NCBI RefSeq assembly: GCF_029893365.1
Contig: NZ_JARXUZ010000001.1
Coordinates: 1,612,001 to 1,676,000, forward strand
From: Cryobacterium sp. CG_9.6
GTDB lineage: Bacteria > Actinomycetota > Actinomycetes > Actinomycetales > Microbacteriaceae
Length of the DNA stretch: 64,000 nucleotides
Reading direction: 5' to 3'
How positions within the stretch are numbered: the first letter of the stretch is position 1; every line of letters begins with the position of its first letter. The notes under the pieces are model-generated. The model had not been told where the DNA came from. It ran no database searches and worked only from the letters and a program-made list of their open reading frames with translations. Below are positions 1 through 64,000 of the stretch, piece after piece. The translations under genes were made by a program, and so were the position numbers.

Positions 1-1
1 G

Positions 2-1123
2 TATGCCCCGTCGACGTTGGGGTCGTTCCTGCGGTCGTTCACGTTTGGTCACGTCCGGCAGCTGGACGCCGTCGCCTGGCGGTGGCTGGTCAACGTCGCC
101 GCACACACCCCGATCGTGGCGGGCATCGACGACTATGCCCTTGTGGACATCGACGACACGATCAAGGAAGTCCACGGATATCAGAAGCAAGGCTCCGGTT
201 ACGGCTACTCCGGAGTGCGCGGCTTGAACGCTCTGATCGGCATCGTCTCCACACCCCAGGCGGCACCGATCATCGTCGGCTCCCGGCTGCGGAAAGGCGC
301 GGCAGGTTCCCCGCGCGGCGCGGGAAAGTTCGTCGGGGATGTCCTCGCCACCGTGAAACGCCTCCGCAGCCAGACGGCCACCGGCCTCGTGCTGCTGCGC
401 GCGGACAGCGCGTTCTATGGGCACGCGGTCGTCGCCGCCGCGCACCGGGCTGGCGCAAAAGTGTCCATCACGGCACGCATGGACCCGGCCGTTAAGCGCG
501 CCATCGGCACGATCACCGATGACCAATGGACGACCATCAACTACACCGATGCGATCCGGGACGAGGCCACCGGCGCGTGGATATCGTCCGCCGAGGTCGC
601 GGAAGTCGTGTTCACCGCGTTCAGCTCGCGCAAGAAGGCCGAACGCATCGTGGGGCGCCTGGTCGTGCGCCGGATCCCGGAACTGAATCAGAAGGCGACC
701 GAAGGGCAGCCGACCCTGTTTGACACGCATCGGTTTCATGCGTTCTTCACCACCAGCGACCTGGACACTGTCACCGCGGACCAGACCCACCGGCAGCACG
801 CCATCATCGAGCAGATTAACGCCGACCTTAAGGACAGCGCGCTGGCGCACCTGCCATCAGGTGTGTTCACGGCCAACGCGGCCTGGCTCGTGCTGGCCAC
901 GATCGCCTTCAACCTTTCGCGCGCCGTTGGTTCGCTGGCCGGCAGCGATCTCGGCAAGGCACGCAGCGGCACCATTCGTCGCAAACTCATCAGCATCCCC
1001 GCCCGCATCTCCACCTCGGCACGCAGGATCACCCTGCACCTCCCCGCCAACTGGCCATGGAAACCCGGATGGACGACCGCGTTCGCGGCGGCCTGCGGCC
1101 CGCCGCAAACCGCCGCCACCTAA
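2..1123 (+). CDS. IS1380-type transposase, 5' end cut off by window edge
   Basis: This is the C-terminal part (about 373 residues) of a DDE transposase resembling the IS1380 family. The frame is open from base 2, so the real start lies upstream of the window; the TTG at 17 is internal. Counting from that TTG, candidate DDE residues are Asp44 or Asp46 in the DDYALVDIDD stretch, Asp130 in ADSAFYG, and Glu265 in the HAIIEQINADLKD segment that is characteristic of these enzymes. The C-terminus is Arg-rich, as in many actinobacterial members. It ends with TAA at 1121-1123. Only one side of the element can be seen, so its inverted repeats cannot be defined. Whether the copy is intact is unknown. 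Confidence 0.85.
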   Translation, partial: YAPSTLGSFLRSFTFGHVRQLDAVAWRWLVNVAAHTPIVAGIDDYALVDIDDTIKEVHGYQKQGSGYGYSGVRGLNALIGIVSTPQAAPIIVGSRLRKGAAGSPRGAGKFVGDVLATVKRLRSQTATGLVLLRADSAFYGHAVVAAAHRAGAKVSITARMDPAVKRAIGTITDDQWTTINYTDAIRDEATGAWISSAEVAEVVFTAFSSRKKAERIVGRLVVRRIPELNQKATEGQPTLFDTHRFHAFFTTSDLDTVTADQTHRQHAIIEQINADLKDSALAHLPSGVFTANAAWLVLATIAFNLSRAVGSLAGSDLGKARSGTIRRKLISIPARISTSARRITLHLPANWPWKPGWTTAFAAACGPPQTAAT

Positions 1124-1523
1124 CCACCAGCCACCCGGCGAACGAAGACTTGGAACACCACCGGCAGCAAGGTCGGCAGCCTCGCCCTGCCCGCCACCAA
1201 AAACCACGATCTGAATTCAGTGACGCCGATCAGTCAAGGCAGACCGGTGGATCGAGGTTTACACTCTGGCCACTCTGGCCACTCTGACCCCTCTGACCGG
1301 CGGTGCGTGGCGACTGATGGAACGCTCTCAGGTGATTACGCTGAAATCTACGAACAGCAAGGCCGCCATGTGAGCCTCAGAGACCGTCGTAGTCGACAAG
1401 CGTGAGTTGCGCTTCTCGACACCACCGACGAGTTCTCGATTGAGGACGTCCATCCGCCACGGGGACTCCCACTGAGTTGTAGGTGTACTGTGCTCTCCAG
1501 ATTCGTGGACGAGAGGTCTGGAA
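1124..1523. other. 400-base stretch without a gene: presumed IS1380 3' end plus flank
   Basis: No convincing gene was found here. The first part is probably the 3' non-coding end of the IS1380-like element, whose terminal repeat cannot be fixed without the other end. A degenerate 9-base tandem repeat lies at 1264-1298. The last 50 bases lead into the membrane-protein gene at 1524. Short reading frames on both strands (for example 1328-1573 minus) have no recognisable domain and no clear ribosome binding site. Confidence 0.5.
1264..1298. repeat. Short degenerate tandem repeat (about 4 units)
   Basis: Two perfect copies of CTCTGGCCA (1264-1272, 1273-1281) are followed by two copies of CTCTGACC (1282-1289, 1291-1298), separated by a single C. 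The array lies about 140 bases after the IS1380 transposase stop, so it may belong to the element end or mark the junction with host DNA. Confidence 0.6.
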
Positions 1524-2171
1524 ATGACGAAAACGGACGCAAGCGAACTCAACACTAAAGTCCTCCTGATCACCGGCGCTGTGCTTACTGCTGTCCTGAT
1601 CGTCTTGACTGTTCTAGTGACGCTACTTGCTCAGCAGCCAGTGGAGTTACCAGCCGAGCTTGCGCTCACCGTGTGGATGCTCCTCGGGCTGTCGGTTCTG
1701 CTCGTTGTTCTGACGCTGGTTGCCTGGACTGCTCGCGTCATGAACGGCAAAGCCAACCGCGGCGCTCTCAGCCTGCCGGACGGCAGCATCAGCGCCGTGA
1801 TTGCGCTGTTGCTTCTTCTTCTTTTCGCTTTTTCGTCCATATTTTTATTCAGCGAAGTCAGCGCCAATGAATCAAGCGGCCTCACATCAACAGGGGTTTC
1901 GGACAGCGCCCTGGCAGGTTTCAGCCCCGAAAGAATTCTCAGTATCAACGTTGCCACCGTTGGAGCAGCTGATGGAACCGGTCGCACGTACGACGTCGTG
2001 TTGGCGCCGGCCTCAGGCGCAAGCACCGACTTCGCCAAGACGCTTTTCTCCACGCTGTCGACTGTTGTCGTGGCCGTGGTTGGTTTCTACTTTGGGCAGC
2101 GCGCCGCGACATCCGGTATGCGAGCAGGCAAAGTCGTGAAGTCCTCGGCCGGCGTGCAGCAACTGCCGTGA
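1524..2171 (+). CDS. Small multi-spanning membrane protein of unknown function
   Basis: The protein has 215 residues and I do not recognise a named family. Hydrophobic segments are visible at about residues 12-36, 46-68 and 92-112, and near the C-terminus (about 175-192, ending GFYFGQRA). A Ser/Gly/Thr-rich, probably extracytoplasmic, loop of about 65 residues separates the last two. A short LPDG-S segment directly before the third membrane helix and the FYFGxRA end recur in unrelated-looking bacterial membrane proteins, which suggests a shared membrane module. The start is ATG with a weak GGA upstream. It converges with the AlkD-like gene 60 bases away. It could be an accessory gene carried with the neighbouring mobile DNA. 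Confidence 0.6.
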   Translation: MTKTDASELNTKVLLITGAVLTAVLIVLTVLVTLLAQQPVELPAELALTVWMLLGLSVLLVVLTLVAWTARVMNGKANRGALSLPDGSISAVIALLLLLLFAFSSIFLFSEVSANESSGLTSTGVSDSALAGFSPERILSINVATVGAADGTGRTYDVVLAPASGASTDFAKTLFSTLSTVVVAVVGFYFGQRAATSGMRAGKVVKSSAGVQQLP

Positions 2172-2231
2172 GACGTGGGGGTACGAGTTCACGGATCGCA
2201 GGGTGCGGCGCTTCTCAGCGGATGTCCACTG

Positions 2232-2726
2232 TCAGGCGGCCGCTAATTTGGCCGTGATGGCGTGGGCGGCTCGGCGTAGCCAGGGGTTGCCGTCCTGAGC
2301 CCACCGCACCAGCGCTGCCTCCGCCCGTTTGCGGTCGGATCCGCGGAGCGCGTCGATCAAAGGGGCCACCACGTCGAACGTGAGTGGATCACTGATTTCT
2401 TGCAGCACTGCACCGCGGAGAAACCCCTCGATTCGGGTGAGGTCAGTGTTGTTCAGCAGAGCGAGACTGCCCTGCAACAGCACAATGGCCGCCAGGCGGC
2501 GTTCGAAGACGGGCACGTTCCAGAGTTCGCTACTCAGCGCGGTTACCTCGTCGTGCGTCATGTTCTTGTGCCGATTGTTCAGGTCGCGGACCGTGCCCCG
2601 AATGGCACCCACAGAGGCGCCGTAGAACTCCAGCTCATGTCCCCACAAGGCGCTCGACGCGGCCGCGCGCTCCCACGTGGCTTCGTACTGCAGGGCGCGA
2701 TCCACGAAATCGCCGGCGTCGCTCAT
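2232..2726 (-). CDS. AlkD-like DNA alkylation repair HEAT protein, C-terminally shortened
   Basis: The protein has 164 residues made of helical HEAT-like repeats. The segment LWNVPVFERRLAAIVLL matches the AlkD pattern of Leu-Trp followed by a charged helix and AAI-L. The region around DPLTFDVVAPLI corresponds to the part of AlkD that holds the catalytic Asp, and GNPWLRRAAH matches the later WLRRA motif. Family members remove N3- and N7-alkylated bases and usually have about 230 residues, so about 70 C-terminal residues are missing here and the stop follows shortly after WLRRA. Only 60 bases separate it from the convergent membrane-protein gene, leaving no room for the lost part. It is possibly a decayed gene next to the insertion sequence. 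Confidence 0.6.
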   Translation of the reverse strand: MSDAGDFVDRALQYEATWERAAASSALWGHELEFYGASVGAIRGTVRDLNNRHKNMTHDEVTALSSELWNVPVFERRLAAIVLLQGSLALLNNTDLTRIEGFLRGAVLQEISDPLTFDVVAPLIDALRGSDRKRAEAALVRWAQDGNPWLRRAAHAITAKLAAA

Positions 2727-2887
2727 TCCTCTATTCTGCGCCTCCGGATTGCGACTGCGTGGCTCGCTGTCTCGTGGGATGGTGTCGTGAGGCAGGAAAG
2801 GTGTCCGTGGTTCAGCACGCCGGGACCGGTCGCTCTCGGCCCGCCTCGACCTCGGAATTTGTCAAGGCGAATGAGGCCAGTGGGAGT

Positions 2888-3895
2888 TTAGGCGGCTAGT
2901 TCGAGCCCTTCGTTCTCGGTGGGTTTGTCGGCTGGTTTGTTGATCCAAGCCGTCGCGGGAATGGACAGGATCTTTGGTGCGTGGCTGGTGCTGAATCGCT
3001 CGGGGAAGCGTGCGCGGGCCGCCTCCAACGTCGCTGTTCGTTCGATGGCCTTCGCCTCGGCGAGGCCGTAGTGCACGTCGGCGGGCGTGTTCAGGCCGAT
3101 TCCGGAGTGGCGATGCTCGTGGTTGTAGCCATCGACGAACGAGGCCAGGAACGTCTTCGCGTCGGCGAGGGAGCCGAATCGTTCGGGGAACGTCGGAGCG
3201 AATTTCAGGGTCTTGAACCACGCCTCGCTATAGGGATTATCGTTACTCACCCGCGGCCTCGAATGCGACTTGGTGACCTCCAGATCCGACAGCAACGCCG
3301 CGACGGTCTTGGACGTCATCGACGTGCCGCGGTCGGCGTGCACGACCTGCGGGAGGCCGTGAATGCCGAAGATTTCTTTCATCATGTCCACCGCTAGCTC
3401 TCCCGATTCTGAGGCGTGAACATACGCGCCGACGATGTAGCGCGAGTAAATATCGATCATCACGTAAGCATCGAAGTACTTCCCCTTGACCGGGCCAGCA
3501 AGCTTCGTAATATCCCAGCTGAGTACCTGGCCCGGTCCCGTGGCGATCAATTCGGGGATCGCCCGTGCCGGGTGGCGGGCCAGGCGGCGACGGTCCTTGA
3601 CCTGCTGATTCTCGTTCAACACCCGATACATCGTTGAAATGGAGCACAAGTAGGTGCCCGCATCGAGCAGCTGCGCGTAGATCTGGATCGGCGGCAGGTC
3701 AACGAACGAGTCCGAATTGACGACGTCGAGAATCTGCCGGCGGTCGACATCATCGATCTTGTTCGCCGGGATCGGCGCCGGCCCGGCCACCGGGATGCGT
3801 GGTTTCCGGGTGGCGGTCGCGCGAGGGATCCCGACCAAGTCGGCCGCGACGCGAGTCGAGATCCCTCGGCTGGCCAGTTCGCGATACGCGGTCAT
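2888..3895 (-). CDS. IS3-family transposase OrfB (integrase-core domain)
   Basis: This protein of 335 residues carries the DDE catalytic domain that cuts and joins the element ends. An HTH_21-like region lies at about residues 45-100, followed by the rve core. The catalytic residues are visible as Asp128 (SWDITKL), Asp188 (HADRGTSMTS) and Glu224 (NPYSEAWFKTLK). The C-terminus has the usual YNHEHRHSGIGLNTPADVH pattern. Its ATG shares one base with the TAA of orfA (TAATG, 3893-3897), so reinitiation after orfA is possible alongside the programmed -1 frameshift commonly used by IS3 elements; I see no A6G slippery run beside the overlap. The gene appears intact. Confidence 0.93.
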   Translation of the reverse strand: MTAYRELASRGISTRVAADLVGIPRATATRKPRIPVAGPAPIPANKIDDVDRRQILDVVNSDSFVDLPPIQIYAQLLDAGTYLCSISTMYRVLNENQQVKDRRRLARHPARAIPELIATGPGQVLSWDITKLAGPVKGKYFDAYVMIDIYSRYIVGAYVHASESGELAVDMMKEIFGIHGLPQVVHADRGTSMTSKTVAALLSDLEVTKSHSRPRVSNDNPYSEAWFKTLKFAPTFPERFGSLADAKTFLASFVDGYNHEHRHSGIGLNTPADVHYGLAEAKAIERTATLEAARARFPERFSTSHAPKILSIPATAWINKPADKPTENEGLELAA

Positions 3896-4329
3896 TACGG
3901 CTTCGTGTGCGGTGTTTCGTCCCGCGAGCTCTTCGAAAGACTTTCGAGTAGCTCGTGCATTTTTGACATGATTTCAAGCGCCACCCCCGTCGTTTCGAGG
4001 CGTTGCTCGGTCTTGCTCAGCTGGCGGCGCAGCCGGGCGATTTCCGCTTGTTCCGGCGTTAACCGACCAATCTTCTCGCCGGGTTTCTTCCCCGCAAGAA
4101 CACCGGCGTCACGCAGCTTTCGCCACTCCGTGATCTGCGAGGAGTAGAGCCCTTCGGCGCGCAGATACGCACCGCCCTCATGGGCTTTGATGGCCGCGTC
4201 ATACGCAGCCAGATAGGCAAGCTTCTGTGCTGGGCTGAACGACCTTCTCGAGGTCGGACCACCAGCTCGGGGTCCGGGACTACTCATATGACTATCGTCG
4301 CGCACGGCGATCAAAGACGGGCTGGACAT
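3895..4329 (-). CDS. IS3-family transposase OrfA (DNA-binding part)
   Basis: The protein has 144 residues. The N-terminal half (RRSFSPAQKLAYLAAYD, then an ITEWRKLRDAG helix) is the HTH_Tnp_1-like domain that binds the element ends. The second half, rich in Leu, Gln and Arg (ARLRRQLSKTEQRLETT), is a predicted leucine-zipper coiled coil used for multimerisation. An alternative ATG exists 14 codons further in (4287). It overlaps the orfB start by one base. The inverted repeat end lies 54 bases upstream, which leaves space for the element promoter. Confidence 0.9.
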   Translation of the reverse strand: MSSPSLIAVRDDSHMSSPGPRAGGPTSRRSFSPAQKLAYLAAYDAAIKAHEGGAYLRAEGLYSSQITEWRKLRDAGVLAGKKPGEKIGRLTPEQAEIARLRRQLSKTEQRLETTGVALEIMSKMHELLESLSKSSRDETPHTKP

Positions 4330-4482
4330 GGTTATGATTCCTGATTCTCGCCCTACGTCAAACGGCGGACTTGCTCTTAGCTACTGGCCTCACCCAACCC
4401 TGACACGTAGGGCCTCGACGACGTCATGTCGGCATTCACCCTCGCTTAGCCAGCGAGCGCTAGGGTGCTGCGGAAGCTCGGA

Positions 4483-5463
4483 CTAGGCGGGGATGGAGTG
4501 CATCAGTCCGTCCAGTCGCTGGTAGCTCGTCTCCATTCCGGCGGTCATACCTGTCGCAAGGATCGCGTCTCGCTGTTCTATCGTGGTGTAGCTGATGACG
4601 AGCGAGAGCAGAGTTCCGCCGTCGACAGCTGTGAGCGTGAGTTCGTTCAGGGTCGCCGGGAAGTCCGTGCCGATCATGGCCTCCGTCGTAACGGCGCGGT
4701 CCGGCTCTTCAGACTCGAGCAGCTCGCCAGTGAAACCGAATCGTTCATCGCCTCCATCCCGTTGCCACTCGTAGCGGTAGCTCTCTCCGATGTTGGTCGC
4801 CACCTCGCAGACGGGCATCGACCATCCGTCTGGCCCGAGTAACCACTGCTGCATGAGGCCAGCATCGGCATGCGCCCGCCACACCTGGTGAACGGAGCCG
4901 CGAATGACCCGGCACACCCGCACCTGGGTATCGCTAAGTACTCGCGCCTCCGCTGGACGATCGGCGGCGAACGAGGCCGAATCGGCCAGCACGCTGTCGA
5001 TCTGGGCCATGGCTTGACGCGTGCCCTCGAGCATTCCCATGTCAAGGAGTTGCTGCATGTGCTCAGGGGTGTTGAAGCGCGACGTCGTGCGCAGGCGGCT
5101 CCCGCCAGCGGTCTCCTCGAAAGCGAAGTGCACCCGTGTCGTCGGAAGGTGCGGGTTCGACGCGCCCGCGGCATCCGCAAAGTGGTCACGTACGTCGAAT
5201 GTGTGGGGTGCGTCGGCCGCGGTCCACTCCCAGCATCCGTAGTGCTGGTCTCCGTCGGGGCCGGTCATAACGTAGATGCTGCGACCGCCGGCCACGGCGT
5301 CGTGCCGGAGAAAGGTTGCCGGATAGGTCGGCGGACCCCAGAACCGCTCGATCTGGCGGGGATCGGTATAGGCATCCCAGACCCGACGCAGGGACGCCGA
5401 GAAGTCGGCGACGATCGTGAGGGTGAGCAGGTCGAGATCTGTCTCGATGGACGTGACAGGCAT
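4483..5463 (-). CDS. Tandem SRPBCC/AHSA1-domain protein
   Basis: The protein has 326 residues consisting of two START-like (AHSA1/SRPBCC) domains in a row, about 10-160 and 175-322. The first shows SLRRVWDAYTDPRQIERFWGP and the second VHQVWRAHADAGLMQQWLLGP, the typical N-terminal helix and tryptophan of this fold, so the gene arose by internal duplication or fusion. Such domains bind hydrophobic ligands or act as co-chaperones; here the ligand is unknown. The start is supported by AAAGGAG a few bases before ATG 5463. It is divergent from the DHFR-fold reductase gene, with 103 bases between them. Genes like this often sit beside an ArsR-type regulator, but none is present here. Confidence 0.85.
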   Translation of the reverse strand: MPVTSIETDLDLLTLTIVADFSASLRRVWDAYTDPRQIERFWGPPTYPATFLRHDAVAGGRSIYVMTGPDGDQHYGCWEWTAADAPHTFDVRDHFADAAGASNPHLPTTRVHFAFEETAGGSRLRTTSRFNTPEHMQQLLDMGMLEGTRQAMAQIDSVLADSASFAADRPAEARVLSDTQVRVCRVIRGSVHQVWRAHADAGLMQQWLLGPDGWSMPVCEVATNIGESYRYEWQRDGGDERFGFTGELLESEEPDRAVTTEAMIGTDFPATLNELTLTAVDGGTLLSLVISYTTIEQRDAILATGMTAGMETSYQRLDGLMHSIPA

Positions 5464-5566
5464 GATGCTCCTTTCGGTTGGGTGTCCGCTGGAGCAGCAT
5501 CTTCCTCAATGAGGAGGATGTCAAGGCGGTCGAAGGGTGCCACAATCGACGACGAAAGGATCGTAG

Positions 5567-6238
5567 ATGCCGAACACCACCTGCCACATGTCGATCTCGC
5601 TCGATGGCTTTGTTGCCGGGCCGGAACAGAGTCACGAGCATCCGCTCGGAAAGCGCGGACTCGAACTGCACGCCTGGCACACGGGCGACGAGCGTGCCAC
5701 CGAGGCTGATGCCGTAGCCGCCAGCTGGCTCATGCGTCCGCGCGGCGCGTACATCATGGGGCGAAACATGTTCGGGCCCATCCGCGGCGACTGGGACGGC
5801 GAGTGGAGGGGATGGTGGGGGCCCGAACCGCCCTATCACGCACCCGTTTTCGTGCTCACGCATTACCCCCGCGAACCGATCGAGATGGAGGGCGGCACCA
5901 CCTTCCACTTCGTCACCGGGGGATTCGACGATGCCTACAGGCAGGCGCGGGAGGTGGCTGGCGGGGCCGGCGTCGATGTTGCAGGCGGCGCCTCCACCGT
6001 GCGGCAGGCACTCCTCGCCGGAGTTGTGGACGAACTCACGCTCGACATTGCCCCCGTTTTGCTCGGATCGGGTGAGCGCATCTTCGACGGCATCGACTCT
6101 TTCGGGTTCGAGCCGGTGGAGGTGCTGTCTTCGCCGCTGGCCACGCACATCCGCTATCGCCGACGGAGACACCGGGTGCCACGGCCGTCAGTGCGAAGAC
6201 CGGGCCCCGATGCTGCGCAGGCTAACGGCCAGTGCTGA
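5567..6238 (+). CDS. DHFR/RibD C-terminal-domain family reductase with odd C-terminal tail
   Basis: The protein has 223 residues. The N-terminus CHMSISLDGFVAG and the segment GRNMFGP are typical of the RibD-C/dihydrofolate-reductase-like family of NADPH reductases; VAGGASTVRQALLAGVVDELTLDIAPVLLG is the conserved later block. The physiological substrate is unknown for most stand-alone members. AAAGGA lies 7 bases before the ATG. Family members usually stop soon after the strand written here as THIRYR; this one continues with about 26 Arg/Pro-rich residues and overlaps the convergent esterase gene by 17 bases. A lost stop codon (for example TGA to CGA directly after THIRYR) would explain the tail, but this is inference. 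Confidence 0.8.
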   Translation: MPNTTCHMSISLDGFVAGPEQSHEHPLGKRGLELHAWHTGDERATEADAVAASWLMRPRGAYIMGRNMFGPIRGDWDGEWRGWWGPEPPYHAPVFVLTHYPREPIEMEGGTTFHFVTGGFDDAYRQAREVAGGAGVDVAGGASTVRQALLAGVVDELTLDIAPVLLGSGERIFDGIDSFGFEPVEVLSSPLATHIRYRRRRHRVPRPSVRRPGPDAAQANGQC

Positions 6239-8021
6239 CGCGGGGCTGCCCGTAGCTCCGTCCCGGACCGTTGTTCTCGACCAGACCGGCCGCTCGCACA
6301 TGATCCGAGTGCATACCGAACGAGTCGGCGATGCGGGGAACCCAGCAGGCGTCATTGTGGCGTCCCGCCGAGTAGACGGCCCAGGTGTGGTCAACACCCT
6401 TGTTGGTGAGGAGGGTGTCCATGCCTCGGGCAGCCTCATCGAACGCGTAGTCGTCGAATTCGCACGCGTCGAAGAAGAAGTCATACTTCGACAGCGCCTG
6501 GCGAGACATGCCCGCGACGACCGTCAGCGGGGACTTGAGCTGAGCATCCGGACCACCCGGCGAGGTGACACCGACCTGGGCGGCGGACAGATTGAGCGCT
6601 CCCATGTGGGAGGCCACCGACGAGAACAGCTTCGGGTACGCGAGGGCCAGAGAGTACGCACCAAACCCGCCCATGGACACGCCGGACAGGCCGCGGTAGG
6701 CGCGCTTCGCTATTGTGCGGTATTCGTCGTCGACCTGGGGGATCAGATCGTTGACGAACATGGTTCGCCAGGGCGTCCCATTCTCGTGGTCGGCGTACCA
6801 GAGCGATTCGCCGTCTGGCATGATCACGATAGATTCGGCTAGGCCACCGTCCGTGTAGAGCTTGTCGAGCTTCGTACCGAAGTCACGCGGTTCCCATTCG
6901 CGGCTGCCGCCATTGAAGCCATGCAGCAGGTAGACCACGGGGAATTCGCGGTTCGGTTCGGTGAAGTACGACGGGGGAAGGTACGTGACGTACTCGCGAC
7001 GCTTGCCCTCGGTGGCGGATTCCACGTAGTCGCGGAAGAAGCGGGAATGGTTACCCAGTTCCGTTTGTGAAGCAGGATCGACCGTGAGGAATTCTTGGCT
7101 GGTGGGCGTGAAGTCGAACGGCGCTCCGTCTCGGCTGCCGCTGATCGTGCGGTTGGTGTCAACGAGCAGACGTCCGTCGCTGCTCTGCACGATCTCCACG
7201 CTCGCATCGGTCAGGGTCAGAGTGCCCGACTCGGCCACCCAATCCCTCAGCTCCCGCTCGCGACGATCCAGGTCGCGACCGTCGTGGAAATAGCTGTCGG
7301 CGAGAGTTGCCAGATAAGCGTCAATGTCGCCAGCAGCGAGAGCGGATGCCTGCTCCGCCAACATTTCGGTGATCCAACCGGTTGTCGACGGGTCAGCCAG
7401 AGGCCCCGAGATGCCGAGTACGGTCTCGCGCAGGGCGTCCTTGGAGAAGAGGCCGACGGGGCCCTGATACCAGCCACCGCCACCGCTCATATCGTAGAGG
7501 CGCACGGCCAGGGTGTTAGTCCCGCCGAATACCGGGGCGTCGGCCGGAACCGGGTAGGAGCGCTGCTCGAACCACTGACTCTTGGCGTTGGGTGGCAGTG
7601 AGCCCGAACCACCGATCCGCGCGCCGTTGAGGTACACCTCGTCGACGTCGTCCATGAATCCCATTGATGCGACGAGGTTCGTGCCTTCCGCTCCGGCCGG
7701 CAGGTCGAAGGTGAGCCGGTACCACCCGAAGCCGTCATAGTCGGCGAATTGTTCCCCGCCACCAATCTGAGGAACATCCACTGCAGACCACGCCGAGTCG
7801 TCGAATGCGGGGGCTGCCCAGGCGAGATCGTCGCCGAGAGAGAACTGCCACTGGCCGGACAGGTCGAGGTTCACCGTGGACTCCCCAGCAGCAACGGCTG
7901 GCGACACAGTGCCGCCCAGTGTCAAGGGTGCAACGATGACAGCGAAGGTGACCGCGGCTGCCGTCAGGATCTTGCGGGCAGACGGCCGGCCGCTCCGAGG
8001 ATGTGTTCGATTCTGGTCCAT
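6222..8021 (-). CDS. Secreted three-part esterase (sugar-binding, NTF2-like and esterase domains)
   Basis: The protein has 599 residues from the ATG at 8021, which has GGAG close upstream; the reading frame is open for 60 more codons but these look non-coding. A signal peptide is visible (Arg-rich start, then a hydrophobic run to PAVAA at about 45). Residues about 50-210 resemble the beta-sandwich sugar-binding domain of family 2 glycosidases (LDLSGQWQFSLG, GFGWYRLTFDLP). About 215-320 looks NTF2/SnoaL-like. About 335-590 is an esterase-D/antigen-85-like alpha/beta hydrolase with YLLHGFNGG and the nucleophile in GLSGVSMGG, and a His near RHNDACW. It probably removes acyl groups from carbohydrate substrates outside the cell. 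Confidence 0.85.
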   Translation of the reverse strand: MDQNRTHPRSGRPSARKILTAAAVTFAVIVAPLTLGGTVSPAVAAGESTVNLDLSGQWQFSLGDDLAWAAPAFDDSAWSAVDVPQIGGGEQFADYDGFGWYRLTFDLPAGAEGTNLVASMGFMDDVDEVYLNGARIGGSGSLPPNAKSQWFEQRSYPVPADAPVFGGTNTLAVRLYDMSGGGGWYQGPVGLFSKDALRETVLGISGPLADPSTTGWITEMLAEQASALAAGDIDAYLATLADSYFHDGRDLDRRERELRDWVAESGTLTLTDASVEIVQSSDGRLLVDTNRTISGSRDGAPFDFTPTSQEFLTVDPASQTELGNHSRFFRDYVESATEGKRREYVTYLPPSYFTEPNREFPVVYLLHGFNGGSREWEPRDFGTKLDKLYTDGGLAESIVIMPDGESLWYADHENGTPWRTMFVNDLIPQVDDEYRTIAKRAYRGLSGVSMGGFGAYSLALAYPKLFSSVASHMGALNLSAAQVGVTSPGGPDAQLKSPLTVVAGMSRQALSKYDFFFDACEFDDYAFDEAARGMDTLLTNKGVDHTWAVYSAGRHNDACWVPRIADSFGMHSDHVRAAGLVENNGPGRSYGQPRVSTGR

Positions 8022-8253
8022 GCTCTCCAACTTCACTGTTGTGAACGGACGCTTGACGGAGTCTCCGTCAACGTTCCCAATTGCGCCGAATTGAACCCTG
8101 ATCAGTTCAAAGACAACCGTCTGAAACGTTAGTGGGAACGTGCACAGAAAATCAAGGGAGGACGTCGGTCCGTCACCTAATGGTGACTTTGCAGCGGACA
8201 TCCGCTCTTATGATGTTGCTCGACCGTGCGCCACCAATCAGGGTTGGGGTGAC

Positions 8254-9147
8254 TCAGGCGGCGTGGACCTGTGTTTTGCTGCGCTTGACGACACGCGACG
8301 TTCCGAACACGATCCCGGCGATGATCAGGCCCAGAATGAGGCCAAACACGGCGGACAGTGCGGTGTCGGTGACCCAGGTGATGACGGGTCCGGCAGCTTC
8401 GACAGCCTTCGTCACGGCGTGCAGCGCATCGTAGGGGCCGTGCCAGAACGTCTCGGCGAGGTTGACGATCACGAGATGGCCACCCACCCACAACATGGCG
8501 ACCGTGCCGATGATGCCGATCACGCGGAAGACGGCAGGCATCGAACGCACAATGCGTGCGCCGGCGCGCCGCACGCGTCGCTGTGGGCTTTCCATAAGCG
8601 AGAGCCCGATGTCATCGATCTTCACCAGCATCGCGACGGCGCCGTAGACGAGCACGGTCATGCCGAGGCCGATCACCACCAACGCGCCGAGCGTGTTCCA
8701 GATGCCAAAATCGGGGTCGAGACTGGCCAGCGCGATGAGCATGATTTCGGTGCTCAGGATGAGGTCGGTGCGAATAGCGCCGAAGATGAGTTTGCGCTCA
8801 TCGCGCGCCTCGGTCTCGTCAACGACGTGATGCGCACCGAACCATTCGGTGACTTTCTCCGCACCTTCAAAGCACAGATAGGTGCCACCCAGGATCAGCA
8901 GCCACGGCAGCACCCACGGCGCGAACGCGGACAGGAGCAGGGCGAGCGGAATGATGATGACGAACTTGTTGAACAGACTGCCGAGTGCGATACGCCAGAC
9001 AACGTGGAGCTCGCGAGCCGGCGAGAGCCCCTGAACGTACTGCGGGGTGACGGCCGCATCGTCAATGACGACGCCCGCGGTTTTCGCACTCGCCTTCAGA
9101 GCAGCCGTCAGTATGTCATCGACGATGGCAAGCAAACCGACCGACAT
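8254..9147 (-). CDS. DUF808 (YedI-like) integral membrane protein
   Basis: The protein has 297 residues from the ATG at 9147, which follows TAAGGAG; the 57 upstream codons are rejected. The N-terminal MSVGLLAIVDDILTAAL segment and the VIDDAAVTPQYVQGL motif are the family signature. The DEREARDERK-like acidic/basic loop (ETEARDERKL) precedes a series of membrane helices; at least six hydrophobic segments are visible between residues 70 and 290. DUF808 proteins are found in many bacteria and have no established function. It lies on the same strand as the esterase, 232 bases upstream of it, and may be transcribed separately. Confidence 0.85.
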   Translation of the reverse strand: MSVGLLAIVDDILTAALKASAKTAGVVIDDAAVTPQYVQGLSPARELHVVWRIALGSLFNKFVIIIPLALLLSAFAPWVLPWLLILGGTYLCFEGAEKVTEWFGAHHVVDETEARDERKLIFGAIRTDLILSTEIMLIALASLDPDFGIWNTLGALVVIGLGMTVLVYGAVAMLVKIDDIGLSLMESPQRRVRRAGARIVRSMPAVFRVIGIIGTVAMLWVGGHLVIVNLAETFWHGPYDALHAVTKAVEAAGPVITWVTDTALSAVFGLILGLIIAGIVFGTSRVVKRSKTQVHAA

Positions 9148-9339
9148 CTCGTTCTCCTTAACTGGGGCGTCGTCCACATGCTGGTCAACGACAAGGAATC
9201 CAGAATACCAAGGAGCGGATGCCGGCGAGTCATGCCAGACAGGCTGGGCACCCACCTGAGGTCTATATAGATATGACCGAAACGAGGCCTGCGGTTGGCG
9301 TGAGACCTGTTGTATCACGCAGCCGCGGTGCCGCCGTGA

Positions 9340-10017
9340 TCACGGGCGGATATCGCCGCCTGAGCCCAAGTTCATGATTTGGCCGGTCATGCTGCCGGCG
9401 TTGGGACCGGCAAGATAGCTGATAGCAATGGCCATGCTCTGTGGGCTGATGGCCTCATCATCAGCGACCGCAACCTCGTTGACGGTGATGCCGCGCGGAC
9501 CCAAATCGCGCGAGAGCGTTTTCATGAGGGCAACGAGTGCTCCCTGCACCGCCGCGCTTGCGGTGGCCACCGGAAGATCGGCAGCGGCCCACGCCGAGCC
9601 CACCACGACGATTCGGCTATGTCCACTGCGGCTCAGAGCGGGGACGGCGGCGCGGATGAGCGCGAAGGGCGTGAAAAGGGCTTGGCTCACGTTGGCGAAC
9701 CAGTCCGTGGCCGGCGTCGCGACGAACCGTCCACGGGGCGGGGTGACGGCGCCGCAGACGAGCACGCTCAGAGAACCCAGCTGAAGCTCGACGCGGGCTA
9801 TGGCCGCTGCGAGATCGTCGGCAACGGAAGCGACCGAGCGGGGAATGACGAGTTCGGCTCCAGGAATTGGTTCACCAATGACCGCAACGCGTATGCCATC
9901 TTCGACGAGTCGGGCAACAACGTGAACGGCGACATCATGGTGAACCAGATCAACCACAGCCACGCGAGGAGGTAGGACTGACGCATGTGTTGGCGGGAGG
10001 CTGGGGGAGTGTGTCAT
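9340..10017 (-). CDS. SDR-fold protein with cofactor and catalytic motifs lost
   Basis: The protein has 225 residues. The second half (LSRDLGPRGITVNEVA, then YLAGPNAGSMTGQIMNLGSG) is plainly short-chain dehydrogenase, but the N-terminal TGxxxGxG motif is replaced by VVDLVHHDVAVH, NAG by CGAV, and the Tyr-xxx-Lys pair by a TASAAVQG segment with neither Tyr nor Lys. It should therefore bind no NAD(P) in the normal way and be inactive. The start overlaps the stop of the active SDR gene as TAATG (10015-10019), so the two are translationally coupled, as expected for subunits of one complex. Known precedent: BbsC/BbsD of anaerobic toluene degradation pair an inactive with an active SDR. Confidence 0.8.
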   Translation of the reverse strand: MTHSPSLPPTHASVLPPRVAVVDLVHHDVAVHVVARLVEDGIRVAVIGEPIPGAELVIPRSVASVADDLAAAIARVELQLGSLSVLVCGAVTPPRGRFVATPATDWFANVSQALFTPFALIRAAVPALSRSGHSRIVVVGSAWAAADLPVATASAAVQGALVALMKTLSRDLGPRGITVNEVAVADDEAISPQSMAIAISYLAGPNAGSMTGQIMNLGSGGDIRP

Positions 10018-10739
10018 TAGATGGTGGCTCCGGAGTTGGGGGACACAAGTTGGCCTGTCATCGTGTTACCTGCTTCGAGAAGGAAGAGGACCGCGCCAGC
10101 GATTTCGTCGGGCCGCACCAGCCGCGGGATCGGAAGCGTCTTGAGAAAGCTGTCGGCCCGCCACGGAGATTCAGCGGAAAGCATGGCAGTGTCAGCGGCG
10201 CCGGGCGCAACAGAGTTGACGAAAATACCGTCGGTCAGAAGCTCTCGGGCGAGGCTTCGGGAAAAGCCGACGATGGCACCCTTTGTGGCCGCGTAGTGCG
10301 CGTCTCCTTGGCTGCCGCCGACGCCAAGGTCGGACGAGATTGTGACGATGGCTCCGGCTCCACGTTTAAGCATCACAGGAACGACTGCCGAACAGGCGTT
10401 GATGGTGCCTCCGATATTCACTGCAAGCATGCGGTCCCAGGCGCTATCCGTGATGTCGTCGATGAGAAGTTCTTCGTAAATTCCAGCGACGGTCACCAGC
10501 GCTGCGATGGGCCCGAGGTCGCGCTCAACCAGCTGAACGGCATCCGCTACCGCGGCCGCATCAGTGACGTCGACCTGGATAGAGAGCGTGGTTGCGCAGG
10601 GTGTGAGATCCAGGCCAGCAACAACCCAGCCGGCGACGCCCAGAGCCTTTGCAATGGCGGCACCGAGACCGCGGGCGGCGCCCGTAACGAGGGCGACGGG
10701 TCGCTGGGTGCTCGGGTTGGGACGGTCAGTGTTGCTCAT
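10017..10739 (-). CDS. Short-chain dehydrogenase/reductase (active type)
   Basis: The protein has 240 residues from ATG 10739 (an in-frame extension to 10787 is possible). All motifs of classical SDRs are present: TGAARGLG for cofactor binding, an AG in VTVAGIYEE, Ser-Ser in VTISSD, and Tyr-Ala-Ala-Thr-Lys as the catalytic pair, with SVAPGAADTAM after it. Asp in the second strand (GLDLTP) favours NAD(H). The substrate is unknown. It overlaps the NTF2-like gene upstream by 14 bases and the inactive SDR downstream by one base, so permease, NTF2-like protein and the SDR pair form one operon read from about 12750 leftwards. Confidence 0.88.
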   Translation of the reverse strand: MSNTDRPNPSTQRPVALVTGAARGLGAAIAKALGVAGWVVAGLDLTPCATTLSIQVDVTDAAAVADAVQLVERDLGPIAALVTVAGIYEELLIDDITDSAWDRMLAVNIGGTINACSAVVPVMLKRGAGAIVTISSDLGVGGSQGDAHYAATKGAIVGFSRSLARELLTDGIFVNSVAPGAADTAMLSAESPWRADSFLKTLPIPRLVRPDEIAGAVLFLLEAGNTMTGQLVSPNSGATI

Positions 10740-11175
10740 TGTGGGTCCTTGCTGACAAGTGTTCGTGCACGCAGATCCACGCACCATTTCTCTGTTCCAG
10801 AATGATGGATTCCCGCTCTAGCAGTGTGCTGGTGACGCCATCGATGGCTACGAGAGTGTCGACGTCATGTGTAAAGACGGCCGTGTGGCCGAACATCTGT
10901 ATGTGGCGGTTGTCGGAGGTGCAGGCGAGCACCCGGAAGCTGTTCACGTGTTCCCAGGATGCCCAAAGTCGCTCGTAGGCAGATCGGGATTCGAGTCGAT
11001 GGGGATGGGTGTAAAAGAGGAACGTGGCGTCGGGGGCGAAACCTGCGAAGTAGTCATCTCGGCGGTGATGTCCGAAATTGTCGATGATGTCGTCGACGGC
11101 CGCCAGTGCTTCGAGGCTGCCATCGGTCGGGACGGCCGTGCACTCGCTGACCAGGCGGCCGTCGGCGGAGATCAC
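10726..11175 (-). CDS. NTF2-like (SnoaL-type) protein
   Basis: The protein has 149 residues with the cone-shaped NTF2-like fold suggested by the opening helix LAAVDDIIDNFGHHRRDDYFAGFAPDATFLFYT, a central FRVLACTSDNRHIQMFG strand and the C-terminal WICVHEHLSA strand typical of the SnoaL-like DUF4440 group. Members are small hydrolases, isomerases or binding proteins; two His residues in the last strand and the acidic DD pair could form a polar pocket. ATGA overlap with the upstream permease gene (11172-11175) and overlap with the SDR gene downstream place it inside the operon, so it probably acts on the imported compound or its product. Confidence 0.75.
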   Translation of the reverse strand: MISADGRLVSECTAVPTDGSLEALAAVDDIIDNFGHHRRDDYFAGFAPDATFLFYTHPHRLESRSAYERLWASWEHVNSFRVLACTSDNRHIQMFGHTAVFTHDVDTLVAIDGVTSTLLERESIILEQRNGAWICVHEHLSARTHNEQH

Positions 11176-12749
11176 AGGTGGCGGCGTGCGGCGGCTTTGG
11201 CGTGAACCTTGGCTGCCGTGGAGGAGTGGTCGGTCACGATCTCCTGAAGCGGAACGTCTGAGGCAGAGACGAGGCGCGGGCCATTGTCACCGAAGACAGA
11301 GCGCGGCTCGGGAAAGATCCAGAGGGCGCCGAGGTAGAGCACGGCGGCGGACACAACCGCGGTGACGAGACTCAGGTCCATGCCACCGCCGAGAGCGCTG
11401 AGGGGCCCGACAATCACAGGTGGGAAATTGGCGAACATCAGGCCGATGGCCGCGGCACCGATCCAGGCCACCATTCCGCGCCAGTTGACCCCGGAGCTGA
11501 ACCAGTAGGCTCCACCGATTTCACCTTTGTTGAACACCTGCAAGTCGCGAGGGCTGAAGTGGCCCCGTCGAACGATGAAGCCGATGGCCATGATGACCAT
11601 CCACGGAGTCGTGGTCACGATGATTGCACCGATGAACGCACTCACGGCTCCGAGCAGATCGAAGAAAAGTCGCCCGGTCAAGATGAACAGGAAGGCAAGA
11701 ACGCCGATGGCGATGGTGGCTTGCACTCGGCTAAATCGGGGAACGACTGAGGAAAAGTCGAGGCCTGTTCCGTAGAGCGAGGTCGTTCCAGTGGATAGTC
11801 CGCCGATGAAGGCGACGGCCATCAAGAGCACGGCGTACCAGATGGGCGAGGCCTGAATGAGAGCGAAGACGTAGTCGGCCTGTCCGGCAACGATTGTGGC
11901 GGTTGCAACACCGAACAGGAACGGAATGAGCGTCAGGGCCTGGCCGAGGAATGTGGCGAGGAGGAGTTTGCGAGCGGGCGTCGATTCGGGGATGTACCGC
12001 GACCAGTCGCCGAGGAAGGCGCCGAAGGAGATGGGGTTGGACATCACGATGAGCGCGGATGCGACAAAGGTGGGCCAGAAGCCTCCGAGGGCGAGGGCAT
12101 CCGGCCCCGGGTTGTAGCTGGCGTCAAAGGTGCCGGAAAACGCGACAAACGCGAGCAGGATGAGCGCAGTGTTGGCAATAACGGCGGTCTTGTTCACCAG
12201 CAGCATGAACTGGAACCCGTAGATGACGACGACGATGACAAGCACGCCGATGACAGCGTAGACAACTGTGCGCAGGCCAACGGAATCCTCAACGCCGGCG
12301 AGTCGGGTGAGTGCGCCGACGAGGGCGTCTCCGCTCACCCAAACGGAAATGGAGTAGAAGGCAATGGCCGTGAGCAGGGAGAGGAAGGAGCCGACGACCC
12401 TGCCGCGCACTCCAAAGAATGCTCCGGATGAAACGGCGTTGTTGGTGCCCGTGCGGGGTCCGAACAAGCCCATCGGCATGAGGAACACCGTTCCGACAAG
12501 TACGCCGGCTACGACGGAAACAACGGCCTGCCAGAAGGAGAGCCCGAGAACGATGGGGAATGTGCCGAGGAGAACAGTGGCAAACGTGTTGGCGCCACCG
12601 AACTGAATGCGCAGCAGGTCCAGCCAGGTCGATGTGCGATCCGGGTGGGGAATCGTATCGATACCGTGGGTTTCAATGTCCGTAACCTTGGGGCGCGCGT
12701 TCAAGACGGCGGTGGGAGTGTCGCTGTCGCGATGTTCGTCGATGGTCAT
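11172..12749 (-). CDS. NCS1-family permease (purine/cytosine/hydantoin type)
   Basis: The protein has 525 residues with about 12 membrane helices. The LLRIQFGGANTFATVLLG stretch in helix 1, the FGPRTGTNNAV loop and SNPISFGAFLGDWSRYIP are typical of nucleobase:cation symporter-1 carriers, which import purines, pyrimidines, allantoin or hydantoins with a cation. The C-terminal tail is charged and cytoplasmic. It is the first gene of the operon 12749-9340 and is divergent from the cyclase gene 12861, with the shared region carrying an inverted repeat at 12801-12816. In this setting I infer uptake of a small N-heterocycle that the neighbouring hydrolases then open and strip of nitrogen. Confidence 0.88.
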   Translation of the reverse strand: MTIDEHRDSDTPTAVLNARPKVTDIETHGIDTIPHPDRTSTWLDLLRIQFGGANTFATVLLGTFPIVLGLSFWQAVVSVVAGVLVGTVFLMPMGLFGPRTGTNNAVSSGAFFGVRGRVVGSFLSLLTAIAFYSISVWVSGDALVGALTRLAGVEDSVGLRTVVYAVIGVLVIVVVIYGFQFMLLVNKTAVIANTALILLAFVAFSGTFDASYNPGPDALALGGFWPTFVASALIVMSNPISFGAFLGDWSRYIPESTPARKLLLATFLGQALTLIPFLFGVATATIVAGQADYVFALIQASPIWYAVLLMAVAFIGGLSTGTTSLYGTGLDFSSVVPRFSRVQATIAIGVLAFLFILTGRLFFDLLGAVSAFIGAIIVTTTPWMVIMAIGFIVRRGHFSPRDLQVFNKGEIGGAYWFSSGVNWRGMVAWIGAAAIGLMFANFPPVIVGPLSALGGGMDLSLVTAVVSAAVLYLGALWIFPEPRSVFGDNGPRLVSASDVPLQEIVTDHSSTAAKVHAKAAARRHL

Positions 12750-12800
12750 TCTCGAAACCTTGTCTGTAAGGTCGGACGGGGATTCCTCGAGTGCGGAGGA

Positions 12801-12816
12801 TTATGGAAAACCATAA
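12801..12816. promoter_or_regulatory. Inverted repeat in the divergent NCS1/cyclase promoter region
   Basis: TTATGG-AAAA-CCATAA is a perfect 6+6 inverted repeat, 52 bases from the permease start and 45 from the cyclase start. Its position makes it a candidate operator for both transcripts. It does not match the repeat at 16014-16032 in front of the XRE-cupin gene, so the regulator remains unassigned. Confidence 0.4.
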
Positions 12817-12860
12817 CCTTTTCCCAGACTTAATTGCTACGTGTGAAAGAATAATTTACT

Positions 12861-13529
12861 ATGACGAAACATTTGATTGTCGACCTGTCCGTTCCTGTGA
12901 ATGCGGAAACGCAGGTTTATCCGGGCGACCCCGTGCTGGCTTTTTCCGTGCACAGCACGATTGCGCGTGACGGTTTCAACCTGCTCAACGTGTCAATGGG
13001 TTCGCAGACCGGCACCCACGTGGATGCGCCTTTTCACTTCAGTGCAACAGGGCTGAAGATTGATGAGCTGCCACTCGACCGGTTCGTGGGCCGTGGAGTG
13101 ATCGTTGATGCTCGTTCTGCTGGCGCCCGCGGTCGTATCGGTTGGGACATGATCGCCCCGGTGGCTGATCAGATAGAACCAGGATCGATCGTCATTCTGC
13201 ACACGGGATGGAGCGCGCATTTCGGTACTGCTGAGTACTTTGAGAATCCATTTCTCGATGCGGATGCCTGCCGCCGGCTGATTGAAATGGGGGTGCGCAC
13301 CTTTGCGATCGACGCCATCAACATTGATGAAACGCCTGATGAGTCTCACCCCGGTGAAGAGTTTCCCGTTCATCACCTCATTGCCGACGTTGACGGGGTG
13401 ATCTGTGAAAATATGACCAATGTGGCCGCGATCGACTTTGAGGCGCCGTTCATCTCGCTTCTGCCGATTGCTTTTGCGGCGGCTGACGGGGCTCCGATTC
13501 GAGCCGTGGCCATGCGACTCGGAGCCTAA
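12861..13529 (+). CDS. Cyclase-family metal-dependent amide hydrolase (KynB/isatin-hydrolase-like)
   Basis: The protein has 222 residues. It shows the family core GTHVDAPFH at 51-59 (His53, Asp55, His59 as metal ligands) and the YPGDP N-terminal motif. Canonical members read HxGTHxD; here the first His is Gln49, so one ligand may be changed or supplied elsewhere. Known members are kynurenine formamidase and isatin hydrolase, both of which hydrolyse an aryl-linked or cyclic amide with Mn or Zn. It is divergent from the NCS1 permease. In this cluster I infer ring opening of a cyclic amide. No clear Shine-Dalgarno sequence precedes the ATG. Confidence 0.82.
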   Translation: MTKHLIVDLSVPVNAETQVYPGDPVLAFSVHSTIARDGFNLLNVSMGSQTGTHVDAPFHFSATGLKIDELPLDRFVGRGVIVDARSAGARGRIGWDMIAPVADQIEPGSIVILHTGWSAHFGTAEYFENPFLDADACRRLIEMGVRTFAIDAINIDETPDESHPGEEFPVHHLIADVDGVICENMTNVAAIDFEAPFISLLPIAFAAADGAPIRAVAMRLGA

Positions 13530-13555
13530 TTATGCATCGTGTCGGCAGACGAAGT

Positions 13556-13590
13556 GCCGGGTGCGCACCATGGCTTGGTTCGCACCCGGC
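13556..13590. terminator. Hairpin between convergent cyclase and M20 hydrolase genes
   Basis: GCCGGGTGCG (13556-13565) pairs with CGCACCCGGC (13581-13590) with a 15-base loop. It lies between two convergent stop codons, so it probably ends both transcripts, although no long T run follows on either side. Confidence 0.55.
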
Positions 13591-13600
13591 TGTTCGTGAC

Positions 13601-14905
13601 TCAGACCGCGGCGGAGGCCTCGAGAATGCTGAGCGACTCGGGTAGCTCGCCGAGCACAAGCCGGGTGACCACGTGCGTGAACACATTGAGGCCGGCCACA
13701 AGATCCTCGTCTGACGTGAATTCACGCTCGTTGTGCGAAATGCCGTCGGCCGCACTGGGAACGAAGAGCATAACCGTAGGCACGATCTCCTTCATGTTGG
13801 TGGCATCGTGGCCAGCGAGCGTGAGTACGCGGTCGTTGGAATAGCCCAGGAGTTCGGCCGAGCTGCGTGTGAGCTCGATTCCGCTTTCCAAGAAGGGACC
13901 GCTCTCCCAGATGCTCGCACCGATCTCGTCGATGCTCACACGACACTCTGCCTCAATCCGGGCGATCGCGGCTTGGAGGTGGGAGTAGGCCTCTGCGAGA
14001 AGCCCTGATTCTCGAGCGCGAATATCGATCAGAAAACGCACCTCGCGGGCCACTGTGACGGGGGAGTTGGGGGCCACATACAGTTCGCTGATTGAGCTAT
14101 GCACAGCCTCGTCATCGAAGTGGGCCAGGAGGTCGTTCACCGCCACGATAACCTTGGCCGCTCCGAGCAGGGCGTCGCGTCGGTCCTTCATCCGCGTTGC
14201 GCCGGAGTGAGACTGCTCTCCACGCACAACGATCTCGTACTTGCGGGCCGACCAGGTGGATGAGACCATCCCGATGGTCGTGTTGGCGTCATCCATGCTG
14301 CGGCCCTGCTCGATGTGAATCTCCGAGTAGGCCGCGATCGGCGGAGGGGTGAAGGTGCCAACGCCGTTGATGGCGTGCAGAGCTTCGGCAACAGAGACAC
14401 CCTGAGCGTCCACGGTGGCCAGCGTCTTTTCCAGGTCAAGCAGACCGGTAAACACACCGCTGCCCATCATGCTCGGCTTGAAGCGGCACCCTTCTTCATT
14501 GAACCAATCCACAACTGCCAGATTGAATGTGGGGGCAGCGCCGCTCGCGGCCAACTGCTCGCGCGTGCGGAGTGACGCGTGAGCGGCGGCAAGAACACCG
14601 TAGGCGCCGTCGAATCGTCCGGCGAGCGGCTGGCTGTCGAGGTGCGAGCCGAGCAGAATATATGGAGCCCCAGGAACGAGTTCCAGCAGCCCAAAGACAT
14701 TGCCGATGGGGTCCATGTCAACGGTGAAGCCATTGGAGCGCAGGAGCTCGGCGAACCAGTCTCGGGTCTGTCCGTCTGCCGGAGTGGCTGCTTGGCGATC
14801 TACACCGTGGTTGTCGGTGGAACCGAAGCCAGACATCGTGACGAAGTCATCAAGAAACGCCGCGTCGTCAGCCGACGACGGGCGCACGAACTCAAGCCCA
14901 GTCAC
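13601..14905 (-). CDS. M20-family N-carbamoyl-amino-acid/allantoate amidohydrolase
   Basis: The protein has 434 residues from GTG 14905, chosen because GGAG lies 8 bases upstream and the start overlaps the end of the preceding gene. Metal ligands of the two-zinc site are visible: His88 (GSHLDS), Asp99 (GRFDGAYG), Glu137-Glu138 (FNEEG), His197 (IHIEQG) and a late His in ISHNEREF. A second GHDATNMK motif fits the HyuC/AllC group. These enzymes hydrolyse an N-carbamoyl or allantoate group to an amine plus CO2 and ammonia. The overlap with the guanidino-hydrolase gene suggests that it takes the ureido product of that enzyme. Confidence 0.85.
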   Translation of the reverse strand: MTGLEFVRPSSADDAAFLDDFVTMSGFGSTDNHGVDRQAATPADGQTRDWFAELLRSNGFTVDMDPIGNVFGLLELVPGAPYILLGSHLDSQPLAGRFDGAYGVLAAAHASLRTREQLAASGAAPTFNLAVVDWFNEEGCRFKPSMMGSGVFTGLLDLEKTLATVDAQGVSVAEALHAINGVGTFTPPPIAAYSEIHIEQGRSMDDANTTIGMVSSTWSARKYEIVVRGEQSHSGATRMKDRRDALLGAAKVIVAVNDLLAHFDDEAVHSSISELYVAPNSPVTVAREVRFLIDIRARESGLLAEAYSHLQAAIARIEAECRVSIDEIGASIWESGPFLESGIELTRSSAELLGYSNDRVLTLAGHDATNMKEIVPTVMLFVPSAADGISHNEREFTSDEDLVAGLNVFTHVVTRLVLGELPESLSILEASAAV

Positions 14906-15902
14906 GCTGCAGCTCCATCGTTGAGCAGTGGAGTCCGCCACCGTTTTTGAGAATCTCCCGGAACGGAATGGCCGTGATGTCGACCCCGGCCTCATCACGC
15001 AGCATCGAGGCGGTTAGGGGCAAGTGATCGGGCATGATGACCTTTCTCTTATCAAGGACGAGCATATTGCAGGCCCATTCTTCGCGGCTGTCCACTTCGA
15101 GGGTTTCGATGCCCAAGTCCCAGAGGGCAGTCATGTAATCGTAGGGTGCCAGACGAGGGTTGACGAGGGCGAGGTTGTCGTCGATCATGACCGAGCACAT
15201 GTCGAGGTGAATGAGGTATCCGGGAAGATTGACCTGCTTGAGTGTGATGCCCTGCTCTTCGAGAATATTCGCCAATTGCCGGTAACCGTCGGGGTTGCAC
15301 CGCACGGATGTTCCGAAAAAGGCCAAATCTTTGCGCACCTTCACGAAGCTGCCACCTTCGACGAGGCCAGCGCCGGTAATGGTCCCGAGAATGGGCAGCC
15401 CGGCGGCGGCCACGGTCTGGGTAATGGACTGTTCCTCGCCGCGTCGCATCCGCGGGGCCAGGCGACCGATGATCGCGCCGCCTGGGATCGTGACGAGCGG
15501 GTCTCGGGTGTAGACGGCCTTGGTGAAAGTGCTGCCGAGTTCGGGAGCGAAGACCACCTCGACTCCGTTCGCCGTGAGTGTGTCCACGAAGCCCTGGTAC
15601 TGCGTGTCGAGGAGTGGCATGTTGGGGGCGTCGGGGCCAGTCCAGTACCAACGGCGATCGGGGTCAACCAGTGCGCCGAGCTCTTCATTCCAGGCGTCTT
15701 CAGTGATTTTTCCCAGCCCACGGCTCGGTCGTCGCATGAGCACTGATCGAAGTTTTCCCACCTCATCGGCGGCGCCCCAGCGGCGCCCCCACACCGACTC
15801 CAGTTCGCCGTGTTCAGAGAATGGGGGTGTGGCTTCTGGGCCCATCAGACGGTGGAATTTGCCATCTGACAGTTCCATGGTCGAGTCGCTGATTATGGTC
15901 AT
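14892..15902 (-). CDS. DDAH/arginine-deiminase-superfamily guanidino hydrolase
   Basis: The protein has 336 residues from the ATG at 15902 (AAAGGA upstream). The pentein (amidinotransferase/deiminase) fold is indicated by EVGKLRSVLMRRPS near the start, a VEGGSFVKVRKDLAFFGTS block, catalytic-His segment YLIHLDMCSVM, and a terminal Cys at about 326 in GGGLHCSTMEL. A His-Cys pair in this order is that of arginine deiminase, dimethylarginine hydrolase and glycine amidinotransferase. Lack of the amidinotransferase acceptor context and its overlap with a carbamoylase gene favour a hydrolase that converts a guanidino group into a ureido group. It is divergent from the XRE-cupin regulator gene. Confidence 0.82.
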   Translation of the reverse strand: MTIISDSTMELSDGKFHRLMGPEATPPFSEHGELESVWGRRWGAADEVGKLRSVLMRRPSRGLGKITEDAWNEELGALVDPDRRWYWTGPDAPNMPLLDTQYQGFVDTLTANGVEVVFAPELGSTFTKAVYTRDPLVTIPGGAIIGRLAPRMRRGEEQSITQTVAAAGLPILGTITGAGLVEGGSFVKVRKDLAFFGTSVRCNPDGYRQLANILEEQGITLKQVNLPGYLIHLDMCSVMIDDNLALVNPRLAPYDYMTALWDLGIETLEVDSREEWACNMLVLDKRKVIMPDHLPLTASMLRDEAGVDITAIPFREILKNGGGLHCSTMELQRDWA

Positions 15903-16013
15903 CTGAGTTGTCCTTTCGCGGGCTTCGCACTGTGCGCCCCGCCATTGCAGCGCGTGAGGTCTCGTCAACGCACGGTGCGCGTTCAGCGACGTGGTTGTTT
16001 GTAGAGCATATTA

Positions 16014-16032
16014 TGTTGCTTCTTCTGCAACA
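16014..16032. promoter_or_regulatory. Inverted repeat between guanidino hydrolase and regulator genes
   Basis: TGTTGC and GCAACA, separated by 7 bases, form a 6+6 inverted repeat 112 bases from the hydrolase start and 55 bases before the regulator ATG. It is a candidate self-operator of the XRE-cupin protein. No copy was found by eye in front of the NCS1 operon. Confidence 0.4.
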
Positions 16033-16086
16033 AGCGAATTGACCTGTCAGAATGGGAGTGTCAAATCTGCGTTCTCAGGAGAGATC

Positions 16087-16671
16087 ATGCGCCCGATGCC
16101 CGTCGAACTCTCTAACCACCGAGCAGCAATTGGGAGCCGCTTGCGCGCCGCCCGCCGTGCGCAGCAGTTTACGATCGACCAGCTTGCTGTTGCTACGGGG
16201 CTCACCAAAGGTTTTATTAGTCGCATCGAGCGAGATATGACCTCGCCGAGCGTGGCTACTCTTGTGGCGCTCTGTGAGGTGTTGAACGTGAGCATCGGTG
16301 ACCTGTTCATGTCCTCTGTCGGTGAACTCGTCACTGCAGAGAACGCACCCCACATCAATTTGGGCGGGATCGGAGCCAACGAGATCCTGCTCACGCCGCG
16401 TCGTGAGGGGCGGGTTCAAGTCGTGCGGTCGACGGTTGTTCCTGGAGGTACGGGAGGCGACAAGCTTTACACCGTGAACTCGCCAGTGGATGTTGTTCAC
16501 GTTTTATCGGGGTCGCTCACGGTGCAGTTCAGCGATCGAGTATGGCAACTCGCACCGGGCGATTCGCTGACTTTCGATGGTCGCGAACCGCACACCTGGG
16601 TTGGCGACCTTGCTGTTGAAACAGAACTCATCTGGGTTCTGGCCCCGGCCGCCTGGGAGGGCTCGGTCTAA
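16087..16671 (+). CDS. XRE-cupin transcriptional regulator
   Basis: The protein has 194 residues from ATG 16087, preceded by AGGAGAG. An XRE helix-turn-helix occupies about residues 10-65 (LRAARRAQQFTIDQLAVATGLTKGFISRIER), and a cupin sensor domain about 105-190 (VVHVLSGSLTVQFSDRVWQLAPGDSLTFDG). Regulators of this build control catabolic genes for amines, amino acids and sugars and usually sense the substrate with the cupin barrel. It is divergent from the guanidino-hydrolase/M20 pair, and the ThDP-ABC operon begins 322 bases downstream. It is the best candidate for the specific regulator of the whole 9.3-22.3 kb region. Confidence 0.88.
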   Translation: MRPMPVELSNHRAAIGSRLRAARRAQQFTIDQLAVATGLTKGFISRIERDMTSPSVATLVALCEVLNVSIGDLFMSSVGELVTAENAPHINLGGIGANEILLTPRREGRVQVVRSTVVPGGTGGDKLYTVNSPVDVVHVLSGSLTVQFSDRVWQLAPGDSLTFDGREPHTWVGDLAVETELIWVLAPAAWEGSV

Positions 16672-16993
16672 ACCACGCGGGCGAGCGCAAGGCGCCACCC
16701 AATTTCAGGGCGTGAATATTTCGAATCGTGACGGACGCGAACGCGAACGCGCCTGCGGATACCGTCCTCGCAGGCAGGGACGTGTACGGCGCCACGGAAC
16801 AATCTGTGCTCGCTTGCACGGGGAGAAACCTTGACCTGAAGCCATGTTTCGTGTTTTCACGCGTTTTGTGAACTTTCTGTTACGAATCGGGCAATGACGC
16901 AAAAACCTTGCCTTTCTGTTTACCAGCGGAATACTTTAGTTACATCAGAAGGAAATCACGGCTGTCGTGGTTTGAGGCAAGGGACAGCAAAAC
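16672..16993. other. 322-base intergenic region before the ThDP-ABC operon
   Basis: No gene was found. A 7-base hairpin (GCCTGCG and CGCAGGC, roughly 16752-16776) could terminate the regulator transcript. The last 90 bases are AT-rich compared with the surroundings and hold the candidate promoter at 16908-16937. No known riboswitch fold was recognised. Confidence 0.5.
16908..16937 (+). promoter_or_regulatory. Candidate housekeeping promoter of the ThDP-ABC operon
   Basis: TTGCCT (16908-16913) and TACTTT (16932-16937) lie 18 bases apart, close to -35/-10 consensus spacing, in a locally AT-rich segment 57 bases before the start of the first gene. The call rests on sequence resemblance only. 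Confidence 0.35.
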
Positions 16994-18610
16994 ATGACCG
17001 AAATTCAACGCACCGGCGGAGACCTCGCCATTGAAACGCTTGAGGCGCTGGGTGCCCGCACCGTATTTGGTATCCCTGGCCAGCACGCCCTCGGCCTTTT
17101 CGATGCCCTCAGCCGGGGTCATCTCGACTTCGTGAGTTCCCGGGTGGAAAACAATGCGGCGTTCGCTGCCGATGGTTTTTCCCGCGCCACCGGCGAGGTT
17201 GGTGTCCTGTTCCTGTCCGCCGGCCCGGGCGCGTTGACCGCCCTAGCCGGGCTTCAGGAGGCACACGCAACAGGAGTCCCGATCGTCGTTATCGCCAGTC
17301 AGATTCCCCGAGTCGGCCTCGGTGGTGCCCGTAAGGGGCTTCTGCACCAGCTCGACGACCAGCGTGACGCCGCCGCCCAGGTGAGCAAGGACACGTGGCT
17401 CGTGCGCACCCCCGGGCAGATTCCATCGGCGATTGCTGATGCGTGGACGCTGGCAGTATCGGCACCCGCTGGTCCGGTGTGGGTCGAAATTCCCCAAGAC
17501 GTCCTCTTGGAATCGACCGATCTGCCGCCGGTCGTTGACATACATGCGGCTGCTTTTGCCCGTTCACCGCGCGCTGAACTAATTTCTGAAGCTGTGCGTT
17601 TGATTGATGGGGCGAGAAACCCCGTGATTCTCGTGGGCGGCGGCGCGCGGCGGTCCGGGGCGGAGCGTGAACTGATCGCCCTCGCAGAACGAATTCAGGC
17701 TCCAGTTGTGAGTACCGTCGGCGGTAAGGGGGTGTTCCCGTGGGCGCACGAACTGAGTGCGCAGTCCTGGGTTGAAGACAGGTACACGACTGAGCTACTA
17801 GAGAATGCAGACGTACTCGTTATCGTGGGCACATCGCTCGGTGAGATCACGAGCAACTACTTCACCTTCGCCCCCACCGGTCGCTTGATCCAGATTGATG
17901 CAGAAGCTCGGGTTCTTGAGTCAAACCATCCGGCTTTGGGTATCCATGCCGATGCAGCACTGGCGCTTGGAGCTCTGGCCAATGCAGTGCAGCCGGCGCA
18001 GCGCCCGGAATCGTCGCGCACGGTGAGAACGTTGCTGCTCAATATAAAGGAGCGCCTGGATAGCCAAGACCTCGGATTAGAACGCGGCCTCCTGGCCGAC
18101 ATTCGGTCTGCAGTCCCGGATGATGCGGACACCTTCTGGGATATGACCATCGCTGGATACTGGGCCTGGTCTGCTTGGGATCCCAGACGCGGCGGCTTTC
18201 ACAGCGCCCAAGGAGCCGGAGGACTTGGCTTCGGCTTTCCAGCCGCACTCGGTGGGGCCGCGGGAACGGAGCGACACACATTCGCCGTCTCCGGCGATGG
18301 CGGCGCCATGTACTCCATCGCCGAGCTGGCCGCTGCACGGCAACACAACACCCCGGTGACGTGGCTCATCGTCGACGATGGCGGCTACGGAATCCTGCGG
18401 GAATACATGGTCGAAAGCTTCGGCCAGGCTACCGCCACCGAACTGGCCCGTCCCGATTTTGCTGCCCTCGCGGCGTCATTCGGCGTTCCTGCCTGGAATG
18501 CGACACCGCAAACGCTCGCAGCAGACCTCGCGGCGGCTTGGGCCACCGCCGGACCCACCGTGGTCGTGCTCAGCGCTCATCTCGCGCTCTTCGCACCCAC
18601 TCACCTCTAA
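16994..18610 (+). CDS. Thiamine-diphosphate-dependent enzyme (acetolactate synthase/benzoylformate decarboxylase family)
   Basis: The protein has 538 residues in the usual Pyr, central and PP domain order. The catalytic Glu52 lies in SSRVENNAAFAADG; the ThDP/Mg motif starts with SGDGG (433-437) and runs to DDGGYG (461-466), with Asp in place of the common Asn-containing end. The central domain VILVGGGARRSGAERE is degenerate at the FAD-type site. The family carboligates or decarboxylates 2-oxo acids; the precise substrate cannot be read from sequence. It is the first gene of an operon with a polar amino-acid ABC transporter and a D-2-hydroxyacid dehydrogenase, suggesting processing of an imported amino-acid-like compound through a 2-oxo acid. 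Confidence 0.85.
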   Translation: MTEIQRTGGDLAIETLEALGARTVFGIPGQHALGLFDALSRGHLDFVSSRVENNAAFAADGFSRATGEVGVLFLSAGPGALTALAGLQEAHATGVPIVVIASQIPRVGLGGARKGLLHQLDDQRDAAAQVSKDTWLVRTPGQIPSAIADAWTLAVSAPAGPVWVEIPQDVLLESTDLPPVVDIHAAAFARSPRAELISEAVRLIDGARNPVILVGGGARRSGAERELIALAERIQAPVVSTVGGKGVFPWAHELSAQSWVEDRYTTELLENADVLVIVGTSLGEITSNYFTFAPTGRLIQIDAEARVLESNHPALGIHADAALALGALANAVQPAQRPESSRTVRTLLLNIKERLDSQDLGLERGLLADIRSAVPDDADTFWDMTIAGYWAWSAWDPRRGGFHSAQGAGGLGFGFPAALGGAAGTERHTFAVSGDGGAMYSIAELAAARQHNTPVTWLIVDDGGYGILREYMVESFGQATATELARPDFAALAASFGVPAWNATPQTLAADLAAAWATAGPTVVVLSAHLALFAPTHL

Positions 18611-18681
18611 CTTTTACCCCCGAGAACCGCCAGCCCCATCCTGCACAACTGTTCCCCGCACTCACAACCATCGGAGAAATA

Positions 18682-19614
18682 ATGTCGTCGTTCACTTCAC
18701 GCAGCGGATCAAAGATCCGTCCCAGTATCTCCGTTCTTGTCGCCGGTTTAGCGTCTGTCGCCTTACTGTCCGGCTGCGCCGCTGCTGCCGAACCTGCCGC
18801 CGCGCCAGCAGCAGATGCTGCGGTGAGTGCTGACAGCACTCTGTTCGACATGTTGCCCGCCGACATTCAGACCAGCAAGGTCATCAAGATTGGCACGGAG
18901 GCGATGTACGCGCCCTACGAGTACCTCGACACCGACGGCACCACCATCGTCGGGCTTGACCCGGACCTTGTGACCGCTCTGACCCAGCGACTCGGCGTCA
19001 CCTTCGAGCTCACCAACGCCGCCTTCGACGGACTTCTGCCCGCGCTCGACGCGAACCGGTTTGACATGCTGGCCGCCGGTTACACGAACACCGTCGAGCG
19101 TCAGGCGCAGTATGACTTCGTGAACTATTACAAGTCCAGCCAAGGCATTGTCGTAAAAGCAGGAAACCCGGAGAGCATCGTGACGATGGAGGACCTCTGC
19201 GGCCAGCCGGTGTCCGTTCTGAAGGCATCCGCTCAAGAGAGCATGCTCGTCGCCCTCAATGACGGGGAATGCGCCGCGAATAAGGTGGATATCGTTGCTC
19301 TGCCCGACAACCAAACCGCGTTCCTGCAGGTTCAGAGCGGCCGAGTCAATGCCCTGCTGGTGCAGGATGCCGTGGCTCGGTACAACATTTCCCAGCAGGG
19401 GGAGAACGGCACCTTTGAAGTGTCCAACACTGAGCTGATCACACCCACCCTCGTGGGCATGATGTTTCGCAAGGACTCCACCGAGCTGAGCGGCGCGATT
19501 CAAGCCGCACTCCAGTCGCTCATTGACGATGGTACCTACGCCGAGATCCTTGACATCCACACCCTCACCAGCGGCGCAGTCGATTCCGCCACCATCAACG
19601 GCGGAATCGAGTAA
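18682..19614 (+). CDS. Substrate-binding lipoprotein of polar amino-acid ABC transporter
   Basis: The protein has 310 residues. The start at 18682 follows CGGAG; the reading frame is open upstream but that part overlaps the previous gene. A lipoprotein signal peptide ends in LLSGC, followed by an Ala-rich linker. The family-3 solute-binding domain shows KVIKIGTEAMYAPYEYLD near residue 75, GLDPDLVTALTQRLG, and FDGLLPALDANRFDMLAAG, all typical of carriers for polar or charged amino acids. The conserved Arg for the ligand carboxylate in TNTVERQAQYDF is present. It sits 71 bases after the ThDP gene and 2 bases before the permease gene. Confidence 0.9.
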   Translation: MSSFTSRSGSKIRPSISVLVAGLASVALLSGCAAAAEPAAAPAADAAVSADSTLFDMLPADIQTSKVIKIGTEAMYAPYEYLDTDGTTIVGLDPDLVTALTQRLGVTFELTNAAFDGLLPALDANRFDMLAAGYTNTVERQAQYDFVNYYKSSQGIVVKAGNPESIVTMEDLCGQPVSVLKASAQESMLVALNDGECAANKVDIVALPDNQTAFLQVQSGRVNALLVQDAVARYNISQQGENGTFEVSNTELITPTLVGMMFRKDSTELSGAIQAALQSLIDDGTYAEILDIHTLTSGAVDSATINGGIE

Positions 19615-19616
19615 TC

Positions 19617-20540
19617 ATGTCTATCCACGAGACGGAGACCGGGACGCTGGAGGTGGCTTCACCTGCCATGCCTGGTCTCCGGGTCGTGCAAAACCGCAAA
19701 TACGGGCAGTGGATTTCTGGTGCCCTCGTTCTCGCAGTCCTTGTCGCATTCGTGAATACCATCGCTACGAACGAGTCGATCCGCTGGGAAGTGATCGCTC
19801 AATACCTGACCTACCCCACAATTTTGTCTGGCCTGTGGACGACTGTCTGGCTCACGGTAGTGAGTCTCGTCGTCGGCGTTATTGGCGGCATCCTGCTTGC
19901 CGTAATGCGCATGTCGAAAAATGTCGTGCTCTTCGCCGTCAGTGGGGCCTACATCTGGTTCTTCCGAGGCACGCCTCTGCTCGTTCAGCTGTTGCTTTGG
20001 TATAACTTGGCGCTATTCTTTCCGCGACTTGGCCTCGGTGCCTTGAGCGTCGACACCAACATGTTCATTACGCCGGTAATGGCAGCACTCCTCGCCCTGG
20101 CCTTGAACGAGGCGGCATATATGGCTGAAATTGTGCGCGGAGGTATTCTGGCCGTGCACCCCGGCCAAAAGGAAGCGGGATCGGCCCTCGGCATGCCTAA
20201 CGGAGCTGTCCTTCGGCGGATTGTCCTTCCTCAGGCAATGAAGGTGGTTATCCCGCCTGCAGGCAACGAGTTGATTACTCTGCTCAAAATGACCTCGCTG
20301 GTCGCCGTCATTGGTGCAGGTGACCTTCTGACAAATGCGCAATACATCGGAACGCGCGACTTCACCCCCATGGAGATGCTCCTCGTCGCGACCGTGTGGT
20401 ACCTGCTGCTGACGACCATTGCCACGTTCGGGCAGTACCTTCTCGAGAGGCGACTGATGCGCAGCAGCACACGGACGGCCCGGCGCCCGCTGCTTCGGCA
20501 GCTTCTTCGCAACCTCACCCCCGATCGCGTGCGCCCATGA
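19617..20540 (+). CDS. Polar amino-acid ABC transporter permease
   Basis: The protein has 307 residues with a hydrophobic segment near residues 33-52 and the HisM-type membrane domain at about 70-285. It begins with [24 protein letters not shown] and carries the [15 protein letters not shown] motif and the EAA loop ([29 protein letters not shown]) that docks to the ATPase. A single permease gene suggests a homodimer in the membrane. It follows the binding protein by 2 bases and overlaps the ATPase gene by ATGA. The C-terminal tail is Arg-rich and cytoplasmic. Confidence 0.92.
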
Positions 20541-21376
20541 GCGCCCAGAACGACGACAGGACACCGATTGTGACGAGTGAAGCAGCACGCAGCACCGCCC
20601 CGCAGGCTCAGGGTCAACTTATGGTTGATGCGGCGAACCTCTACAAGTCCTATGGGGCCGTTGATGTGCTCAGAAACGTGTCGCTGCAGGTGAAGGCTGG
20701 CGAAGTGACGTGTGTGCTCGGCCCGTCAGGCAGCGGAAAATCGACACTGCTGCGCTGCCTGAATCACCTCGAAAAACCCGATGCGGGCACGATCACCGTT
20801 GATGGTGCGCTCATCGGCTACCGCCGGAAAGGTGATGTTCTCCACGAGCTTGGGAACAAAGCTATTTCGCGTCAGCGCGAAGACTTGGGGATGGTCTTTC
20901 AGGGTTTCAACCTGTTCCCTCATATGACAGCGCTGCAGAACATCACGGAAGCTCCGGGTCGACTGCGCCGAGAGAGCTCGGCCGCGTTGCGCACCCGGGC
21001 CCAAGATCTCCTGACAAGGGTGGGTCTGGCAGATATGGGGGACCGGTACCCGAGCCAGCTCTCCGGTGGGCAGCAGCAGCGAGTGGCGATCGCACGGGCA
21101 CTGGCCATGCAGCCCAAGGTCATGTTGTTCGATGAGCCTACATCTGCCCTCGACCCGGAACTGGTCAGCGAAGTTCTCGATGTCATGCGAAGCCTCGCCG
21201 CATCCGGTGTCACGATGATCGTTGTCACGCACGAGATCGGATTTGCCCGAGAAGTGGCCGACAGCGTCGTGTTCATGGACCACGGCGTGATTGTTGAGGC
21301 GGGGCCGCCGGAGCAGGTCTTTGATGCCCCCGTTCACAATCGCACGAAAGCATTTTTGTCGCGTGTGCTCAAGTGA
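20537..21376 (+). CDS. Polar amino-acid ABC transporter ATPase
   Basis: The protein has 279 residues from ATG 20537, whose ATGA overlaps the permease stop. Walker [11 protein letters not shown]-loop [16 protein letters not shown], signature [15 protein letters not shown], Walker [15 protein letters not shown] and switch His in [15 protein letters not shown] are all intact. The HMTALQNI and [10 protein letters not shown] details are those of the GlnQ/HisP subfamily. It couples ATP hydrolysis to import with the two preceding gene products. A short extra N-terminal stretch of about 25 residues precedes the domain. The downstream dehydrogenase starts inside its stop codon (GTGA). Confidence 0.93.
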
Positions 21377-22332
21377 ATTCGCGTCAGACGATTGTTGTCC
21401 TTGACCCTTTCGCATCCGTTGACCGCATTGAGGCGATATTGGGGAAGGATGCAGAGCATTTTGAGGTTGTGGCTGCCGTAACTCTGCCTACCTCGGGCGA
21501 TGTGTTTGCTGTGCTGCTCGGTCCGGAAACACCCATAACGGGTTCTGAAGTGGCGAACCTGACCGGGTTGCGGATCGTGTCCGTAAGCTCGACCGGGTTC
21601 GACCACGTTCCGGTGCACGCCGTGACGGCAGCTGGCGCCTGGGTGAGCACAGCCGCGGGCTATTGCACCGACGAGGTAGCCGAACATGCGTTGGCGCTGA
21701 TCCTTGGCGGATTACGTGGGGTCCCCGCCCTAGACGCGAGTGTCCGCCGCGGAAAATGGGACGTGACTTTGAGCAGGCCCAAACGCATTCGTGGCGCTGT
21801 TGTTGGGTTGGTGGGGTTCGGGCGGATCGCACAGGCCGTGGCCGGACTACTTCGCCCGCTCGGTGTGGTCGTGAAGGCCTACGACCCGTGGATCCCAGAC
21901 GATGTCTTCGAGCGATTCGGCGTCTCCAGAGCACAATCCATTGAGACTGCACTTCAGAATGCGGATGCCGTGAGTCTGCACGTGCCACTGATCCCTGAAA
22001 CTGTGCACCTGATTGATTCCACCAGGATGGCAATACTGCGCCGGGGAACGTTCTTAGTCAATGTCGCTCGGGGTTCCCTCATTGACACGGATGCTGTCTG
22101 TGACGCAATCGAGAGCGGGCAATTGTCGGGCGCGGCCCTCGACGTTTTCCAGGAAGAACCGCTGCCAATGGACGCTCGTGTTCGGCAGATCGCGAGGGTG
22201 CTTCTCAGCCCGCACGGAGCTTGGTACTCCGACGAAGCGGAGGAGCGCCTGTTCACCATGGCGACCGAATCGATTCTGGATGTTTTCCACGGTCGGACAC
22301 CGGCTGGCGCGGTTGCCGCCCCCGCGATCTAG
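21373..22332 (+). CDS. D-2-hydroxyacid dehydrogenase family protein
   Basis: The protein has 319 residues starting at GTG 21373, which overlaps the ATPase stop as GTGA. NAD-binding [16 protein letters not shown] lies at about 140-155. The catalytic triad is visible as Arg in NVARGSLID, Glu in DVFQEEPLP and His in LSPHGAWYS. The segment [12 protein letters not shown] and the [13 protein letters not shown] helix are typical of the phosphoglycerate/2-hydroxyacid dehydrogenase group. It reduces a 2-oxo acid to a D-2-hydroxy acid or the reverse. As last gene of the ThDP-ABC operon it probably handles the 2-oxo acid linked to the ThDP enzyme. Confidence 0.88.
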
Positions 22333-22350
22333 ACGGGCTCCTTCTCGGCG

Positions 22351-22473
22351 CTAACCCTGGCGGGCTTTCAGTCGCGGGTTCTTCTTGTTGATCACAAACA
22401 CGCGTCCCCGTCGGTGCACGATTTGAGCGCCCGGGAGTTTCTTGAGCGCCTTCAGCGAATTTCGAACCTTCAT
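22351..22473 (-). CDS. rpmJ: Ribosomal protein L36, zinc-free paralogue (RpmJ2/YkgO type)
   Basis: A 40-codon gene, ATG 22473 to TAG 22351, encodes a very basic peptide: [20 protein letters not shown] for the first half, then [20 protein letters not shown]. This is bL36 with all Cys/His zinc ligands of the ordinary form missing, which marks the C-minus paralogue. In known systems Zur derepresses this copy when zinc is scarce so that it replaces the zinc-binding L36 and frees zinc. The Zur-like operator 22490-22506 lies 17 bases upstream, shared with the divergent COG0523 GTPase gene. It converges with the dehydrogenase gene 18 bases away. Confidence 0.92.
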
Positions 22474-22489
22474 AGTCACCTGTTTCTTA

Positions 22490-22506
22490 TTGAGAATGAA
22501 TATCAA
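22490..22506. promoter_or_regulatory. Zur-like operator between rpmJ paralogue and COG0523 gene
   Basis: TTGAGAATGAATATCAA has TTGA/TCAA ends around an AT-rich centre and fits the general actinobacterial Zur-box form (TGAnAATnATnnTCA). It lies 17 bases from the L36-paralogue start and 15 bases from the GTPase start, so one bound Zur dimer pair could silence both transcripts. Both neighbours are classical Zur-regulon members. Confidence 0.75.
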
Positions 22507-22520
22507 CTAGAGTTGCAGGC

Positions 22521-23549
22521 ATGACAACCTCTTCTCGTTGCACCGTGAATCTCATCAGTGGACTGACCGGCGCCGGCAAGTCATCGACGGCGCGGGCCAG
22601 CGGCACAACCTTCATCGGTGTTGATGGCTCCGATCACGGCTCCGTATCTAACGCAATAGCCAGCACCCTACCCACGGACGTGATGCTGGAGATGCACCCG
22701 TCGGTCGTCCCGATCGAGGTGGCGGTCTCGGTAATGGCCCTCGCCGGAGACCGCGCCCTTCGGCTCGAGCAGCAATCCTTCGACATCGACATCGGCAATT
22801 TCGTGAGTGTGATTGACGCGTCCACGTTTTGGACCGACATCCGCAGCGATGCTCTCGCGCCGATTCCACCCGTGTTGTGCGTTACCCATGGCGAACACGA
22901 TCGAACAATCGCCGATGCGCTCGTTGAGCAGATCGAATGGGCCAGCGTTGTCGTCATCAATAAGACCGACCTCTCGACAGCCGCCGACTGTGCTGACCTT
23001 CGTGACTTCGTCCGCTTGCTCAATCCCTCCAGCCACGTGATGTTCGCCCGATACGGGCGGAGCGCAAGCAGCCCGTGGCCGCCACCGCGCGAGAAAATGC
23101 TGGACTGGTTACAGCAGAGTCCCGGTTGGATCCGTCAGCTCAACAGTGAGGGGCTTCCTACCATCGGGCGCAGCGGACTCGGATGCGTTGTGTATCGTGA
23201 CCTGCTACCGTTTCACCCGGGCCGACTTGCTGATTTCCTCAGCACTCACACGGCAGACGCGGGCGAGATCCTGCGCTCCCGGGGTCTCTTCCGTCTGGCG
23301 TCTCGTCCGCACACTGTGGGCTCGTGGAACAGCGCAGGCCCCACCATCGGCTTCGAACCCACCAGCATGGGCAGCCACGACCCCGAGTCGCCATGGGGCC
23401 AGGAGATCGCCTTTTTTGGAAAAGATCTCGACGCAGCCGCGCTCACCGCAAACCTAGATGCGTGCCTGTTGACCAATCGTGAGTTTGTCGGCGGCCCCAT
23501 CGAATGGCGGTCCCTTGCCGATCCCTTTCCGGCGTGGGACGTCAACTAG
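22521..23549 (+). CDS. COG0523 (CobW-like) GTPase, probable zinc-homeostasis metallochaperone
   Basis: The protein has 342 residues. Walker A GLTGAGKSS lies at 14-22 and the guanine-specifying NKTD at 147-150. A CobW C-terminal-like domain begins at about 205 (RSGLGCVVYRDLLPFHPGRLADFL). Most COG0523 proteins have a CxCC metal site shortly after Walker A; here the corresponding stretch (DHGSVSNAIAS) has no Cys, so metal binding must differ. Position behind a Zur-like box and opposite the zinc-free L36 gene indicates a role in zinc shortage. It is followed 40 bases later by a 2Fe-2S thioredoxin-like gene. Confidence 0.85.
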   Translation: MTTSSRCTVNLISGLTGAGKSSTARASGTTFIGVDGSDHGSVSNAIASTLPTDVMLEMHPSVVPIEVAVSVMALAGDRALRLEQQSFDIDIGNFVSVIDASTFWTDIRSDALAPIPPVLCVTHGEHDRTIADALVEQIEWASVVVINKTDLSTAADCADLRDFVRLLNPSSHVMFARYGRSASSPWPPPREKMLDWLQQSPGWIRQLNSEGLPTIGRSGLGCVVYRDLLPFHPGRLADFLSTHTADAGEILRSRGLFRLASRPHTVGSWNSAGPTIGFEPTSMGSHDPESPWGQEIAFFGKDLDAAALTANLDACLLTNREFVGGPIEWRSLADPFPAWDVN

Positions 23550-23589
23550 AACGCTCCGAAATATCAGCCTCCTCAACACAACTGAACGG

Positions 23590-24024
23590 ATGCCCAACAT
23601 GGAACGCACGACAGTTTCGTCTTCAACTGAGCGAGAAGCCAGCGGCCCTCTCGTTGCACTGTGTGCAGGGCACCGCTGCAGCGCACTTCACCGCTTGGCC
23701 GCCGGCCAAAGTGGCACCGACCGCCTGCGGTCAACAATCGCCGCCGAAAGGGGAGCGGTTCTTGTGGCGACAGAGTGTCTCGGAGCTTGCGCCAGCGGAG
23801 CTGTTGCTGCAGTCGCCCGGCGTGATGGACCCAGCGGAAAAACGGGGCCCTCGGTGTGGATCGGCGGGATGGACCAGCAGGAAACCCTGGATGCGGTCTT
23901 GGACTGGGTGTCCGCGGGTGGTCCACCGCGCATCGATGCTCCGCTCACCGCTATCCCAGCCGAACTGGACAGTGCCGTTCTCGGTATCGGCACGCCTATT
24001 CGGACACACCGCCCCACGTGTTGA
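23590..24024 (+). CDS. 2Fe-2S thioredoxin-like ferredoxin domain protein
   Basis: The protein has 144 residues from ATG 23590 (ATG 23599 is the alternative). Four Cys in the order LCAGHRC and ECLGAC, with about 35 residues between the pairs, match the thioredoxin-like [2Fe-2S] domain that covers about residues 15-100. The C-terminal stretch is variable. Genes of this type often follow COG0523 GTPase genes in actinobacteria; its function there is not settled. It is probably co-transcribed with the GTPase and so under the same Zur-like control, which would place an iron-sulphur protein in the zinc-starvation response. Confidence 0.7.
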   Translation: MPNMERTTVSSSTEREASGPLVALCAGHRCSALHRLAAGQSGTDRLRSTIAAERGAVLVATECLGACASGAVAAVARRDGPSGKTGPSVWIGGMDQQETLDAVLDWVSAGGPPRIDAPLTAIPAELDSAVLGIGTPIRTHRPTC

Positions 24025-24053
24025 CTACGGGTTCACCAGAATTCCGGCCACCG

Positions 24054-24881
24054 CTACCAGGCTGACGCACTCATAGATGATACGGCGAGCGCCGTAACAT
24101 AGGGCAGCGCGGCAAGGGCCGACCAGGCCACGGGTGCGCGCCGGGTGGCATTCCGGGGATCCCAGCTGAACAGGAGGGCCGCCAGCCCGAAAGCCACGGC
24201 CCCGCCCGCGGTCAGAATCGCGAGCGACCACCACGGCTGGGTGGCGACCTGGCCCAGTGCGAGTGCGGAGAAGGCATCCATTGCGTAGCTGGTGGGAAGA
24301 AGCATCGCGACCGTGTCGAGCCCGGTGGGCAGGATGCTGACGGGAAGCATGAGTCCGCCGAGAATCATGGAGGGTAAGAAGACGAGTTGGGACAGCAGCA
24401 CGGTTACCCGTGAGTTCGAGGACACGACACCGATGAGCGCTCCGATGCCGGCCAGCGCGAAGGCCGAGACCACGAAGACCAGGAGGAATCCACCCCAGTT
24501 GACAATGGCCTGGCCACCGAAGATGAGGGGTGCGGTGACGGCGATGATCATCGTGACCAGCAGAGCGTGAACCATGCTGGTGATGAGGGGGATCGTGAGC
24601 AGGGAGAGCGCCGGTACCCCGTTGATCTTGTAGGAACGGAAGATGCCTGCGTTTCTCGCATTCACGAGTGTGTCGGGCATTCCCAGCAGCGCCCCGCTCA
24701 TGATGGCGAACAGGGACATGGCGGGAATCACCGTAAGGAGAAAACCCGGGTTGATCTCGCCCATCAGTGCGCCCAACAGAGCATAAACGCCGAGGGGAAA
24801 CAGGTAATTCATCAGCAGAAGCGTCTTGTTACGAAGCCCGAACCGGAACTCGAAGCCGAGGTGCATGGCGAAGGCGCTCAT
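24054..24881 (-). CDS. ABC-2 type exporter permease
   Basis: The protein has 275 residues with six membrane helices and a cytoplasmic N-terminus (FEFRFGLRNKTLLLMNYLFPL). The segment FLPSMILGGLMLPVSILP before helix 5 is the hallmark of ABC-2 permeases such as those of drug and daunorubicin-type exporters. ATG 24881 overlaps the ATPase stop as ATGA. The partner ATPase gene carries an in-frame stop, so export may be reduced or lost. The transported substance is unknown. Confidence 0.88.
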   Translation of the reverse strand: MSAFAMHLGFEFRFGLRNKTLLLMNYLFPLGVYALLGALMGEINPGFLLTVIPAMSLFAIMSGALLGMPDTLVNARNAGIFRSYKINGVPALSLLTIPLITSMVHALLVTMIIAVTAPLIFGGQAIVNWGGFLLVFVVSAFALAGIGALIGVVSSNSRVTVLLSQLVFLPSMILGGLMLPVSILPTGLDTVAMLLPTSYAMDAFSALALGQVATQPWWSLAILTAGGAVAFGLAALLFSWDPRNATRRAPVAWSALAALPYVTALAVSSMSASAW

Positions 24882-25786
24882 CGGCTCGTACCCTCCGTCG
24901 TGATTTCGAGAAACCGTTCTTCTAAACTCGGCCTCTCGACGCGCAGGTCGATCAGCGAGTCTGCCTTGGACGTGATGAACGCGATGAGAGCCGGTACCGT
25001 TTGGCCGACATCGTCGCTGAGATACACCACATATTCCCCGCGGGTTGGGGGCTGCTGAACGGCGGGGAAGACGGCATCCGGCAGGCTCAGGCACTCTCGT
25101 TCGGTGCGCACCGAGATTCGCGTGAGGCCAGCCCCCGATGCTGTCAGTTCCAGCGGGGTGCCGGTCGCCACGATCTTTCCGCGGAGGAGGATGGCAATGC
25201 GGGTGGCCAGTTCCGACGCTTCGGCCATGTCGTGAGTGGCGAGCAGGATTGTGGTGCCGGCCTGCTGAAGCTCGCGGATGAGATCGTGCAGCATCACGCG
25301 CGATGACACGTCGAGGCCGGCGGTGGGTTCGTCCAGGATGAGAACCGCGGGGCTGTGCACCACGACGAGGGCAAGAGAGAGCCGGCGTTGCTGGCCGCTG
25401 GAGAGCTCGTGGTACTGGGCGCTCCGCTTATCTCCCAAGCCGACCCTTTCCACCAGATCGAAGCGAGGCGCGATCCCGTGATACGTGCAGAAGAAACGCA
25501 TCGCCTCGTCTACACGGAGGCTCTCCGGGAGTGCCGAGGACTGCAACTGCACGCCGATCAGGTTGCTGAGCCGTCGGCCGCCCGCGCCCGGATCTACGTC
25601 GCCGACGCGCAGCCGTCCGCCATCCGCTCGCCTCAGGCCTTCGAGGCACTCGAGCGTCGTGGTCTTACCCGCTCCATTCGGCCCGAGTAGGCCGAAGACG
25701 TCGCCAGATTCCACGTCAAAACTGATTCCGTCGACCGCGACGACGTCGCCTTAAGACTTGCGTAAGTCCTGAACACGAATCGTCAT
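24878..25786 (-). pseudogene. ABC exporter ATPase gene with one in-frame stop (codon 12)
   Basis: The full gene would run from ATG 25786. The peptide begins MTIRVQDLRKS, then TAA at 25751-25753, then GDVVAVDGISFDVESGD and onwards in the same frame. Homologues have Tyr at this place (RKSYG), so a single TAT/TAC to TAA change explains it. After the stop all motifs are intact: Walker A GPNGAGKTT, signature LSSGQQRRLSLAL, Walker B VLILDEPTAGLD and switch His ATHDMAEAS. A restart at GTG 25714 would give 278 residues lacking the A-loop strand that stacks on ATP. The gene is therefore either a very recent pseudogene, a base error, or still used through reinitiation. Confidence 0.85.
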
Positions 25787-25916
25787 GCTGCTCAGTGAAC
25801 CACCGTGCGGCACACGCGGCTAGGCCGAAGTGCGGTGTGCACTGCCCCGAGGAACACCGCCGATGTCGTTCCATTTTGGTAAATGGTTCACCCGCTTTTC
25901 GCCGTGGGGCGGCAGG

Positions 25917-26846
25917 CTACCGGTTCATGACGGAGAGTGGAAGGTACGCAGTCACGATCCAATTGGGCGTGTCGACCACCTCACTGATCTTGAGATCCAC
26001 AACCACGGAGGACAGAATATAGGCCTCGTGCGGCTCTATCTTGTAGGTAAAGCACATGTGGTCGATCATGTGGCGAAGTGCTGCCCGTGCGGCCTCGAGA
26101 AGATCCGGCCCCACCCCTGTGGTGGCGTAATACCCCTGATCTTCGATTCCCAGCCGCAATGGTCCCGAGGTTTGAAACTGCGGAGACGGAATGGACCGCC
26201 CCTTGTGCAGGGTGACTTTCAGCGTCCCGCTCAAGGGCGCCTCGATGGCCGTCACGCAGACTTCACCATCGCCCTGAGCGGCGTGCGGGTCACCGAACAT
26301 GAGTCGCGCGCCGGGCAGGCCGACCGGGAGAAAAATTTTGGTTCCCACGACCAGATCACGGATGTCCATATTGCCGCCAAAGTTGCCAGGAGGCATGACA
26401 GGCAAGGGTTCCGCAGTTGCCGGAGTACACGCCAAAACCCCGAGAAAGGGACGAAGGGGAATCGTCGCCACATCCAGAAACTCGGTCGTGCGACCGTTCG
26501 ACAGATCCCACTTGTAGATGAACGGATCAGTAAAATCGTCTGGCAAAAGACCAGCGCCGGGCCTGCTGGCGGTGAACCCCCATCCCAGCGGGCTGAATTC
26601 GAGGGGTTCCACTTCGAGTACATCACCGGGCTCCGCACCGTCCACCATGATGGGCCCCCGCAGCGGATAGCTGCGGGAGGCGTCACGATCGGGGATGGGA
26701 TCACCGTTGCGGTAGTGCTCGAGTTGTCCGTCCCCGGCATCCAAGACATCAAAGCTGATGGTGTCGCCGCTGCGGATGCCCAGAACCGGCTCGTGCTGCG
26801 GGGTCCACAGGCGGTTGTAAATGTCGGGGACCTCGTGGTGGGCCAT
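25917..26846 (-). CDS. Acetamidase/formamidase family hydrolase
   Basis: The protein has 309 residues from ATG 26846 with GGAAAG upstream; a TTG start at 26876 is less likely. The FmdA/AmdA family is shown by the HYRNGDPIPDRD region, GPIMVDGAEPGDVLEVE, PGNFGGNMDIRDL and FGDPHAAQGDGEVCVTAIE. Family members split short aliphatic amides to the acid plus ammonia, with a metal held by conserved Asp/His/Glu. The gene is divergent from katG (322 bases). It might share nitrogen metabolism with the hydrolases further left, but no direct link is visible. Confidence 0.88.
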   Translation of the reverse strand: MAHHEVPDIYNRLWTPQHEPVLGIRSGDTISFDVLDAGDGQLEHYRNGDPIPDRDASRSYPLRGPIMVDGAEPGDVLEVEPLEFSPLGWGFTASRPGAGLLPDDFTDPFIYKWDLSNGRTTEFLDVATIPLRPFLGVLACTPATAEPLPVMPPGNFGGNMDIRDLVVGTKIFLPVGLPGARLMFGDPHAAQGDGEVCVTAIEAPLSGTLKVTLHKGRSIPSPQFQTSGPLRLGIEDQGYYATTGVGPDLLEAARAALRHMIDHMCFTYKIEPHEAYILSSVVVDLKISEVVDTPNWIVTAYLPLSVMNR

Positions 26847-29403
<2,557 letters not shown>

Positions 29404-29411
29404 TTCCCTAC

Positions 29412-29445
29412 CCCCAGACGCTCTGAAAAACAGCGGCGTCTGGGG
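29412..29445 (+). terminator. Hairpin after katG
   Basis: CCCCAGACGC (29412-29421) pairs with GCGTCTGGGG (29436-29445), loop of 14 bases, beginning 9 bases after the katG stop. It lacks a strong T tract and may work with the larger hairpin that follows. Confidence 0.55.
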
Positions 29446-29478
29446 TCGTCTGGAACGGTATCCGTTTAGAGACACGTA

Positions 29479-29521
29479 CACAAAGAAACGCTCCTGAGAT
29501 TTTCAGGAGCGTTTCTTTGTG
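29479..29521. terminator. Strong bidirectional terminator between katG and MBL gene
   Basis: A perfect 19-base stem (29479-29497 with 29503-29521) has a 5-base loop. The outer stem is A/T-rich (CAAAGAAA and TTTCTTTG), giving a T-rich end in both directions, which suits the two convergent genes. Confidence 0.85.
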
Positions 29522-29540
29522 CGCTAAGGGCTGGCCGCCA

Positions 29541-30179
29541 TCACCAGCCGCGCTTTTTCCACTCCGCGAGGCTGCCGCGCTGGGCTCCCAGCGTGGTGCC
29601 GTCGCCATGGCCGGGGTGCACGAGCGTGTCATCGGGGAGTTGGTCGAAAATGCGAGTGACCACATCGGTGTAGAGCGATGAGAATCGCGCCGCGTCATCG
29701 TTTGTGTTTCCCAACCCGCCGGGAAAGAGCGAATCACCCGTGAACAGATGCGCGGGGCCCTCAGGATCGCGGTAGAGCAGAGCAATTGATCCGGGAGTGT
29801 GTCCGCGCAGGTGGATGACGTTCAGGTCAATGTCATCAAGTGAGCGCACGTCCCCGTGGTGCAGGGGAACGTCGGTGGGTACGGCAATGTCCGCGATGTC
29901 GTCGTGACCGGCGGCGGTTGGTGCCTGTGTGGCCTCCCTGACCTCAGCCAGTGCCCGCACATGGTCCCAGTGCGAGTGCGTGGTGACAATGAGGCCCAGC
30001 TTGGCGTCGGCGCTCGTGTCGTTCTGAGCCTCGGCGAGGAGGGCGAAGATGGCGGGGGCGTTGTCTGCGGCGTCGATAAGAACCTGCGCGCCGGTGGTTT
30101 TCGAAGTGAGCACGTAGACGTTATTGCTCATCTCGGATACGGCGATGCTGCGCACCGTGAGGTTGGTGAGACCGTACAT
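29541..30179 (-). CDS. MBL-fold metallo-hydrolase (glyoxalase-II-like)
   Basis: The protein has 212 residues. Zinc ligands appear in order: THSHWDH (about 67-73), the His of LRGHTPGS, Asp in FTGDSLFPGG, and a late His in VHPGHGDGT. Size and motif order match the glyoxalase II/YcbL-like group that hydrolyses thioesters. The start has AGGAGAAGG before the ATG. The C-terminus is short compared with true glyoxalase II, without the glutathione-binding domain, which fits an actinobacterium that uses other thiols. The ABM monooxygenase gene is 94 bases upstream on the same strand. Confidence 0.88.
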   Translation of the reverse strand: MYGLTNLTVRSIAVSEMSNNVYVLTSKTTGAQVLIDAADNAPAIFALLAEAQNDTSADAKLGLIVTTHSHWDHVRALAEVREATQAPTAAGHDDIADIAVPTDVPLHHGDVRSLDDIDLNVIHLRGHTPGSIALLYRDPEGPAHLFTGDSLFPGGLGNTNDDAARFSSLYTDVVTRIFDQLPDDTLVHPGHGDGTTLGAQRGSLAEWKKRGW

Positions 30180-30273
30180 AATCCTTCTCCTGTTATCGGC
30201 GGCGGGGCTCAGTCATGATCGATGCAGCGTGGGGGAGTCCCCGCACACTGACGCGATCACCTCCGTGAACCTG

Positions 30274-30594
30274 CTACGAAACGGTCATTTCTCCCATGAG
30301 GCCCCACCCGTCAGCGTCGATGCGCTCGCTGATGATTTCGGGAGTCTTCACCAGAGCCTGCGGCATGGTGGCCATTGCTGCAGCGAAGTGAGTGCTTTTC
30401 ACGTGAGATTCCGCGGCGTCATCCTTAAACGCCTCGACGAGGACAAACTCATCCGGGTTATCCACGCTCTGCGACCAGTCAAACCAGAGGTTGCCGCTTT
30501 CCTGGCGAGTGGCTTCGGTGAAGCTGCGCGTGAGGTCGATCCAGCGATCGCTCCAGTCGGGCTTTACGGTGAACTTGACGACGATAAAAATCAT
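30274..30594 (-). CDS. ABM-domain (YgiN-like) monooxygenase
   Basis: The protein has 106 residues from ATG 30594, preceded by AGGAAAGGGA. It is a dimeric alpha/beta ferredoxin-like-barrel protein with IFIVVKFTVKPDWSDRWIDL at the start, the NLWFDWSQSVDNPDEFVLVEAFKD centre and HVKSTHFAAAM thereafter, the usual antibiotic-biosynthesis-monooxygenase pattern. Members act on quinols or small aromatic compounds without cofactor, and in many cases the substrate is unknown. It may be co-transcribed with the downstream MBL hydrolase gene. Confidence 0.85.
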   Translation of the reverse strand: MIFIVVKFTVKPDWSDRWIDLTRSFTEATRQESGNLWFDWSQSVDNPDEFVLVEAFKDDAAESHVKSTHFAAAMATMPQALVKTPEIISERIDADGWGLMGEMTVS

Positions 30595-30796
30595 GCGGGG
30601 TCCCTTTCCTAGGTTGCTGCCCGGTGCCTGATGGAGTGTGCTCAACACCAACCGGACAGCCTGTCTAGTTTAGGCGACGGCACCTTCCAGCACGCCGTTG
30701 GTGCCGACGTCTCGGCAACACGTACCGTGCAGCGAGGTCGCGTAGGGTCGAAGAACCGTTGCGAGAACGGATGCCCGCCACCGGAAGGCCCCTCAG

Positions 30797-31810
30797 ATGC
30801 TGACTCCCGCCCAGATTCATGACCTGCCCAAGGTGGAACTGCACCTACACATTGAAGGCACGCTGGAGCCAGAGCTGATCCTGCAGCTCGCCGAGCGCAA
30901 CGGCATCCGCTTACCCTGGGCCGATATCGACGAACTGCGCCAGCAATACGAATTCACCGACCTGCAATCGTTTCTGAACCTGTACTACGCCAACATGGCG
31001 GTGCTGCAGACCGAAGAAGACTTCGCGGACCTCACCCGCGCCTATCTGCGGCGTGCGCAGGCGGCCGGGGTGCGGCACGCCGAGATCTTCATGGACCCGC
31101 AGGCGCACACCGTGCGCGGGGTGAGCCTATCCACCTGCATGAACGGGGTGGCGGCCGCACTCGCCGAGAGCGAAGCCGAATTCGGTATCTCGTCAGCCCT
31201 GATCGTGACCTTCCTGCGCGACCGTCCGGTTGCCGAAGCACTCACCATGATGCAGGACCTTATCGACATGCGGGCACCCATCGCGGGAATCGGGCTGGAC
31301 TCAGCCGAAGTGGGGCATCCGCCCATCGATTTTGTTGAGGTTTTCTCGCTGGCCCGGGAGCGCGGCCTGAGGTGTGTGGCTCACGCGGGTGAGGAGGGCC
31401 CGCCGGAGTACGTGTGGCAGGCGCTTGAGCTGTTGCAGGTGTCGCGCATCGACCACGGCATTCGCAGCCTCGAAGACGATGCGCTGGTGGAGCATCTGGT
31501 AACTCACCAGATTCCGCTCACGGTGTGCCCGTTCTCCAACGTGCGGCTGCGCGTGATCGATACTCTCGCCGACCATCCGCTCCCTGCGATGCTGGCCCGC
31601 GGTTTGGCAGTCACGGTGAATTCTGATGACCCGGCGTACTTCGGCGGCTACCTGGACGACAATTTCATCGCCCTCACCCGCACTCTCGGTTTCGGTGCCG
31701 GGGAACTCGCAACGCTCGCCCGGAACGCGGTGCGGGCTTCCTTCCTTAAAGCGGATGCTCAGGCGCCTCTCCTCGCGCAGATCGAGGACTGGCTCACCGC
31801 TCAGGTCTGA
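30797..31810 (+). CDS. Adenine/adenosine deaminase family protein, probably adenine deaminase
   Basis: The protein has 337 residues. Metal ligands His16 and His18 are in ELHLHIEGTLEPEL; the HAGEEG motif (about 195-200), SRIDHGIRS and NSDDPAYFGGYLDDNF supply the remaining catalytic residues. The HIEGTLEPEL version and the YFGGYLDDN ending are those of the adenine-specific branch (AAH1-like), while adenosine deaminases usually read HxHLDG. It would convert adenine to hypoxanthine plus ammonia for purine salvage. GGAAGG precedes the ATG by about 9 bases. The neighbour DUF308 gene converges. Confidence 0.85.
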   Translation: MLTPAQIHDLPKVELHLHIEGTLEPELILQLAERNGIRLPWADIDELRQQYEFTDLQSFLNLYYANMAVLQTEEDFADLTRAYLRRAQAAGVRHAEIFMDPQAHTVRGVSLSTCMNGVAAALAESEAEFGISSALIVTFLRDRPVAEALTMMQDLIDMRAPIAGIGLDSAEVGHPPIDFVEVFSLARERGLRCVAHAGEEGPPEYVWQALELLQVSRIDHGIRSLEDDALVEHLVTHQIPLTVCPFSNVRLRVIDTLADHPLPAMLARGLAVTVNSDDPAYFGGYLDDNFIALTRTLGFGAGELATLARNAVRASFLKADAQAPLLAQIEDWLTAQV

Positions 31811-31845
31811 GCCTGCTGCGGCGCTCCGTGCTGGTGCGCTGACCG

Positions 31846-32412
31846 TTAGAGGAGGTACGTATCGGCGGATGCGCGGCGACGCGGAAGCGTGAGCAGAGTC
31901 GAGATGCTCACGACGATCAGCAGAAGCGAGGCAACCATGAGGAACGCCGCCAGGGCGAAAGTGGGCAGCACGAACATGACGAAGCCCGCCACGATCGATA
32001 TGATTCCGCTCACAAACGCGAACCAGCGAGGCGTGACGACCCGGCGAACCCCCGAGACGATGTCGATGACCCCCTCGGCAATCCACCCGATACCGATAAC
32101 GAAGGCGAGTACGGTGAGGGACGCCACCGGATCGAGAATGCAGAAGACTCCGGCAGCGACGACGACGGCCCCGAGCACGCCTGACAACCACCGCATTCCC
32201 GCAGTGAGCTCATCCTGCATGAAGGCGGCAGCGATGCGAAAGATACCGGATGCGATCAGGTAGATACCGAAGAGGATGGCGACCGTGAACAGGGTTGCCT
32301 GTGGCCACACTAATCCGATGGCCCCGAGGACGAGTCCGATCATGGAAAGTGTGATGAGTGCACCGCGGTGAACCCGCCGCACCCCGACGTAGACGCTGGA
32401 TACGTTTGACAT
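31846..32412 (-). CDS. DUF308 (HdeD-like) membrane protein
   Basis: The protein has 188 residues from ATG 32412; an upstream extension is non-coding. Six membrane helices come in pairs, each with the repeating pattern Gly-rich helix, short loop, then IGLVWPQATLFTVAILFGIYLIASGIFRI-like helix, as in HdeD of acid resistance. GVIDIVSGVRR and SGIISIVAGFVMFVLP are the second and third units. The function is unknown in actinobacteria. It ends in a basic tail, and converges with the adenine-deaminase-like gene 35 bases away. Confidence 0.85.
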   Translation of the reverse strand: MSNVSSVYVGVRRVHRGALITLSMIGLVLGAIGLVWPQATLFTVAILFGIYLIASGIFRIAAAFMQDELTAGMRWLSGVLGAVVVAAGVFCILDPVASLTVLAFVIGIGWIAEGVIDIVSGVRRVVTPRWFAFVSGIISIVAGFVMFVLPTFALAAFLMVASLLLIVVSISTLLTLPRRRASADTYLL

Positions 32413-32748
32413 GCGCACATTATGGCACCAGAAAACAAGCTTGACCAGCCTAATCAAGGAGATTCGCTGTCCTGACGAAGATGATCGTGGGGCACAATAT
32501 GCGACACGATTATTGGTCACGGACTGGTTCGACCACGGTGGTCCGAGGCGTAGTCTTGCGTCATGAAACGTGCTGCAGCACTGGCCGTGTTGGGGGTTCT
32601 CCGTCTGGAGCAGCACCACAAGATTGAACCGAAAACCACGCCCTGAACACAACAACCAGACAGGGACCCGATCTCAAGGTTGCGGCCCACGTGGATGAAC
32701 ATCTAGGGAAAACCTCTCCTCATGCGGGTGGTCATCTCTGGTGGCTAG
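32413..32748. other. 336-base stretch without a supported gene
   Basis: The region lies between the DUF308 promoter side and the 3' end of the XRE regulator. A 27-codon frame starting at 32563 begins like a signal peptide (MKRAAALAVLGVL) but has no ribosome binding site and no homology I recognise. Nothing else stands out. Confidence 0.4.
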
Positions 32749-33603
32749 CTATGACCGCGTCGCCGCCTCCAACGTCCAGCTGGCGAGGAGGCTCATGGCT
32801 TCCTCCGAGGCGGATCCGGGTTCCGTGGAATAGACAAAGAGCGTTTGATCCGGGTCGCCCGGCAACATCAGCGCTTCGTAATCGATGGTGAGCTCTCCAA
32901 CCAGCGGATGCCGGAGCAGCTTCGAACCGTAGGTGCGCTGGAAGACATGGTGTTCCGCCCACCATTGCCTGAAGTCGTCACTCTTCACGGCCAACTCGCC
33001 AACAAGCTCGGCCAGTGCGCGATCGTCGGGGTTGCGACCCGCATCCAGTCGGAGAGTGCCCACGACCTCGCGAGTTTGAACAGCCCAATTAGCGAAGAGA
33101 CTCTTGGCCTCATCGTTGAGAACCATCCAGCGGAGAAGGTTGCGTTCTCGTGCAGGAAAGCGTTCGAAGTCGGTCAGCAGCGCTTTTGCAAGGCGATTGC
33201 TCGCCAGGACGTCTGTGCGTCGGCCCGTGATGAACGCGGGCTGACCGGTCAAAGAATCGAGCAGTTGGTGGAGTCCGGGACGCACCCGTTGAACTGTCGC
33301 CGGTCGGCGCCGAGTCGATGAAACGGGGCCAACGAGGTGCTGCAAGTGGTCTCGTCCGGCAGGGTCAAGATCGAGTGCGCGCGCCAAGGCATCCATTACG
33401 GACGCGGACGGCGTGATGCGCCGTCCCTGCTCCAAACGGGCGTAATAGTCTGTTGACACCCCCGCAAGCAGAGCAACCTCTTCGCGGCGTAGCCCCGACA
33501 CCCGTCGTGCGCGGGAATCCATGGGCAGTCCTGACGTTTCCGGATTACCCAGGCCTCGAGCCCGACGCAGAAAGTCCGCTAGCTCACGATTAGTTTCAGT
33601 CAC
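32749..33603 (-). CDS. XRE-family regulator with MmyB-like ligand domain
   Basis: The protein has 284 residues with a GTG start. The N-terminal helix-turn-helix (about 10-85) reads ADFLRRARG, then RRVSGLRREEVALLAGVSTDYYARLEQGR, the fixed signature of this actinobacterial regulator group. The C-terminal 180 residues form the MmyB PAS-like domain (AFITGRRTDVLASNRLAKALL, FVYSTEPGS) thought to bind a small or fatty molecule. Such regulators usually control a divergent or adjacent oxidoreductase; here the divergent gene is the secreted LVIVD protein, 136 bases away. Confidence 0.9.
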   Translation of the reverse strand: MTETNRELADFLRRARGLGNPETSGLPMDSRARRVSGLRREEVALLAGVSTDYYARLEQGRRITPSASVMDALARALDLDPAGRDHLQHLVGPVSSTRRRPATVQRVRPGLHQLLDSLTGQPAFITGRRTDVLASNRLAKALLTDFERFPARERNLLRWMVLNDEAKSLFANWAVQTREVVGTLRLDAGRNPDDRALAELVGELAVKSDDFRQWWAEHHVFQRTYGSKLLRHPLVGELTIDYEALMLPGDPDQTLFVYSTEPGSASEEAMSLLASWTLEAATRS

Positions 33604-33739
33604 CTCTTCAGTCTCTCAAATACCCCTCTGAGACGCGCGCGCTCTGCCGTTCAGATTCAGGTGGTAGACGTGCAGTCCGCGTTCTGGTTTACTGGCTCCA
33701 CCGACGCGAGCCGGACCGTATCTAACAAGGAGATCAACG

Positions 33740-35599
33740 TTGATTAAACCTTTATTCGCACGCACAGCTCTGGTGGTGGTCAGTGCGCTCATGATCGCTG
33801 CTGCGTCCCCATCAGCCAATGGGGGGTCGCGTCTCGACGACGACGGCGCGATCAACTCCGGTAAGGAGACGCACTCGCACGATGACGCTCAACACGGCGT
33901 CAGTGCGGGCCATCTTCCGGCCATCAGTAATAACGTCACGAAGATCGGCAACATCGATCTGTTCCCCGGGGCGGAGGAACCGGGGCGGATTGCGGATGTC
34001 TCGGCCATGGGTAATTATGCCTACCTCACCGCCTTCTACGAACCGGAGTGCGATGGCGGCGGTGTCTATGTGGTGGACATCTCCAACCCCGCGGCGCCGA
34101 AGAAGATCTCGAAGATTACCAGCCACAAGGGAACATTCAGCGGCGAAGGATCCCAGGTCATCAGCCTGAGCACGCCCTCGTTTACGGGAGATCTTCTGAT
34201 CTACCAGAATGAGATCTGCCCGGGATCGACAGTTGGTGTCGGAGGCGTCACTCTCGTGGACGTGACGAACCCGCTGAAGCCGAAAAAACTGGTTGAGGGC
34301 TTCGGGGACTTTTCTGTGAAGGGAAAGAGCCAAACTCATTCAAATGAGACCCATTCTGCCTTTGCCTGGCAGGACGGATCCAAGGCCTATGCGGTTCTCG
34401 TCGATGACGAGGAAACGGCAGATATCGACATCATCGACATCACGAACCCAAGCCGCCCGAAGCTTATTTCAGAAACCAGCTTGGCAGAACAAACCAAGCA
34501 GCCGAACGGTGCCGTTCACGGGGATGCGGTCTTCCTGCACGACATGGTGGTGAAGGAGATCGCCGGTGTCCAGACGATGCTTGTGTCGTACTGGGACGGC
34601 GGCTACGCGAAACTTAACGTCGACAATCCGGCGAGCCCGGTGTTCATCAGTGACACCGATTTCGCCGCTATCGATCCAGTTCGGCTGGAAGTGACGAATG
34701 GTGAACAGCAGATCTCCCCGGAGGGAAACGGACACCAGGCCGAGTTCACGCGCGACAATGAATTCTTCCTCGCCACCGATGAGGACTTCGACCCGTACCG
34801 GGTAACCGCAACGATGGAAGATGGCACCGCGTTCACGGCGGTGCAGGGTTCAGATGTCCCGCAAATTGACACGGATACGACTCTTGCCGGTGATACCCGC
34901 GGTGTGGGCCTCGGTTGTGATGTCGCCACTATTCCGCCGGCTGACGCTACTCATACGGTGGCCGTCATCGAACGTGGAGTCTGCGACTTTGCGACGAAGG
35001 TCAGCAACGTTGAGGCGAGGGGATACCTCGGCGCGATCGTCTACAACCGCACGGGTGATGGTGGTTGCGAGGCCCTGGTGTCGATGCTGGTGACGGCCGG
35101 AATTCCGGCTGTCTTTGTGTCGCGTTCGGACGGCTTCCGGATCCTCGGTGGTCTTCCTGCCGGGTACACCTGTGATGTCTCCGGAGCCGGAACTGCGGCT
35201 CCGCCCGTCGGAACGGACGGGCAGACAGTGGATGTGAAGGCTGTCTTCGACGGATGGGGTTACGTGCATCTCTACGATGCCAACACGATGGAAGAGGTGG
35301 ATCAGTACTACCTCCCGGAAGGTCAGGATCCGAGTTTCGCCTCCGGCTTCGGTGACCTGTCGGTCCACGAGGTAGCGACGGACCCCGACACCGACCTCGC
35401 GTATGTCTCGCACTATGCGGGCGGATTCCGGGTGCTCAGCTATGGTCCGGCCGGTCTTGAAGAGGTTGGTAGCTACATTGACCAAGGTGGTAACAACTTC
35501 TGGGGAGTGGAAGTGTTCACGCACCCCAACTCTCAGAAGTACGTTCTCGCCTCGGATCGCGACAGCGGGCTGTACATCTTCCAGTACACCGGCAACTGA
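33740..35599 (+). CDS. Secreted LVIVD-repeat protein with inserted PA domain
   Basis: The protein has 619 residues from a TTG start with AAGGAG at the right distance. A signal peptide is visible to about residue 26. Repeated units of the type YVVDISNPAAPKKIS, TLVDVTNPLKPKKL, DIIDITNPSRPKLIS and KLNVDNPASPVFIS are LVIVD beta-propeller blades. Around 370-475 a protease-associated (PA) domain is inserted (AVIERGVCDFATKVSNVEARGYLGAIVYN), often used for protein or peptide binding. A His-rich stretch (about 43-60) near the mature N-terminus could hold metal. The protein probably works outside the cell or at the cell wall; the enzyme activity, if any, is unknown. Confidence 0.82.
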   Translation: MIKPLFARTALVVVSALMIAAASPSANGGSRLDDDGAINSGKETHSHDDAQHGVSAGHLPAISNNVTKIGNIDLFPGAEEPGRIADVSAMGNYAYLTAFYEPECDGGGVYVVDISNPAAPKKISKITSHKGTFSGEGSQVISLSTPSFTGDLLIYQNEICPGSTVGVGGVTLVDVTNPLKPKKLVEGFGDFSVKGKSQTHSNETHSAFAWQDGSKAYAVLVDDEETADIDIIDITNPSRPKLISETSLAEQTKQPNGAVHGDAVFLHDMVVKEIAGVQTMLVSYWDGGYAKLNVDNPASPVFISDTDFAAIDPVRLEVTNGEQQISPEGNGHQAEFTRDNEFFLATDEDFDPYRVTATMEDGTAFTAVQGSDVPQIDTDTTLAGDTRGVGLGCDVATIPPADATHTVAVIERGVCDFATKVSNVEARGYLGAIVYNRTGDGGCEALVSMLVTAGIPAVFVSRSDGFRILGGLPAGYTCDVSGAGTAAPPVGTDGQTVDVKAVFDGWGYVHLYDANTMEEVDQYYLPEGQDPSFASGFGDLSVHEVATDPDTDLAYVSHYAGGFRVLSYGPAGLEEVGSYIDQGGNNFWGVEVFTHPNSQKYVLASDRDSGLYIFQYTGN

Positions 35600-35607
35600 T
35601 CGGGCGG

Positions 35608-35631
35608 GGGACCAGGTGTATTCCTGGTCCC
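35608..35631 (+). terminator. Hairpin after the LVIVD gene
   Basis: GGGACCAGG (35608-35616) pairs with CCTGGTCCC (35623-35631) with a 6-base loop, starting 8 bases after the stop codon. It has a good stem but no T tract. Confidence 0.6.
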
Positions 35632-35864
35632 TCGCACGGTTCGCCAGGCGGGTATCGGGCCGAGGGCATCACTATTTGGAGTCGCGCCATCCGGTGCTGG
35701 GATACGCGGACGACGCCTTGGTGGTCGCGATCCCGCTCCGCTTTGCCACCAGGCGCGTGGGCCGCGCGGCCGTCGAGACGCACTGGCCGGGGACACCGAC
35801 GGGTCTGGCCGCTGTCCTGCGTCTGGCCGGGTTGCCCTCGTCCTTGAGTGCCGGCGGTTCATAA
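35632..35864 (+). pseudogene. C-terminal remnant of a DUF1232 (YkvA-like) gene
   Basis: In the frame ending at TAA 35862-35864 the peptide PVLGYADDALVVAIPLRFAT is followed by RRVGRAAVETHWPGTPTGLA and a last AVLRLAGLP. This is the second half of actinobacterial DUF1232 membrane proteins, where the same GYADD motif is preceded by SPIDLIPDFI. That N-terminal half is absent and is replaced by the LVIVD terminator, so only the gene end is left. The remaining piece is followed directly by the terminator 35867-35908, probably the old terminator of the lost gene. Confidence 0.7.
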
Positions 35865-35866
35865 AA

Positions 35867-35908
35867 CGGATGCCCCGGGCCACCTGTGAGGGTGGCCCGG
35901 GGCATCCG
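35867..35908. terminator. Perfect 18-base hairpin with GCATCCG word at its base
   Basis: The stem 35867-35884 pairs with 35891-35908 around a 6-base loop. It lies between the DUF1232 remnant and the convergent alcohol dehydrogenase gene. Its outer arms are CGGATGC and GCATCCG, the short word over-represented through the window, so it forms an inverted pair of that word. Confidence 0.8.
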
Positions 35909-35931
35909 CTTACGAGAAGGTGCTCAGTGCA

Positions 35932-36996
35932 TTACGCCGAACGGGTTTCGTTGGCGAAGGTTGCAACGTCGATGACGAAGCGGTAGCGCACGTCGCTGCG
36001 GATAACGCGCTCGTATGCCTCATTCACCTGGTCGATTGAGATGATCTCCACGTCCGCGCCGATACCGTGAGCTGCGCAGAAATCGAGCATCTCCTGCGTC
36101 TGGCGGATGCCACCGATCTTCGATGCCGCAATGGAGCGTCGCTGTGCGGCGAGCCAGAACATCTTGACCTCATCGGGCTCACTGGGAATACCAACGTGAA
36201 CGAGGGTGCCGTTCAGGGCAAGAAGGCCAAGGTACTTCTCGACGGGCAGGTTCGCGGCAACCGTGTTCACGATGAGGTCGAAGTGGTTCTCCAACTCGGT
36301 GAACGTGGCCGGGTCGCTCGTGGCGTAGTAGTGCTCGGCGCCAAAACGCAGGCCGTCATCCTTCTTGCTGAGCGTCTGGCTGAGCACGGTGACCTCGGCA
36401 CCCAGCGCACTGGCGATCTTGACGCCCATGTGGCCGAGTCCACCCATTCCTAGGATGGCTACCTTCTTGCCGGGGCCGGCATTCCAGTTCTTCAGCGGCG
36501 AATACAGCGTGATGCCGGCGCAGAGCAGGGGGGCAGCTTCGGAGAGCTCGATGCCCTCGGGGATGCCCAACACGAAGTTTTCGTCCACGACGACAGCAGT
36601 GCTGTAGCCACCGTTGGTGGGGGTGCCGTCGTAGTAGCGCGAGTTGTACGTACCAACCTCGCCCTTCAGGCAGTACTGCTCTTCGCCCGCGAGGCAGTTG
36701 GCACACTCGCGGCAGGAGTCTACGAAGCAGCCGACGCCCACGCGGTCGCCCACGCGGTAACGGGTGACGTCGCTGCCGACGGCCGAGACGATGCCGGCGA
36801 TCTCGTGACCGGGAACCATGGGGAACAGTCCCACGCCCCACTCGTCACGGGCCTGGTGGATATCGGAGTGGCAGATTCCGGCGAACTTGATGTCGATCGC
36901 AACGTCGTTGGCGCCGGGGGTACGAACCTCGATGGTGGTGCGCACGAGGGGCTGGTTGGCCGCAGGCGCGGCGAGGGCGGGAACGGTGAGAGTCAT
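35932..36996 (-). CDS. Zinc-dependent NAD(P) alcohol dehydrogenase (YahK/CAD-like)
   Basis: The protein has 354 residues from ATG 36996. Catalytic zinc ligands are Cys in [10 protein letters not shown], the GHE motif (VPGHEIAG) and a later Cys ([10 protein letters not shown]). Structural zinc Cys appear as [17 protein letters not shown]. The Rossmann motif is [14 protein letters not shown]. The pattern [19 protein letters not shown] with NGGYS is that of the cinnamyl-alcohol/YahK aldehyde reductase group, which usually prefers NADPH and acts on a wide range of aldehydes. It is probably monocistronic, with the convergent terminator on its 3' side. Confidence 0.92.
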
Positions 36997-37186
36997 GGGA
37001 ACGTCCAATACGTAGTTATGAGGCGGGGGAGATCCGTGCCAGGCACGACACCTACCCCTACGACGCTACGCGGCCCAGCTGGCACTCTCATGCGTGAGGG
37101 TGGCCCTGATTGACCCACCCGGGGCATCCGCTGTCGGGAATACTGGCGCACGAGCGTGCTGGGCGGCGGTCGGAACAGCGTGTCGG

Positions 37187-37657
37187 CTAGGCGCGTGTGC
37201 CGTTCAGGTTCGAGGTGCGAGATGCGGCGCGGTGCGCGCGGAGGGCTAACCATGCCCCCGAGGACCATAGAGTCCAGATCACGAGGACCGGCTGGAACAG
37301 CAGTCGGATGGACCGTGACAGATCGCTGTTCAAGCCAAAGGAGTCCGTGTGGGTGACGAGCTGGGAAATGTTGCCGGGGAAGATGGCGATGAAGAACGCG
37401 GCCACGATCCAGCCCACCTGCACCCGATACCGGCCGAGGACGAGGAGGGAGATGCCCAGAATGATCTCGACGATGCCGGAGGCCACGACGACGAAGTCGC
37501 CGTCGAACGGAAGCCAGGTGGGAACCTGAGCCAGAAACGCTTCGCGATTGACGGTGAGGTGGCTCACACCAGCCATGAGCAGGGCAGCGCCGAGCACCAG
37601 GCGCGATAGCGTGCGCAAAATGGTGGTGCGTTTCTTCTGCGGGGTGAAGAGGTTCAT
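37187..37657 (-). CDS. DoxX-like membrane protein
   Basis: The protein has 156 residues with four membrane helices at about 14-32, 50-75, 82-102 and 115-140. The Leu-rich first helix LRTLSRLVLGAALLMAGVSHLT followed by FLAQVPTWLPF and the GIVEIILGISLLVL second helix are typical of the DoxX family. Family members take part in redox or sulphur metabolism, but the role of most is not known. The gene stands alone between the dehydrogenase and the divergent MMPL transporter. Confidence 0.82.
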   Translation of the reverse strand: MNLFTPQKKRTTILRTLSRLVLGAALLMAGVSHLTVNREAFLAQVPTWLPFDGDFVVVASGIVEIILGISLLVLGRYRVQVGWIVAAFFIAIFPGNISQLVTHTDSFGLNSDLSRSIRLLFQPVLVIWTLWSSGAWLALRAHRAASRTSNLNGTRA

Positions 37658-37812
37658 GGGCGACCTTCGGCGACGATATCTGAACAGGGAAGCGGTGCCT
37701 CAAGCCTCTCATTCTTTACTGGCCTGCCGCCCATCGGCCCAGTACACCTAGCGAGGTTCTGAGCTGGAGGAGTACTTTTAGCGGTAACTCCCTGATCGAA
37801 AGACTGAATGTC

Positions 37813-40041
37813 ATGCTTCGTACCCTCGGGGTCTTTGTTGCCCGTCACCGCCTGAGCGCTCTTCTCCTCTGGGTTGTGGTGATCGGCGCCAGCGTGGCGA
37901 CCGCCCTGGTGGGAGTCACCGGGGAGAGCCTGTTTCAACGTCTGTCCAGCGCTGGACCCTCCGTTGCCGGGGAAGCCAGCGAAGCGGCTGATCTGTTGCA
38001 GAGCAAGACCGCTGGTGACACGGAGTCCCTGTCGCTGCTTGTTCATGATGTCGATCTCTCCGCCCCCGAGTTGGCACGCGTCCTCTCTGCGGCCACGGTC
38101 GACCTCACCGCGATCGACGGCGTCACCGCCGTCGTGAATCCGTTGTCGGTGCCGCCACTGGCGAGCGGACAACCGAACCCTGCCGTGGCGCCGCTTCTGG
38201 CCGATGATGGCACCGGACTGCTATTGAACGTGGAGATGGCAACAACCGACGGGGATCTGAGTGCCGTGGTGCTCGATGCTGTGCAGGAACGGCTGGGCGT
38301 GGCGGCAGAAGAAATTCAGAACCTGGATTCGGGGGCGGTGGCAGAGGTTGGTGGCACCCCGCTGCTGGTGGAATCCCTCGTGGCCGTTGCGGAGGCCGAC
38401 CTGCAAAAGGGGGAGCTGATCGCGCTGCCGATAGCGCTCGCCGTGATGCTCGTGATCTTCGGCGGCTTCCTGGCCGCCGGCATCCCGTTGATTGGCGCGA
38501 TCGCCTCCATTCTGGGCGCCCTCGGTGCGCTCTGGGGGTTCAGCTATGTCATGGAGATCGACACCACGGTTCTGAACGTGATCACCGTCATCGGACTCGG
38601 TCTTTCCATTGACTACGGACTGTTGATCGTCAGCCGGTTCCGGGAAGAGTTTCGGACGCTGGTGGCCCGAGTGGGTGTGGATCACCCGGCAGCGGAACGA
38701 CATGAGCTGATGCTGGAGGCCGTGGGGGTGACTCTTGACACGGCCGGCCGCACCGTGCTCTATTCCGGGCTGACCTTCGCCATTGCGACGGTGGGCCTCC
38801 TGGTGTTTGAGTCGACCATCATTCGGGCGATCTCCATCGGCGCGGTCTCGGTGGTGCTGATCGCGATTCTGACGGCCCTCGTGCTCATACCAGCGCTGCT
38901 CGGGTATTTCGGGGAGCGGCTACTGAAACCGGGTATTCTCACCCGTATTCCGGCATTGGGAACGCTCCTGACCCGCTTCGGCGATGTTGCACCACCCGAG
39001 GGGGTGTTCTCTCGCCTCACCCGTCGGGTGCAACGGGCCCCCGTGCTCGTGGCTCTTGGTGGTATCGCCCTGCTGCTTCTGCTCGGCAGCCCCGTGCTCA
39101 ACATGACGGTGTCGAGTAGCGACGCCAGTGCAATCCCGAAGGCCGCATCCCAATATGAGTTCGTCACGGTGCTGAACGACCATTTTCCGCTGGCAACGGC
39201 GCCCCGGGTGCAACTGGTGGGGGACACCGACGAGGTGTCCGCCAGTGCCTGGGCGGAAGACGTTGCGGCCTTGCCGAACGTCACGGCCACAACACCGCCG
39301 GTGGAGGTGAACGGGTATTGGGTGTCACGCGTCGATGTCGAGCTCAATCAGGGGCCCTCCGTCGTGCGGGAGATCCGTGCCGACCGGCCGGCGTTCGACA
39401 ATTGGGTCGGCGGAACGGATGCCGCTGCAGTGGACTACACCGACTCACTCCGCCGCGGAGCACCCTGGGCCGCCCTGATCATCGGCGGTGCCACCGTTAT
39501 TCTGCTGTTCTTGATGACCGGTTCCGTGCTGATCCCGCTCACCGCTCTTCTGGTGAGTGTGATCTCGCTGGGGGCAGCCGTGGGAATTCTGGTCTGGGGT
39601 TTTCAAGACGGCAACCTCGCCGGGCTGCTGAATTTCGATGCATCGACCATTGCCGGAGTCGACCCCCTGGTACTCACCCTGGTGCTGACCTTTGGGTTTG
39701 GGCTGGCCATGGACTACGAGATGTTTCTGCTGGCCCGCATCAAGGACCACCATGAGCAGGGCGAGAGCACTCGTCGTTCCATCGAGACCGGCCTGCAAAG
39801 TTCGGGCCGCATCATTTCGTCTGCGGCCCTCATCATTGTGATTGTGTTCGCCGGTTTCGCCACCGGAAATCTGCTGCAAATGAAACAGATTGGCATTGCG
39901 CTCGCCGTGGCCGTTCTCTTGGACGCGACGCTGGTGCGCACCATCGTGGTCCCGGCCTTGATGACCGCACTGGAAGGACCGCTGTGGTGGGCACCGACGT
40001 GGCTCAAGCCGATTCATGCCCGCTTCGGCATGCGCGAGTAG
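37813..40041 (+). CDS. MMPL-family RND transporter
   Basis: The protein has 742 residues. It shows the two-fold RND layout: one helix near the start, an extracytoplasmic domain (about 45-190), five helices up to about 370, a second extracytoplasmic domain (about 435-545) and the last five or six helices. The segments VITVIGLGLSIDYGLLIVSRFREE and LTFGFGLAMDYEMFLLARIKD contain the paired Asp/Tyr proton-relay residues of MmpL proteins. Members export lipids or drugs using the proton gradient. No lipid-synthesis genes adjoin it, so its cargo is open. Confidence 0.92.
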   Translation: MLRTLGVFVARHRLSALLLWVVVIGASVATALVGVTGESLFQRLSSAGPSVAGEASEAADLLQSKTAGDTESLSLLVHDVDLSAPELARVLSAATVDLTAIDGVTAVVNPLSVPPLASGQPNPAVAPLLADDGTGLLLNVEMATTDGDLSAVVLDAVQERLGVAAEEIQNLDSGAVAEVGGTPLLVESLVAVAEADLQKGELIALPIALAVMLVIFGGFLAAGIPLIGAIASILGALGALWGFSYVMEIDTTVLNVITVIGLGLSIDYGLLIVSRFREEFRTLVARVGVDHPAAERHELMLEAVGVTLDTAGRTVLYSGLTFAIATVGLLVFESTIIRAISIGAVSVVLIAILTALVLIPALLGYFGERLLKPGILTRIPALGTLLTRFGDVAPPEGVFSRLTRRVQRAPVLVALGGIALLLLLGSPVLNMTVSSSDASAIPKAASQYEFVTVLNDHFPLATAPRVQLVGDTDEVSASAWAEDVAALPNVTATTPPVEVNGYWVSRVDVELNQGPSVVREIRADRPAFDNWVGGTDAAAVDYTDSLRRGAPWAALIIGGATVILLFLMTGSVLIPLTALLVSVISLGAAVGILVWGFQDGNLAGLLNFDASTIAGVDPLVLTLVLTFGFGLAMDYEMFLLARIKDHHEQGESTRRSIETGLQSSGRIISSAALIIVIVFAGFATGNLLQMKQIGIALAVAVLLDATLVRTIVVPALMTALEGPLWWAPTWLKPIHARFGMRE

Positions 40042-40140
40042 CAGTTACCCGGGCTATCGAGAATTCCCGGTTAGGTCTTGATGCGGGCCTCACCGACCTT
40101 TCTGTCGCCGTGATACCGGGAGAGAATACCGGTCGACACG

Positions 40141-40158
40141 CTGGGGGAGACTCCCCAG
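40141..40158. terminator. Small hairpin between MMPL and acyl-CoA dehydrogenase genes
   Basis: CTGGGG and CCCCAG frame a 6-base loop in the 138-base gap between two convergent genes. It is short but GC-only in the inner stem, so it is a modest terminator candidate. Confidence 0.4.
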
Positions 40159-40179
40159 TCTTCTGCTCCTCGTTTACGG

Positions 40180-41358
40180 TCAGCGAAAGGCAGAGATGCC
40201 CGTGAGGTGGTGGCCGAGGACAAGCGTGTGGACCTCGTCGGTACCCTCATAGGTGCGCACACTTTCGAGATTGTTGGCATGGCGCAGGGGAGAGTGATCG
40301 AGTGTGACGCCATTGCCGCCGAGAATCGTGCGGGCTTCGCGAGCGATCTTGATCGCCTCGCGGGTATTGCTGAGTTTGCCGAGAGAGATCTGATGCGGCT
40401 TCAGCCGGCCGGCATCTTTCAGGCGACCGAGATGAAGCGCCAAGAGGGTGCCCTTGTTGATCTCGACCGCCATATCCACGAGTTTCTGCTGAGTGAGTTG
40501 GAACCCAGCGAGAGGCCGATCAAACGGCGTGCGGGTCTTCGAGTAGGCGAGAGCCGCTTCAAAACTGTCGCGAGCAGCACCCATGACGCCCCAGGCGATC
40601 CCGTACCGAGCCTCATTCAAGCATTCGAAGGGGCCGCGCAGACCCGTGGCTTTCGGCAACAGCGCCGTTGACGGCAGTCGCACGTCCGTGAGGATGAGTT
40701 CCGTTTGAATGGAGGCTCGCATGGACAGTTTCTGTTCGATGAGCTGCGCCTCAAAGCCGCGAGTGTTCGTGGGAACGATAAACCCGCGAATGCCCTCATC
40801 AGTCATTGCCCATACGATCGCGATCTGGGCGATTGTGCCCAGACCGATCCATCTTTTGCGTCCGGAAATGAGCCAATCGTCGCCGTCACGGCGAGCGAAC
40901 GTTGTCATGCTGGCCGGATCTGAGCCCGAATCCGGTTCGGTGAGCCCAAAGCATCCGATGGTCGTGCCTGCAGCCATGCCGGGCAACCACTCATTTTTCT
41001 GATCTTCGGAGCCGTGCTTGTAGATTGCGGCCATTGCCAGCGACCCTTGCACGCTCACGAAGGTGCGTAGGCCAGAATCGCCGGCCTCAAGCTCAAGTGC
41101 GGCGAGTCCGTATTGCACGGAACTCTTGCCGGAGCAGCCGTACCCCGTGAGGTGCATGCCGAGCAGCCCTAGTGCGGCCAACTCGGGAATGAGCTCGAGC
41201 GGAAAGTGAGCCTTCTCAAACCATCCGGCAATATTGGGCCGGATCTCCGTGTCGACGAACGAGCGAACCACGTTTCGCAGTGCGATCTCGTCAGGGGTCA
41301 GCAGAAACTCGAAGTCAATCAGGTCGGAGCTGTCAGTTATCAGATTGTCGTCAGACAT
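40180..41358 (-). CDS. Acyl-CoA dehydrogenase, glutaryl-CoA-dehydrogenase-like
   Basis: The protein has 392 residues with the three-domain acyl-CoA dehydrogenase layout. FGLTEPDSGSDPASM is the first FAD/substrate signature; the catalytic base is Glu in SVRTYEGTDEVH near the C-terminus. The YGCSGKSSVQYGLAALELEAGDSGLR segment and the RWIGLGTIAQ motif match glutaryl-CoA dehydrogenases, which oxidise and decarboxylate glutaryl-CoA in lysine and tryptophan breakdown. It lies 78 bases downstream of a second family member on the same strand, with which it is probably co-transcribed. Confidence 0.85.
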   Translation of the reverse strand: MSDDNLITDSSDLIDFEFLLTPDEIALRNVVRSFVDTEIRPNIAGWFEKAHFPLELIPELAALGLLGMHLTGYGCSGKSSVQYGLAALELEAGDSGLRTFVSVQGSLAMAAIYKHGSEDQKNEWLPGMAAGTTIGCFGLTEPDSGSDPASMTTFARRDGDDWLISGRKRWIGLGTIAQIAIVWAMTDEGIRGFIVPTNTRGFEAQLIEQKLSMRASIQTELILTDVRLPSTALLPKATGLRGPFECLNEARYGIAWGVMGAARDSFEAALAYSKTRTPFDRPLAGFQLTQQKLVDMAVEINKGTLLALHLGRLKDAGRLKPHQISLGKLSNTREAIKIAREARTILGGNGVTLDHSPLRHANNLESVRTYEGTDEVHTLVLGHHLTGISAFR

Positions 41359-41436
41359 CAGTTCTCTTTCGTCAGCAGGAAGCTAGGAGGCCAGGAGGTG
41401 GGGACCGCAAGGATAACGCTGCGAGAATTTTCTTCA

Positions 41437-42612
41437 TCAGTTGTCGTCGAGCAACGCGGCCGCGTACATGGGACGAGCGGCGTCGACGCTCGGCGGGTGG
41501 AACAGGCTTGCCGTGGCGTCCCTGAAAAGACGATTGATCTCGTGACCGGCGTTGAATCCCGCGCCGCCCACGCACATCATCGCCGACTCGGTGGCGTGCC
41601 GCGCCACCGTCGAGGCATTGAGGCGCGCGCTGATCAGACGCAGGGGCCAACCGGCTCCATGGTCCACGAGGTCGTCAAAGTCGCGGCTGTAGGTTTCCAG
41701 CTGCGCCGGGACGGCCATGTACTCCATGAGGGCGTCGGCCAGGCGGGATCGGAATTCCGGGACTTCGGCGAAGGTTGTGCCGTTTTTACTGGACTGCCGA
41801 GTTTTTAGGCCCTGCGCTCCCAGCGTTAGTGCGCGGCGAGCAATTCCGGCGTAGACCGAGCCGACCAGCAGCTGAAAATGAGTGGCGATTGCAAACGTGA
41901 GCAGGTCAGGGTGCTTTCCCGCCGGAATGGTGCGGGCCACTCGGTCTGGCCGCATGCGCACCTTCGTCAGCGTTGTGGCACGACTCTGTGACCCGCGCAT
42001 GCCGAGAACATCCCACTGGTCCGACGTGGAGATGCCGTCGGCCGAGCGTTCGAGGAAACCGAAAACGAGGGTCGGGTTGTTCTCGTCCGTGTTGTCCAGT
42101 CCGTGCGCGATCATGCGTGTCCACACCGGAGACAGCGAGGTGAATATTTTCACCCCCGTGAGCAGATATCCCCCGTCGGGCTGAGGCTCAGCGACGGTTG
42201 TGGAATCTTGGAGTACCCCATCATTCGATGCCTCGCTCACCCCGAAGGCAAAAATTTCGCCGGTGAGAGCCTCGTCGAAGACATACGACAGGGAGCGGTC
42301 ACCACGCTCGAACATGGCTCGCACCACACCCGTGCACATGAGATGCATGTTGACGGCAAGAGCGGTCGACGGCGCGGCGGTGGCCAGTCGTTGCTGCAAT
42401 CGGGAAACCTCGTTGAGGGTGAGGCCCCCGCCACCAAATTCCGTCGGCACGAAGACACTGAGATACCCCTGGGTCGCAAGCTCGGCCAGGTCGTCATGAC
42501 AGAAAAGGTTCTCTCGGTCGTACACCTCGGCGCGATCACGGAACCGTTCCAGCAGATCGTCGGGCAGATACTTCTCGGCCAACTCTGTGTGGCGGGTCTC
42601 CCGGTCTGACAT
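41437..42612 (-). CDS. Acyl-CoA-dehydrogenase-fold flavoprotein without the usual catalytic Glu
   Basis: The protein has 391 residues with the same fold as its neighbour: N-terminal helices, then FGVSEASNDG, then a beta domain (YLLTGVKIFTSL) and a helical C-terminal half. The common YEGT motif holding the catalytic Glu is absent; the corresponding end reads FRDATASLFHPPSVDAA. This ending occurs in a side branch of the family that includes flavin-dependent oxygenases and poorly characterised dehydrogenases. GGAGAGCGC precedes its ATG. It is first in the run of five minus-strand genes only in respect to the dehydrogenase pair; the hydrolase gene is 101 bases upstream. Confidence 0.8.
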   Translation of the reverse strand: MSDRETRHTELAEKYLPDDLLERFRDRAEVYDRENLFCHDDLAELATQGYLSVFVPTEFGGGGLTLNEVSRLQQRLATAAPSTALAVNMHLMCTGVVRAMFERGDRSLSYVFDEALTGEIFAFGVSEASNDGVLQDSTTVAEPQPDGGYLLTGVKIFTSLSPVWTRMIAHGLDNTDENNPTLVFGFLERSADGISTSDQWDVLGMRGSQSRATTLTKVRMRPDRVARTIPAGKHPDLLTFAIATHFQLLVGSVYAGIARRALTLGAQGLKTRQSSKNGTTFAEVPEFRSRLADALMEYMAVPAQLETYSRDFDDLVDHGAGWPLRLISARLNASTVARHATESAMMCVGGAGFNAGHEINRLFRDATASLFHPPSVDAARPMYAAALLDDN

Positions 42613-42713
42613 GCGCTCTCCTTGGTGCTACGTTGTGTGTTCCGAGAATGGCACCGTCCTGCCCACTCAACCACAATGAGTGTGACAGCACGGTGCGCCT
42701 CCTTATCGCCGAT

Positions 42714-43592
42714 TCACTCGGCGGGCTCCGGCTCGGACCAGCGTGCCACTAACTTCTGGAGCTCCTCCGTGAGAGCAAGGGGTTGATCGAGCATCACATG
42801 ATGACCACTGTCTTCGACGACAGAGACGGGGATTCGATCACCAAACCGTGCCTGAACCCAGTCTGCGATGTCCGAATCACCGGCACCCCGACGCCCGAGC
42901 AGCAACGCGACGTCTCCCTGGATGCTGAGTAGATCATCCGGGTTCCACCAGGGTGCGGTTTCGAAGATCGCCGGATCAAACCGCCACCGCCAGCCACCCT
43001 CGACCTGCACAATCGAACCCGCTGCAACATAGTCGCGAATGTAGGACAGCGTCGCGTCGTCTTCGGGGAGAGTGCGGTAGCGACCCAGAATCGTTGCGCG
43101 ATCGGGGTAGATTGTGGCCTCTCGCCGGTTTATTCGGGGGAGGTGTGACCATCGTTCCTCCGACTGCGGTGTAATCGATGAGTCAATCGCGAGCGTTCCG
43201 CGAATGGCGTGGGCGGCATCCGCTGCCGCGGTGAGGGCGATGAGTCCACCCAGGCTGTGCCCCAGAAGAATGGGGGGAGTAGATGACTCGGAGGCGGCAA
43301 CCGCCATGACTTCGGAAGCCCACTGGGAGAGGGAGTAGGTGTGTCGGTGGCCACTTTCGCCGTGCCCGGACAGGTGCAGCGCGATGATCCGATGGCGCGC
43401 GGTGAGGTTGGGGGCGATGTGATCCCACCATCCGGCGTGGGCTGCGCCGCCGTGAACGAGAACGACGGGATCACCGTCCGTGGAGCCCCATGCTTGGTAC
43501 GCGATCACGACGCCGTCCACCACAATGGTGTGGTGCTCCGGTATCGCTTCGAGTGCCGTCGTGAACCAGGTGGGAACTTCTTGAGTGAACAC
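42714..43592 (-). CDS. Alpha/beta hydrolase
   Basis: The protein has 292 residues with a GTG start. The strand-loop VVLVHGGAAHAGWWDHIAP, the nucleophile elbow GHSLGG, and a C-terminal His in VVEDSGHHVMLDQP followed by PLALTEELQKL are standard. An acidic residue near RRGAGDSDI is in the right range for the third member of the triad. The family covers esterases, lactonases and C-C hydrolases, so the substrate cannot be named. Location beside two acyl-CoA dehydrogenase-type genes suggests a part in degradation of a carboxylic compound. Confidence 0.88.
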   Translation of the reverse strand: MFTQEVPTWFTTALEAIPEHHTIVVDGVVIAYQAWGSTDGDPVVLVHGGAAHAGWWDHIAPNLTARHRIIALHLSGHGESGHRHTYSLSQWASEVMAVAASESSTPPILLGHSLGGLIALTAAADAAHAIRGTLAIDSSITPQSEERWSHLPRINRREATIYPDRATILGRYRTLPEDDATLSYIRDYVAAGSIVQVEGGWRWRFDPAIFETAPWWNPDDLLSIQGDVALLLGRRGAGDSDIADWVQARFGDRIPVSVVEDSGHHVMLDQPLALTEELQKLVARWSEPEPAE

Positions 43593-43631
43593 AATATTTC
43601 ACGATAGACCCTTGCCCTCCGGCGCGGGCTG

Positions 43632-44570
43632 TCAGTTCACCGGGTGGGCCAGCTCCTCTTCCAGCCGCTCGACGTCGTGGCGGTGGCACAGCTCTGTTGC
43701 CGGTGTCATGGCCGTGGCGCTTCCCGCAGCGACAGCGCTCTGAAATGCCCTCGCCAGGTCTCTGCCCTGAGCGAGTCGGAGTACGAACGCACCGAGAAAA
43801 CTGTCGCCGGCTCCAACCGTGCTCTGCACACTCACGCGCGGGACCGGCTGGCGGAGGATTCTGTCAGCGGAAGCCAATACCGCGCCCGCACCGCCCAGGG
43901 TGAGGGCAACGAATTCGGCCGCTCCCTGCGCCACAAGGGTGGACGCAGCCTCGATCTTGCTCTGCTCGCTGTCGAGAGTCGCCCCCAGAAACTCTCCGAG
44001 CTCCCGACCACTGGGTTTGACCATGAACACGCCCTCGTGAAGTGCTGCAGCGAGCGCGGCACCGCAGGCATCCACTATGCACCGAGCATCGTGTTCACGT
44101 GCGAGTCGAGCAACCCGGGCATAAAAGTCGTCGGGAACCCCGGGAGGCAGACTGCCGCTGGCGACAACGTACCCACCTTCCGGAATGGAGTCCGCGACGA
44201 GCGCCAGACAAGCTCGCCATTCGGTGTCGGTGAGCTCGGGGCCCTGCAGCACAAAACGGAACTGGGAGCCGCTGGCGATTTCATCGACCGTGAAGCTTTC
44301 CCGCGTGCTGCCAGCGATAGGAACCACCAGTGTCGGGATACGCTCGACCTCAACAAGACGGCGATAGGCCTCACCCGTTGGACCGCCCGCGGTGTAAATG
44401 GCGAGAGCCCGACCGCCCAGCCGCTGCACCACGCGGGCCACATTCATGCCACCGCCACCGGGATCGAGGCGCGAACGGCTACAGCGTAGCTTGTGCTCAT
44501 TGACCACCCGTTCCGTGGAGGTGCTGATGTCCACTGCGGGGTTCAGCGTCAGTGTGAGAATGGGCTGCAT
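43632..44570 (-). CDS. PfkB-type sugar kinase, probable 6-phosphofructokinase II
   Basis: The protein has 312 residues. TLTLNPAVDIS at the start, KLRCSRSRLDPGGGGMNVARVVQRLGG (the sugar-phosphate site) and VGAGDSFLGAFV (anion hole and catalytic Asp) are the ribokinase-family landmarks. The Leu-Arg-Cys plus four-Gly pattern is that of E. coli PfkB rather than FruK or LacC, which supports fructose-6-phosphate phosphorylation, though tagatose-6-phosphate or fructose-1-phosphate use cannot be excluded. It is in the same-strand run with the cardiolipin synthase (54 bases upstream). Confidence 0.82.
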   Translation of the reverse strand: MQPILTLTLNPAVDISTSTERVVNEHKLRCSRSRLDPGGGGMNVARVVQRLGGRALAIYTAGGPTGEAYRRLVEVERIPTLVVPIAGSTRESFTVDEIASGSQFRFVLQGPELTDTEWRACLALVADSIPEGGYVVASGSLPPGVPDDFYARVARLAREHDARCIVDACGAALAAALHEGVFMVKPSGRELGEFLGATLDSEQSKIEAASTLVAQGAAEFVALTLGGAGAVLASADRILRQPVPRVSVQSTVGAGDSFLGAFVLRLAQGRDLARAFQSAVAAGSATAMTPATELCHRHDVERLEEELAHPVN

Positions 44571-44624
44571 GGTGACTTCCTCGATCTGAGCCGTTGGCTC
44601 GGGTCTGTTTTTCGCTAACGGGTA

Positions 44625-46217
44625 CTACTGAAGCCCGGAAGTCAGTCGAGCCAGACCGTCCAGTACGGTCCTGCGCAGGGGCTCTTTTTGCCATTCGGCG
44701 AGCGTGAGTTCCCGGCTGATCTGGCGGTACCCGTCTTCAACCTGCCGCATTTGCGTGACAAAGGTGTGCCCTCTCACCATGAGCGACACCTCCAGATCCA
44801 GGCTGAAGGAGCGGATGTCCATGTTGCTGGAGCCGATCACGGCGACATCATCGTCGATGGAAAAGTGTTTGGCATGCAGGATGAACGGCGGGGGATACAT
44901 CCAGATGTGCACACCCGCCTCGAGAAGAGCAGCGTAATAGGAACGTTGAGCGTGATAAACCGCACCCTGATCGCCGATTTCCGAGACGAAAAGCTCCACA
45001 TGCAGGCCGCGCTGGCAGGCTGACGTGATCGCGTACATCATGGCCTCATCGGGCACGAAGTACGGGCTTGTGATGATGATGCGCTCCTGAGCTGAGTAAA
45101 GGAGAGCCAGAAACAAGCGCAGGTTGTTTTCCCCGTCGAAACCAGGACCGCTCGGCACGACCTGGCATTCCAGCGCATGCTCGGAGGTCTCCGAAAGAAT
45201 GGTGTCCGCGGCAACACGTTCGTGGCTGAGTATCTCGTCGGTCTCGCTGTACCAGTCGGAGAGAAAGATAACGTTGATGCCGCTAATGACGGGTCCGGTG
45301 ACTTCCGTCATCAGCTCCTGCCACTGCAAACCCCGCTTGAGATTCTTGGCCGAGTTGTAACTGCGGTCAATGAGGTTCTGCGAGCCCATGAATCCCACCC
45401 TGCCATCAACAACGACAAGTTTGCGATGGTTACGCAGATCGGGCCGCTGATATTTACCCTTGAGCGGTTGAACCGGGAGCATGTAATGCCACATGACGCC
45501 GATACGGTCGAACTCCGCACAGGTTTCGGCGTGACCGACCGTGCGGACCGATGCGATGTGGTCCAACATGAGCCGGACGGTCACACCCCGTGTGACGGCC
45601 TCCTCCATCGCCCTGAAAAAGTCCTTCGTGGTCTCATCGAAAGACACGATATAGAACTCCACGTGCACGAACGTCGTCGATGTTCTGATGGCGGCTGCCA
45701 TAGCCGCGATCGAGGCGTTGTAGTCACCGATGAGTCGGGCCGTGTTGCCGCCGATGATGGGAACCGCTCCGAGGCGGGTGTTGAGCTCGACGACAGAGGC
45801 AAACCACGCCGGCCAGGCGGTGTGGTCGTGATCGAGGTTCATGCCCGCGACACCCTCCGAAATGAGCCGATTGATGCGTTCCTGTTTGTCACGTCGCTTT
45901 CTGGGCAGCTTCGAACTCCCGATCAGCAGGAAGAAGAAGATACCAATGTAGGGGATCAAGAAAACGGCCAGCAGCCAGGCCATAGCCGCACTGGGCTTGC
46001 GATTGCGGGGAATGATGATGATCGCAGCGATCCGTACGGCCAGATCAATGAGGGTGACGATCACCCACACCCACAGGGTGGTCTGCGACGCGTTCACGGT
46101 TGCCCTCCCTGCGGGCGCACTCGCATCGAGGGAGTTGCTCGTTGTGCCGCCGGGATAACGGCCGTGTTGCGACATCTGCTGGTGGCGATACTCGATTGCG
46201 TCCTGATCATCGGTCAC
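44625..46217 (-). CDS. cls: Cardiolipin synthase (phospholipase D type)
   Basis: The protein has 530 residues with GTG start. Two membrane helices at about 48-70 and 78-100 (AMAWLLAVFLIPYIGIFFFLLIG) are followed by two phospholipase-D catalytic motifs: NHRKLVVVDGRVGFMGSQN and LHAKHFSIDDDVAVIGSSN. Two such HKD sites in one chain bind a phosphatidyl-enzyme intermediate. It joins two phosphatidylglycerol molecules into cardiolipin plus glycerol. The N-terminal 40 residues are polar and variable. An alternative downstream Met (residue 15) exists. Confidence 0.92.
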   Translation of the reverse strand: MTDDQDAIEYRHQQMSQHGRYPGGTTSNSLDASAPAGRATVNASQTTLWVWVIVTLIDLAVRIAAIIIIPRNRKPSAAMAWLLAVFLIPYIGIFFFLLIGSSKLPRKRRDKQERINRLISEGVAGMNLDHDHTAWPAWFASVVELNTRLGAVPIIGGNTARLIGDYNASIAAMAAAIRTSTTFVHVEFYIVSFDETTKDFFRAMEEAVTRGVTVRLMLDHIASVRTVGHAETCAEFDRIGVMWHYMLPVQPLKGKYQRPDLRNHRKLVVVDGRVGFMGSQNLIDRSYNSAKNLKRGLQWQELMTEVTGPVISGINVIFLSDWYSETDEILSHERVAADTILSETSEHALECQVVPSGPGFDGENNLRLFLALLYSAQERIIITSPYFVPDEAMMYAITSACQRGLHVELFVSEIGDQGAVYHAQRSYYAALLEAGVHIWMYPPPFILHAKHFSIDDDVAVIGSSNMDIRSFSLDLEVSLMVRGHTFVTQMRQVEDGYRQISRELTLAEWQKEPLRRTVLDGLARLTSGLQ

Positions 46218-46362
46218 CCTCTCCGTTTGACCACGACCCTACGCCTTGACGGATTCACGGATGAGTCCCTATCGGGGTTGCATGTGCGGGGCTACACTCC
46301 GCTGTATCAGCACGGGCCTGTGGTCGAAAAAGAGCGAAACGTGAGTCTTGGAGGCATGCGCG

Positions 46363-46791
46363 ATGTTAGGAGCCATCGAAATTTTGGTGATCTCGTTTCC
46401 CGAGAATAACTTCACGGGAACAATTCTTCCCGAGCTAGCAAAAATCGTCGACAACGAGACGATCACGATTGTCGACGGACTTTTCGTGATGATGGACGAG
46501 GACGGCTCGGTAGCTTTCTCGGAATTCGATGAGCTGGGTGCGAACTCGGAGGTGGCATCCCTCGAGAAGCTGCTCGGTCGGGTTGATGGGCTCATCTCCG
46601 ATGATGACGTGGTGGAGCTGACGGCCGGCCTGCAACCCAACAGTTCGGCGGCGATATTGGTGTTCGAACACACGTGGATGAAGCCGCTGCGCGATGCAAT
46701 CGTCGACTCTGGCGGAGTATTGCTCGAAAGTATCCGTGTTCCCGGTGCGGCCGTCGATGCGGTCATCTCCTCATTGAATGACTTGGATTGA
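46363..46791 (+). CDS. DUF6325-like small protein
   Basis: The protein has 142 residues from ATG 46363, with GGAG 9 bases upstream. It has a ferredoxin-like pattern (AIEILVISFPENNFTGTILPELAKIVDN, then ITIVDGLFVMMDEDG) and a second half SSAAILVFEHTWMKPLRDAIVDSGGVLLES similar to the first, as in DUF6325/DUF1269 proteins thought to be cytoplasmic regulatory or stress proteins. The function is not established. It forms a two-gene unit with the SHOCT protein 12 bases downstream, a pairing seen often in actinobacteria. Confidence 0.78.
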   Translation: MLGAIEILVISFPENNFTGTILPELAKIVDNETITIVDGLFVMMDEDGSVAFSEFDELGANSEVASLEKLLGRVDGLISDDDVVELTAGLQPNSSAAILVFEHTWMKPLRDAIVDSGGVLLESIRVPGAAVDAVISSLNDLD

Positions 46792-46803
46792 AAGGCGAAG
46801 ATC

Positions 46804-47070
46804 ATGCCACGACGAATGGGACGACCCGGACTGATGGGAACGATGGCTCGCACAGCCGTGGTCGCCGGAACCGCAACCGCGGTAGCGGGCAACGTGCGCA
46901 ATAGGCAGCAGGCCGGTGCGCAACAGCAGGCGGCCCAGCAGCAGGCTCCTCAACCCACACCGCAGGACGACATGCTGGCCCAACTGGCGAAGCTGGGTCA
47001 ACTGAAATCTGCGGGGCTGCTGGACGACGCCGAATTCGCGGCGGCCAAAGCAAAACTTCTCGGAATCTAA
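46804..47070 (+). CDS. SHOCT-domain small protein
   Basis: The protein has 88 residues: a short basic start, a hydrophobic segment (about 12-28, MARTAVVAGTATAVAGNV) that may be a membrane anchor, a Gln/Ala-rich linker, and a C-terminal SHOCT domain (LAQLAKLGQLKSAGLLDDAEFAAAKAKLL). SHOCT domains are small oligomerisation modules. It is coupled to the DUF6325-like gene, with only 12 bases between. Confidence 0.88.
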   Translation: MPRRMGRPGLMGTMARTAVVAGTATAVAGNVRNRQQAGAQQQAAQQQAPQPTPQDDMLAQLAKLGQLKSAGLLDDAEFAAAKAKLLGI

Positions 47071-47078
47071 CGGACGCT

Positions 47079-47104
47079 GCTCCGGCGTCTCACGGCGCCG
47101 GAGC
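47079..47104. terminator. Hairpin after the SHOCT gene
   Basis: GCTCCGGCG (47079-47087) pairs with CGCCGGAGC (47096-47104), loop of 8 bases, between two convergent genes. It has no T tract. Confidence 0.6.
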
Positions 47105-47131
47105 TGCGTTGTGTCTCGCTGGGTACGTGCG

Positions 47132-47830
47132 CTATCTCTCGGCCGCTGTGCGCAGTTCGCCGTCGTGGACGGCAGTGCCGAGGAATGCGACGAGGGGCAG
47201 CATGGCCCGAAATCGTTCCACGACAAGGTCAGCGAAGTTCGGTTGCAGCGCGGCTGCCGCCGGCAGTTCGGCCGACGCCGCCCAACTCCGTTTCTTGAGA
47301 AGCTCGATGGCGGGGTGATCTGCCGGATAACCGCGGGGTGGCCGGATGAGTGGGTTGCCGTCCATCGGGTGGGCAAGACCGTTATTTTCCAGGGTCTCGA
47401 TAATCGTCGCTAACTCGACGTGATGCTTGAGAACGTAATCGCGAATGCTGGCAAGCTGAGGAGCCCGGGGCTGGTACGCCCCTCCGGCGATGAGGATGCC
47501 GGTGGATGAAATCTGCAGGTAAAACCCACCCCCACCTGTTTTCTCCTGGCCTTGCCGAGGCCAAAATGCCCCCACGTGGGTTTTGTAGGGAGTTTTGTCT
47601 TTGGCAAAGCGCACGTCACGGTAAATGCGAAACATTGCTTTCTCCGGCGGTCGCAGATAATCGGGCGCGAAGGCCTCGAGTCCGTCATTGACCCTGTCAA
47701 TGATGTTCAGCAGAGGCGCTTTGAGCGTCGCGTCAAAAGTCGGCTTATGCTCCAGAAACCAGGGCCGCTCATTGTTGTGTTCAAGATCAACGAGAAACTG
47801 CATGCTCTCATCCGTGAAGTGCACTGGCAT
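47132..47830 (-). CDS. DUF2461 family protein
   Basis: The protein has 232 residues from ATG 47830. The family signature is clear: FLVDLEHNNERPWFLEHKPTFDATL near the start, FRIYRDVRFAKDKTPYKTHVGAFW in the middle and GGGFYLQISSTGILIAGG afterwards. The function of DUF2461 proteins is unknown; conserved Arg, Lys and Trp residues suggest binding of an anionic ligand. The gene lies 74 bases downstream of the interrupted SOUL gene on the same strand, and so may share its transcript. Confidence 0.92.
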   Translation of the reverse strand: MPVHFTDESMQFLVDLEHNNERPWFLEHKPTFDATLKAPLLNIIDRVNDGLEAFAPDYLRPPEKAMFRIYRDVRFAKDKTPYKTHVGAFWPRQGQEKTGGGGFYLQISSTGILIAGGAYQPRAPQLASIRDYVLKHHVELATIIETLENNGLAHPMDGNPLIRPPRGYPADHPAIELLKKRSWAASAELPAAAALQPNFADLVVERFRAMLPLVAFLGTAVHDGELRTAAER

Positions 47831-47904
47831 CGGGGTCCTTTGTGTGGCGGGTACTCCTAGAGATCCTGCCACGGTTGACTGGGTGCACTATTGCCCGGGT
47901 CGAC

Positions 47905-48462
47905 CTACTGGACGTCGAGCAGGACCTCGTTGTGCCGAAGAAATGCGGGCAGGTAGGGCGGGTCAAAGCGAGCGAACCGAGGCGTCCCCGTGGCTGCGAG
48001 CCCCGCCGCAGTCAGCGCCGACCTCAACTCCCCAAGATGTTGAGCGAAGTTACCCTCTTTTCAGCTGCCACGAAAGCGCACCACCGCGACCAGGCTTTCC
48101 GGAACGGTGCGAAGCCGCACCATGGAGTCAGTCGGCTGTGGTGCCGTTTCTGCCGTGAACCCCGCAGGCAATACGAAGGCCACGTCGAAGAGCCCCGAGG
48201 ATGTGCTGCCCTGCTGAACCACGGGGGCGGTCATGGCAATCTTCTCCGACGCGTTTGCCTGCACAACAGGCGCCGTCATCGCGACCTTCTGGCGTGAACG
48301 ATTGGCGCCACTGATATATGCAAACAGGTATCGAAAAGCCTTATTGCCGGCATCGTCAAACTCGCCGTCTGTGGTCACCTCGGCGAGCAGATGTTCCGGG
48401 TACCGGCGCAGTTCAAAGTCGCTCTCGGTACGCACCACGTCATAGGGCTGTTGATCGGTCAC
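47905..48462 (-). pseudogene. SOUL haem-binding family gene interrupted by one TGA
   Basis: The frame from GTG 48462 reads a SOUL protein (DVVRTESDFELRRYPEHLLA, then KVAMTAPVVQ and KIAMTAPVVQ, then FVLPAGFT and VRFRGS). TGA at 48061-48063 then stops it. The same frame continues without break for 51 codons (KEGNFAQHLGELRSALTAAG and so on, with FDPPYLPAFLRHNEVLLDVQ at the end) to TAG 47905-47907. Homologues have Trp after the Gly-Ser here, so one TGG to TGA change is the simplest reading. SOUL proteins bind haem or tetrapyrroles in the cytoplasm. If the stop is real, the product lacks the last quarter of the domain. Confidence 0.85.
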
Positions 48463-48551
48463 GGCCTCATGGTAGCCCTCATGACCCTGAGCTGGCTGAC
48501 CCACTCGGCTCTCTGTCAGGTGCCCGACAGGGAGATGCCTAGGCTGTAGGC

Positions 48552-49259
48552 ATGGCTACAGTTCTTCTTGTGCGTCACGGACGCACCACAGCAAATGCCG
48601 ACGGAATTCTGGCTGGGCGAGCGGACGGCATCCGTCTCGATCAGATAGGTCAGGATCAAGCGGCCCGTGCGGGTAAACGGCTGGCCGTCGTCCCGCTGGT
48701 GGGCGTGGTCTCCAGCCCGTTAGAGCGGTGCCGGCAGACATCGGAGTTCATTCTCAACCTGCAGACGGGATCGCCGGCAGTGCCGGTGGAGCATGACATT
48801 ACCGAGTGTGACTACGGCGATTGGCAGGGCCGGGCCCTCGGCGATCTGGCCAAGGAAGCTCTGTGGCCGGTGGTGCAGAACCAGCCCTCCGCGGTGGTGT
48901 TCCCGGGTGGCGAGTCCATGGCGACCATGCAGGCGCGGTCGGTTGCCGCGATTCGGCGCCTGGACGCCGCGTTTGAGGCCGAGCACGGCCCGGGGGCGGT
49001 GTGGGTGGCCGTCAGCCACGGAGACATCATTAAAGCGATTCTGGCCGACGCGCTCGGTATGCATCTGGATCTTTTTCAGCGCATCAACGTGGGACCCGCA
49101 TCCATCTCGATCGTGAGCTACGGCACGAGTCGCCCCACTGTTCACGCGACCAACACCGACTCCGGCGACCTCGCGTGGCTCGCAGCCAGAGACCTCACCA
49201 CCGATGCACCGGTCGGTGGCGGGGCAGGTCATCATGCGCCGCACGAACAGCGTGCCTAA
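48552..49259 (+). CDS. MSMEG_4193-type histidine-phosphatase-superfamily phosphomutase
   Basis: The protein has 235 residues. LVRHGRTTANADG holds the phospho-accepting His and two Arg; SSPLERCRQT, the acid ECDYGDWQGRALGDL and the second His in VAVSHGDIIKAILADAL complete the active site. The length and ending match the MSMEG_4193 subgroup found across actinobacteria next to DUF3090 and SCO1664 genes. The substrate is not known. Nine bases separate it from the DUF3090 gene. In many genomes the cysteine ligase gene mshC follows this trio, but it is not present here. Confidence 0.88.
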   Translation: MATVLLVRHGRTTANADGILAGRADGIRLDQIGQDQAARAGKRLAVVPLVGVVSSPLERCRQTSEFILNLQTGSPAVPVEHDITECDYGDWQGRALGDLAKEALWPVVQNQPSAVVFPGGESMATMQARSVAAIRRLDAAFEAEHGPGAVWVAVSHGDIIKAILADALGMHLDLFQRINVGPASISIVSYGTSRPTVHATNTDSGDLAWLAARDLTTDAPVGGGAGHHAPHEQRA

Positions 49260-49268
49260 AATATAACC

Positions 49269-49817
49269 ATGCCTACAATCGTGCATGAGTTCGCCTGGCC
49301 AGATCGAGTCGTCGTCGGTACCGTTGGTGCCCCGGGATCCCGCAGCTTCTACCTTCAGGTGCGCAGTGGCGCCCAGATCGTGAGCGTGGGTCTCGAGAAA
49401 CAACAGTCCGAGCTGCTGGCTGAGAAGATCGACGAGATTCTCGATCAACTGATCGCTTATGAGGGCAACCCCTTCAGTATCCCTACCATCACGCCCATCG
49501 AACTTGTTGACAACGACCCGCTCGAACAGCCCGTTGAAGAAGACTTTCGCACCAGCGCCATGAGCCTCGGCTGGGACCCGTCAACGGTACAGGTCGTCAT
49601 CGAGGCGTACCGGTATGAAGAAACCGACGAAGACGCCCTCGAAACCGAAACCCCGGAACCCGTGGAAGTGCTCCTTGTGCGCATGCCCGTGGGAACAGCG
49701 CGGGCATTTGCCAAGCGCACCCGCGAAATTGTGGGTGCCGGACGGCCGATGTGCCCACTGTGCGGAAACCCCATGGACACGGACGGGCATTTCTGCCCGA
49801 TGCCCGGCGACGAATGA
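49269..49817 (+). CDS. DUF3090 family protein
   Basis: The protein has 182 residues, an actinobacteria-specific family. The FAWPDRVVVGTVGAPGSRSFYLQVRSG start and the IVSVGLEKQQSELLAEKIDEIL helix are fixed features, followed by a strongly acidic section (TDEDALETETPEP) and a C-terminal pair of Cys in PMCPLCGNPMDTDGHFCP, which with a third Cys and a His may bind zinc. The function is unknown. It lies between the phosphomutase and SCO1664 genes, the latter overlapping its stop by ATGA. Confidence 0.92.
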   Translation: MPTIVHEFAWPDRVVVGTVGAPGSRSFYLQVRSGAQIVSVGLEKQQSELLAEKIDEILDQLIAYEGNPFSIPTITPIELVDNDPLEQPVEEDFRTSAMSLGWDPSTVQVVIEAYRYEETDEDALETETPEPVEVLLVRMPVGTARAFAKRTREIVGAGRPMCPLCGNPMDTDGHFCPMPGDE

Positions 49818-50584
49818 CCCCCGCGATCGACCTCGACACCGACGTGCTCGAGCTCACGGGGCGCATTCGTACCGCGTCGAATGCCACATTCCTCGGCAGC
49901 ATCGGGGGAGTGCAGGTGGTGTACAAGCCGATTACCGGAGAGAAGCCGTTGTGGGATTTCCCCGACGGTAACCTCGCCGGCCGGGAAGTTGCTGCCTATG
50001 CGGTCTCGCAGTCTTTCGGCTGGAACGTCGTGCCCCGAACGTGGCTCCGCGACGGTCCGATGGGACCCGGCATGGTGCAACTCTGGCAGGACGCCGATCC
50101 CGACCAGGACGCCGTGGATCTGGTCTCCGCAGATGCGGTCCCGGGCGAGGGATGGCGTCAGGTGCTCGAGGGATCTGACGAAAAAGGCCGCCCGGTAGCG
50201 CTCATCCACGAGGACTCGGCGGCGCTTCGGCGCATGGCCGTGTTTGACATCGTCGTCAACAACGCTGACCGCAAGGGTTACCACATTCTGGCGATGAAAG
50301 ACGGTCACCGTCACGGCGTAGACCACGGCGTCACCTTTCATACCGAGCACAAGCTGCGCACGGTGCTGTGGGGATGGCTCGGTGACGAGCTCACGAGCGA
50401 CGAGCTGGCTGGCATCGACCGGGTCATGACCCACCTCACCGGCGAGCTTCGGGTGACGCTTGCTGACCTTATTGGCGCCGCTGAAATCGATGCCCTGGCG
50501 GCGCGCTGTACGCGTCTTCGCGCTGAGGCCTGTTTTCCCGCCCCGGAGGGCGACATGTCCGCCGTCCCCTGGCCGCTCTTCTAG
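49814..50584 (+). CDS. SCO1664 family kinase-like protein
   Basis: The protein has 256 residues from ATG 49814 (ATGA overlap with DUF3090). It has a HipA/PI3-4-kinase-like fold: a strand pair GSIGGVQVVYKPITGEKPLW carrying the possible ATP-binding Lys, and the catalytic-loop region FDIVVNNADRKGYHILAMKDGHRHGVDHGVTFH with Asn-Asn-Ala-Asp-Arg-Lys and a metal-binding Asp. Family members occur only in actinobacteria and usually in this trio. A phosphotransferase role is inferred and not shown. A strong terminator follows. Confidence 0.88.
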   Translation: MTPAIDLDTDVLELTGRIRTASNATFLGSIGGVQVVYKPITGEKPLWDFPDGNLAGREVAAYAVSQSFGWNVVPRTWLRDGPMGPGMVQLWQDADPDQDAVDLVSADAVPGEGWRQVLEGSDEKGRPVALIHEDSAALRRMAVFDIVVNNADRKGYHILAMKDGHRHGVDHGVTFHTEHKLRTVLWGWLGDELTSDELAGIDRVMTHLTGELRVTLADLIGAAEIDALAARCTRLRAEACFPAPEGDMSAVPWPLF

Positions 50585-50608
50585 GTTCGATCTCACGAGC
50601 AGAACCAC

Positions 50609-50652
50609 AAACGGCACCTGCCGCACGCGTATGCGTGCGGCAGGTGCCGTTT
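50609..50652. terminator. Strong bidirectional terminator after SCO1664/PutP genes
   Basis: A 20-base perfect stem (50609-50628 with 50633-50652) has the tight loop GTAT. It ends in AAA on the left and TTT on the right, and sits between two convergent genes. Confidence 0.88.
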
Positions 50653-50673
50653 TGGTGGAGCAGGGACGTGCGC

Positions 50674-52179
50674 TTAGACGCGCGCACGCTCCGGCACCTT
50701 GTACTTCGGGTGAGACTGCTCAGCAGCGGCGTCAAACTCGGCGTCAATTTCTGCAGACGGCTTGTAGGTGGCGAGGGAAACCACCACGGCAACGATCATG
50801 CTGGCTACGAAGCCCGGCACGATCTCGTACAGGCTGGCGCTCAGCGGCGAGTTGCCCCAGATGAAAACGACGACAGCACCGGTGATCATGGAGGCCAGCG
50901 TGCCCGCAGTGGACAGCTTCTTCCAGTACAGCGAGAGAATAATGATCGGCCCGAACGCTGCTCCGAATCCGGCCCACGCGAAACCAACGAGCTCAAGGAT
51001 CGTGGAGTCGCGGTTGAGAGCAATAAGCCCGGCAATGATCGCAACGAGCAGAACGCCGAAGCGACCGAGCATGATCAGCATCTTGGGTGACGCATCCTTC
51101 TTGCCGACGATCTTGTACAGATCCTCAACAAGGGCAGACGAGGACACGATGAGCTGTGAGGAGATGGTGCTCATGATGGCGGCGAGAACAGCGGCAAGGA
51201 CCAACCCGGCAATGAAGGGGTGGAACAGAATCTGCGACAGGATCAGGAACACCGTCTCCGGGTTTGCCAGGCTCAGTTCCGGATTCTGCTGGAAGTAGGC
51301 GATGCCGATCAGTGCGGTCGCAATGGCACCGACTGCTGTTGCGACCATCCAGCTGATTCCGATACGACGTCCTGCCGTGGCGTCCTGCGGGGAGCGCATT
51401 GCCATGAAGCGCACGATGATGTGCGGCTGGCCAACATAACCGAGGCCCCAGGCCGCAGCAGAGATGACACCGAGCACGGATCCACCCGCGGTGAGCGAGA
51501 GCAGGTTCGGGTCCACCAGGCGGATGGAATCGACGGTTGCGGCGAGGCCACCGGTGGCGTTCAGGGCGACCAGCGGAACCGCGATCAGAGCGACGAGCAT
51601 CAGGATGCCTTGAGCAACGTCCGTGAGGGTGGCACCCAGGAATCCACCGAAGAGCGTGTAAAGCAGTGTGACACCGGCGACGATGAGCATGCCCAGAAGG
51701 AAGGTGGAGCCGAAGGATTCCTCGAAGAACACACCACCAGCGACCATGCCCGACGACACATAGAAGGTGAAGAACACCAGAATGATCACGCCGGAGACAA
51801 CGCGCAGCAAGCGCGAATTGTCCTTGAGTCGATTCTCCAGGAAGCTGGGAATGGTGATCGAGTTATTCGAAACCTCGGTATAGGAACGTAGCCGCGGGGC
51901 AACGAACTTCCAGTTCAGCCATGCGCCAATGGTGAGGCCGATGGCGATCCACGCTTCGACGAGGCCCGAGACGTAGATGGCCCCGGGGAGGCCGAGCAGC
52001 AGCCAGCCGGACATGTCCGAGGCGCCGGCGCTGAGCGCCGCGGTGCCGGGTTTGAGGGCGCGACCGGCCAGCATGTAGTCGTCGAGGTCTTTGGTCTGCC
52101 GGTAGGCAAACCAGCCGATGGCCACCATGCCAGCCAGATACAAAATGATTGCTGCAAGTTGAAAAGTTTGATCCGTCAT
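50674..52179 (-). CDS. putP: Sodium/proline symporter PutP
   Basis: The protein has 501 residues from ATG 52179 (GGAG upstream); the 98 upstream codons are rejected. It has 13 membrane helices. FAYRQTKDLDDYMLAGRALKPGTAALSAGASDMSGWLLLGLPG at the start is the classic sodium:solute-symporter block with Asp for sodium and substrate, and GYVGQPHIIVRFMAMRS together with ISSQLIVSSSALVEDLYK are PutP-specific signatures. It imports proline with sodium. Length equals the E. coli enzyme. No putA or regulator is adjacent. Confidence 0.93.
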   Translation of the reverse strand: MTDQTFQLAAIILYLAGMVAIGWFAYRQTKDLDDYMLAGRALKPGTAALSAGASDMSGWLLLGLPGAIYVSGLVEAWIAIGLTIGAWLNWKFVAPRLRSYTEVSNNSITIPSFLENRLKDNSRLLRVVSGVIILVFFTFYVSSGMVAGGVFFEESFGSTFLLGMLIVAGVTLLYTLFGGFLGATLTDVAQGILMLVALIAVPLVALNATGGLAATVDSIRLVDPNLLSLTAGGSVLGVISAAAWGLGYVGQPHIIVRFMAMRSPQDATAGRRIGISWMVATAVGAIATALIGIAYFQQNPELSLANPETVFLILSQILFHPFIAGLVLAAVLAAIMSTISSQLIVSSSALVEDLYKIVGKKDASPKMLIMLGRFGVLLVAIIAGLIALNRDSTILELVGFAWAGFGAAFGPIIILSLYWKKLSTAGTLASMITGAVVVFIWGNSPLSASLYEIVPGFVASMIVAVVVSLATYKPSAEIDAEFDAAAEQSHPKYKVPERARV

Positions 52180-52724
52180 AGGGTTTTCTCCATTGGGTTT
52201 CCCCGGTTTCAATGCCCGATGTAGGGGAGATTCGATGTGATTCCGTTCTTCCAGTGTTACAGATCGCTGCTCCCGAGGGGCAAAAGACCCCCAACTCGGC
52301 CCGGAAAACGGCTGTTTGTGGAACAATCGGGACCAATCTGACGATTTGAATGGGGTGCCCCCATAGCCAGAGTGGGTGGGCGCATCAGGAAGACCTGTCA
52401 GGGAGATCGCACACACACGCGAACCCCACGCTGACCTGCGAGTTCGCGTTGTTGTCCAGCATTTGTTGCTCACGAAAGGCCTGGGGTCTGAGGTTCGTCG
52501 TCTCCGACGACTCGGCGGGTACGACGGGGGCGCTATGTAACGATTAGGTCACGGTACCGCCCCGAGGAAGAAAATTGTTGATCGTGAGCCGCGCCAGCGG
52601 CTTACGCTGCTGATGCCATCAGGGCCGATCGGCCGAGCATTGGCGCACAACACCTCGTCTCCGCGGTAAATAAGGACAAGGATGATCTGGTGAGTTGTAA
52701 GCGTGTGGTGAGTGGGTGCGGGGC
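52180..52724. other. 545-base divergent region without a supported gene
   Basis: The region separates the PutP start from the MFS start. The frame 52549-52740 (minus) and the first 98 codons ahead of PutP have no protein-like composition or domain. No riboswitch or palindrome of note was found. It probably contains two promoters. Confidence 0.5.
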
Positions 52725-53993
52725 ATGAACTCGGCGTCACGGCGAGTGCAGCGTGTGTACCTCTTATTGCTACTGGGCAACACCCTGGCCGCGTCGTTCA
52801 TTTGGGGTATCAACACCCTGTTTTTACTCGACGCTGGGCTCAGCAACTTTGAAGCCTTCGCCGCTAACGCGTTCTTCACTGCAGGAATGGTGATCTTTGA
52901 AATCCCCACCGGCGTCGTCGCAGATACGGTGGGTCGCAAAGCCTCCTATCTCCTCGGCACGATCACGCTCTCGGCGACGACCGTGCTGTACTGGCTGCTG
53001 TGGTTCTGGCATGCGCCCTTCGTGTGGTGGGCGATCGTCTCGGTTCTTCTTGGGCTCGGCTTCACCTTCTTCTCCGGGGCTGTCGAAGCCTGGCTTGTCG
53101 ATGCGCTCACCTTCAGTAGGTACACCGGAAGTCTTGAGGCTGTGTTTGGTCGCGGCCTCGTCGTCAGCGGTGTTGCGATGTTTGTGGGGTCGGTGCTCGG
53201 CGGCGTGATCGCTCAGGTGACTAACCTGGGCGTGCCGTTCGTGATGCGCGCAGCGGTGTTGGTGGTGCTGTTCGTGTTTGCGTACATCGTGATGAAGGAC
53301 CTGGGCTTCACGCCGGATCGCTCAGCCGGGCCACTGAAAGCAACCCGCACCGTGCTGGCCCAATCGGTTGAGTACGGTCTGAAGCGACCAGCGGTGCGCT
53401 GGGTCATTCTTTCCGCCCCGTTCGCATCCGGCGTGGGGTTTTATGCTTTCTATGCGCTCCAGCCCTACCTCCTACAGCTTTACGGGGATCCATCCGCTTA
53501 CTCGATTGCAGGTTTAGCTGCCGCCGTGCTCTCGCTCGCTCAGGTGGCGGGCGGCATCCTCGCGCCGCGTTTGCGTGGGATGTTCGCCCGACGCACGACC
53601 ACAGTGATTGGGGCATCCGTTCTGAGCGCGGTGTTGCTGGTGGTTCTCGGGTTTGGCAGCGTTTTCGGTGTCGCACTTGTTGTCCTGGTGCTGTGGGGCT
53701 TCGTCTTTGCTGCTGCCGGCCCGGTGCGTCAGGCCTATCTCAATGACATGATCCCCTCCAAGCAGCGTGCAACCGTGCTGTCGTTCGACTCGCTCTGTGG
53801 AAGCTTGGGCGGGGTGTTTATTCAGCCGGGGCTCGGCCGTGCCGCCGACCTCGGCGGTTATGGTGCCTCGCTCGTTCTTGGTGGAATCGTGCAGCTCATC
53901 GGCATTCCCTTTCTCGTCGCAAGCCGCCGCCAACGTGATCCCGCCGACAGTGACGGCGTGCGAGCCGCTCCGTCCCCACCAGATCTTTTGTAG
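52725..53993 (+). CDS. Major facilitator superfamily transporter
   Basis: The protein has 422 residues from ATG 52725 (GTG 52716 is also possible). Twelve hydrophobic helices can be traced. The loop between helices 2 and 3 carries GVVADTVGRKASYLLG, the family motif A. The FIWGINTLFLLDAGLSNFEAFAANAFF helix pair and GLAAAVLSLAQVAGGILAPRLRG resemble drug or sugar efflux proteins of the actinobacterial branch. The substrate is not known. No regulator gene is adjacent, and the C-terminus is polar. Confidence 0.9.
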   Translation: MNSASRRVQRVYLLLLLGNTLAASFIWGINTLFLLDAGLSNFEAFAANAFFTAGMVIFEIPTGVVADTVGRKASYLLGTITLSATTVLYWLLWFWHAPFVWWAIVSVLLGLGFTFFSGAVEAWLVDALTFSRYTGSLEAVFGRGLVVSGVAMFVGSVLGGVIAQVTNLGVPFVMRAAVLVVLFVFAYIVMKDLGFTPDRSAGPLKATRTVLAQSVEYGLKRPAVRWVILSAPFASGVGFYAFYALQPYLLQLYGDPSAYSIAGLAAAVLSLAQVAGGILAPRLRGMFARRTTTVIGASVLSAVLLVVLGFGSVFGVALVVLVLWGFVFAAAGPVRQAYLNDMIPSKQRATVLSFDSLCGSLGGVFIQPGLGRAADLGGYGASLVLGGIVQLIGIPFLVASRRQRDPADSDGVRAAPSPPDLL

Positions 53994-54108
53994 GAATACA
54001 ACGTCGTTCTGGCGCGAACGCTGGACCCCGTTGTAGAGAAGCTGCAGAAACCCCGGCAGTTGCTCATGTCTCACCACGTGGAGTGCAGACCTAGCTACGC
54101 TGTCTCGC

Positions 54109-55908
54109 ATGAGTACATTCCGTCCCCAAACCTCAGACATCGCCTTCACCCTCGAGCACGTGGTGGGCTATCCCGATGTCGCCGCACTGCCCGGATTTGA
54201 GCATGCGGACCTCGACACCGTCGTCGAACTTCTCGAGCAGTGCGGTGAATTCATGGCCGAGGTCGTCGCCCCCACGAATCGTTCCGGCGATGTTCAGGGC
54301 GCTGCGCGACAGCCGGATGGCACTGTCGTTACCTCTCCGGGTTTCCGAGACGCCTACCGTCAGTATGTGGAAACCGGCTGGGGCGCGGTACCGCTACCCG
54401 AAGAGTTTGGCGGCGGCGATTTCCCCCACACCGTTGGCCTTGCCATTCAGGAGCTGATGTCCACGGCCAACGTGGCATTTGCCCTGTGCCCACTGCTCAC
54501 CCAGGGGGCTATTGAAGCTCTGGTGCACTACGGCAGCGACGCCCTGAAGCAGCAATTTCTGCCCAAGATGGTGACCGGGGAGTGGACCGGGAGCATGAAC
54601 CTCACCGAACCGCAGGCCGGTTCCGACGTGGGAGCCATCACAACACGGGCGGTGAAGAACGACGACGGAAGCTACGCTCTCACCGGCCAGAAGATTTACA
54701 TCACCTATGGTGACCACGACATGGCCGAGCAGATCGTTCACCTCGTGCTGGCCCGCGTTCCCGGCGCTCCGGCCGGCACCAAGGGAATTTCCTGCTTCAT
54801 CGTGCCCAAGTTCCTCGTGAACGACGATGGCTCCCTCGGCGAGCACAACGGCGTTTCGGCACTGTCGCTGGAGCACAAGCTCGGCATCCACGGGTCGCCG
54901 ACCTGCGTGCTGGAATATGCCAATGCCACCGGCTACCTCGTGGGTGAGGAAAACCGCGGAATGCAGATCATGTTCATCATGATGAACAGCGCCCGGGTAT
55001 CGGTGGGGATGCAGGCCGTGGGCATCAGCGAGCGGGCGTACCAGCAGTCCCTCGATTACGCGCAGAACCGCCGTCAGGGCCGAGCTATTGGCGCAACCGA
55101 GCGTGACTCAGCCATCATCGACTTTCCTGACGTGCGCCGCATGCTGATGACCCAAAAGACATATTTGGCCGCGGCACGTCGACTCATGCTGCTGAACGCG
55201 GTCTACGTGGACCAGAGCACCCACAATCCCGACGCCGCCGTGCGTGCCCGTGCCGATGAGATCGCCGGCCTCCTCACCCCGATCTGTAAGGCGTACGGGA
55301 GTGACCTCGGCAACGAGCTCACCTCGCTCGCCCTGCAAATCCATGGCGGCATGGGATTCATCGAGGAGACGGGTGCCGCGCAGCACTATCGCGACGTGCG
55401 CATCATGGCGATCTACGAGGGCACCAACGGTATTCAGGCCGCCGACCTCGTGGGACGTAAACTCGGCGTTCGCGGCGGTGATTCGGCACGTGAGTTCCTC
55501 GAAACGATGCGCGAGATTCTGGCCGAGTTGGCCGAGGCCGGCACCGAATTCGACTCGATCCGGGCGTCGCTCAGTGCCGAGCTTGATGCACTGGACACGG
55601 CAACAGAGTGGATGCTCCGCACTGGCCGCGGCGATCCGAACGGTGTGCTCGCTGGTTCCGTTCCGTATCTGCGCATGTGGGGACTCTGCGTGAGCGGTTG
55701 GCTTCTGGCCCGCTCCGCCCTCGCCGGGGCAGCAGCGGGGGACCCCGAGCAGGCGGAGACCCAGTTGGTGATGGCACGATTCTTTGCCCAGCAGCTGCTG
55801 CCAGCCTGCTCCGGGCTACTCGGCGCGGCGACGGCGGGGTCAACCGACCTGTTTGCGCTGAACGTGGCGCAGCTGTCCGGGATCGCGCGCAGCACGGTTT
55901 CCTCGTAA
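54109..55908 (+). CDS. Acyl-CoA dehydrogenase with C-terminal extension (DmdC-like)
   Basis: The protein has 599 residues, longer than the usual 390 by an extra N-terminal part and a C-terminal acetyl-CoA-dehydrogenase-like domain. FAD and substrate signatures are MNLTEPQAGSDVGA and a YALTGQKIYITYGDHD block; the catalytic Glu is in MAIYEGTNGIQAADL. The layout is that of the DmdC/methylthiopropanoyl-CoA group and of related long-chain or uncharacterised acyl-CoA dehydrogenases. There are no other DMSP-pathway genes nearby, so the substrate is left open. Confidence 0.88.
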   Translation: MSTFRPQTSDIAFTLEHVVGYPDVAALPGFEHADLDTVVELLEQCGEFMAEVVAPTNRSGDVQGAARQPDGTVVTSPGFRDAYRQYVETGWGAVPLPEEFGGGDFPHTVGLAIQELMSTANVAFALCPLLTQGAIEALVHYGSDALKQQFLPKMVTGEWTGSMNLTEPQAGSDVGAITTRAVKNDDGSYALTGQKIYITYGDHDMAEQIVHLVLARVPGAPAGTKGISCFIVPKFLVNDDGSLGEHNGVSALSLEHKLGIHGSPTCVLEYANATGYLVGEENRGMQIMFIMMNSARVSVGMQAVGISERAYQQSLDYAQNRRQGRAIGATERDSAIIDFPDVRRMLMTQKTYLAAARRLMLLNAVYVDQSTHNPDAAVRARADEIAGLLTPICKAYGSDLGNELTSLALQIHGGMGFIEETGAAQHYRDVRIMAIYEGTNGIQAADLVGRKLGVRGGDSAREFLETMREILAELAEAGTEFDSIRASLSAELDALDTATEWMLRTGRGDPNGVLAGSVPYLRMWGLCVSGWLLARSALAGAAAGDPEQAETQLVMARFFAQQLLPACSGLLGAATAGSTDLFALNVAQLSGIARSTVSS

Positions 55909-55913
55909 GGAGC

Positions 55914-56114
55914 TCAGGCGCCGATGAGCGTCAACACGTGGAAAATGACATAGACCGGCCACACCACGGCCTGAAGGAGGCCGAGAATCACGCCCCAAAA
56001 CGAGCCGTCCGACTCGGAGATGAAGTAAATTGCCGCGCCAACGTAGGCCAGCAAAAAGATAAAGCCCCACGGGCCGTCCCGCACAATCGTGCTCCCGCGA
56101 CCGTTGCTGGTCAT
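55914..56114 (-). CDS. Small two-helix membrane protein
   Basis: The protein has 66 residues. AGGAGAG stands before the ATG at the right distance. Two hydrophobic helices (about 17-32 and 41-62) are joined by a short SDGSFWGVI turn. The pattern WGFIFLLAYVGAAIYFI and AVVWPVYVIFHVLTLI is that of small actinobacterial membrane proteins of unknown function. It ends 5 bases from the convergent acyl-CoA dehydrogenase stop. Confidence 0.75.
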   Translation of the reverse strand: MTSNGRGSTIVRDGPWGFIFLLAYVGAAIYFISESDGSFWGVILGLLQAVVWPVYVIFHVLTLIGA

Positions 56115-56475
56115 CGTGCTCTCCTGTCCTCAGAGCCGTGTTGCTCACCCCGCCGGAGGTAGTCTTCGGCTTGGTGAGCGTCGACAGGCGTCGACGCGGG
56201 CCAGAATAGCCGCATACGTGGCCGCGCAACACCCCGCACGGAGCACGATCTGAACGGATGCTGTGGCACGCGGAGCACGGTCTCCTCCTAGCTCTCAACC
56301 AGATTGGTGTTCGGTGCGTCTTGTACAGTAGAAGTTACTGAATGCGACACAACCGGAAGGCGCTGACCCAGACTGTGGATCACCGAGCCGTGGCCGTAAA
56401 GGCCCACGACCAACACAACATTCTCTTACTGACACTCCGACGCTCTGCTGCGTTGCCGGCGGGGGTGATGGCGGA
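56115..56475. other. 361-base stretch without a supported gene
   Basis: The region lies between the small membrane-protein promoter and the first CNNM gene. Frames here have biased composition but no ribosome binding site or domain. I found no riboswitch fold, although Mg or Mn-sensing leaders are known for CNNM-type genes. Confidence 0.45.
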
Positions 56476-57900
56476 ATGATTGCAGCAACGGGACTGCTCC
56501 TCATCGGGATTGTGGTGATTCTGGCGATCATCGCTGCAAACGGCTACTTTGTGGCGCAGGAATTTGCCTACATGTCGGTTGATCGCAACAAGCTCGGCGC
56601 CCAGGCAGCAGCGGGAGATGTGGCGGCAGCACGTGCCCTTGCCGTGACCAAACGCACCTCGTTCATGCTGTCGGGCGCGCAACTGGGCATCACCGTCACC
56701 GGTCTGCTCGTGGGGTTTGCCGCGGAGCCGCTCATCGGTGGGGCGATTGGAACGCTGCTCGGGGGTGCGGGGATTCCCGTGGCCGTCAGCATCACCATCG
56801 GGACCGTTCTGGCCCTGGTGATCGCAACCGTGGTGCAAATGATCTTCGGCGAGCTCTACCCGAAGAACCTTGCGATCGCGAACCCCGAACCGCTTGCCCG
56901 CGGCCTGGCCCGCTCGACGACGATTTACCTCGCAACCTTCGGTTGGCTCATTGCGGTTTTCGATTTTGCGGCCAACGCCCTGCTTCGCCTACTGCGTATT
57001 GAACCCGTGCACGACGTGGATTCCAGTGCCACCGCGCAGGATCTCGAACGCATTGTGGCGGATTCTCGCACCAGTGGCGATCTGCCCGCCGAACTCTCGC
57101 TCATGCTCGATCGAATTCTGGAGTTTCCGCAGCAGACCGTTGAGCATGCGATGATTCCGCGGTCGCTCGTTGACACTGTTCGGCCCGAGACCACGATCGC
57201 GGAGGTGCGTGCCATGATGGCGCGAGCACACACCCGTTACCCCGTCGTTGACGATGAGAGCCAACCGCTCGGGGTCGTTCAACTTGCCGACGTGCTCGGG
57301 TCTACCCTGCCCACCGAGGCATCCGTTACCGAAATCATGCACCCCGCGCTCGTGCTGTCGACACTCATGAAGCTTCCCGAAGCTCTCGCCGAACTCACCC
57401 GCACACACAACGACCTGGCCTGCGCCATCGACGAGTACGGCGGATTCGCCGGTGTGCTCACCCTGGAAGACCTCGCCGAGGAGATTGTGGGGGAAATCAC
57501 GGACGAACATGATGACGCTTCAGCCCCCTCGGTCGAACCCGACGGTGACCTGGTGTGGCGGATGGGTGGCGACGTTCATGTGGATGAGATGCATCGCGCC
57601 CTGGGCTACGAACTGCCCGACGGCGATTTTGAGACCGTTGCAGGGCTGGTGATCGCCGCTCGCGGCGCATTGCCGACAGTGGGAGAGCGTGTGATCATCC
57701 CGCTGCCCGACGATCCTGCAGATCTCGTGCACAACGAGGACGTGCACCGCTGGCTGGACATCGACGTGCTCGAGATTGAACGCCACGTTCCGAGCGTGCT
57801 TCGCGTTGGTCTCCGTGAAAGCCGGGGAAACGATGACGCAGGCATCACGTTGCCGGGACTCGCAACCGACACGGATGCCGTGACAGGGGAAGACCGATGA
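56476..57900 (+). CDS. CNNM/CorC-type hemolysin-family protein (complete)
   Basis: The protein has 474 residues: a DUF21 membrane domain with four helices (about 1-160), a paired CBS domain (about 215-335, AMIPRSLVDTVRPE, HTRYPVVDDESQPLGVVQLADV) and a C-terminal CorC/HlyC domain (about 355-440). Relatives are magnesium exporters or transport regulators with the CBS pair sensing ATP or Mg. The DUF21 segment has FMLSGAQLGITVTGLLVGF, the fixed motif of helix 2. Its TGA overlaps the second CNNM gene by 4 bases (ATGA), showing co-translation. Confidence 0.92.
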   Translation: MIAATGLLLIGIVVILAIIAANGYFVAQEFAYMSVDRNKLGAQAAAGDVAAARALAVTKRTSFMLSGAQLGITVTGLLVGFAAEPLIGGAIGTLLGGAGIPVAVSITIGTVLALVIATVVQMIFGELYPKNLAIANPEPLARGLARSTTIYLATFGWLIAVFDFAANALLRLLRIEPVHDVDSSATAQDLERIVADSRTSGDLPAELSLMLDRILEFPQQTVEHAMIPRSLVDTVRPETTIAEVRAMMARAHTRYPVVDDESQPLGVVQLADVLGSTLPTEASVTEIMHPALVLSTLMKLPEALAELTRTHNDLACAIDEYGGFAGVLTLEDLAEEIVGEITDEHDDASAPSVEPDGDLVWRMGGDVHVDEMHRALGYELPDGDFETVAGLVIAARGALPTVGERVIIPLPDDPADLVHNEDVHRWLDIDVLEIERHVPSVLRVGLRESRGNDDAGITLPGLATDTDAVTGEDR

Positions 57901-58928
57901 CCAACTCTCTCGTTGTGGTGCTTGTCACCACCGCTCTGATCGCCCTGAGTGCGTTCTTTGTCATCATCGAATTTGCTCTGCTCGGCGCACGTCGCCACCG
58001 CCTGGAAGCAACGGCGGCCACCGATAGATCCGCTCGGGCCGCGCTCCGTGGGGTGAATGAGCTGACCCTGATGCTCGCCGGAGCCCAGCTGGGCATCACC
58101 GTGTGTACCTTTGCACTGGGTGCGGTGACCAAGCCGGCTCTGGATCGTTGGCTTGGACCAATCTTCTTAGGTCTGGGTCTACCCGAATGGGGTGCCGGTG
58201 CGCTCGCGTTCGGGCTATCGCTGCTCCTCGTAACTTTTCTGCATCTGGTGGTTGGCGAAATGGCCCCCAAATCGTGGGCGATTGCGCATCCGGAAACGGC
58301 CGCGAAAGTCATCGGCATCCCGTCCCGCGTGTTCATTTGGCCGTTCAGACCACTGCTGAACTGGGTCAACAGTATTGCGAACAGACTGGTGCGAGCCTCT
58401 GGTGTCGTTCCCGTGGAAAGTGCGGCCGTTGGCGGGCAGAATGCCGAAACCATTCGCCATCTGGTTGAGCTGTCGGCGCGGGCGGGCACTCTCGACGCGT
58501 CGTTCCGTCCACAGCTTGAGGGTGCGATCGAGCTGGAAACCCTACGGCTGGACGAGTTGGTGAATGCCAGCGCCACGCCCACCGTGGTGCCGACCGGCGC
58601 GACGGTGGCCGACGTGCAGCGTGCAGCCGCGGACTCGGGCCACATGCGCATTCTCATTGGTGATCCGGCCCACGTTCCCGGCATCATTCACGTGCGCGAC
58701 ACCCTGCTGGCGGAGCTGGACGCCCCGGCGGCGCCCCTCGCACGACCCGCACTGGTGCTTGCAGGGTCGACCCCGGTTTACGAGGCTCTCGCTCGCATGC
58801 GCACCACCAGTGAGCAGTTTGCGATTGTTGTCGACGATGACTGTTTCTACGGAGTTGTGACACTCTCCGACGTTTTGCCGAGAGTGCTTCCGCACGCCGA
58901 CGATAACCTTTCGTCAGGCATCCGCTAA
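57897..58928 (+). CDS. Second CNNM/DUF21 protein, lacking the CorC/HlyC tail
   Basis: The protein has 343 residues. It has a DUF21 domain (about 1-155) with the matching LMLAGAQLGITVCTFALGA motif, then a CBS region that is shortened and divergent (about 200-335), and no C-terminal CorC/HlyC domain. Its start overlaps the first CNNM gene, so the two are probably a hetero-oligomer with one complete and one reduced subunit. The last residues TLSDVLPRVLP belong to the second CBS motif. It is common for such pairs to be adjacent in actinobacteria. Confidence 0.88.
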   Translation: MTNSLVVVLVTTALIALSAFFVIIEFALLGARRHRLEATAATDRSARAALRGVNELTLMLAGAQLGITVCTFALGAVTKPALDRWLGPIFLGLGLPEWGAGALAFGLSLLLVTFLHLVVGEMAPKSWAIAHPETAAKVIGIPSRVFIWPFRPLLNWVNSIANRLVRASGVVPVESAAVGGQNAETIRHLVELSARAGTLDASFRPQLEGAIELETLRLDELVNASATPTVVPTGATVADVQRAAADSGHMRILIGDPAHVPGIIHVRDTLLAELDAPAAPLARPALVLAGSTPVYEALARMRTTSEQFAIVVDDDCFYGVVTLSDVLPRVLPHADDNLSSGIR

Positions 58929-58967
58929 CGAGACGGGGGTGGACTGTGACGCTGATACGTTGGCGGG

Positions 58968-59288
58968 ATGAATGAATTTTCCGTCAGCGACGAGATCGCG
59001 GCCATGGTCGCTGAGCGTGACTGGTCACAGTTCCACACCCCGGAAAACCTGGCCAAGAGCATTGCTATTGAAGCGGGGGAGCTGTTGGAGTGTTTTCAGT
59101 GGAATGCCGACGCTGATCCCGACCGGGTTCGCGGGGAACTAGCCGATGTTCTCACCTACTGCCTTCTTCTGGCCGACCGGCTCGGGATGGACCCGAACCA
59201 GATCATTCTCGACAAGTTGGCGGTCACCCGGGGAAAGTATCCGGTCGATACAGCGCGGGGGCGAAGCACGAAGTACGACGCCCTGTAG
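58968..59288 (+). CDS. MazG-like nucleotide pyrophosphohydrolase
   Basis: The protein has 106 residues, an all-alpha NTP-PPase. The metal-binding pattern is visible: Glu-Ala-Gly-Glu-Leu-Leu-Glu-Cys-Phe-Gln (about 36-45) and a later Glu-Leu-Ala-Asp-Val (56-60) pair that supplies the other ligands, with KLAVTRGKYPVDTARGRSTKY closing the chain. Members of this short group (RS21-C6/iMazG type) remove damaged dNTPs such as modified dCTP. It sits between the CNNM pair and the RluA gene and is probably independent. Confidence 0.88.
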   Translation: MNEFSVSDEIAAMVAERDWSQFHTPENLAKSIAIEAGELLECFQWNADADPDRVRGELADVLTYCLLLADRLGMDPNQIILDKLAVTRGKYPVDTARGRSTKYDAL

Positions 59289-59326
59289 GCGCTGTCAAGT
59301 GGCGCATTGACACGTACGATCGAGGG

Positions 59327-60247
59327 GTGCCTCCGCGTTCTCCCCTTCCTCAGCGCCACGGGCTCGATGCTGCGTGGGTATCGACGCCGGAACGCGCTGC
59401 GAGCTACCCGTGGGACGACATGGGCGACTTTCTCGCGGAGCGGTTAGCCGAGTTTGTGAACGTGGCCGGGTTTCTGGCCGACGGACGCTTCGTCTATCAG
59501 ACGGGTGCGCCGGTACTGGCCCGGGACCCGTACCAACCACACACTTTTGTGTGGTTTCACCGCGACCTCGCGGAGGAGGTGTTCGTCCCGGGGGAGATTC
59601 ATGTGATCCACCGCGATGATCGCCTCGTGGTGATCGACAAGCCACCGTTTCTCTCCTCCATTCCGCGCGGACGGCACGTTCTGCAGAGCGTAGTGGTGCG
59701 TCTGCGCGTCGAACTGGGGCTGCCCGAACTCTCGCCGCTGCACCGTCTCGACCGGGTGACCTCGGGTGTGTTGGTGCTGGCCACCGAGCGCCGGTGGCGA
59801 GGTGACTATCAGTCCCTGTTTCAGCGCGGGGAGATCAGCAAGACCTACCACGCACTCGCGCCGCTCCGACCGGGCCTCGAACTGCCCGTCACCGTGCGCA
59901 ATCATCTCACCATGCGTCGTGGGCAGTGGCAGGGCTACGTGGTGCCCGATGCTCCGGTGAACGCCGAATCGCTCATTGAACTCGAGACCGAACGTGGCAA
60001 TCAGGCCACGTACCGGCTCAGCCCGCGGACGGGGCGCACTCACCAGCTGCGCCTGCACATGCTGGGTCTGGGAATTCCGATCTGCGACGACCCGCTCTAT
60101 CCCGTTGTAGCGGATGTCCCGGTGCACGACTTCACCCACCCGCTGCAACTCCTGGCCAGCGCTGTGAGCTTCACCGACCCGATCGACGGCCGTGAGCGCC
60201 GATTCGACAGCGTGCGCAAACTCCCACTGCGGGCCGAGACCGACTGA
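59327..60247 (+). CDS. RluA-family RNA pseudouridine synthase
   Basis: The protein has 306 residues with a GTG start. A non-conserved N-terminal part of about 100 residues is followed by the catalytic domain: VIDKPPFLSSIPRGRHVLQ, the active-site Asp in LHRLDRVTSGVLVL, YHALAPLRPG and RTGRTHQLRLHMLGLGIPICDDPLYP. It converts uridine to pseudouridine in rRNA or tRNA; the exact site is not readable from sequence. No S4 domain is seen. It converges with msrA through a strong terminator. Confidence 0.92.
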   Translation: MPPRSPLPQRHGLDAAWVSTPERAASYPWDDMGDFLAERLAEFVNVAGFLADGRFVYQTGAPVLARDPYQPHTFVWFHRDLAEEVFVPGEIHVIHRDDRLVVIDKPPFLSSIPRGRHVLQSVVVRLRVELGLPELSPLHRLDRVTSGVLVLATERRWRGDYQSLFQRGEISKTYHALAPLRPGLELPVTVRNHLTMRRGQWQGYVVPDAPVNAESLIELETERGNQATYRLSPRTGRTHQLRLHMLGLGIPICDDPLYPVVADVPVHDFTHPLQLLASAVSFTDPIDGRERRFDSVRKLPLRAETD

Positions 60248-60279
60248 GCGTTGCGGCGCCAGGGGTTCACGTCCCCGTA

Positions 60280-60322
60280 CACACAACATCGCCCCTGAAA
60301 AACTCAGGGGCGATGTTGTGTG
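60280..60322. terminator. Strong bidirectional terminator between RluA and msrA genes
   Basis: A perfect 19-base stem (60280-60298 with 60304-60322) has a 5-base loop. Outer arms are AC/TG-rich, inner arms GCCCCTGA and TCAGGGGC. The layout is the same as at 29479-29521. Confidence 0.85.
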
Positions 60323-60334
60323 TCGTGTTCGACG

Positions 60335-60856
60335 TTAGCTGGCGGCAGCCGCGGTGTCCGCGCGGGTGGGCAGACGCCACCCTGCACGGATGTAGTGGCA
60401 GGTGTAGCCGTTCGGGGACTTCTCTAGGTAGTCCTGGTGGTCTTCCTCGGCCTGCCAGAAATCGCCAGCCGGCTCGACCTCGGTGACAACCGGGCCCGGC
60501 CAGATGCCGGAGGCATCGACATCCGCTATGGTCTCCTCGGCGACACGCTTCTGCTCGGCCGATGTGTAATAAATGGCGGAGCGGTAGCCGCGGCCCACGT
60601 CATTGCCCTGACGGTTCTTCGTGGACGGGTCGTGAATCTGGAAGAAGAATTCCAGCACCTCGCGGTAGCTGATGACAGCGGGATCGAACTCAATCTCTAC
60701 CGCCTCGGCGTGGTCGCCGTGATTGCGGTAAGTGGCGTCGGGGGTATCGCCGCCGGAGTAGCCCACGCGGGTAGCGAGAATTCCGGGGCGGCGACGCAGC
60801 AGCTGCTGAGCTCCCCAGAAACAGCCGCCAGCCAGGATTGCTTGTTCAGTGTTCAT
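60335..60856 (-). CDS. msrA: Peptide methionine sulfoxide reductase MsrA
   Basis: The protein has 173 residues from ATG 60856 with AGGAG before it. The catalytic Cys12 stands in [25 protein letters not shown] and [30 protein letters not shown] and YRSAIYY complete the family pattern. It reduces the S form of methionine sulfoxide in proteins, using thioredoxin. The C-terminus is short and has no extra resolving Cys close to the end, although YTCHY contains one. It stands alone between two convergent or divergent neighbours. Confidence 0.95.
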
Positions 60857-61004
60857 GATTCTCCTCGTGGTGATGGCACGTGCTCTCGGCATGCGGCCGA
60901 GTGCGGTTCCGCTCGTTGAAACACTCTAGGTCGCTAAATTGTTCCGCAGCCCTCAATGGAGGGCACTGTCACGAAATGCTCGTGCAGTGTTCAGGAATTG
61001 TTAC

Positions 61005-61020
61005 ATACCCCATGGGGTAT
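61005..61020. promoter_or_regulatory. CsoR/CstR-type perfect palindrome
   Basis: ATACCCCATGGGGTAT is a 16-base perfect palindrome made of ATACCCC and GGGGTAT arms. This is the general form of sites bound by the CsoR/CstR/FrmR repressor family (copper or persulfide sensing). It overlaps a possible -10 (TATAGT, 61018-61023) and sits 36 bases before the small Cys-rich gene. A second, weaker inverted pair AGTGAA (61021-61026)/TTCACT (61035-61040) follows. No csoR-like gene lies in the window. Confidence 0.7.
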
Positions 61021-61055
61021 AGTGAAGTGACAAGTTCACTGAAAAAGGAGTTGTT

Positions 61056-61229
61056 ATGTGCCGTGCCGTTGCCTGTAAGAAGTGTGGAAAGACCACCTGG
61101 GCGGGCTGTGGTCAGCACGTTGATCAGGTGATGCGCGGTGTGCCCAGTTCCGACCGCTGCCGCGGGCACGAGAACGAACCTGCCTCCAGCGGGGGCGGGT
61201 GGTTCTCGCGGCTGTTTTCCGGGCGGTGA
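61056..61229 (+). CDS. Small Cys-rich protein (57 residues), possible metal-binding
   Basis: A 57-residue gene starts at ATG 61056 behind AAAAAGGAG and ends at TGA 61227-61229. The peptide MCRAVACKKCGKTTWAGCGQ is followed by HVDQVMRGVPSSDRCRGHEN and a Gly-rich, basic end (GGGWFSRLFSGR). Five Cys and two His (CxxC pairs) look like a small zinc or copper site. Small proteins opening MCR-VxCKxCGKTTWxGCG are widespread in actinobacteria, but the function is unknown to me. The CsoR-like palindrome upstream suggests induction by copper or sulfane sulphur. Confidence 0.82.
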   Translation: MCRAVACKKCGKTTWAGCGQHVDQVMRGVPSSDRCRGHENEPASSGGGWFSRLFSGR

Positions 61230-61326
61230 ACGCGAATCTTATGATGCGCGAAAGCTCGGCTTGGGGCCACGGCAGGAATAGTCTCTAGTCAGTTCACTGT
61301 GTAACAGGACTGCAAGGGAGCAGGGC

Positions 61327-62496
61327 ATGACGTTCCTGACGCTCGCACTGATTGCTGTGGTGGCGCTGCTTGGACCTCTGCTCGCACTGCCGCGCACATG
61401 GCATCTGCCCGTGGTGCTGGGTGAGTTGGTAGCCGGCATCGCGATCGGGCAGACCGGGCTCGCCCTCGTGGATGCCTCAGATCCGATCTTCACGTTCCTT
61501 GCGAATATCGGCTTCGCGCTCATCATGTTTGTGGCCGGGTCGCATGTGCCGGTGCGGGACGCGATGATTCGCTCGGCAGTCGGGCAGGGAGCCCTCCGAG
61601 CCGCTGTTGCCGCAGTCGTGGCCGGTGGAGTGGGGACAGCGATCGCGGTGGTGTTCGCGACCGGACATGCGCCGCTCTACGTGGTTCTCCTGGCCTCCTC
61701 GTCGGCGGCCCTGGTGTTGCCGATCATCGGCTCGCTGCGTCTGGGGGGTCCGCAGGTTCTAGCGATGACGACCCAGGTCGCCATCGCCGACATCGCGTGC
61801 ATCGTGGCCCTGCCACTCGCTGTGGATCCGCCGAACGCGGGCCGGGCGGCACTCGGAACCCTCGCGGTGGGGGTGTGCGCGGGCGTGGTCTTCATGCTGT
61901 TGCGCTGGTTGGAGCGCCGGGGAAGCCGCGTGCGCCTGCACCGCGTCTCGGCCCGGCGCAAGTTTGCCCTCGAACTGCGCATTCAGTTGGCGATTCTCTT
62001 CGCACTGGCCGGATTGGCGGTCTACAGCCAGGTGTCCATCATGCTGGCCGGATTTGCGTTCGGACTCGTCGTGGCCGCGATTGGCGAACCGCGGCGTCTT
62101 GCGCATCAACTTTTCGCCGTCACGGACGGATTCCTCGGCCCCCTGTTCTTTGTCTGGCTGGGTGCCTCCCTCAGCTTTGGGGACCTTGCCAGCCGCCCCC
62201 CGATGATTCTTCTCGGCGTGAGCCTCGGTGTGGGAGCACTGCTCGTGCACATGGTGCTGCGCGTTATCGGGCTGCCCCTGTCGCTGGGGGCGCTGTCTGC
62301 CGCGCTGCTGGGTGTGCCCGTGGCGGCGGCAACGATCGGAACCCAGCTGAACCTGCTGCAACCCGGCGAAGCCGCCGCGCTCATTCTTGGAGCGCTGATC
62401 ACGATCGCGGCTAGCGCGCTGGCCGGGGCCCGGGCGGCCGAGAGATTCACCCGGCCGGTGGGGGAGGGCAAGCCTGTCGCGCCGCCGTCGTCGTGA
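61327..62496 (+). CDS. Cation:proton antiporter (CPA2-type)
   Basis: The protein has 389 residues with about 12 hydrophobic helices. GELVAGIAIGQTGLALVD in helix 2 and the later VAIADIACIVALPLAV (with the Asp pair expected in the ion-binding crossing) match the KefB/NapA-like sodium/proton exchanger family, here without the TrkA_N domain. It moves sodium or potassium against protons across the membrane. GGGAGCAGGGC precedes the ATG. Adjacent genes do not identify the ion. Confidence 0.88.
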   Translation: MTFLTLALIAVVALLGPLLALPRTWHLPVVLGELVAGIAIGQTGLALVDASDPIFTFLANIGFALIMFVAGSHVPVRDAMIRSAVGQGALRAAVAAVVAGGVGTAIAVVFATGHAPLYVVLLASSSAALVLPIIGSLRLGGPQVLAMTTQVAIADIACIVALPLAVDPPNAGRAALGTLAVGVCAGVVFMLLRWLERRGSRVRLHRVSARRKFALELRIQLAILFALAGLAVYSQVSIMLAGFAFGLVVAAIGEPRRLAHQLFAVTDGFLGPLFFVWLGASLSFGDLASRPPMILLGVSLGVGALLVHMVLRVIGLPLSLGALSAALLGVPVAAATIGTQLNLLQPGEAAALILGALITIAASALAGARAAERFTRPVGEGKPVAPPSS

Positions 62497-62548
62497 CGGC
62501 TGCGCCGTCGGGTGGCATGCGGCTCCGCGAGGGTGGGAGCATGGGGGA

Positions 62549-63019
62549 ATGAACATTCGATTACAGGCAATGCCGCAGGAGCGATTCGACAGGTGGCTCA
62601 CGACCTCGCAGGAGCAGTATCTGGCTTCACGGATCGCCGCCGGGGAATCGGAGACCGTCGCACGGGAGAAGGCGGAGAGGTCATTCGCGGACAACTTCCC
62701 GAACCGACAACCTCTGGCCACGCACCGCGTGTGGGAGGTGCTCGACGATGACGCTGCCGTGGGCTACATCTGGATCGGACCCCAGCCCGGTCTGACCGAT
62801 GCGTGGTGGATCTTCGACATTGAAATCGAACCCGCGTTTCGACGACGCGGGTTTGGACGCCAGGCCATGCTGCTCGGTGAGGTGGAGGCGCGGAGGTTGG
62901 GCGCAGCATCCGTTGGGCTCAATGTCTTTGGGTATAACGCGAATGCCCGTGCGCTCTATGAATCGCTGGGTTACGTGACCACTGCGGTGCAGATGCGTAA
63001 GGACCTGACCGGGGCCTAG
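62549..63019 (+). CDS. GNAT-family N-acetyltransferase
   Basis: The protein has 156 residues. The acetyl-CoA binding P-loop is IEPAFRRRGFGRQAML (about 91-106), followed by GAASVGLNVFGYNANARALYESLGYVTTAVQM, the standard last strand-helix pair of this fold. The N-terminal helix region up to 60 is charged. The substrate (small amine or protein N-terminus) cannot be read from sequence. The last bases overlap the end of the convergent LysE gene by 4 bases. Confidence 0.9.
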   Translation: MNIRLQAMPQERFDRWLTTSQEQYLASRIAAGESETVAREKAERSFADNFPNRQPLATHRVWEVLDDDAAVGYIWIGPQPGLTDAWWIFDIEIEPAFRRRGFGRQAMLLGEVEARRLGAASVGLNVFGYNANARALYESLGYVTTAVQMRKDLTGA

Positions 63020-63639
63020 TGGATGGTGGCGAGCAGGATTCCCACCAGAACGAAAAGCACGCCGAAGACGCGGTTCAGGACACGCTGACCGTGAGCGTCG
63101 CGGGTGAAGCGCTGGAATGACCGCGCGGTGCCGGCGAAAAAGAACCACATCACGAGAACGTCGATGACGACGACCGTGGCGGCAGCGATGAGGTACTGGG
63201 GCAGCAGTGGTTGGCCGACCTGAATGAACTGCGGCAGGAATGCCAGGAAGAACACGATTGCCTTGGGATTGAGCAGGTTCACCCACAGTCCGCGTCGAAA
63301 CATGGACCAGCGAGGCTCATTGCGCCGGGCATGCACGCTCTCGTTGTCGAGGGCCGGCTGAGCGAGGAATTGCCGGATGCCGAGGTACACCAGGTAGGCG
63401 GCGCCGGCGTAACGGATAACGTTGAACGCCACCGGCGAGCTCGCCACGAGGATTCCGACGCCGAGGGCCACGATCGTGATGTGGATGAGCAGCGCGGCCT
63501 GTTGACCGAAAATACCCCAGATGGAACGACGAAAGCCCGCGTTGAGGGAGTTGCTCATGGTGTTGATCGCACCCGCGCCGGGCGTGAAACTGATGAGGGT
63601 ACCGGCGCCTAACAGGGCCAACCACAAGGAGAACTGCAC
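63016..63639 (-). CDS. LysE/RhtB-family amino-acid exporter
   Basis: The protein has 207 residues with a GTG start. Six membrane helices are seen. FTPGAGAINTMSNSLNAGFRRSIWGIFGQQ in helix 1 to loop 1, YLVYLGIRQF at helix 2-3 and RGLWVNLLNPKAIVFFLAFLPQFI are typical of the LysE/RhtB family, which exports amino acids such as lysine, homoserine or threonine. GVDH-like cargo specificity cannot be read. It converges with the GNAT gene. Confidence 0.92.
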   Translation of the reverse strand: MQFSLWLALLGAGTLISFTPGAGAINTMSNSLNAGFRRSIWGIFGQQAALLIHITIVALGVGILVASSPVAFNVIRYAGAAYLVYLGIRQFLAQPALDNESVHARRNEPRWSMFRRGLWVNLLNPKAIVFFLAFLPQFIQVGQPLLPQYLIAAATVVVIDVLVMWFFFAGTARSFQRFTRDAHGQRVLNRVFGVLFVLVGILLATIH

Positions 63640-63719
63640 CGGCCAAGTTTACTGGTGCGCGGGGCGCGGGATGTCACGGCGTTTGCGCACACCGGTGCTG
63701 GCCGTGGCAAGCTGAGAGC

Positions 63720-64000
63720 ATGGATTTAGAGGTATCACCGGAGCTCACCATTCCCGCGCAGGAACTGGGCTGGCGATTCTCGCGATCCCGAGGCCCGGGC
63801 GGGCAGCACGTGAACACATCGGACAGCCGGGTGGAGTTGTCGTGGCACATTTCCGGCTCCCTCGCGCTCACCGATGAGCAGCGGATGCGCCTCCTCGAGC
63901 GCCTCGATCGGCGACTCGTTTCTGGAGTGGTCACCGTAGCCGCATCGGAGCAGCGGTCGCAGCTGCGCAACCGGGAGATCGCGCTGCGCAAGCTGGCCGA
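63720..64000 (+). CDS. arfB: ArfB-like peptide-chain release factor homologue, 3' end cut off by window edge
   Basis: The first 93 residues are in the window. The GGQ motif (residues 27-29) sits in RSRGPGGQHVNTSDSRVEL, the form of ArfB/YaeJ and ICT1, followed by LRLLERLDRRLVSGVVTVAASEQRSQLRNRE. ArfB hydrolyses the peptidyl-tRNA of ribosomes stalled on mRNA ends; the basic C-terminal tail that enters the empty mRNA channel should lie beyond the window. ATG 63720 lies 81 bases from the divergent LysE gene. Confidence 0.88.
   Translation, partial: MDLEVSPELTIPAQELGWRFSRSRGPGGQHVNTSDSRVELSWHISGSLALTDEQRMRLLERLDRRLVSGVVTVAASEQRSQLRNREIALRKLA

Follow-up and report, generated by a model that had tools for sequence, protein, structure and literature searches.

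Gene content and extent of the locus

The locus studied here lies in a stretch of 64,000 nucleotides from Cryobacterium sp. CG_9.6 (the window), and it raises the question of which compound is degraded by a pentein-fold hydrolase and an M20 amidohydrolase encoded in overlapping genes, and of which neighbouring genes belong with them. An earlier note had described eight genes between positions 9340 and 16671, and all eight were found where it had placed them when the ORFs of the window were scanned against Pfam. On the minus strand are two SDR genes (9340-10017 and 10017-10739, the second with an inferred start) recognised by profile matches, a SnoaL_3/NTF2-like gene (10726-11175; PF13474) paired with the gene for an NCS1-family permease (11172-12749; PF02133), the M20 gene (13601-14905, with an inferred GTG start), and the pentein gene (14892-15902). 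On the plus strand are the genes for a cyclase-family metal hydrolase (12861-13529; PF04199) and an XRE-cupin regulator (16088-16671, with a likely ATG start at 16088; HTH_3 and Cupin_2). The described overlap of the pentein and M20 genes is seen and amounts to 14 bases with the starts as assigned, and the NCS1/cyclase and pentein/XRE pairs are divergent. Between the pentein and XRE genes there is an inverted repeat, TGTTGC-N7-GCAACA (16014-16032), that is a candidate operator; similar repeats occur in the same gap of two related loci, L031 and L032. There was no Rfam match to a riboswitch, of the guanidine type or any other, in the window, and an Rfam search of 7 comparison loci, all 5 from Nonomuraea among them, returned only a tRNA.

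The right-hand boundary at 16671 was not borne out, as the conserved unit runs on to 22332. This part, all on the plus strand, codes for a ThDP-dependent 2-oxo-acid decarboxylase (16994-18610; ThDP enzyme domains), the three components of a polar amino acid ABC importer, namely, an SBP_bac_3 solute-binding lipoprotein (18682-19614; Pfam match on a longer ORF), a permease (19617-20540; PF00528, with HEQRo_perm_3TM above its cut-off) and an ATPase (20537-21376, start inferred; PF00005), and a D-isomer-specific 2-hydroxyacid dehydrogenase (21373-22332; PF00389/PF02826). These genes, which the earlier list of partners lacked, accompany the pentein more consistently than do those to the left of 13600. 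The earlier view of one catabolic unit with its own regulator is supported.

Conservation of the neighbourhood

Linkage was counted in 17 loci, called clade A, whose pentein is at least 63% identical to that of the window, by running BLAST on every ORF of 100 aa or more in the DNA fetched around each pentein gene, and a homologue was scored at 100 bits or more with half of the query aligned. The M20 gene is present in 16 of the 17 loci, the decarboxylase gene likewise in 16, and the 2-hydroxyacid dehydrogenase gene, whose homologues are 32-40% identical, in 12. The one locus without M20 is L031, where the contig stops 14 bases beyond the pentein gene. In the distant clade D, M20 and the decarboxylase are each found in 2 of 54 loci, and for M20 the difference between the clades gives a Fisher value of 8e-13, uncorrected for kinship. 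A homologue of the XRE-cupin regulator occurs in 9/17 clade-A loci and in 30/31 decarboxylase loci.

The left-hand genes behave differently. A search for neighbourhoods with pentein, M20 and cyclase genes together had been suggested, and such linkage holds for the first two and fails for the cyclase, which, like NCS1 and NTF2, was found in one clade-A locus (1/17). NCS1 and cyclase genes lie inside a pentein cluster in the window and in L032 and were not found in the fetched DNA of 16 of the 17 clade-A loci or in any of the 31 decarboxylase loci. The NTF2-like gene adjoins NCS1 also in L032, G010, G015 and G029. The two SDR genes (9340-10739), which had been counted as members of the cluster, fall outside the conserved unit, with homologues in 0/17 clade-A loci. 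The usual SDR motif is a YxxxK pair, and as read from the sequence the first SDR is without it.

The pentein and M20 proteins

The AF2 model of the pentein (pLDDT 93.2) matches the folds of DDAH (3rhy, E 2.4e-18), arginine deiminase (2a9g), NnhA (9azg) and AGAT. Among 53 aligned relatives the catalytic Cys, His and Glu and the guanidino-binding Asp that characterise the superfamily are kept: D133 in 53, E181 in 52, H231 in 53, D233 in 52 and C325 in 52. By predicted alpha/beta propeller fold and by residues, the protein is placed in the pentein superfamily of guanidino-group modifying hydrolases. It shares this fold and the catalytic Cys-His and acidic residues with arginine deiminase, DDAH and glycine amidinotransferase but is only 15-23% identical to them. 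Its scores are far below the curated cut-offs for DDAH (72.4 against 450, 68 against 340 and 36.2 against 300), and its Pfam matches are to PF02274 (ADI) and PF19420 (DDAH) only, with none to the agmatine deiminase family (PF04371). Deposited records name this family just "arginine deiminase family protein". The 2-nitroimidazole nitrohydrolase NnhA (PMC11659421) has the same fold and the same Cys, His, Glu and Asp. It can be aligned across most of the length of the window pentein, yet at 18-20% identity, and of the R132-D133 pair, whose Asp is invariant in the window family, NnhA is without this Asp. The Haladaptatus pentein L023, which adjoins a nitrilase-type hydrolase, was considered as a parallel case and dropped because the catalytic Cys is absent from its alignment row.

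The M20 protein exceeds the cut-offs of TIGR01879 for M20 hydantoinases/carbamoylases (262.6 against 204) and of the subfamily model NF006772, "allantoate amidohydrolase" (429.3 against 424), and falls far short of the AllC equivalog TIGR03176 (161.3 against 597.75). All 17 aligned sequences (the window and 16 clade-A genes) retain the metal-ligand and substrate residues at the key positions. We predict that it is an N-carbamoyl amino acid (ureido acid) hydrolase and that the pentein is an omega-guanidino acid deiminase. The conversion of a guanidino to a ureido group and then to an amine by these two enzymes, as first proposed, is supported as a prediction by their linkage. M20 relatives at 49-57% identity are also found with no pentein nearby, alongside amidohydrolase, amidase or deacylase genes.

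Exchange with a ureohydrolase

A decarboxylase of the window type is carried by 34 genomes of the order. Near this gene lie a ureohydrolase in 31, the pentein and M20 in 2 (G000 and G136) and a contig end in 1 (G262). The ureohydrolases are of the guanidinobutyrase/guanidinopropionase type. No pentein was found at E<=1e-15 in the 31 ureohydrolase genomes, in G262, or in two congeners, G010 and G015. These congeners keep the NCS1, cyclase, NTF2, XRE and ABC genes and have a ureohydrolase where the window has the pentein and M20. Their cyclase orthologues (70-73%) head the ureohydrolase/decarboxylase block, the NCS1 orthologues (83-85%) adjoin the cyclase, and the decarboxylases are related to that of the window at 32-34% identity. 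The best solved relatives of the G015 ureohydrolase are 3-guanidinopropionase, guanidinobutyrase and proclavaminate amidinohydrolase, and the other decarboxylase-linked ureohydrolases are 63-70% identical to it. In genus g44, the pentein and M20 are found in G224 and the ureohydrolase in G131, and the decarboxylases of the two genomes differ in subtype. The genome of the window has a single PF00491 match of 85 bits, which is not of the cluster-ureohydrolase type (319-323 bits in G010, G015 and G029), and no guanidinobutyrase was found in it by this search. From the decarboxylase neighbours and the gene content of the congeners, the most likely explanation is that the pentein and M20 stand in for the ureohydrolase in the catabolism of an omega-guanidino acid. 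There are exceptions to the exchange: in Pseudoclavibacter, pentein, M20 and ureohydrolase occur together in 5/5 loci, and in Nonomuraea a pentein that is 56-59% identical is in an operon with urease and without M20 or decarboxylase in 5/5 loci.

The proposed pathway

The decarboxylase, the ABC importer and the 2-hydroxyacid dehydrogenase together point to a guanidino 2-oxo or 2-hydroxy acid. Against the 2-ketoarginine decarboxylase model NF005712 the window enzyme scores 333.7 (cut-off 500) and against an unnamed ThDP subfamily model 354.5 (cut-off 571). Scanning 8 ThDP enzymes encoded in clusters with a pentein or a ureohydrolase gave two that exceed the former cut-off, L068 (712, with a pentein) and L135 (517.7, with a ureohydrolase); that of L110 fits the unnamed subfamily and that of L099 is of another type (PRK07586). 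A GlcD-like FAD oxidase gene adjoins the pentein gene in L068 and L099. The ATPase is EhuA/GlnQ-like, below equivalog cut-offs.

We consider it fairly likely that the compound imported and degraded by the cluster is an arginine-family omega-guanidino acid with a 2-oxo or 2-hydroxy group and that pentein and M20 replace the ureohydrolase. The substrates and the order of steps are what we infer from the genes. The ABC importer would take up the acid, the dehydrogenase may convert a D-2-hydroxy acid to the 2-oxo acid, and the ThDP enzyme would decarboxylate this to a guanidino aldehyde. An aldehyde dehydrogenase encoded outside the cluster would then give the guanidino acid, most likely 4-guanidinobutyrate; neither an aldehyde dehydrogenase nor an aminotransferase was found among the cluster ORFs scanned against Pfam. 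The pentein would release ammonia to form the ureido acid, and M20 would cleave this to CO2, ammonia and an amine, most likely GABA. Standing in place of a guanidinobutyrase-type ureohydrolase, the two enzymes would avoid urea. The substrate of the pair is probably 4-guanidinobutyrate, degraded via N-carbamoyl-GABA. GABA genes are found in 1/17 clade-A loci; GABA aminotransferases above cut-off adjoin the pentein clusters L027/L046 and L099, the dehydrogenase beside that of L027 scoring 535.8, below the SSADH cut-off of 646, and homologues adjoin the ureohydrolase clusters L171 and L172. The window genome has a GABA aminotransferase outside the cluster (634.3, cut-off 506.65).

Among the closest known systems is the arginine transaminase/oxidase route (PMC2242806 and PMC7268258), in which 2-ketoarginine is converted to 4-guanidinobutyrate, GABA and succinate, and a ureohydrolase, guanidinobutyrase, removes the guanidine with release of urea. 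The 2-oxo acid stage, the guanidino acid intermediates and the guanidine removal to GABA would be shared with the proposed pathway; the window differs in having pentein and M20 in place of the ureohydrolase and in its entry, which is seemingly by an ABC importer and a 2-hydroxyacid dehydrogenase. Agmatine deiminase and N-carbamoylputrescine amidase act by the same two-step logic, guanidino to ureido to amine (PMC6447857), although that pentein is of another branch and its substrate is an amine and not an acid. Turning to the enzymes that remove the carbamoyl group, the one in the agmatine route is of the nitrilase type and the one predicted here is of the M20 type.

A more specific and tentative version, which we hold to be possible and rather doubtful, is a complete urea-free route for arginine-derived guanidino acids in which guanidinobutyrase is replaced by an exchangeable cassette of two enzymes, a hitherto undescribed deiminase of 4-guanidinobutyrate (or of a guanidino-2-oxo acid) and an amidohydrolase of N-carbamoyl-GABA. 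The starting compound would be a D-2-hydroxy acid, for example argininic acid; in Cryobacterium it could instead be the lactam of this acid, with NCS1 for uptake and the cyclase for ring opening.

Alternative explanations

It is unlikely, though the best of the alternatives, that the pentein is an amidinohydrolase, splitting a guanidino acid into an amine and urea by way of an amidino-cysteine like that of the first half-reaction of amidinotransferases, while M20 acts on a different amide, which might be connected with the cyclase. The pentein occupies the place of a urea-releasing type of ureohydrolase of other genomes, its fold is also near amidinotransferases, and the Nonomuraea operons combine it with urease. 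However, M20 is of the carbamoylase/allantoate family, and urease alpha was found in none of the 16 genomes of the genus searched, that of the window included. Urease alpha is present in 3/19 pentein clade-A genomes against 15/33 ureohydrolase genomes (Fisher 0.038, uncorrected for kinship), an association confounded by kinship and draft assemblies. In this count Pseudoclavibacter, which has both enzymes, went with the pentein genomes, and a sole match near E 1e-4, as seen in three genomes, was not scored as urease.

That arginine itself is the substrate, with the pentein forming citrulline, M20 acting as a citrullinase and the decarboxylase and dehydrogenase serving another purpose, is improbable. 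The binding protein gives lysine/arginine/ornithine-type matches, all below cut-offs, and the pentein is similar to arginine deiminase, but it scores 44.9 on the arginine deiminase (ArcA) model, with a cut-off of 489.1, and the frequent decarboxylase partner and the ureohydrolase alternative would be left unexplained.

Least probable of all is the cyclic guanidine of the creatinine or iminohydantoin type named as a candidate in the earlier note, which NCS1 would import and the cyclase would open before deimination and decarbamoylation: these two genes do accompany the cluster in the window and L032 and its ureohydrolase version in G010 and G015, but their rarity elsewhere speaks against a ring-opening step in general, no Pfam match to a creatininase, a creatinase or a dihydropyrimidinase-type hydantoinase was found among the 20 ORFs scanned (8254-28287), and a 2-oxo-acid decarboxylase would be superfluous to such a route.

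Implications

A guanidinobutyrate deiminase is not described in the titles and abstract openings found, which is weak evidence of novelty because unlisted matches and most subscription journals fall outside the search. If the favoured reading of an imported omega-guanidino acid is true, arginine catabolism in bacteria would have, besides guanidinobutyrase, a second solution in the pentein and M20, by which all guanidine nitrogen is recovered as ammonia without urease. It would also give a function to a pentein family so far recorded as "arginine deiminase family protein", and the congeners with the swapped cassette would allow a direct comparison of both solutions.

Gene content of the cluster

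All eight genes that the earlier note placed in a guanidino-to-ureido-to-amine cluster at 9340..16671 are present as described, among them the gene of the pentein, a predicted guanidino-modifying hydrolase (14892-15902, minus strand), which overlaps by 14 bases the gene of an M20 amidohydrolase of the hydantoinase/carbamoylase family (13601-14905). The right boundary was set too short because the unit reaches 22332 and takes in, beyond the XRE-cupin regulator, a ThDP 2-oxo-acid decarboxylase (16994-18610), then an ABC importer of polar-amino-acid type (18682-21376), and last a D-2-hydroxyacid dehydrogenase (21373-22332). The short SDR at 9340-10017 may be non-catalytic because it lacks both a clear glycine-rich motif and the usual catalytic YxxxK pair. 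An inverted repeat, TGTTGC-N7-GCAACA, at 16014-16032 in the pentein/XRE gap is a plausible candidate operator from its sequence, and similar repeats lie in the corresponding gap of L031 and L032, two loci of close pentein relatives. An acetamidase/formamidase family gene (PF03069) is found at 25917-26876, 3.6 kb past the cluster.

Exchange with a ureohydrolase

The decarboxylase was searched for in 396 genomes of the order Actinomycetales and was found at E <= 1e-80 in 34, all of whose neighbourhoods were examined (31 fetched together, plus G029, G136 and the window). Of the 31 fetched loci, 30 have a ureohydrolase of urea-releasing type in the same stretch as the decarboxylase, adjoining it in 29 and lying 1.9 kb off in G131, and a ureohydrolase also adjoins the decarboxylase in G029; the contig of G262 is 5.2 kb long and ends inside the decarboxylase. 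An XRE homologue is present in 30/31 fetched loci. Pentein and M20 are near the decarboxylase in the window genome and G136. Direct search at E <= 1e-15 found no pentein in 34 genomes (the 31 with the ureohydrolase, G262 and the Cryobacterium congeners G010 and G015), and the same query gave matches in other genome searches.

In G010 and G015, NTF2-NCS1 is divergent from cyclase-XRE-SBP-permease-ATPase-ureohydrolase-decarboxylase, and no pentein or M20 was found near this cluster. The block opens with the cyclase, which in G015 ends 2 bases before XRE; the decarboxylases are only 32-34% identical to that of the window. The G015 ureohydrolase is above agmatinase-family cut-offs and its best solved relatives are guanidino-acid enzymes, namely, 3-guanidinopropionase, guanidinobutyrase and proclavaminate amidinohydrolase. 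Both solutions occur in the genus g44, pentein and M20 in G224 and the ureohydrolase in G131, with differing decarboxylase subtypes.

The pentein protein

The closest named relative of the pentein is from Cryobacterium sp. MLB-32 (93%). Sequence and profile searches matched it to DDAH first, then to NnhA, arginine deiminase and glycine amidinotransferase, and it is below the equivalog cut-offs of every deiminase model matched. Its AlphaFold2 model (mean pLDDT 93.2) matched the same four folds; identity was 15-23% in the 50 matches listed. The positions that align with the catalytic set are conserved in almost every aligned relative, D133 and H231 in 53/53, and E181, D233 and C325 in 52/53. Arginine deiminase has an H278/D280 pair (numbers from PDB titles) that H231-x-D233 resembles by motif rather than by residue-by-residue alignment, and this suggests a hydrolase for an unsubstituted guanidino group.

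A tree of 53 rows recovers the 14-row group of the window as a single clade (100/99), whose members are all M20-linked loci or their close kin. The Nonomuraea rows fall outside it, and L019, a second G136 pentein copy that lies 3.8 kb from an M20 gene, groups beside them. A member on a Haladaptatus salinisoli plasmid (L023, 7992-8843) is archaeal and lacks the catalytic Cys; its neighbours are spermidine-type ABC, aminotransferase and nitrilase-type genes. L104, from a record titled Exiguobacterium profundum MAG, clusters with Rhodobacter-type rows and is likely mislabelled or mis-binned.

Neighbourhoods of the pentein

The best 80 of 294 pentein relatives from one genome-contig scan were divided by rank into clades A (17 loci, L031-L047, 63-93% identical), B (5 loci, Nonomuraea), C (4 loci) and D (54 loci, 38-42% identical), and linkage was counted from matches of at least 100 bits inside the fetched DNA; since several loci are truncated contigs, the misses are upper bounds. 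In clade A, M20 is present in 16/17 loci, the sole miss being L031, whose contig ends 14 bases beyond the pentein, and the decarboxylase in 16/17, the sole miss being L032 with 3.1 kb available on that side. M20 adjoins the pentein in most of these loci and is about 6 kb off, in the same direction, in Pseudoclavibacter. An ABC ATPase of any type is found in 15/17, with an importer of polar-amino-acid type in some loci and SBP_bac_8 type in others, the 2-hydroxyacid dehydrogenase in 12/17, XRE in 9/17, the ureohydrolase in 5/17, GABA aminotransferase in 1/17, and NCS1 and NTF2 in 1/17 each; SDR homologues are in 0/17. A conserved neighbourhood of pentein, M20 and cyclase was borne out for M20 and not for the cyclase (1/17).

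M20 and the decarboxylase are absent from all five clade B loci, all with urease alpha. Clade C has M20 in 2/4 and the decarboxylase in 0/4. Clade D has M20 in 2/54, the decarboxylase in 2/54, excluding the ThDP enzyme of another type in L099, and urease alpha in 8/54. Relatives of M20 with 55-56% identity, in G013 (L138) and on an Arthrobacter sp. StoSoilB13 plasmid (L025), lie in a different cluster with MFS, a PRK08199-type ThDP enzyme and an Amidohydro_3 enzyme, L025 also having an aldehyde dehydrogenase.

In the Nonomuraea loci (L048-L052) the pentein, 56-59% identical to that of the window, has urease genes on one side and, on the other, a transporter that clustering assigns to the MFS type, and a gene for a PucR-type regulator is close by; the substrate is possibly guanidine or another urea-yielding compound, and no riboswitch match was obtained there. 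In clade D a class II aldolase homologue is found in 14/54 loci. It occurs near the pentein with an ABC importer and weak 2-hydroxyacid dehydrogenase matches, mainly in L066-L108 (Roseomonas type), and because of these neighbours a hydroxylated guanidino acid is suggested as the substrate of that lineage.

Urease alpha was found in 0/16 genomes of the genus searched, including the window's own (3.54 Mb). It is present in 3/19 clade A pentein genomes (those of the 17 loci, that of L032 being a 2.0-Mb MAG, plus G136 and the window's) versus 15/33 ureohydrolase genomes (Fisher 0.038, ignoring kinship). This distribution weakly fits a urea-avoiding route and argues against urea release by the clade A pentein.

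Proposed route

The two-step chemistry of the earlier note, guanidino to ureido by the pentein and then to amine by M20, is likely. Because a ureohydrolase of guanidino-acid type takes the equal place beside the same decarboxylase, pentein and M20 most likely would have the same net effect and turn the guanidino group into an amine. An arginine-derived guanidino acid is a more likely substrate than the creatinine-like ring that had been among the candidates. We infer the step order and the exact compound, the simplest choice being 4-guanidinobutyrate, with N-carbamoyl-GABA as the intermediate.

The decarboxylase type may indicate the substrate class, within limits. Eight ThDP enzymes from clusters with the pentein or the ureohydrolase were scanned with the curated model for 5-guanidino-2-oxopentanoate decarboxylase, whose cut-off is 500. 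Those of L068 (712) and L135 (517.7) are above it, those of L039 (489) and L027 (448.4) are under it, those of L110 (390), the window (333.7) and G029 (316.7) lie further off, and that of L099 is of another type. GABA as the end product is pointed to because GABA aminotransferase and dehydrogenase genes adjoin both kinds of cluster. The aminotransferase, over its cut-off, adjoins the pentein cluster of a Bosea MAG (L099) and that of Pseudactinotalea, where L027 and L046 are two fetches of a single genome. The succinate-semialdehyde dehydrogenase beside it is over cut-off in L099 and below in L027; homologues of both adjoin the ureohydrolase clusters L171 and L172. A 2-hydroxy acid is suggested as the entry compound because in L068 and L099 a GlcD-like FAD oxidase replaces the NAD-type dehydrogenase of other loci.

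Several observations count against the route. All five Pseudoclavibacter loci hold pentein, M20 and, downstream of M20, a ureohydrolase 66% identical to that of G015, and therefore the two solutions are not always mutually exclusive. The Nonomuraea pentein sits in a urease operon without M20, and in clade D, the wider family, M20 is rarely found near the pentein. Some M20 relatives, 49-57% identical, have no pentein nearby and adjoin an Amidohydro_3 enzyme with another ThDP enzyme, an amidase, or an ArgE-like deacylase. The match of the 2-hydroxyacid dehydrogenase is weak, and the scanned ORFs of the window cluster include neither an aminotransferase nor an aldehyde dehydrogenase.

PMC11271267 cites a guanidinobutyrase from Arthrobacter sp. 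KUJ 8602, and searches of an open-access library on pathway terms listed no paper with a 4-guanidinobutyrate deiminase in its title or the opening of its abstract. The known arginine route via 2-ketoarginine and 4-guanidinobutyrate employs a ureohydrolase to remove the guanidine, according to PMC2242806 and PMC7268258, whereas the window cluster has pentein and M20 instead. The cluster would be a variant of a known catabolic pathway, with pentein and M20 where the known route has a ureohydrolase.
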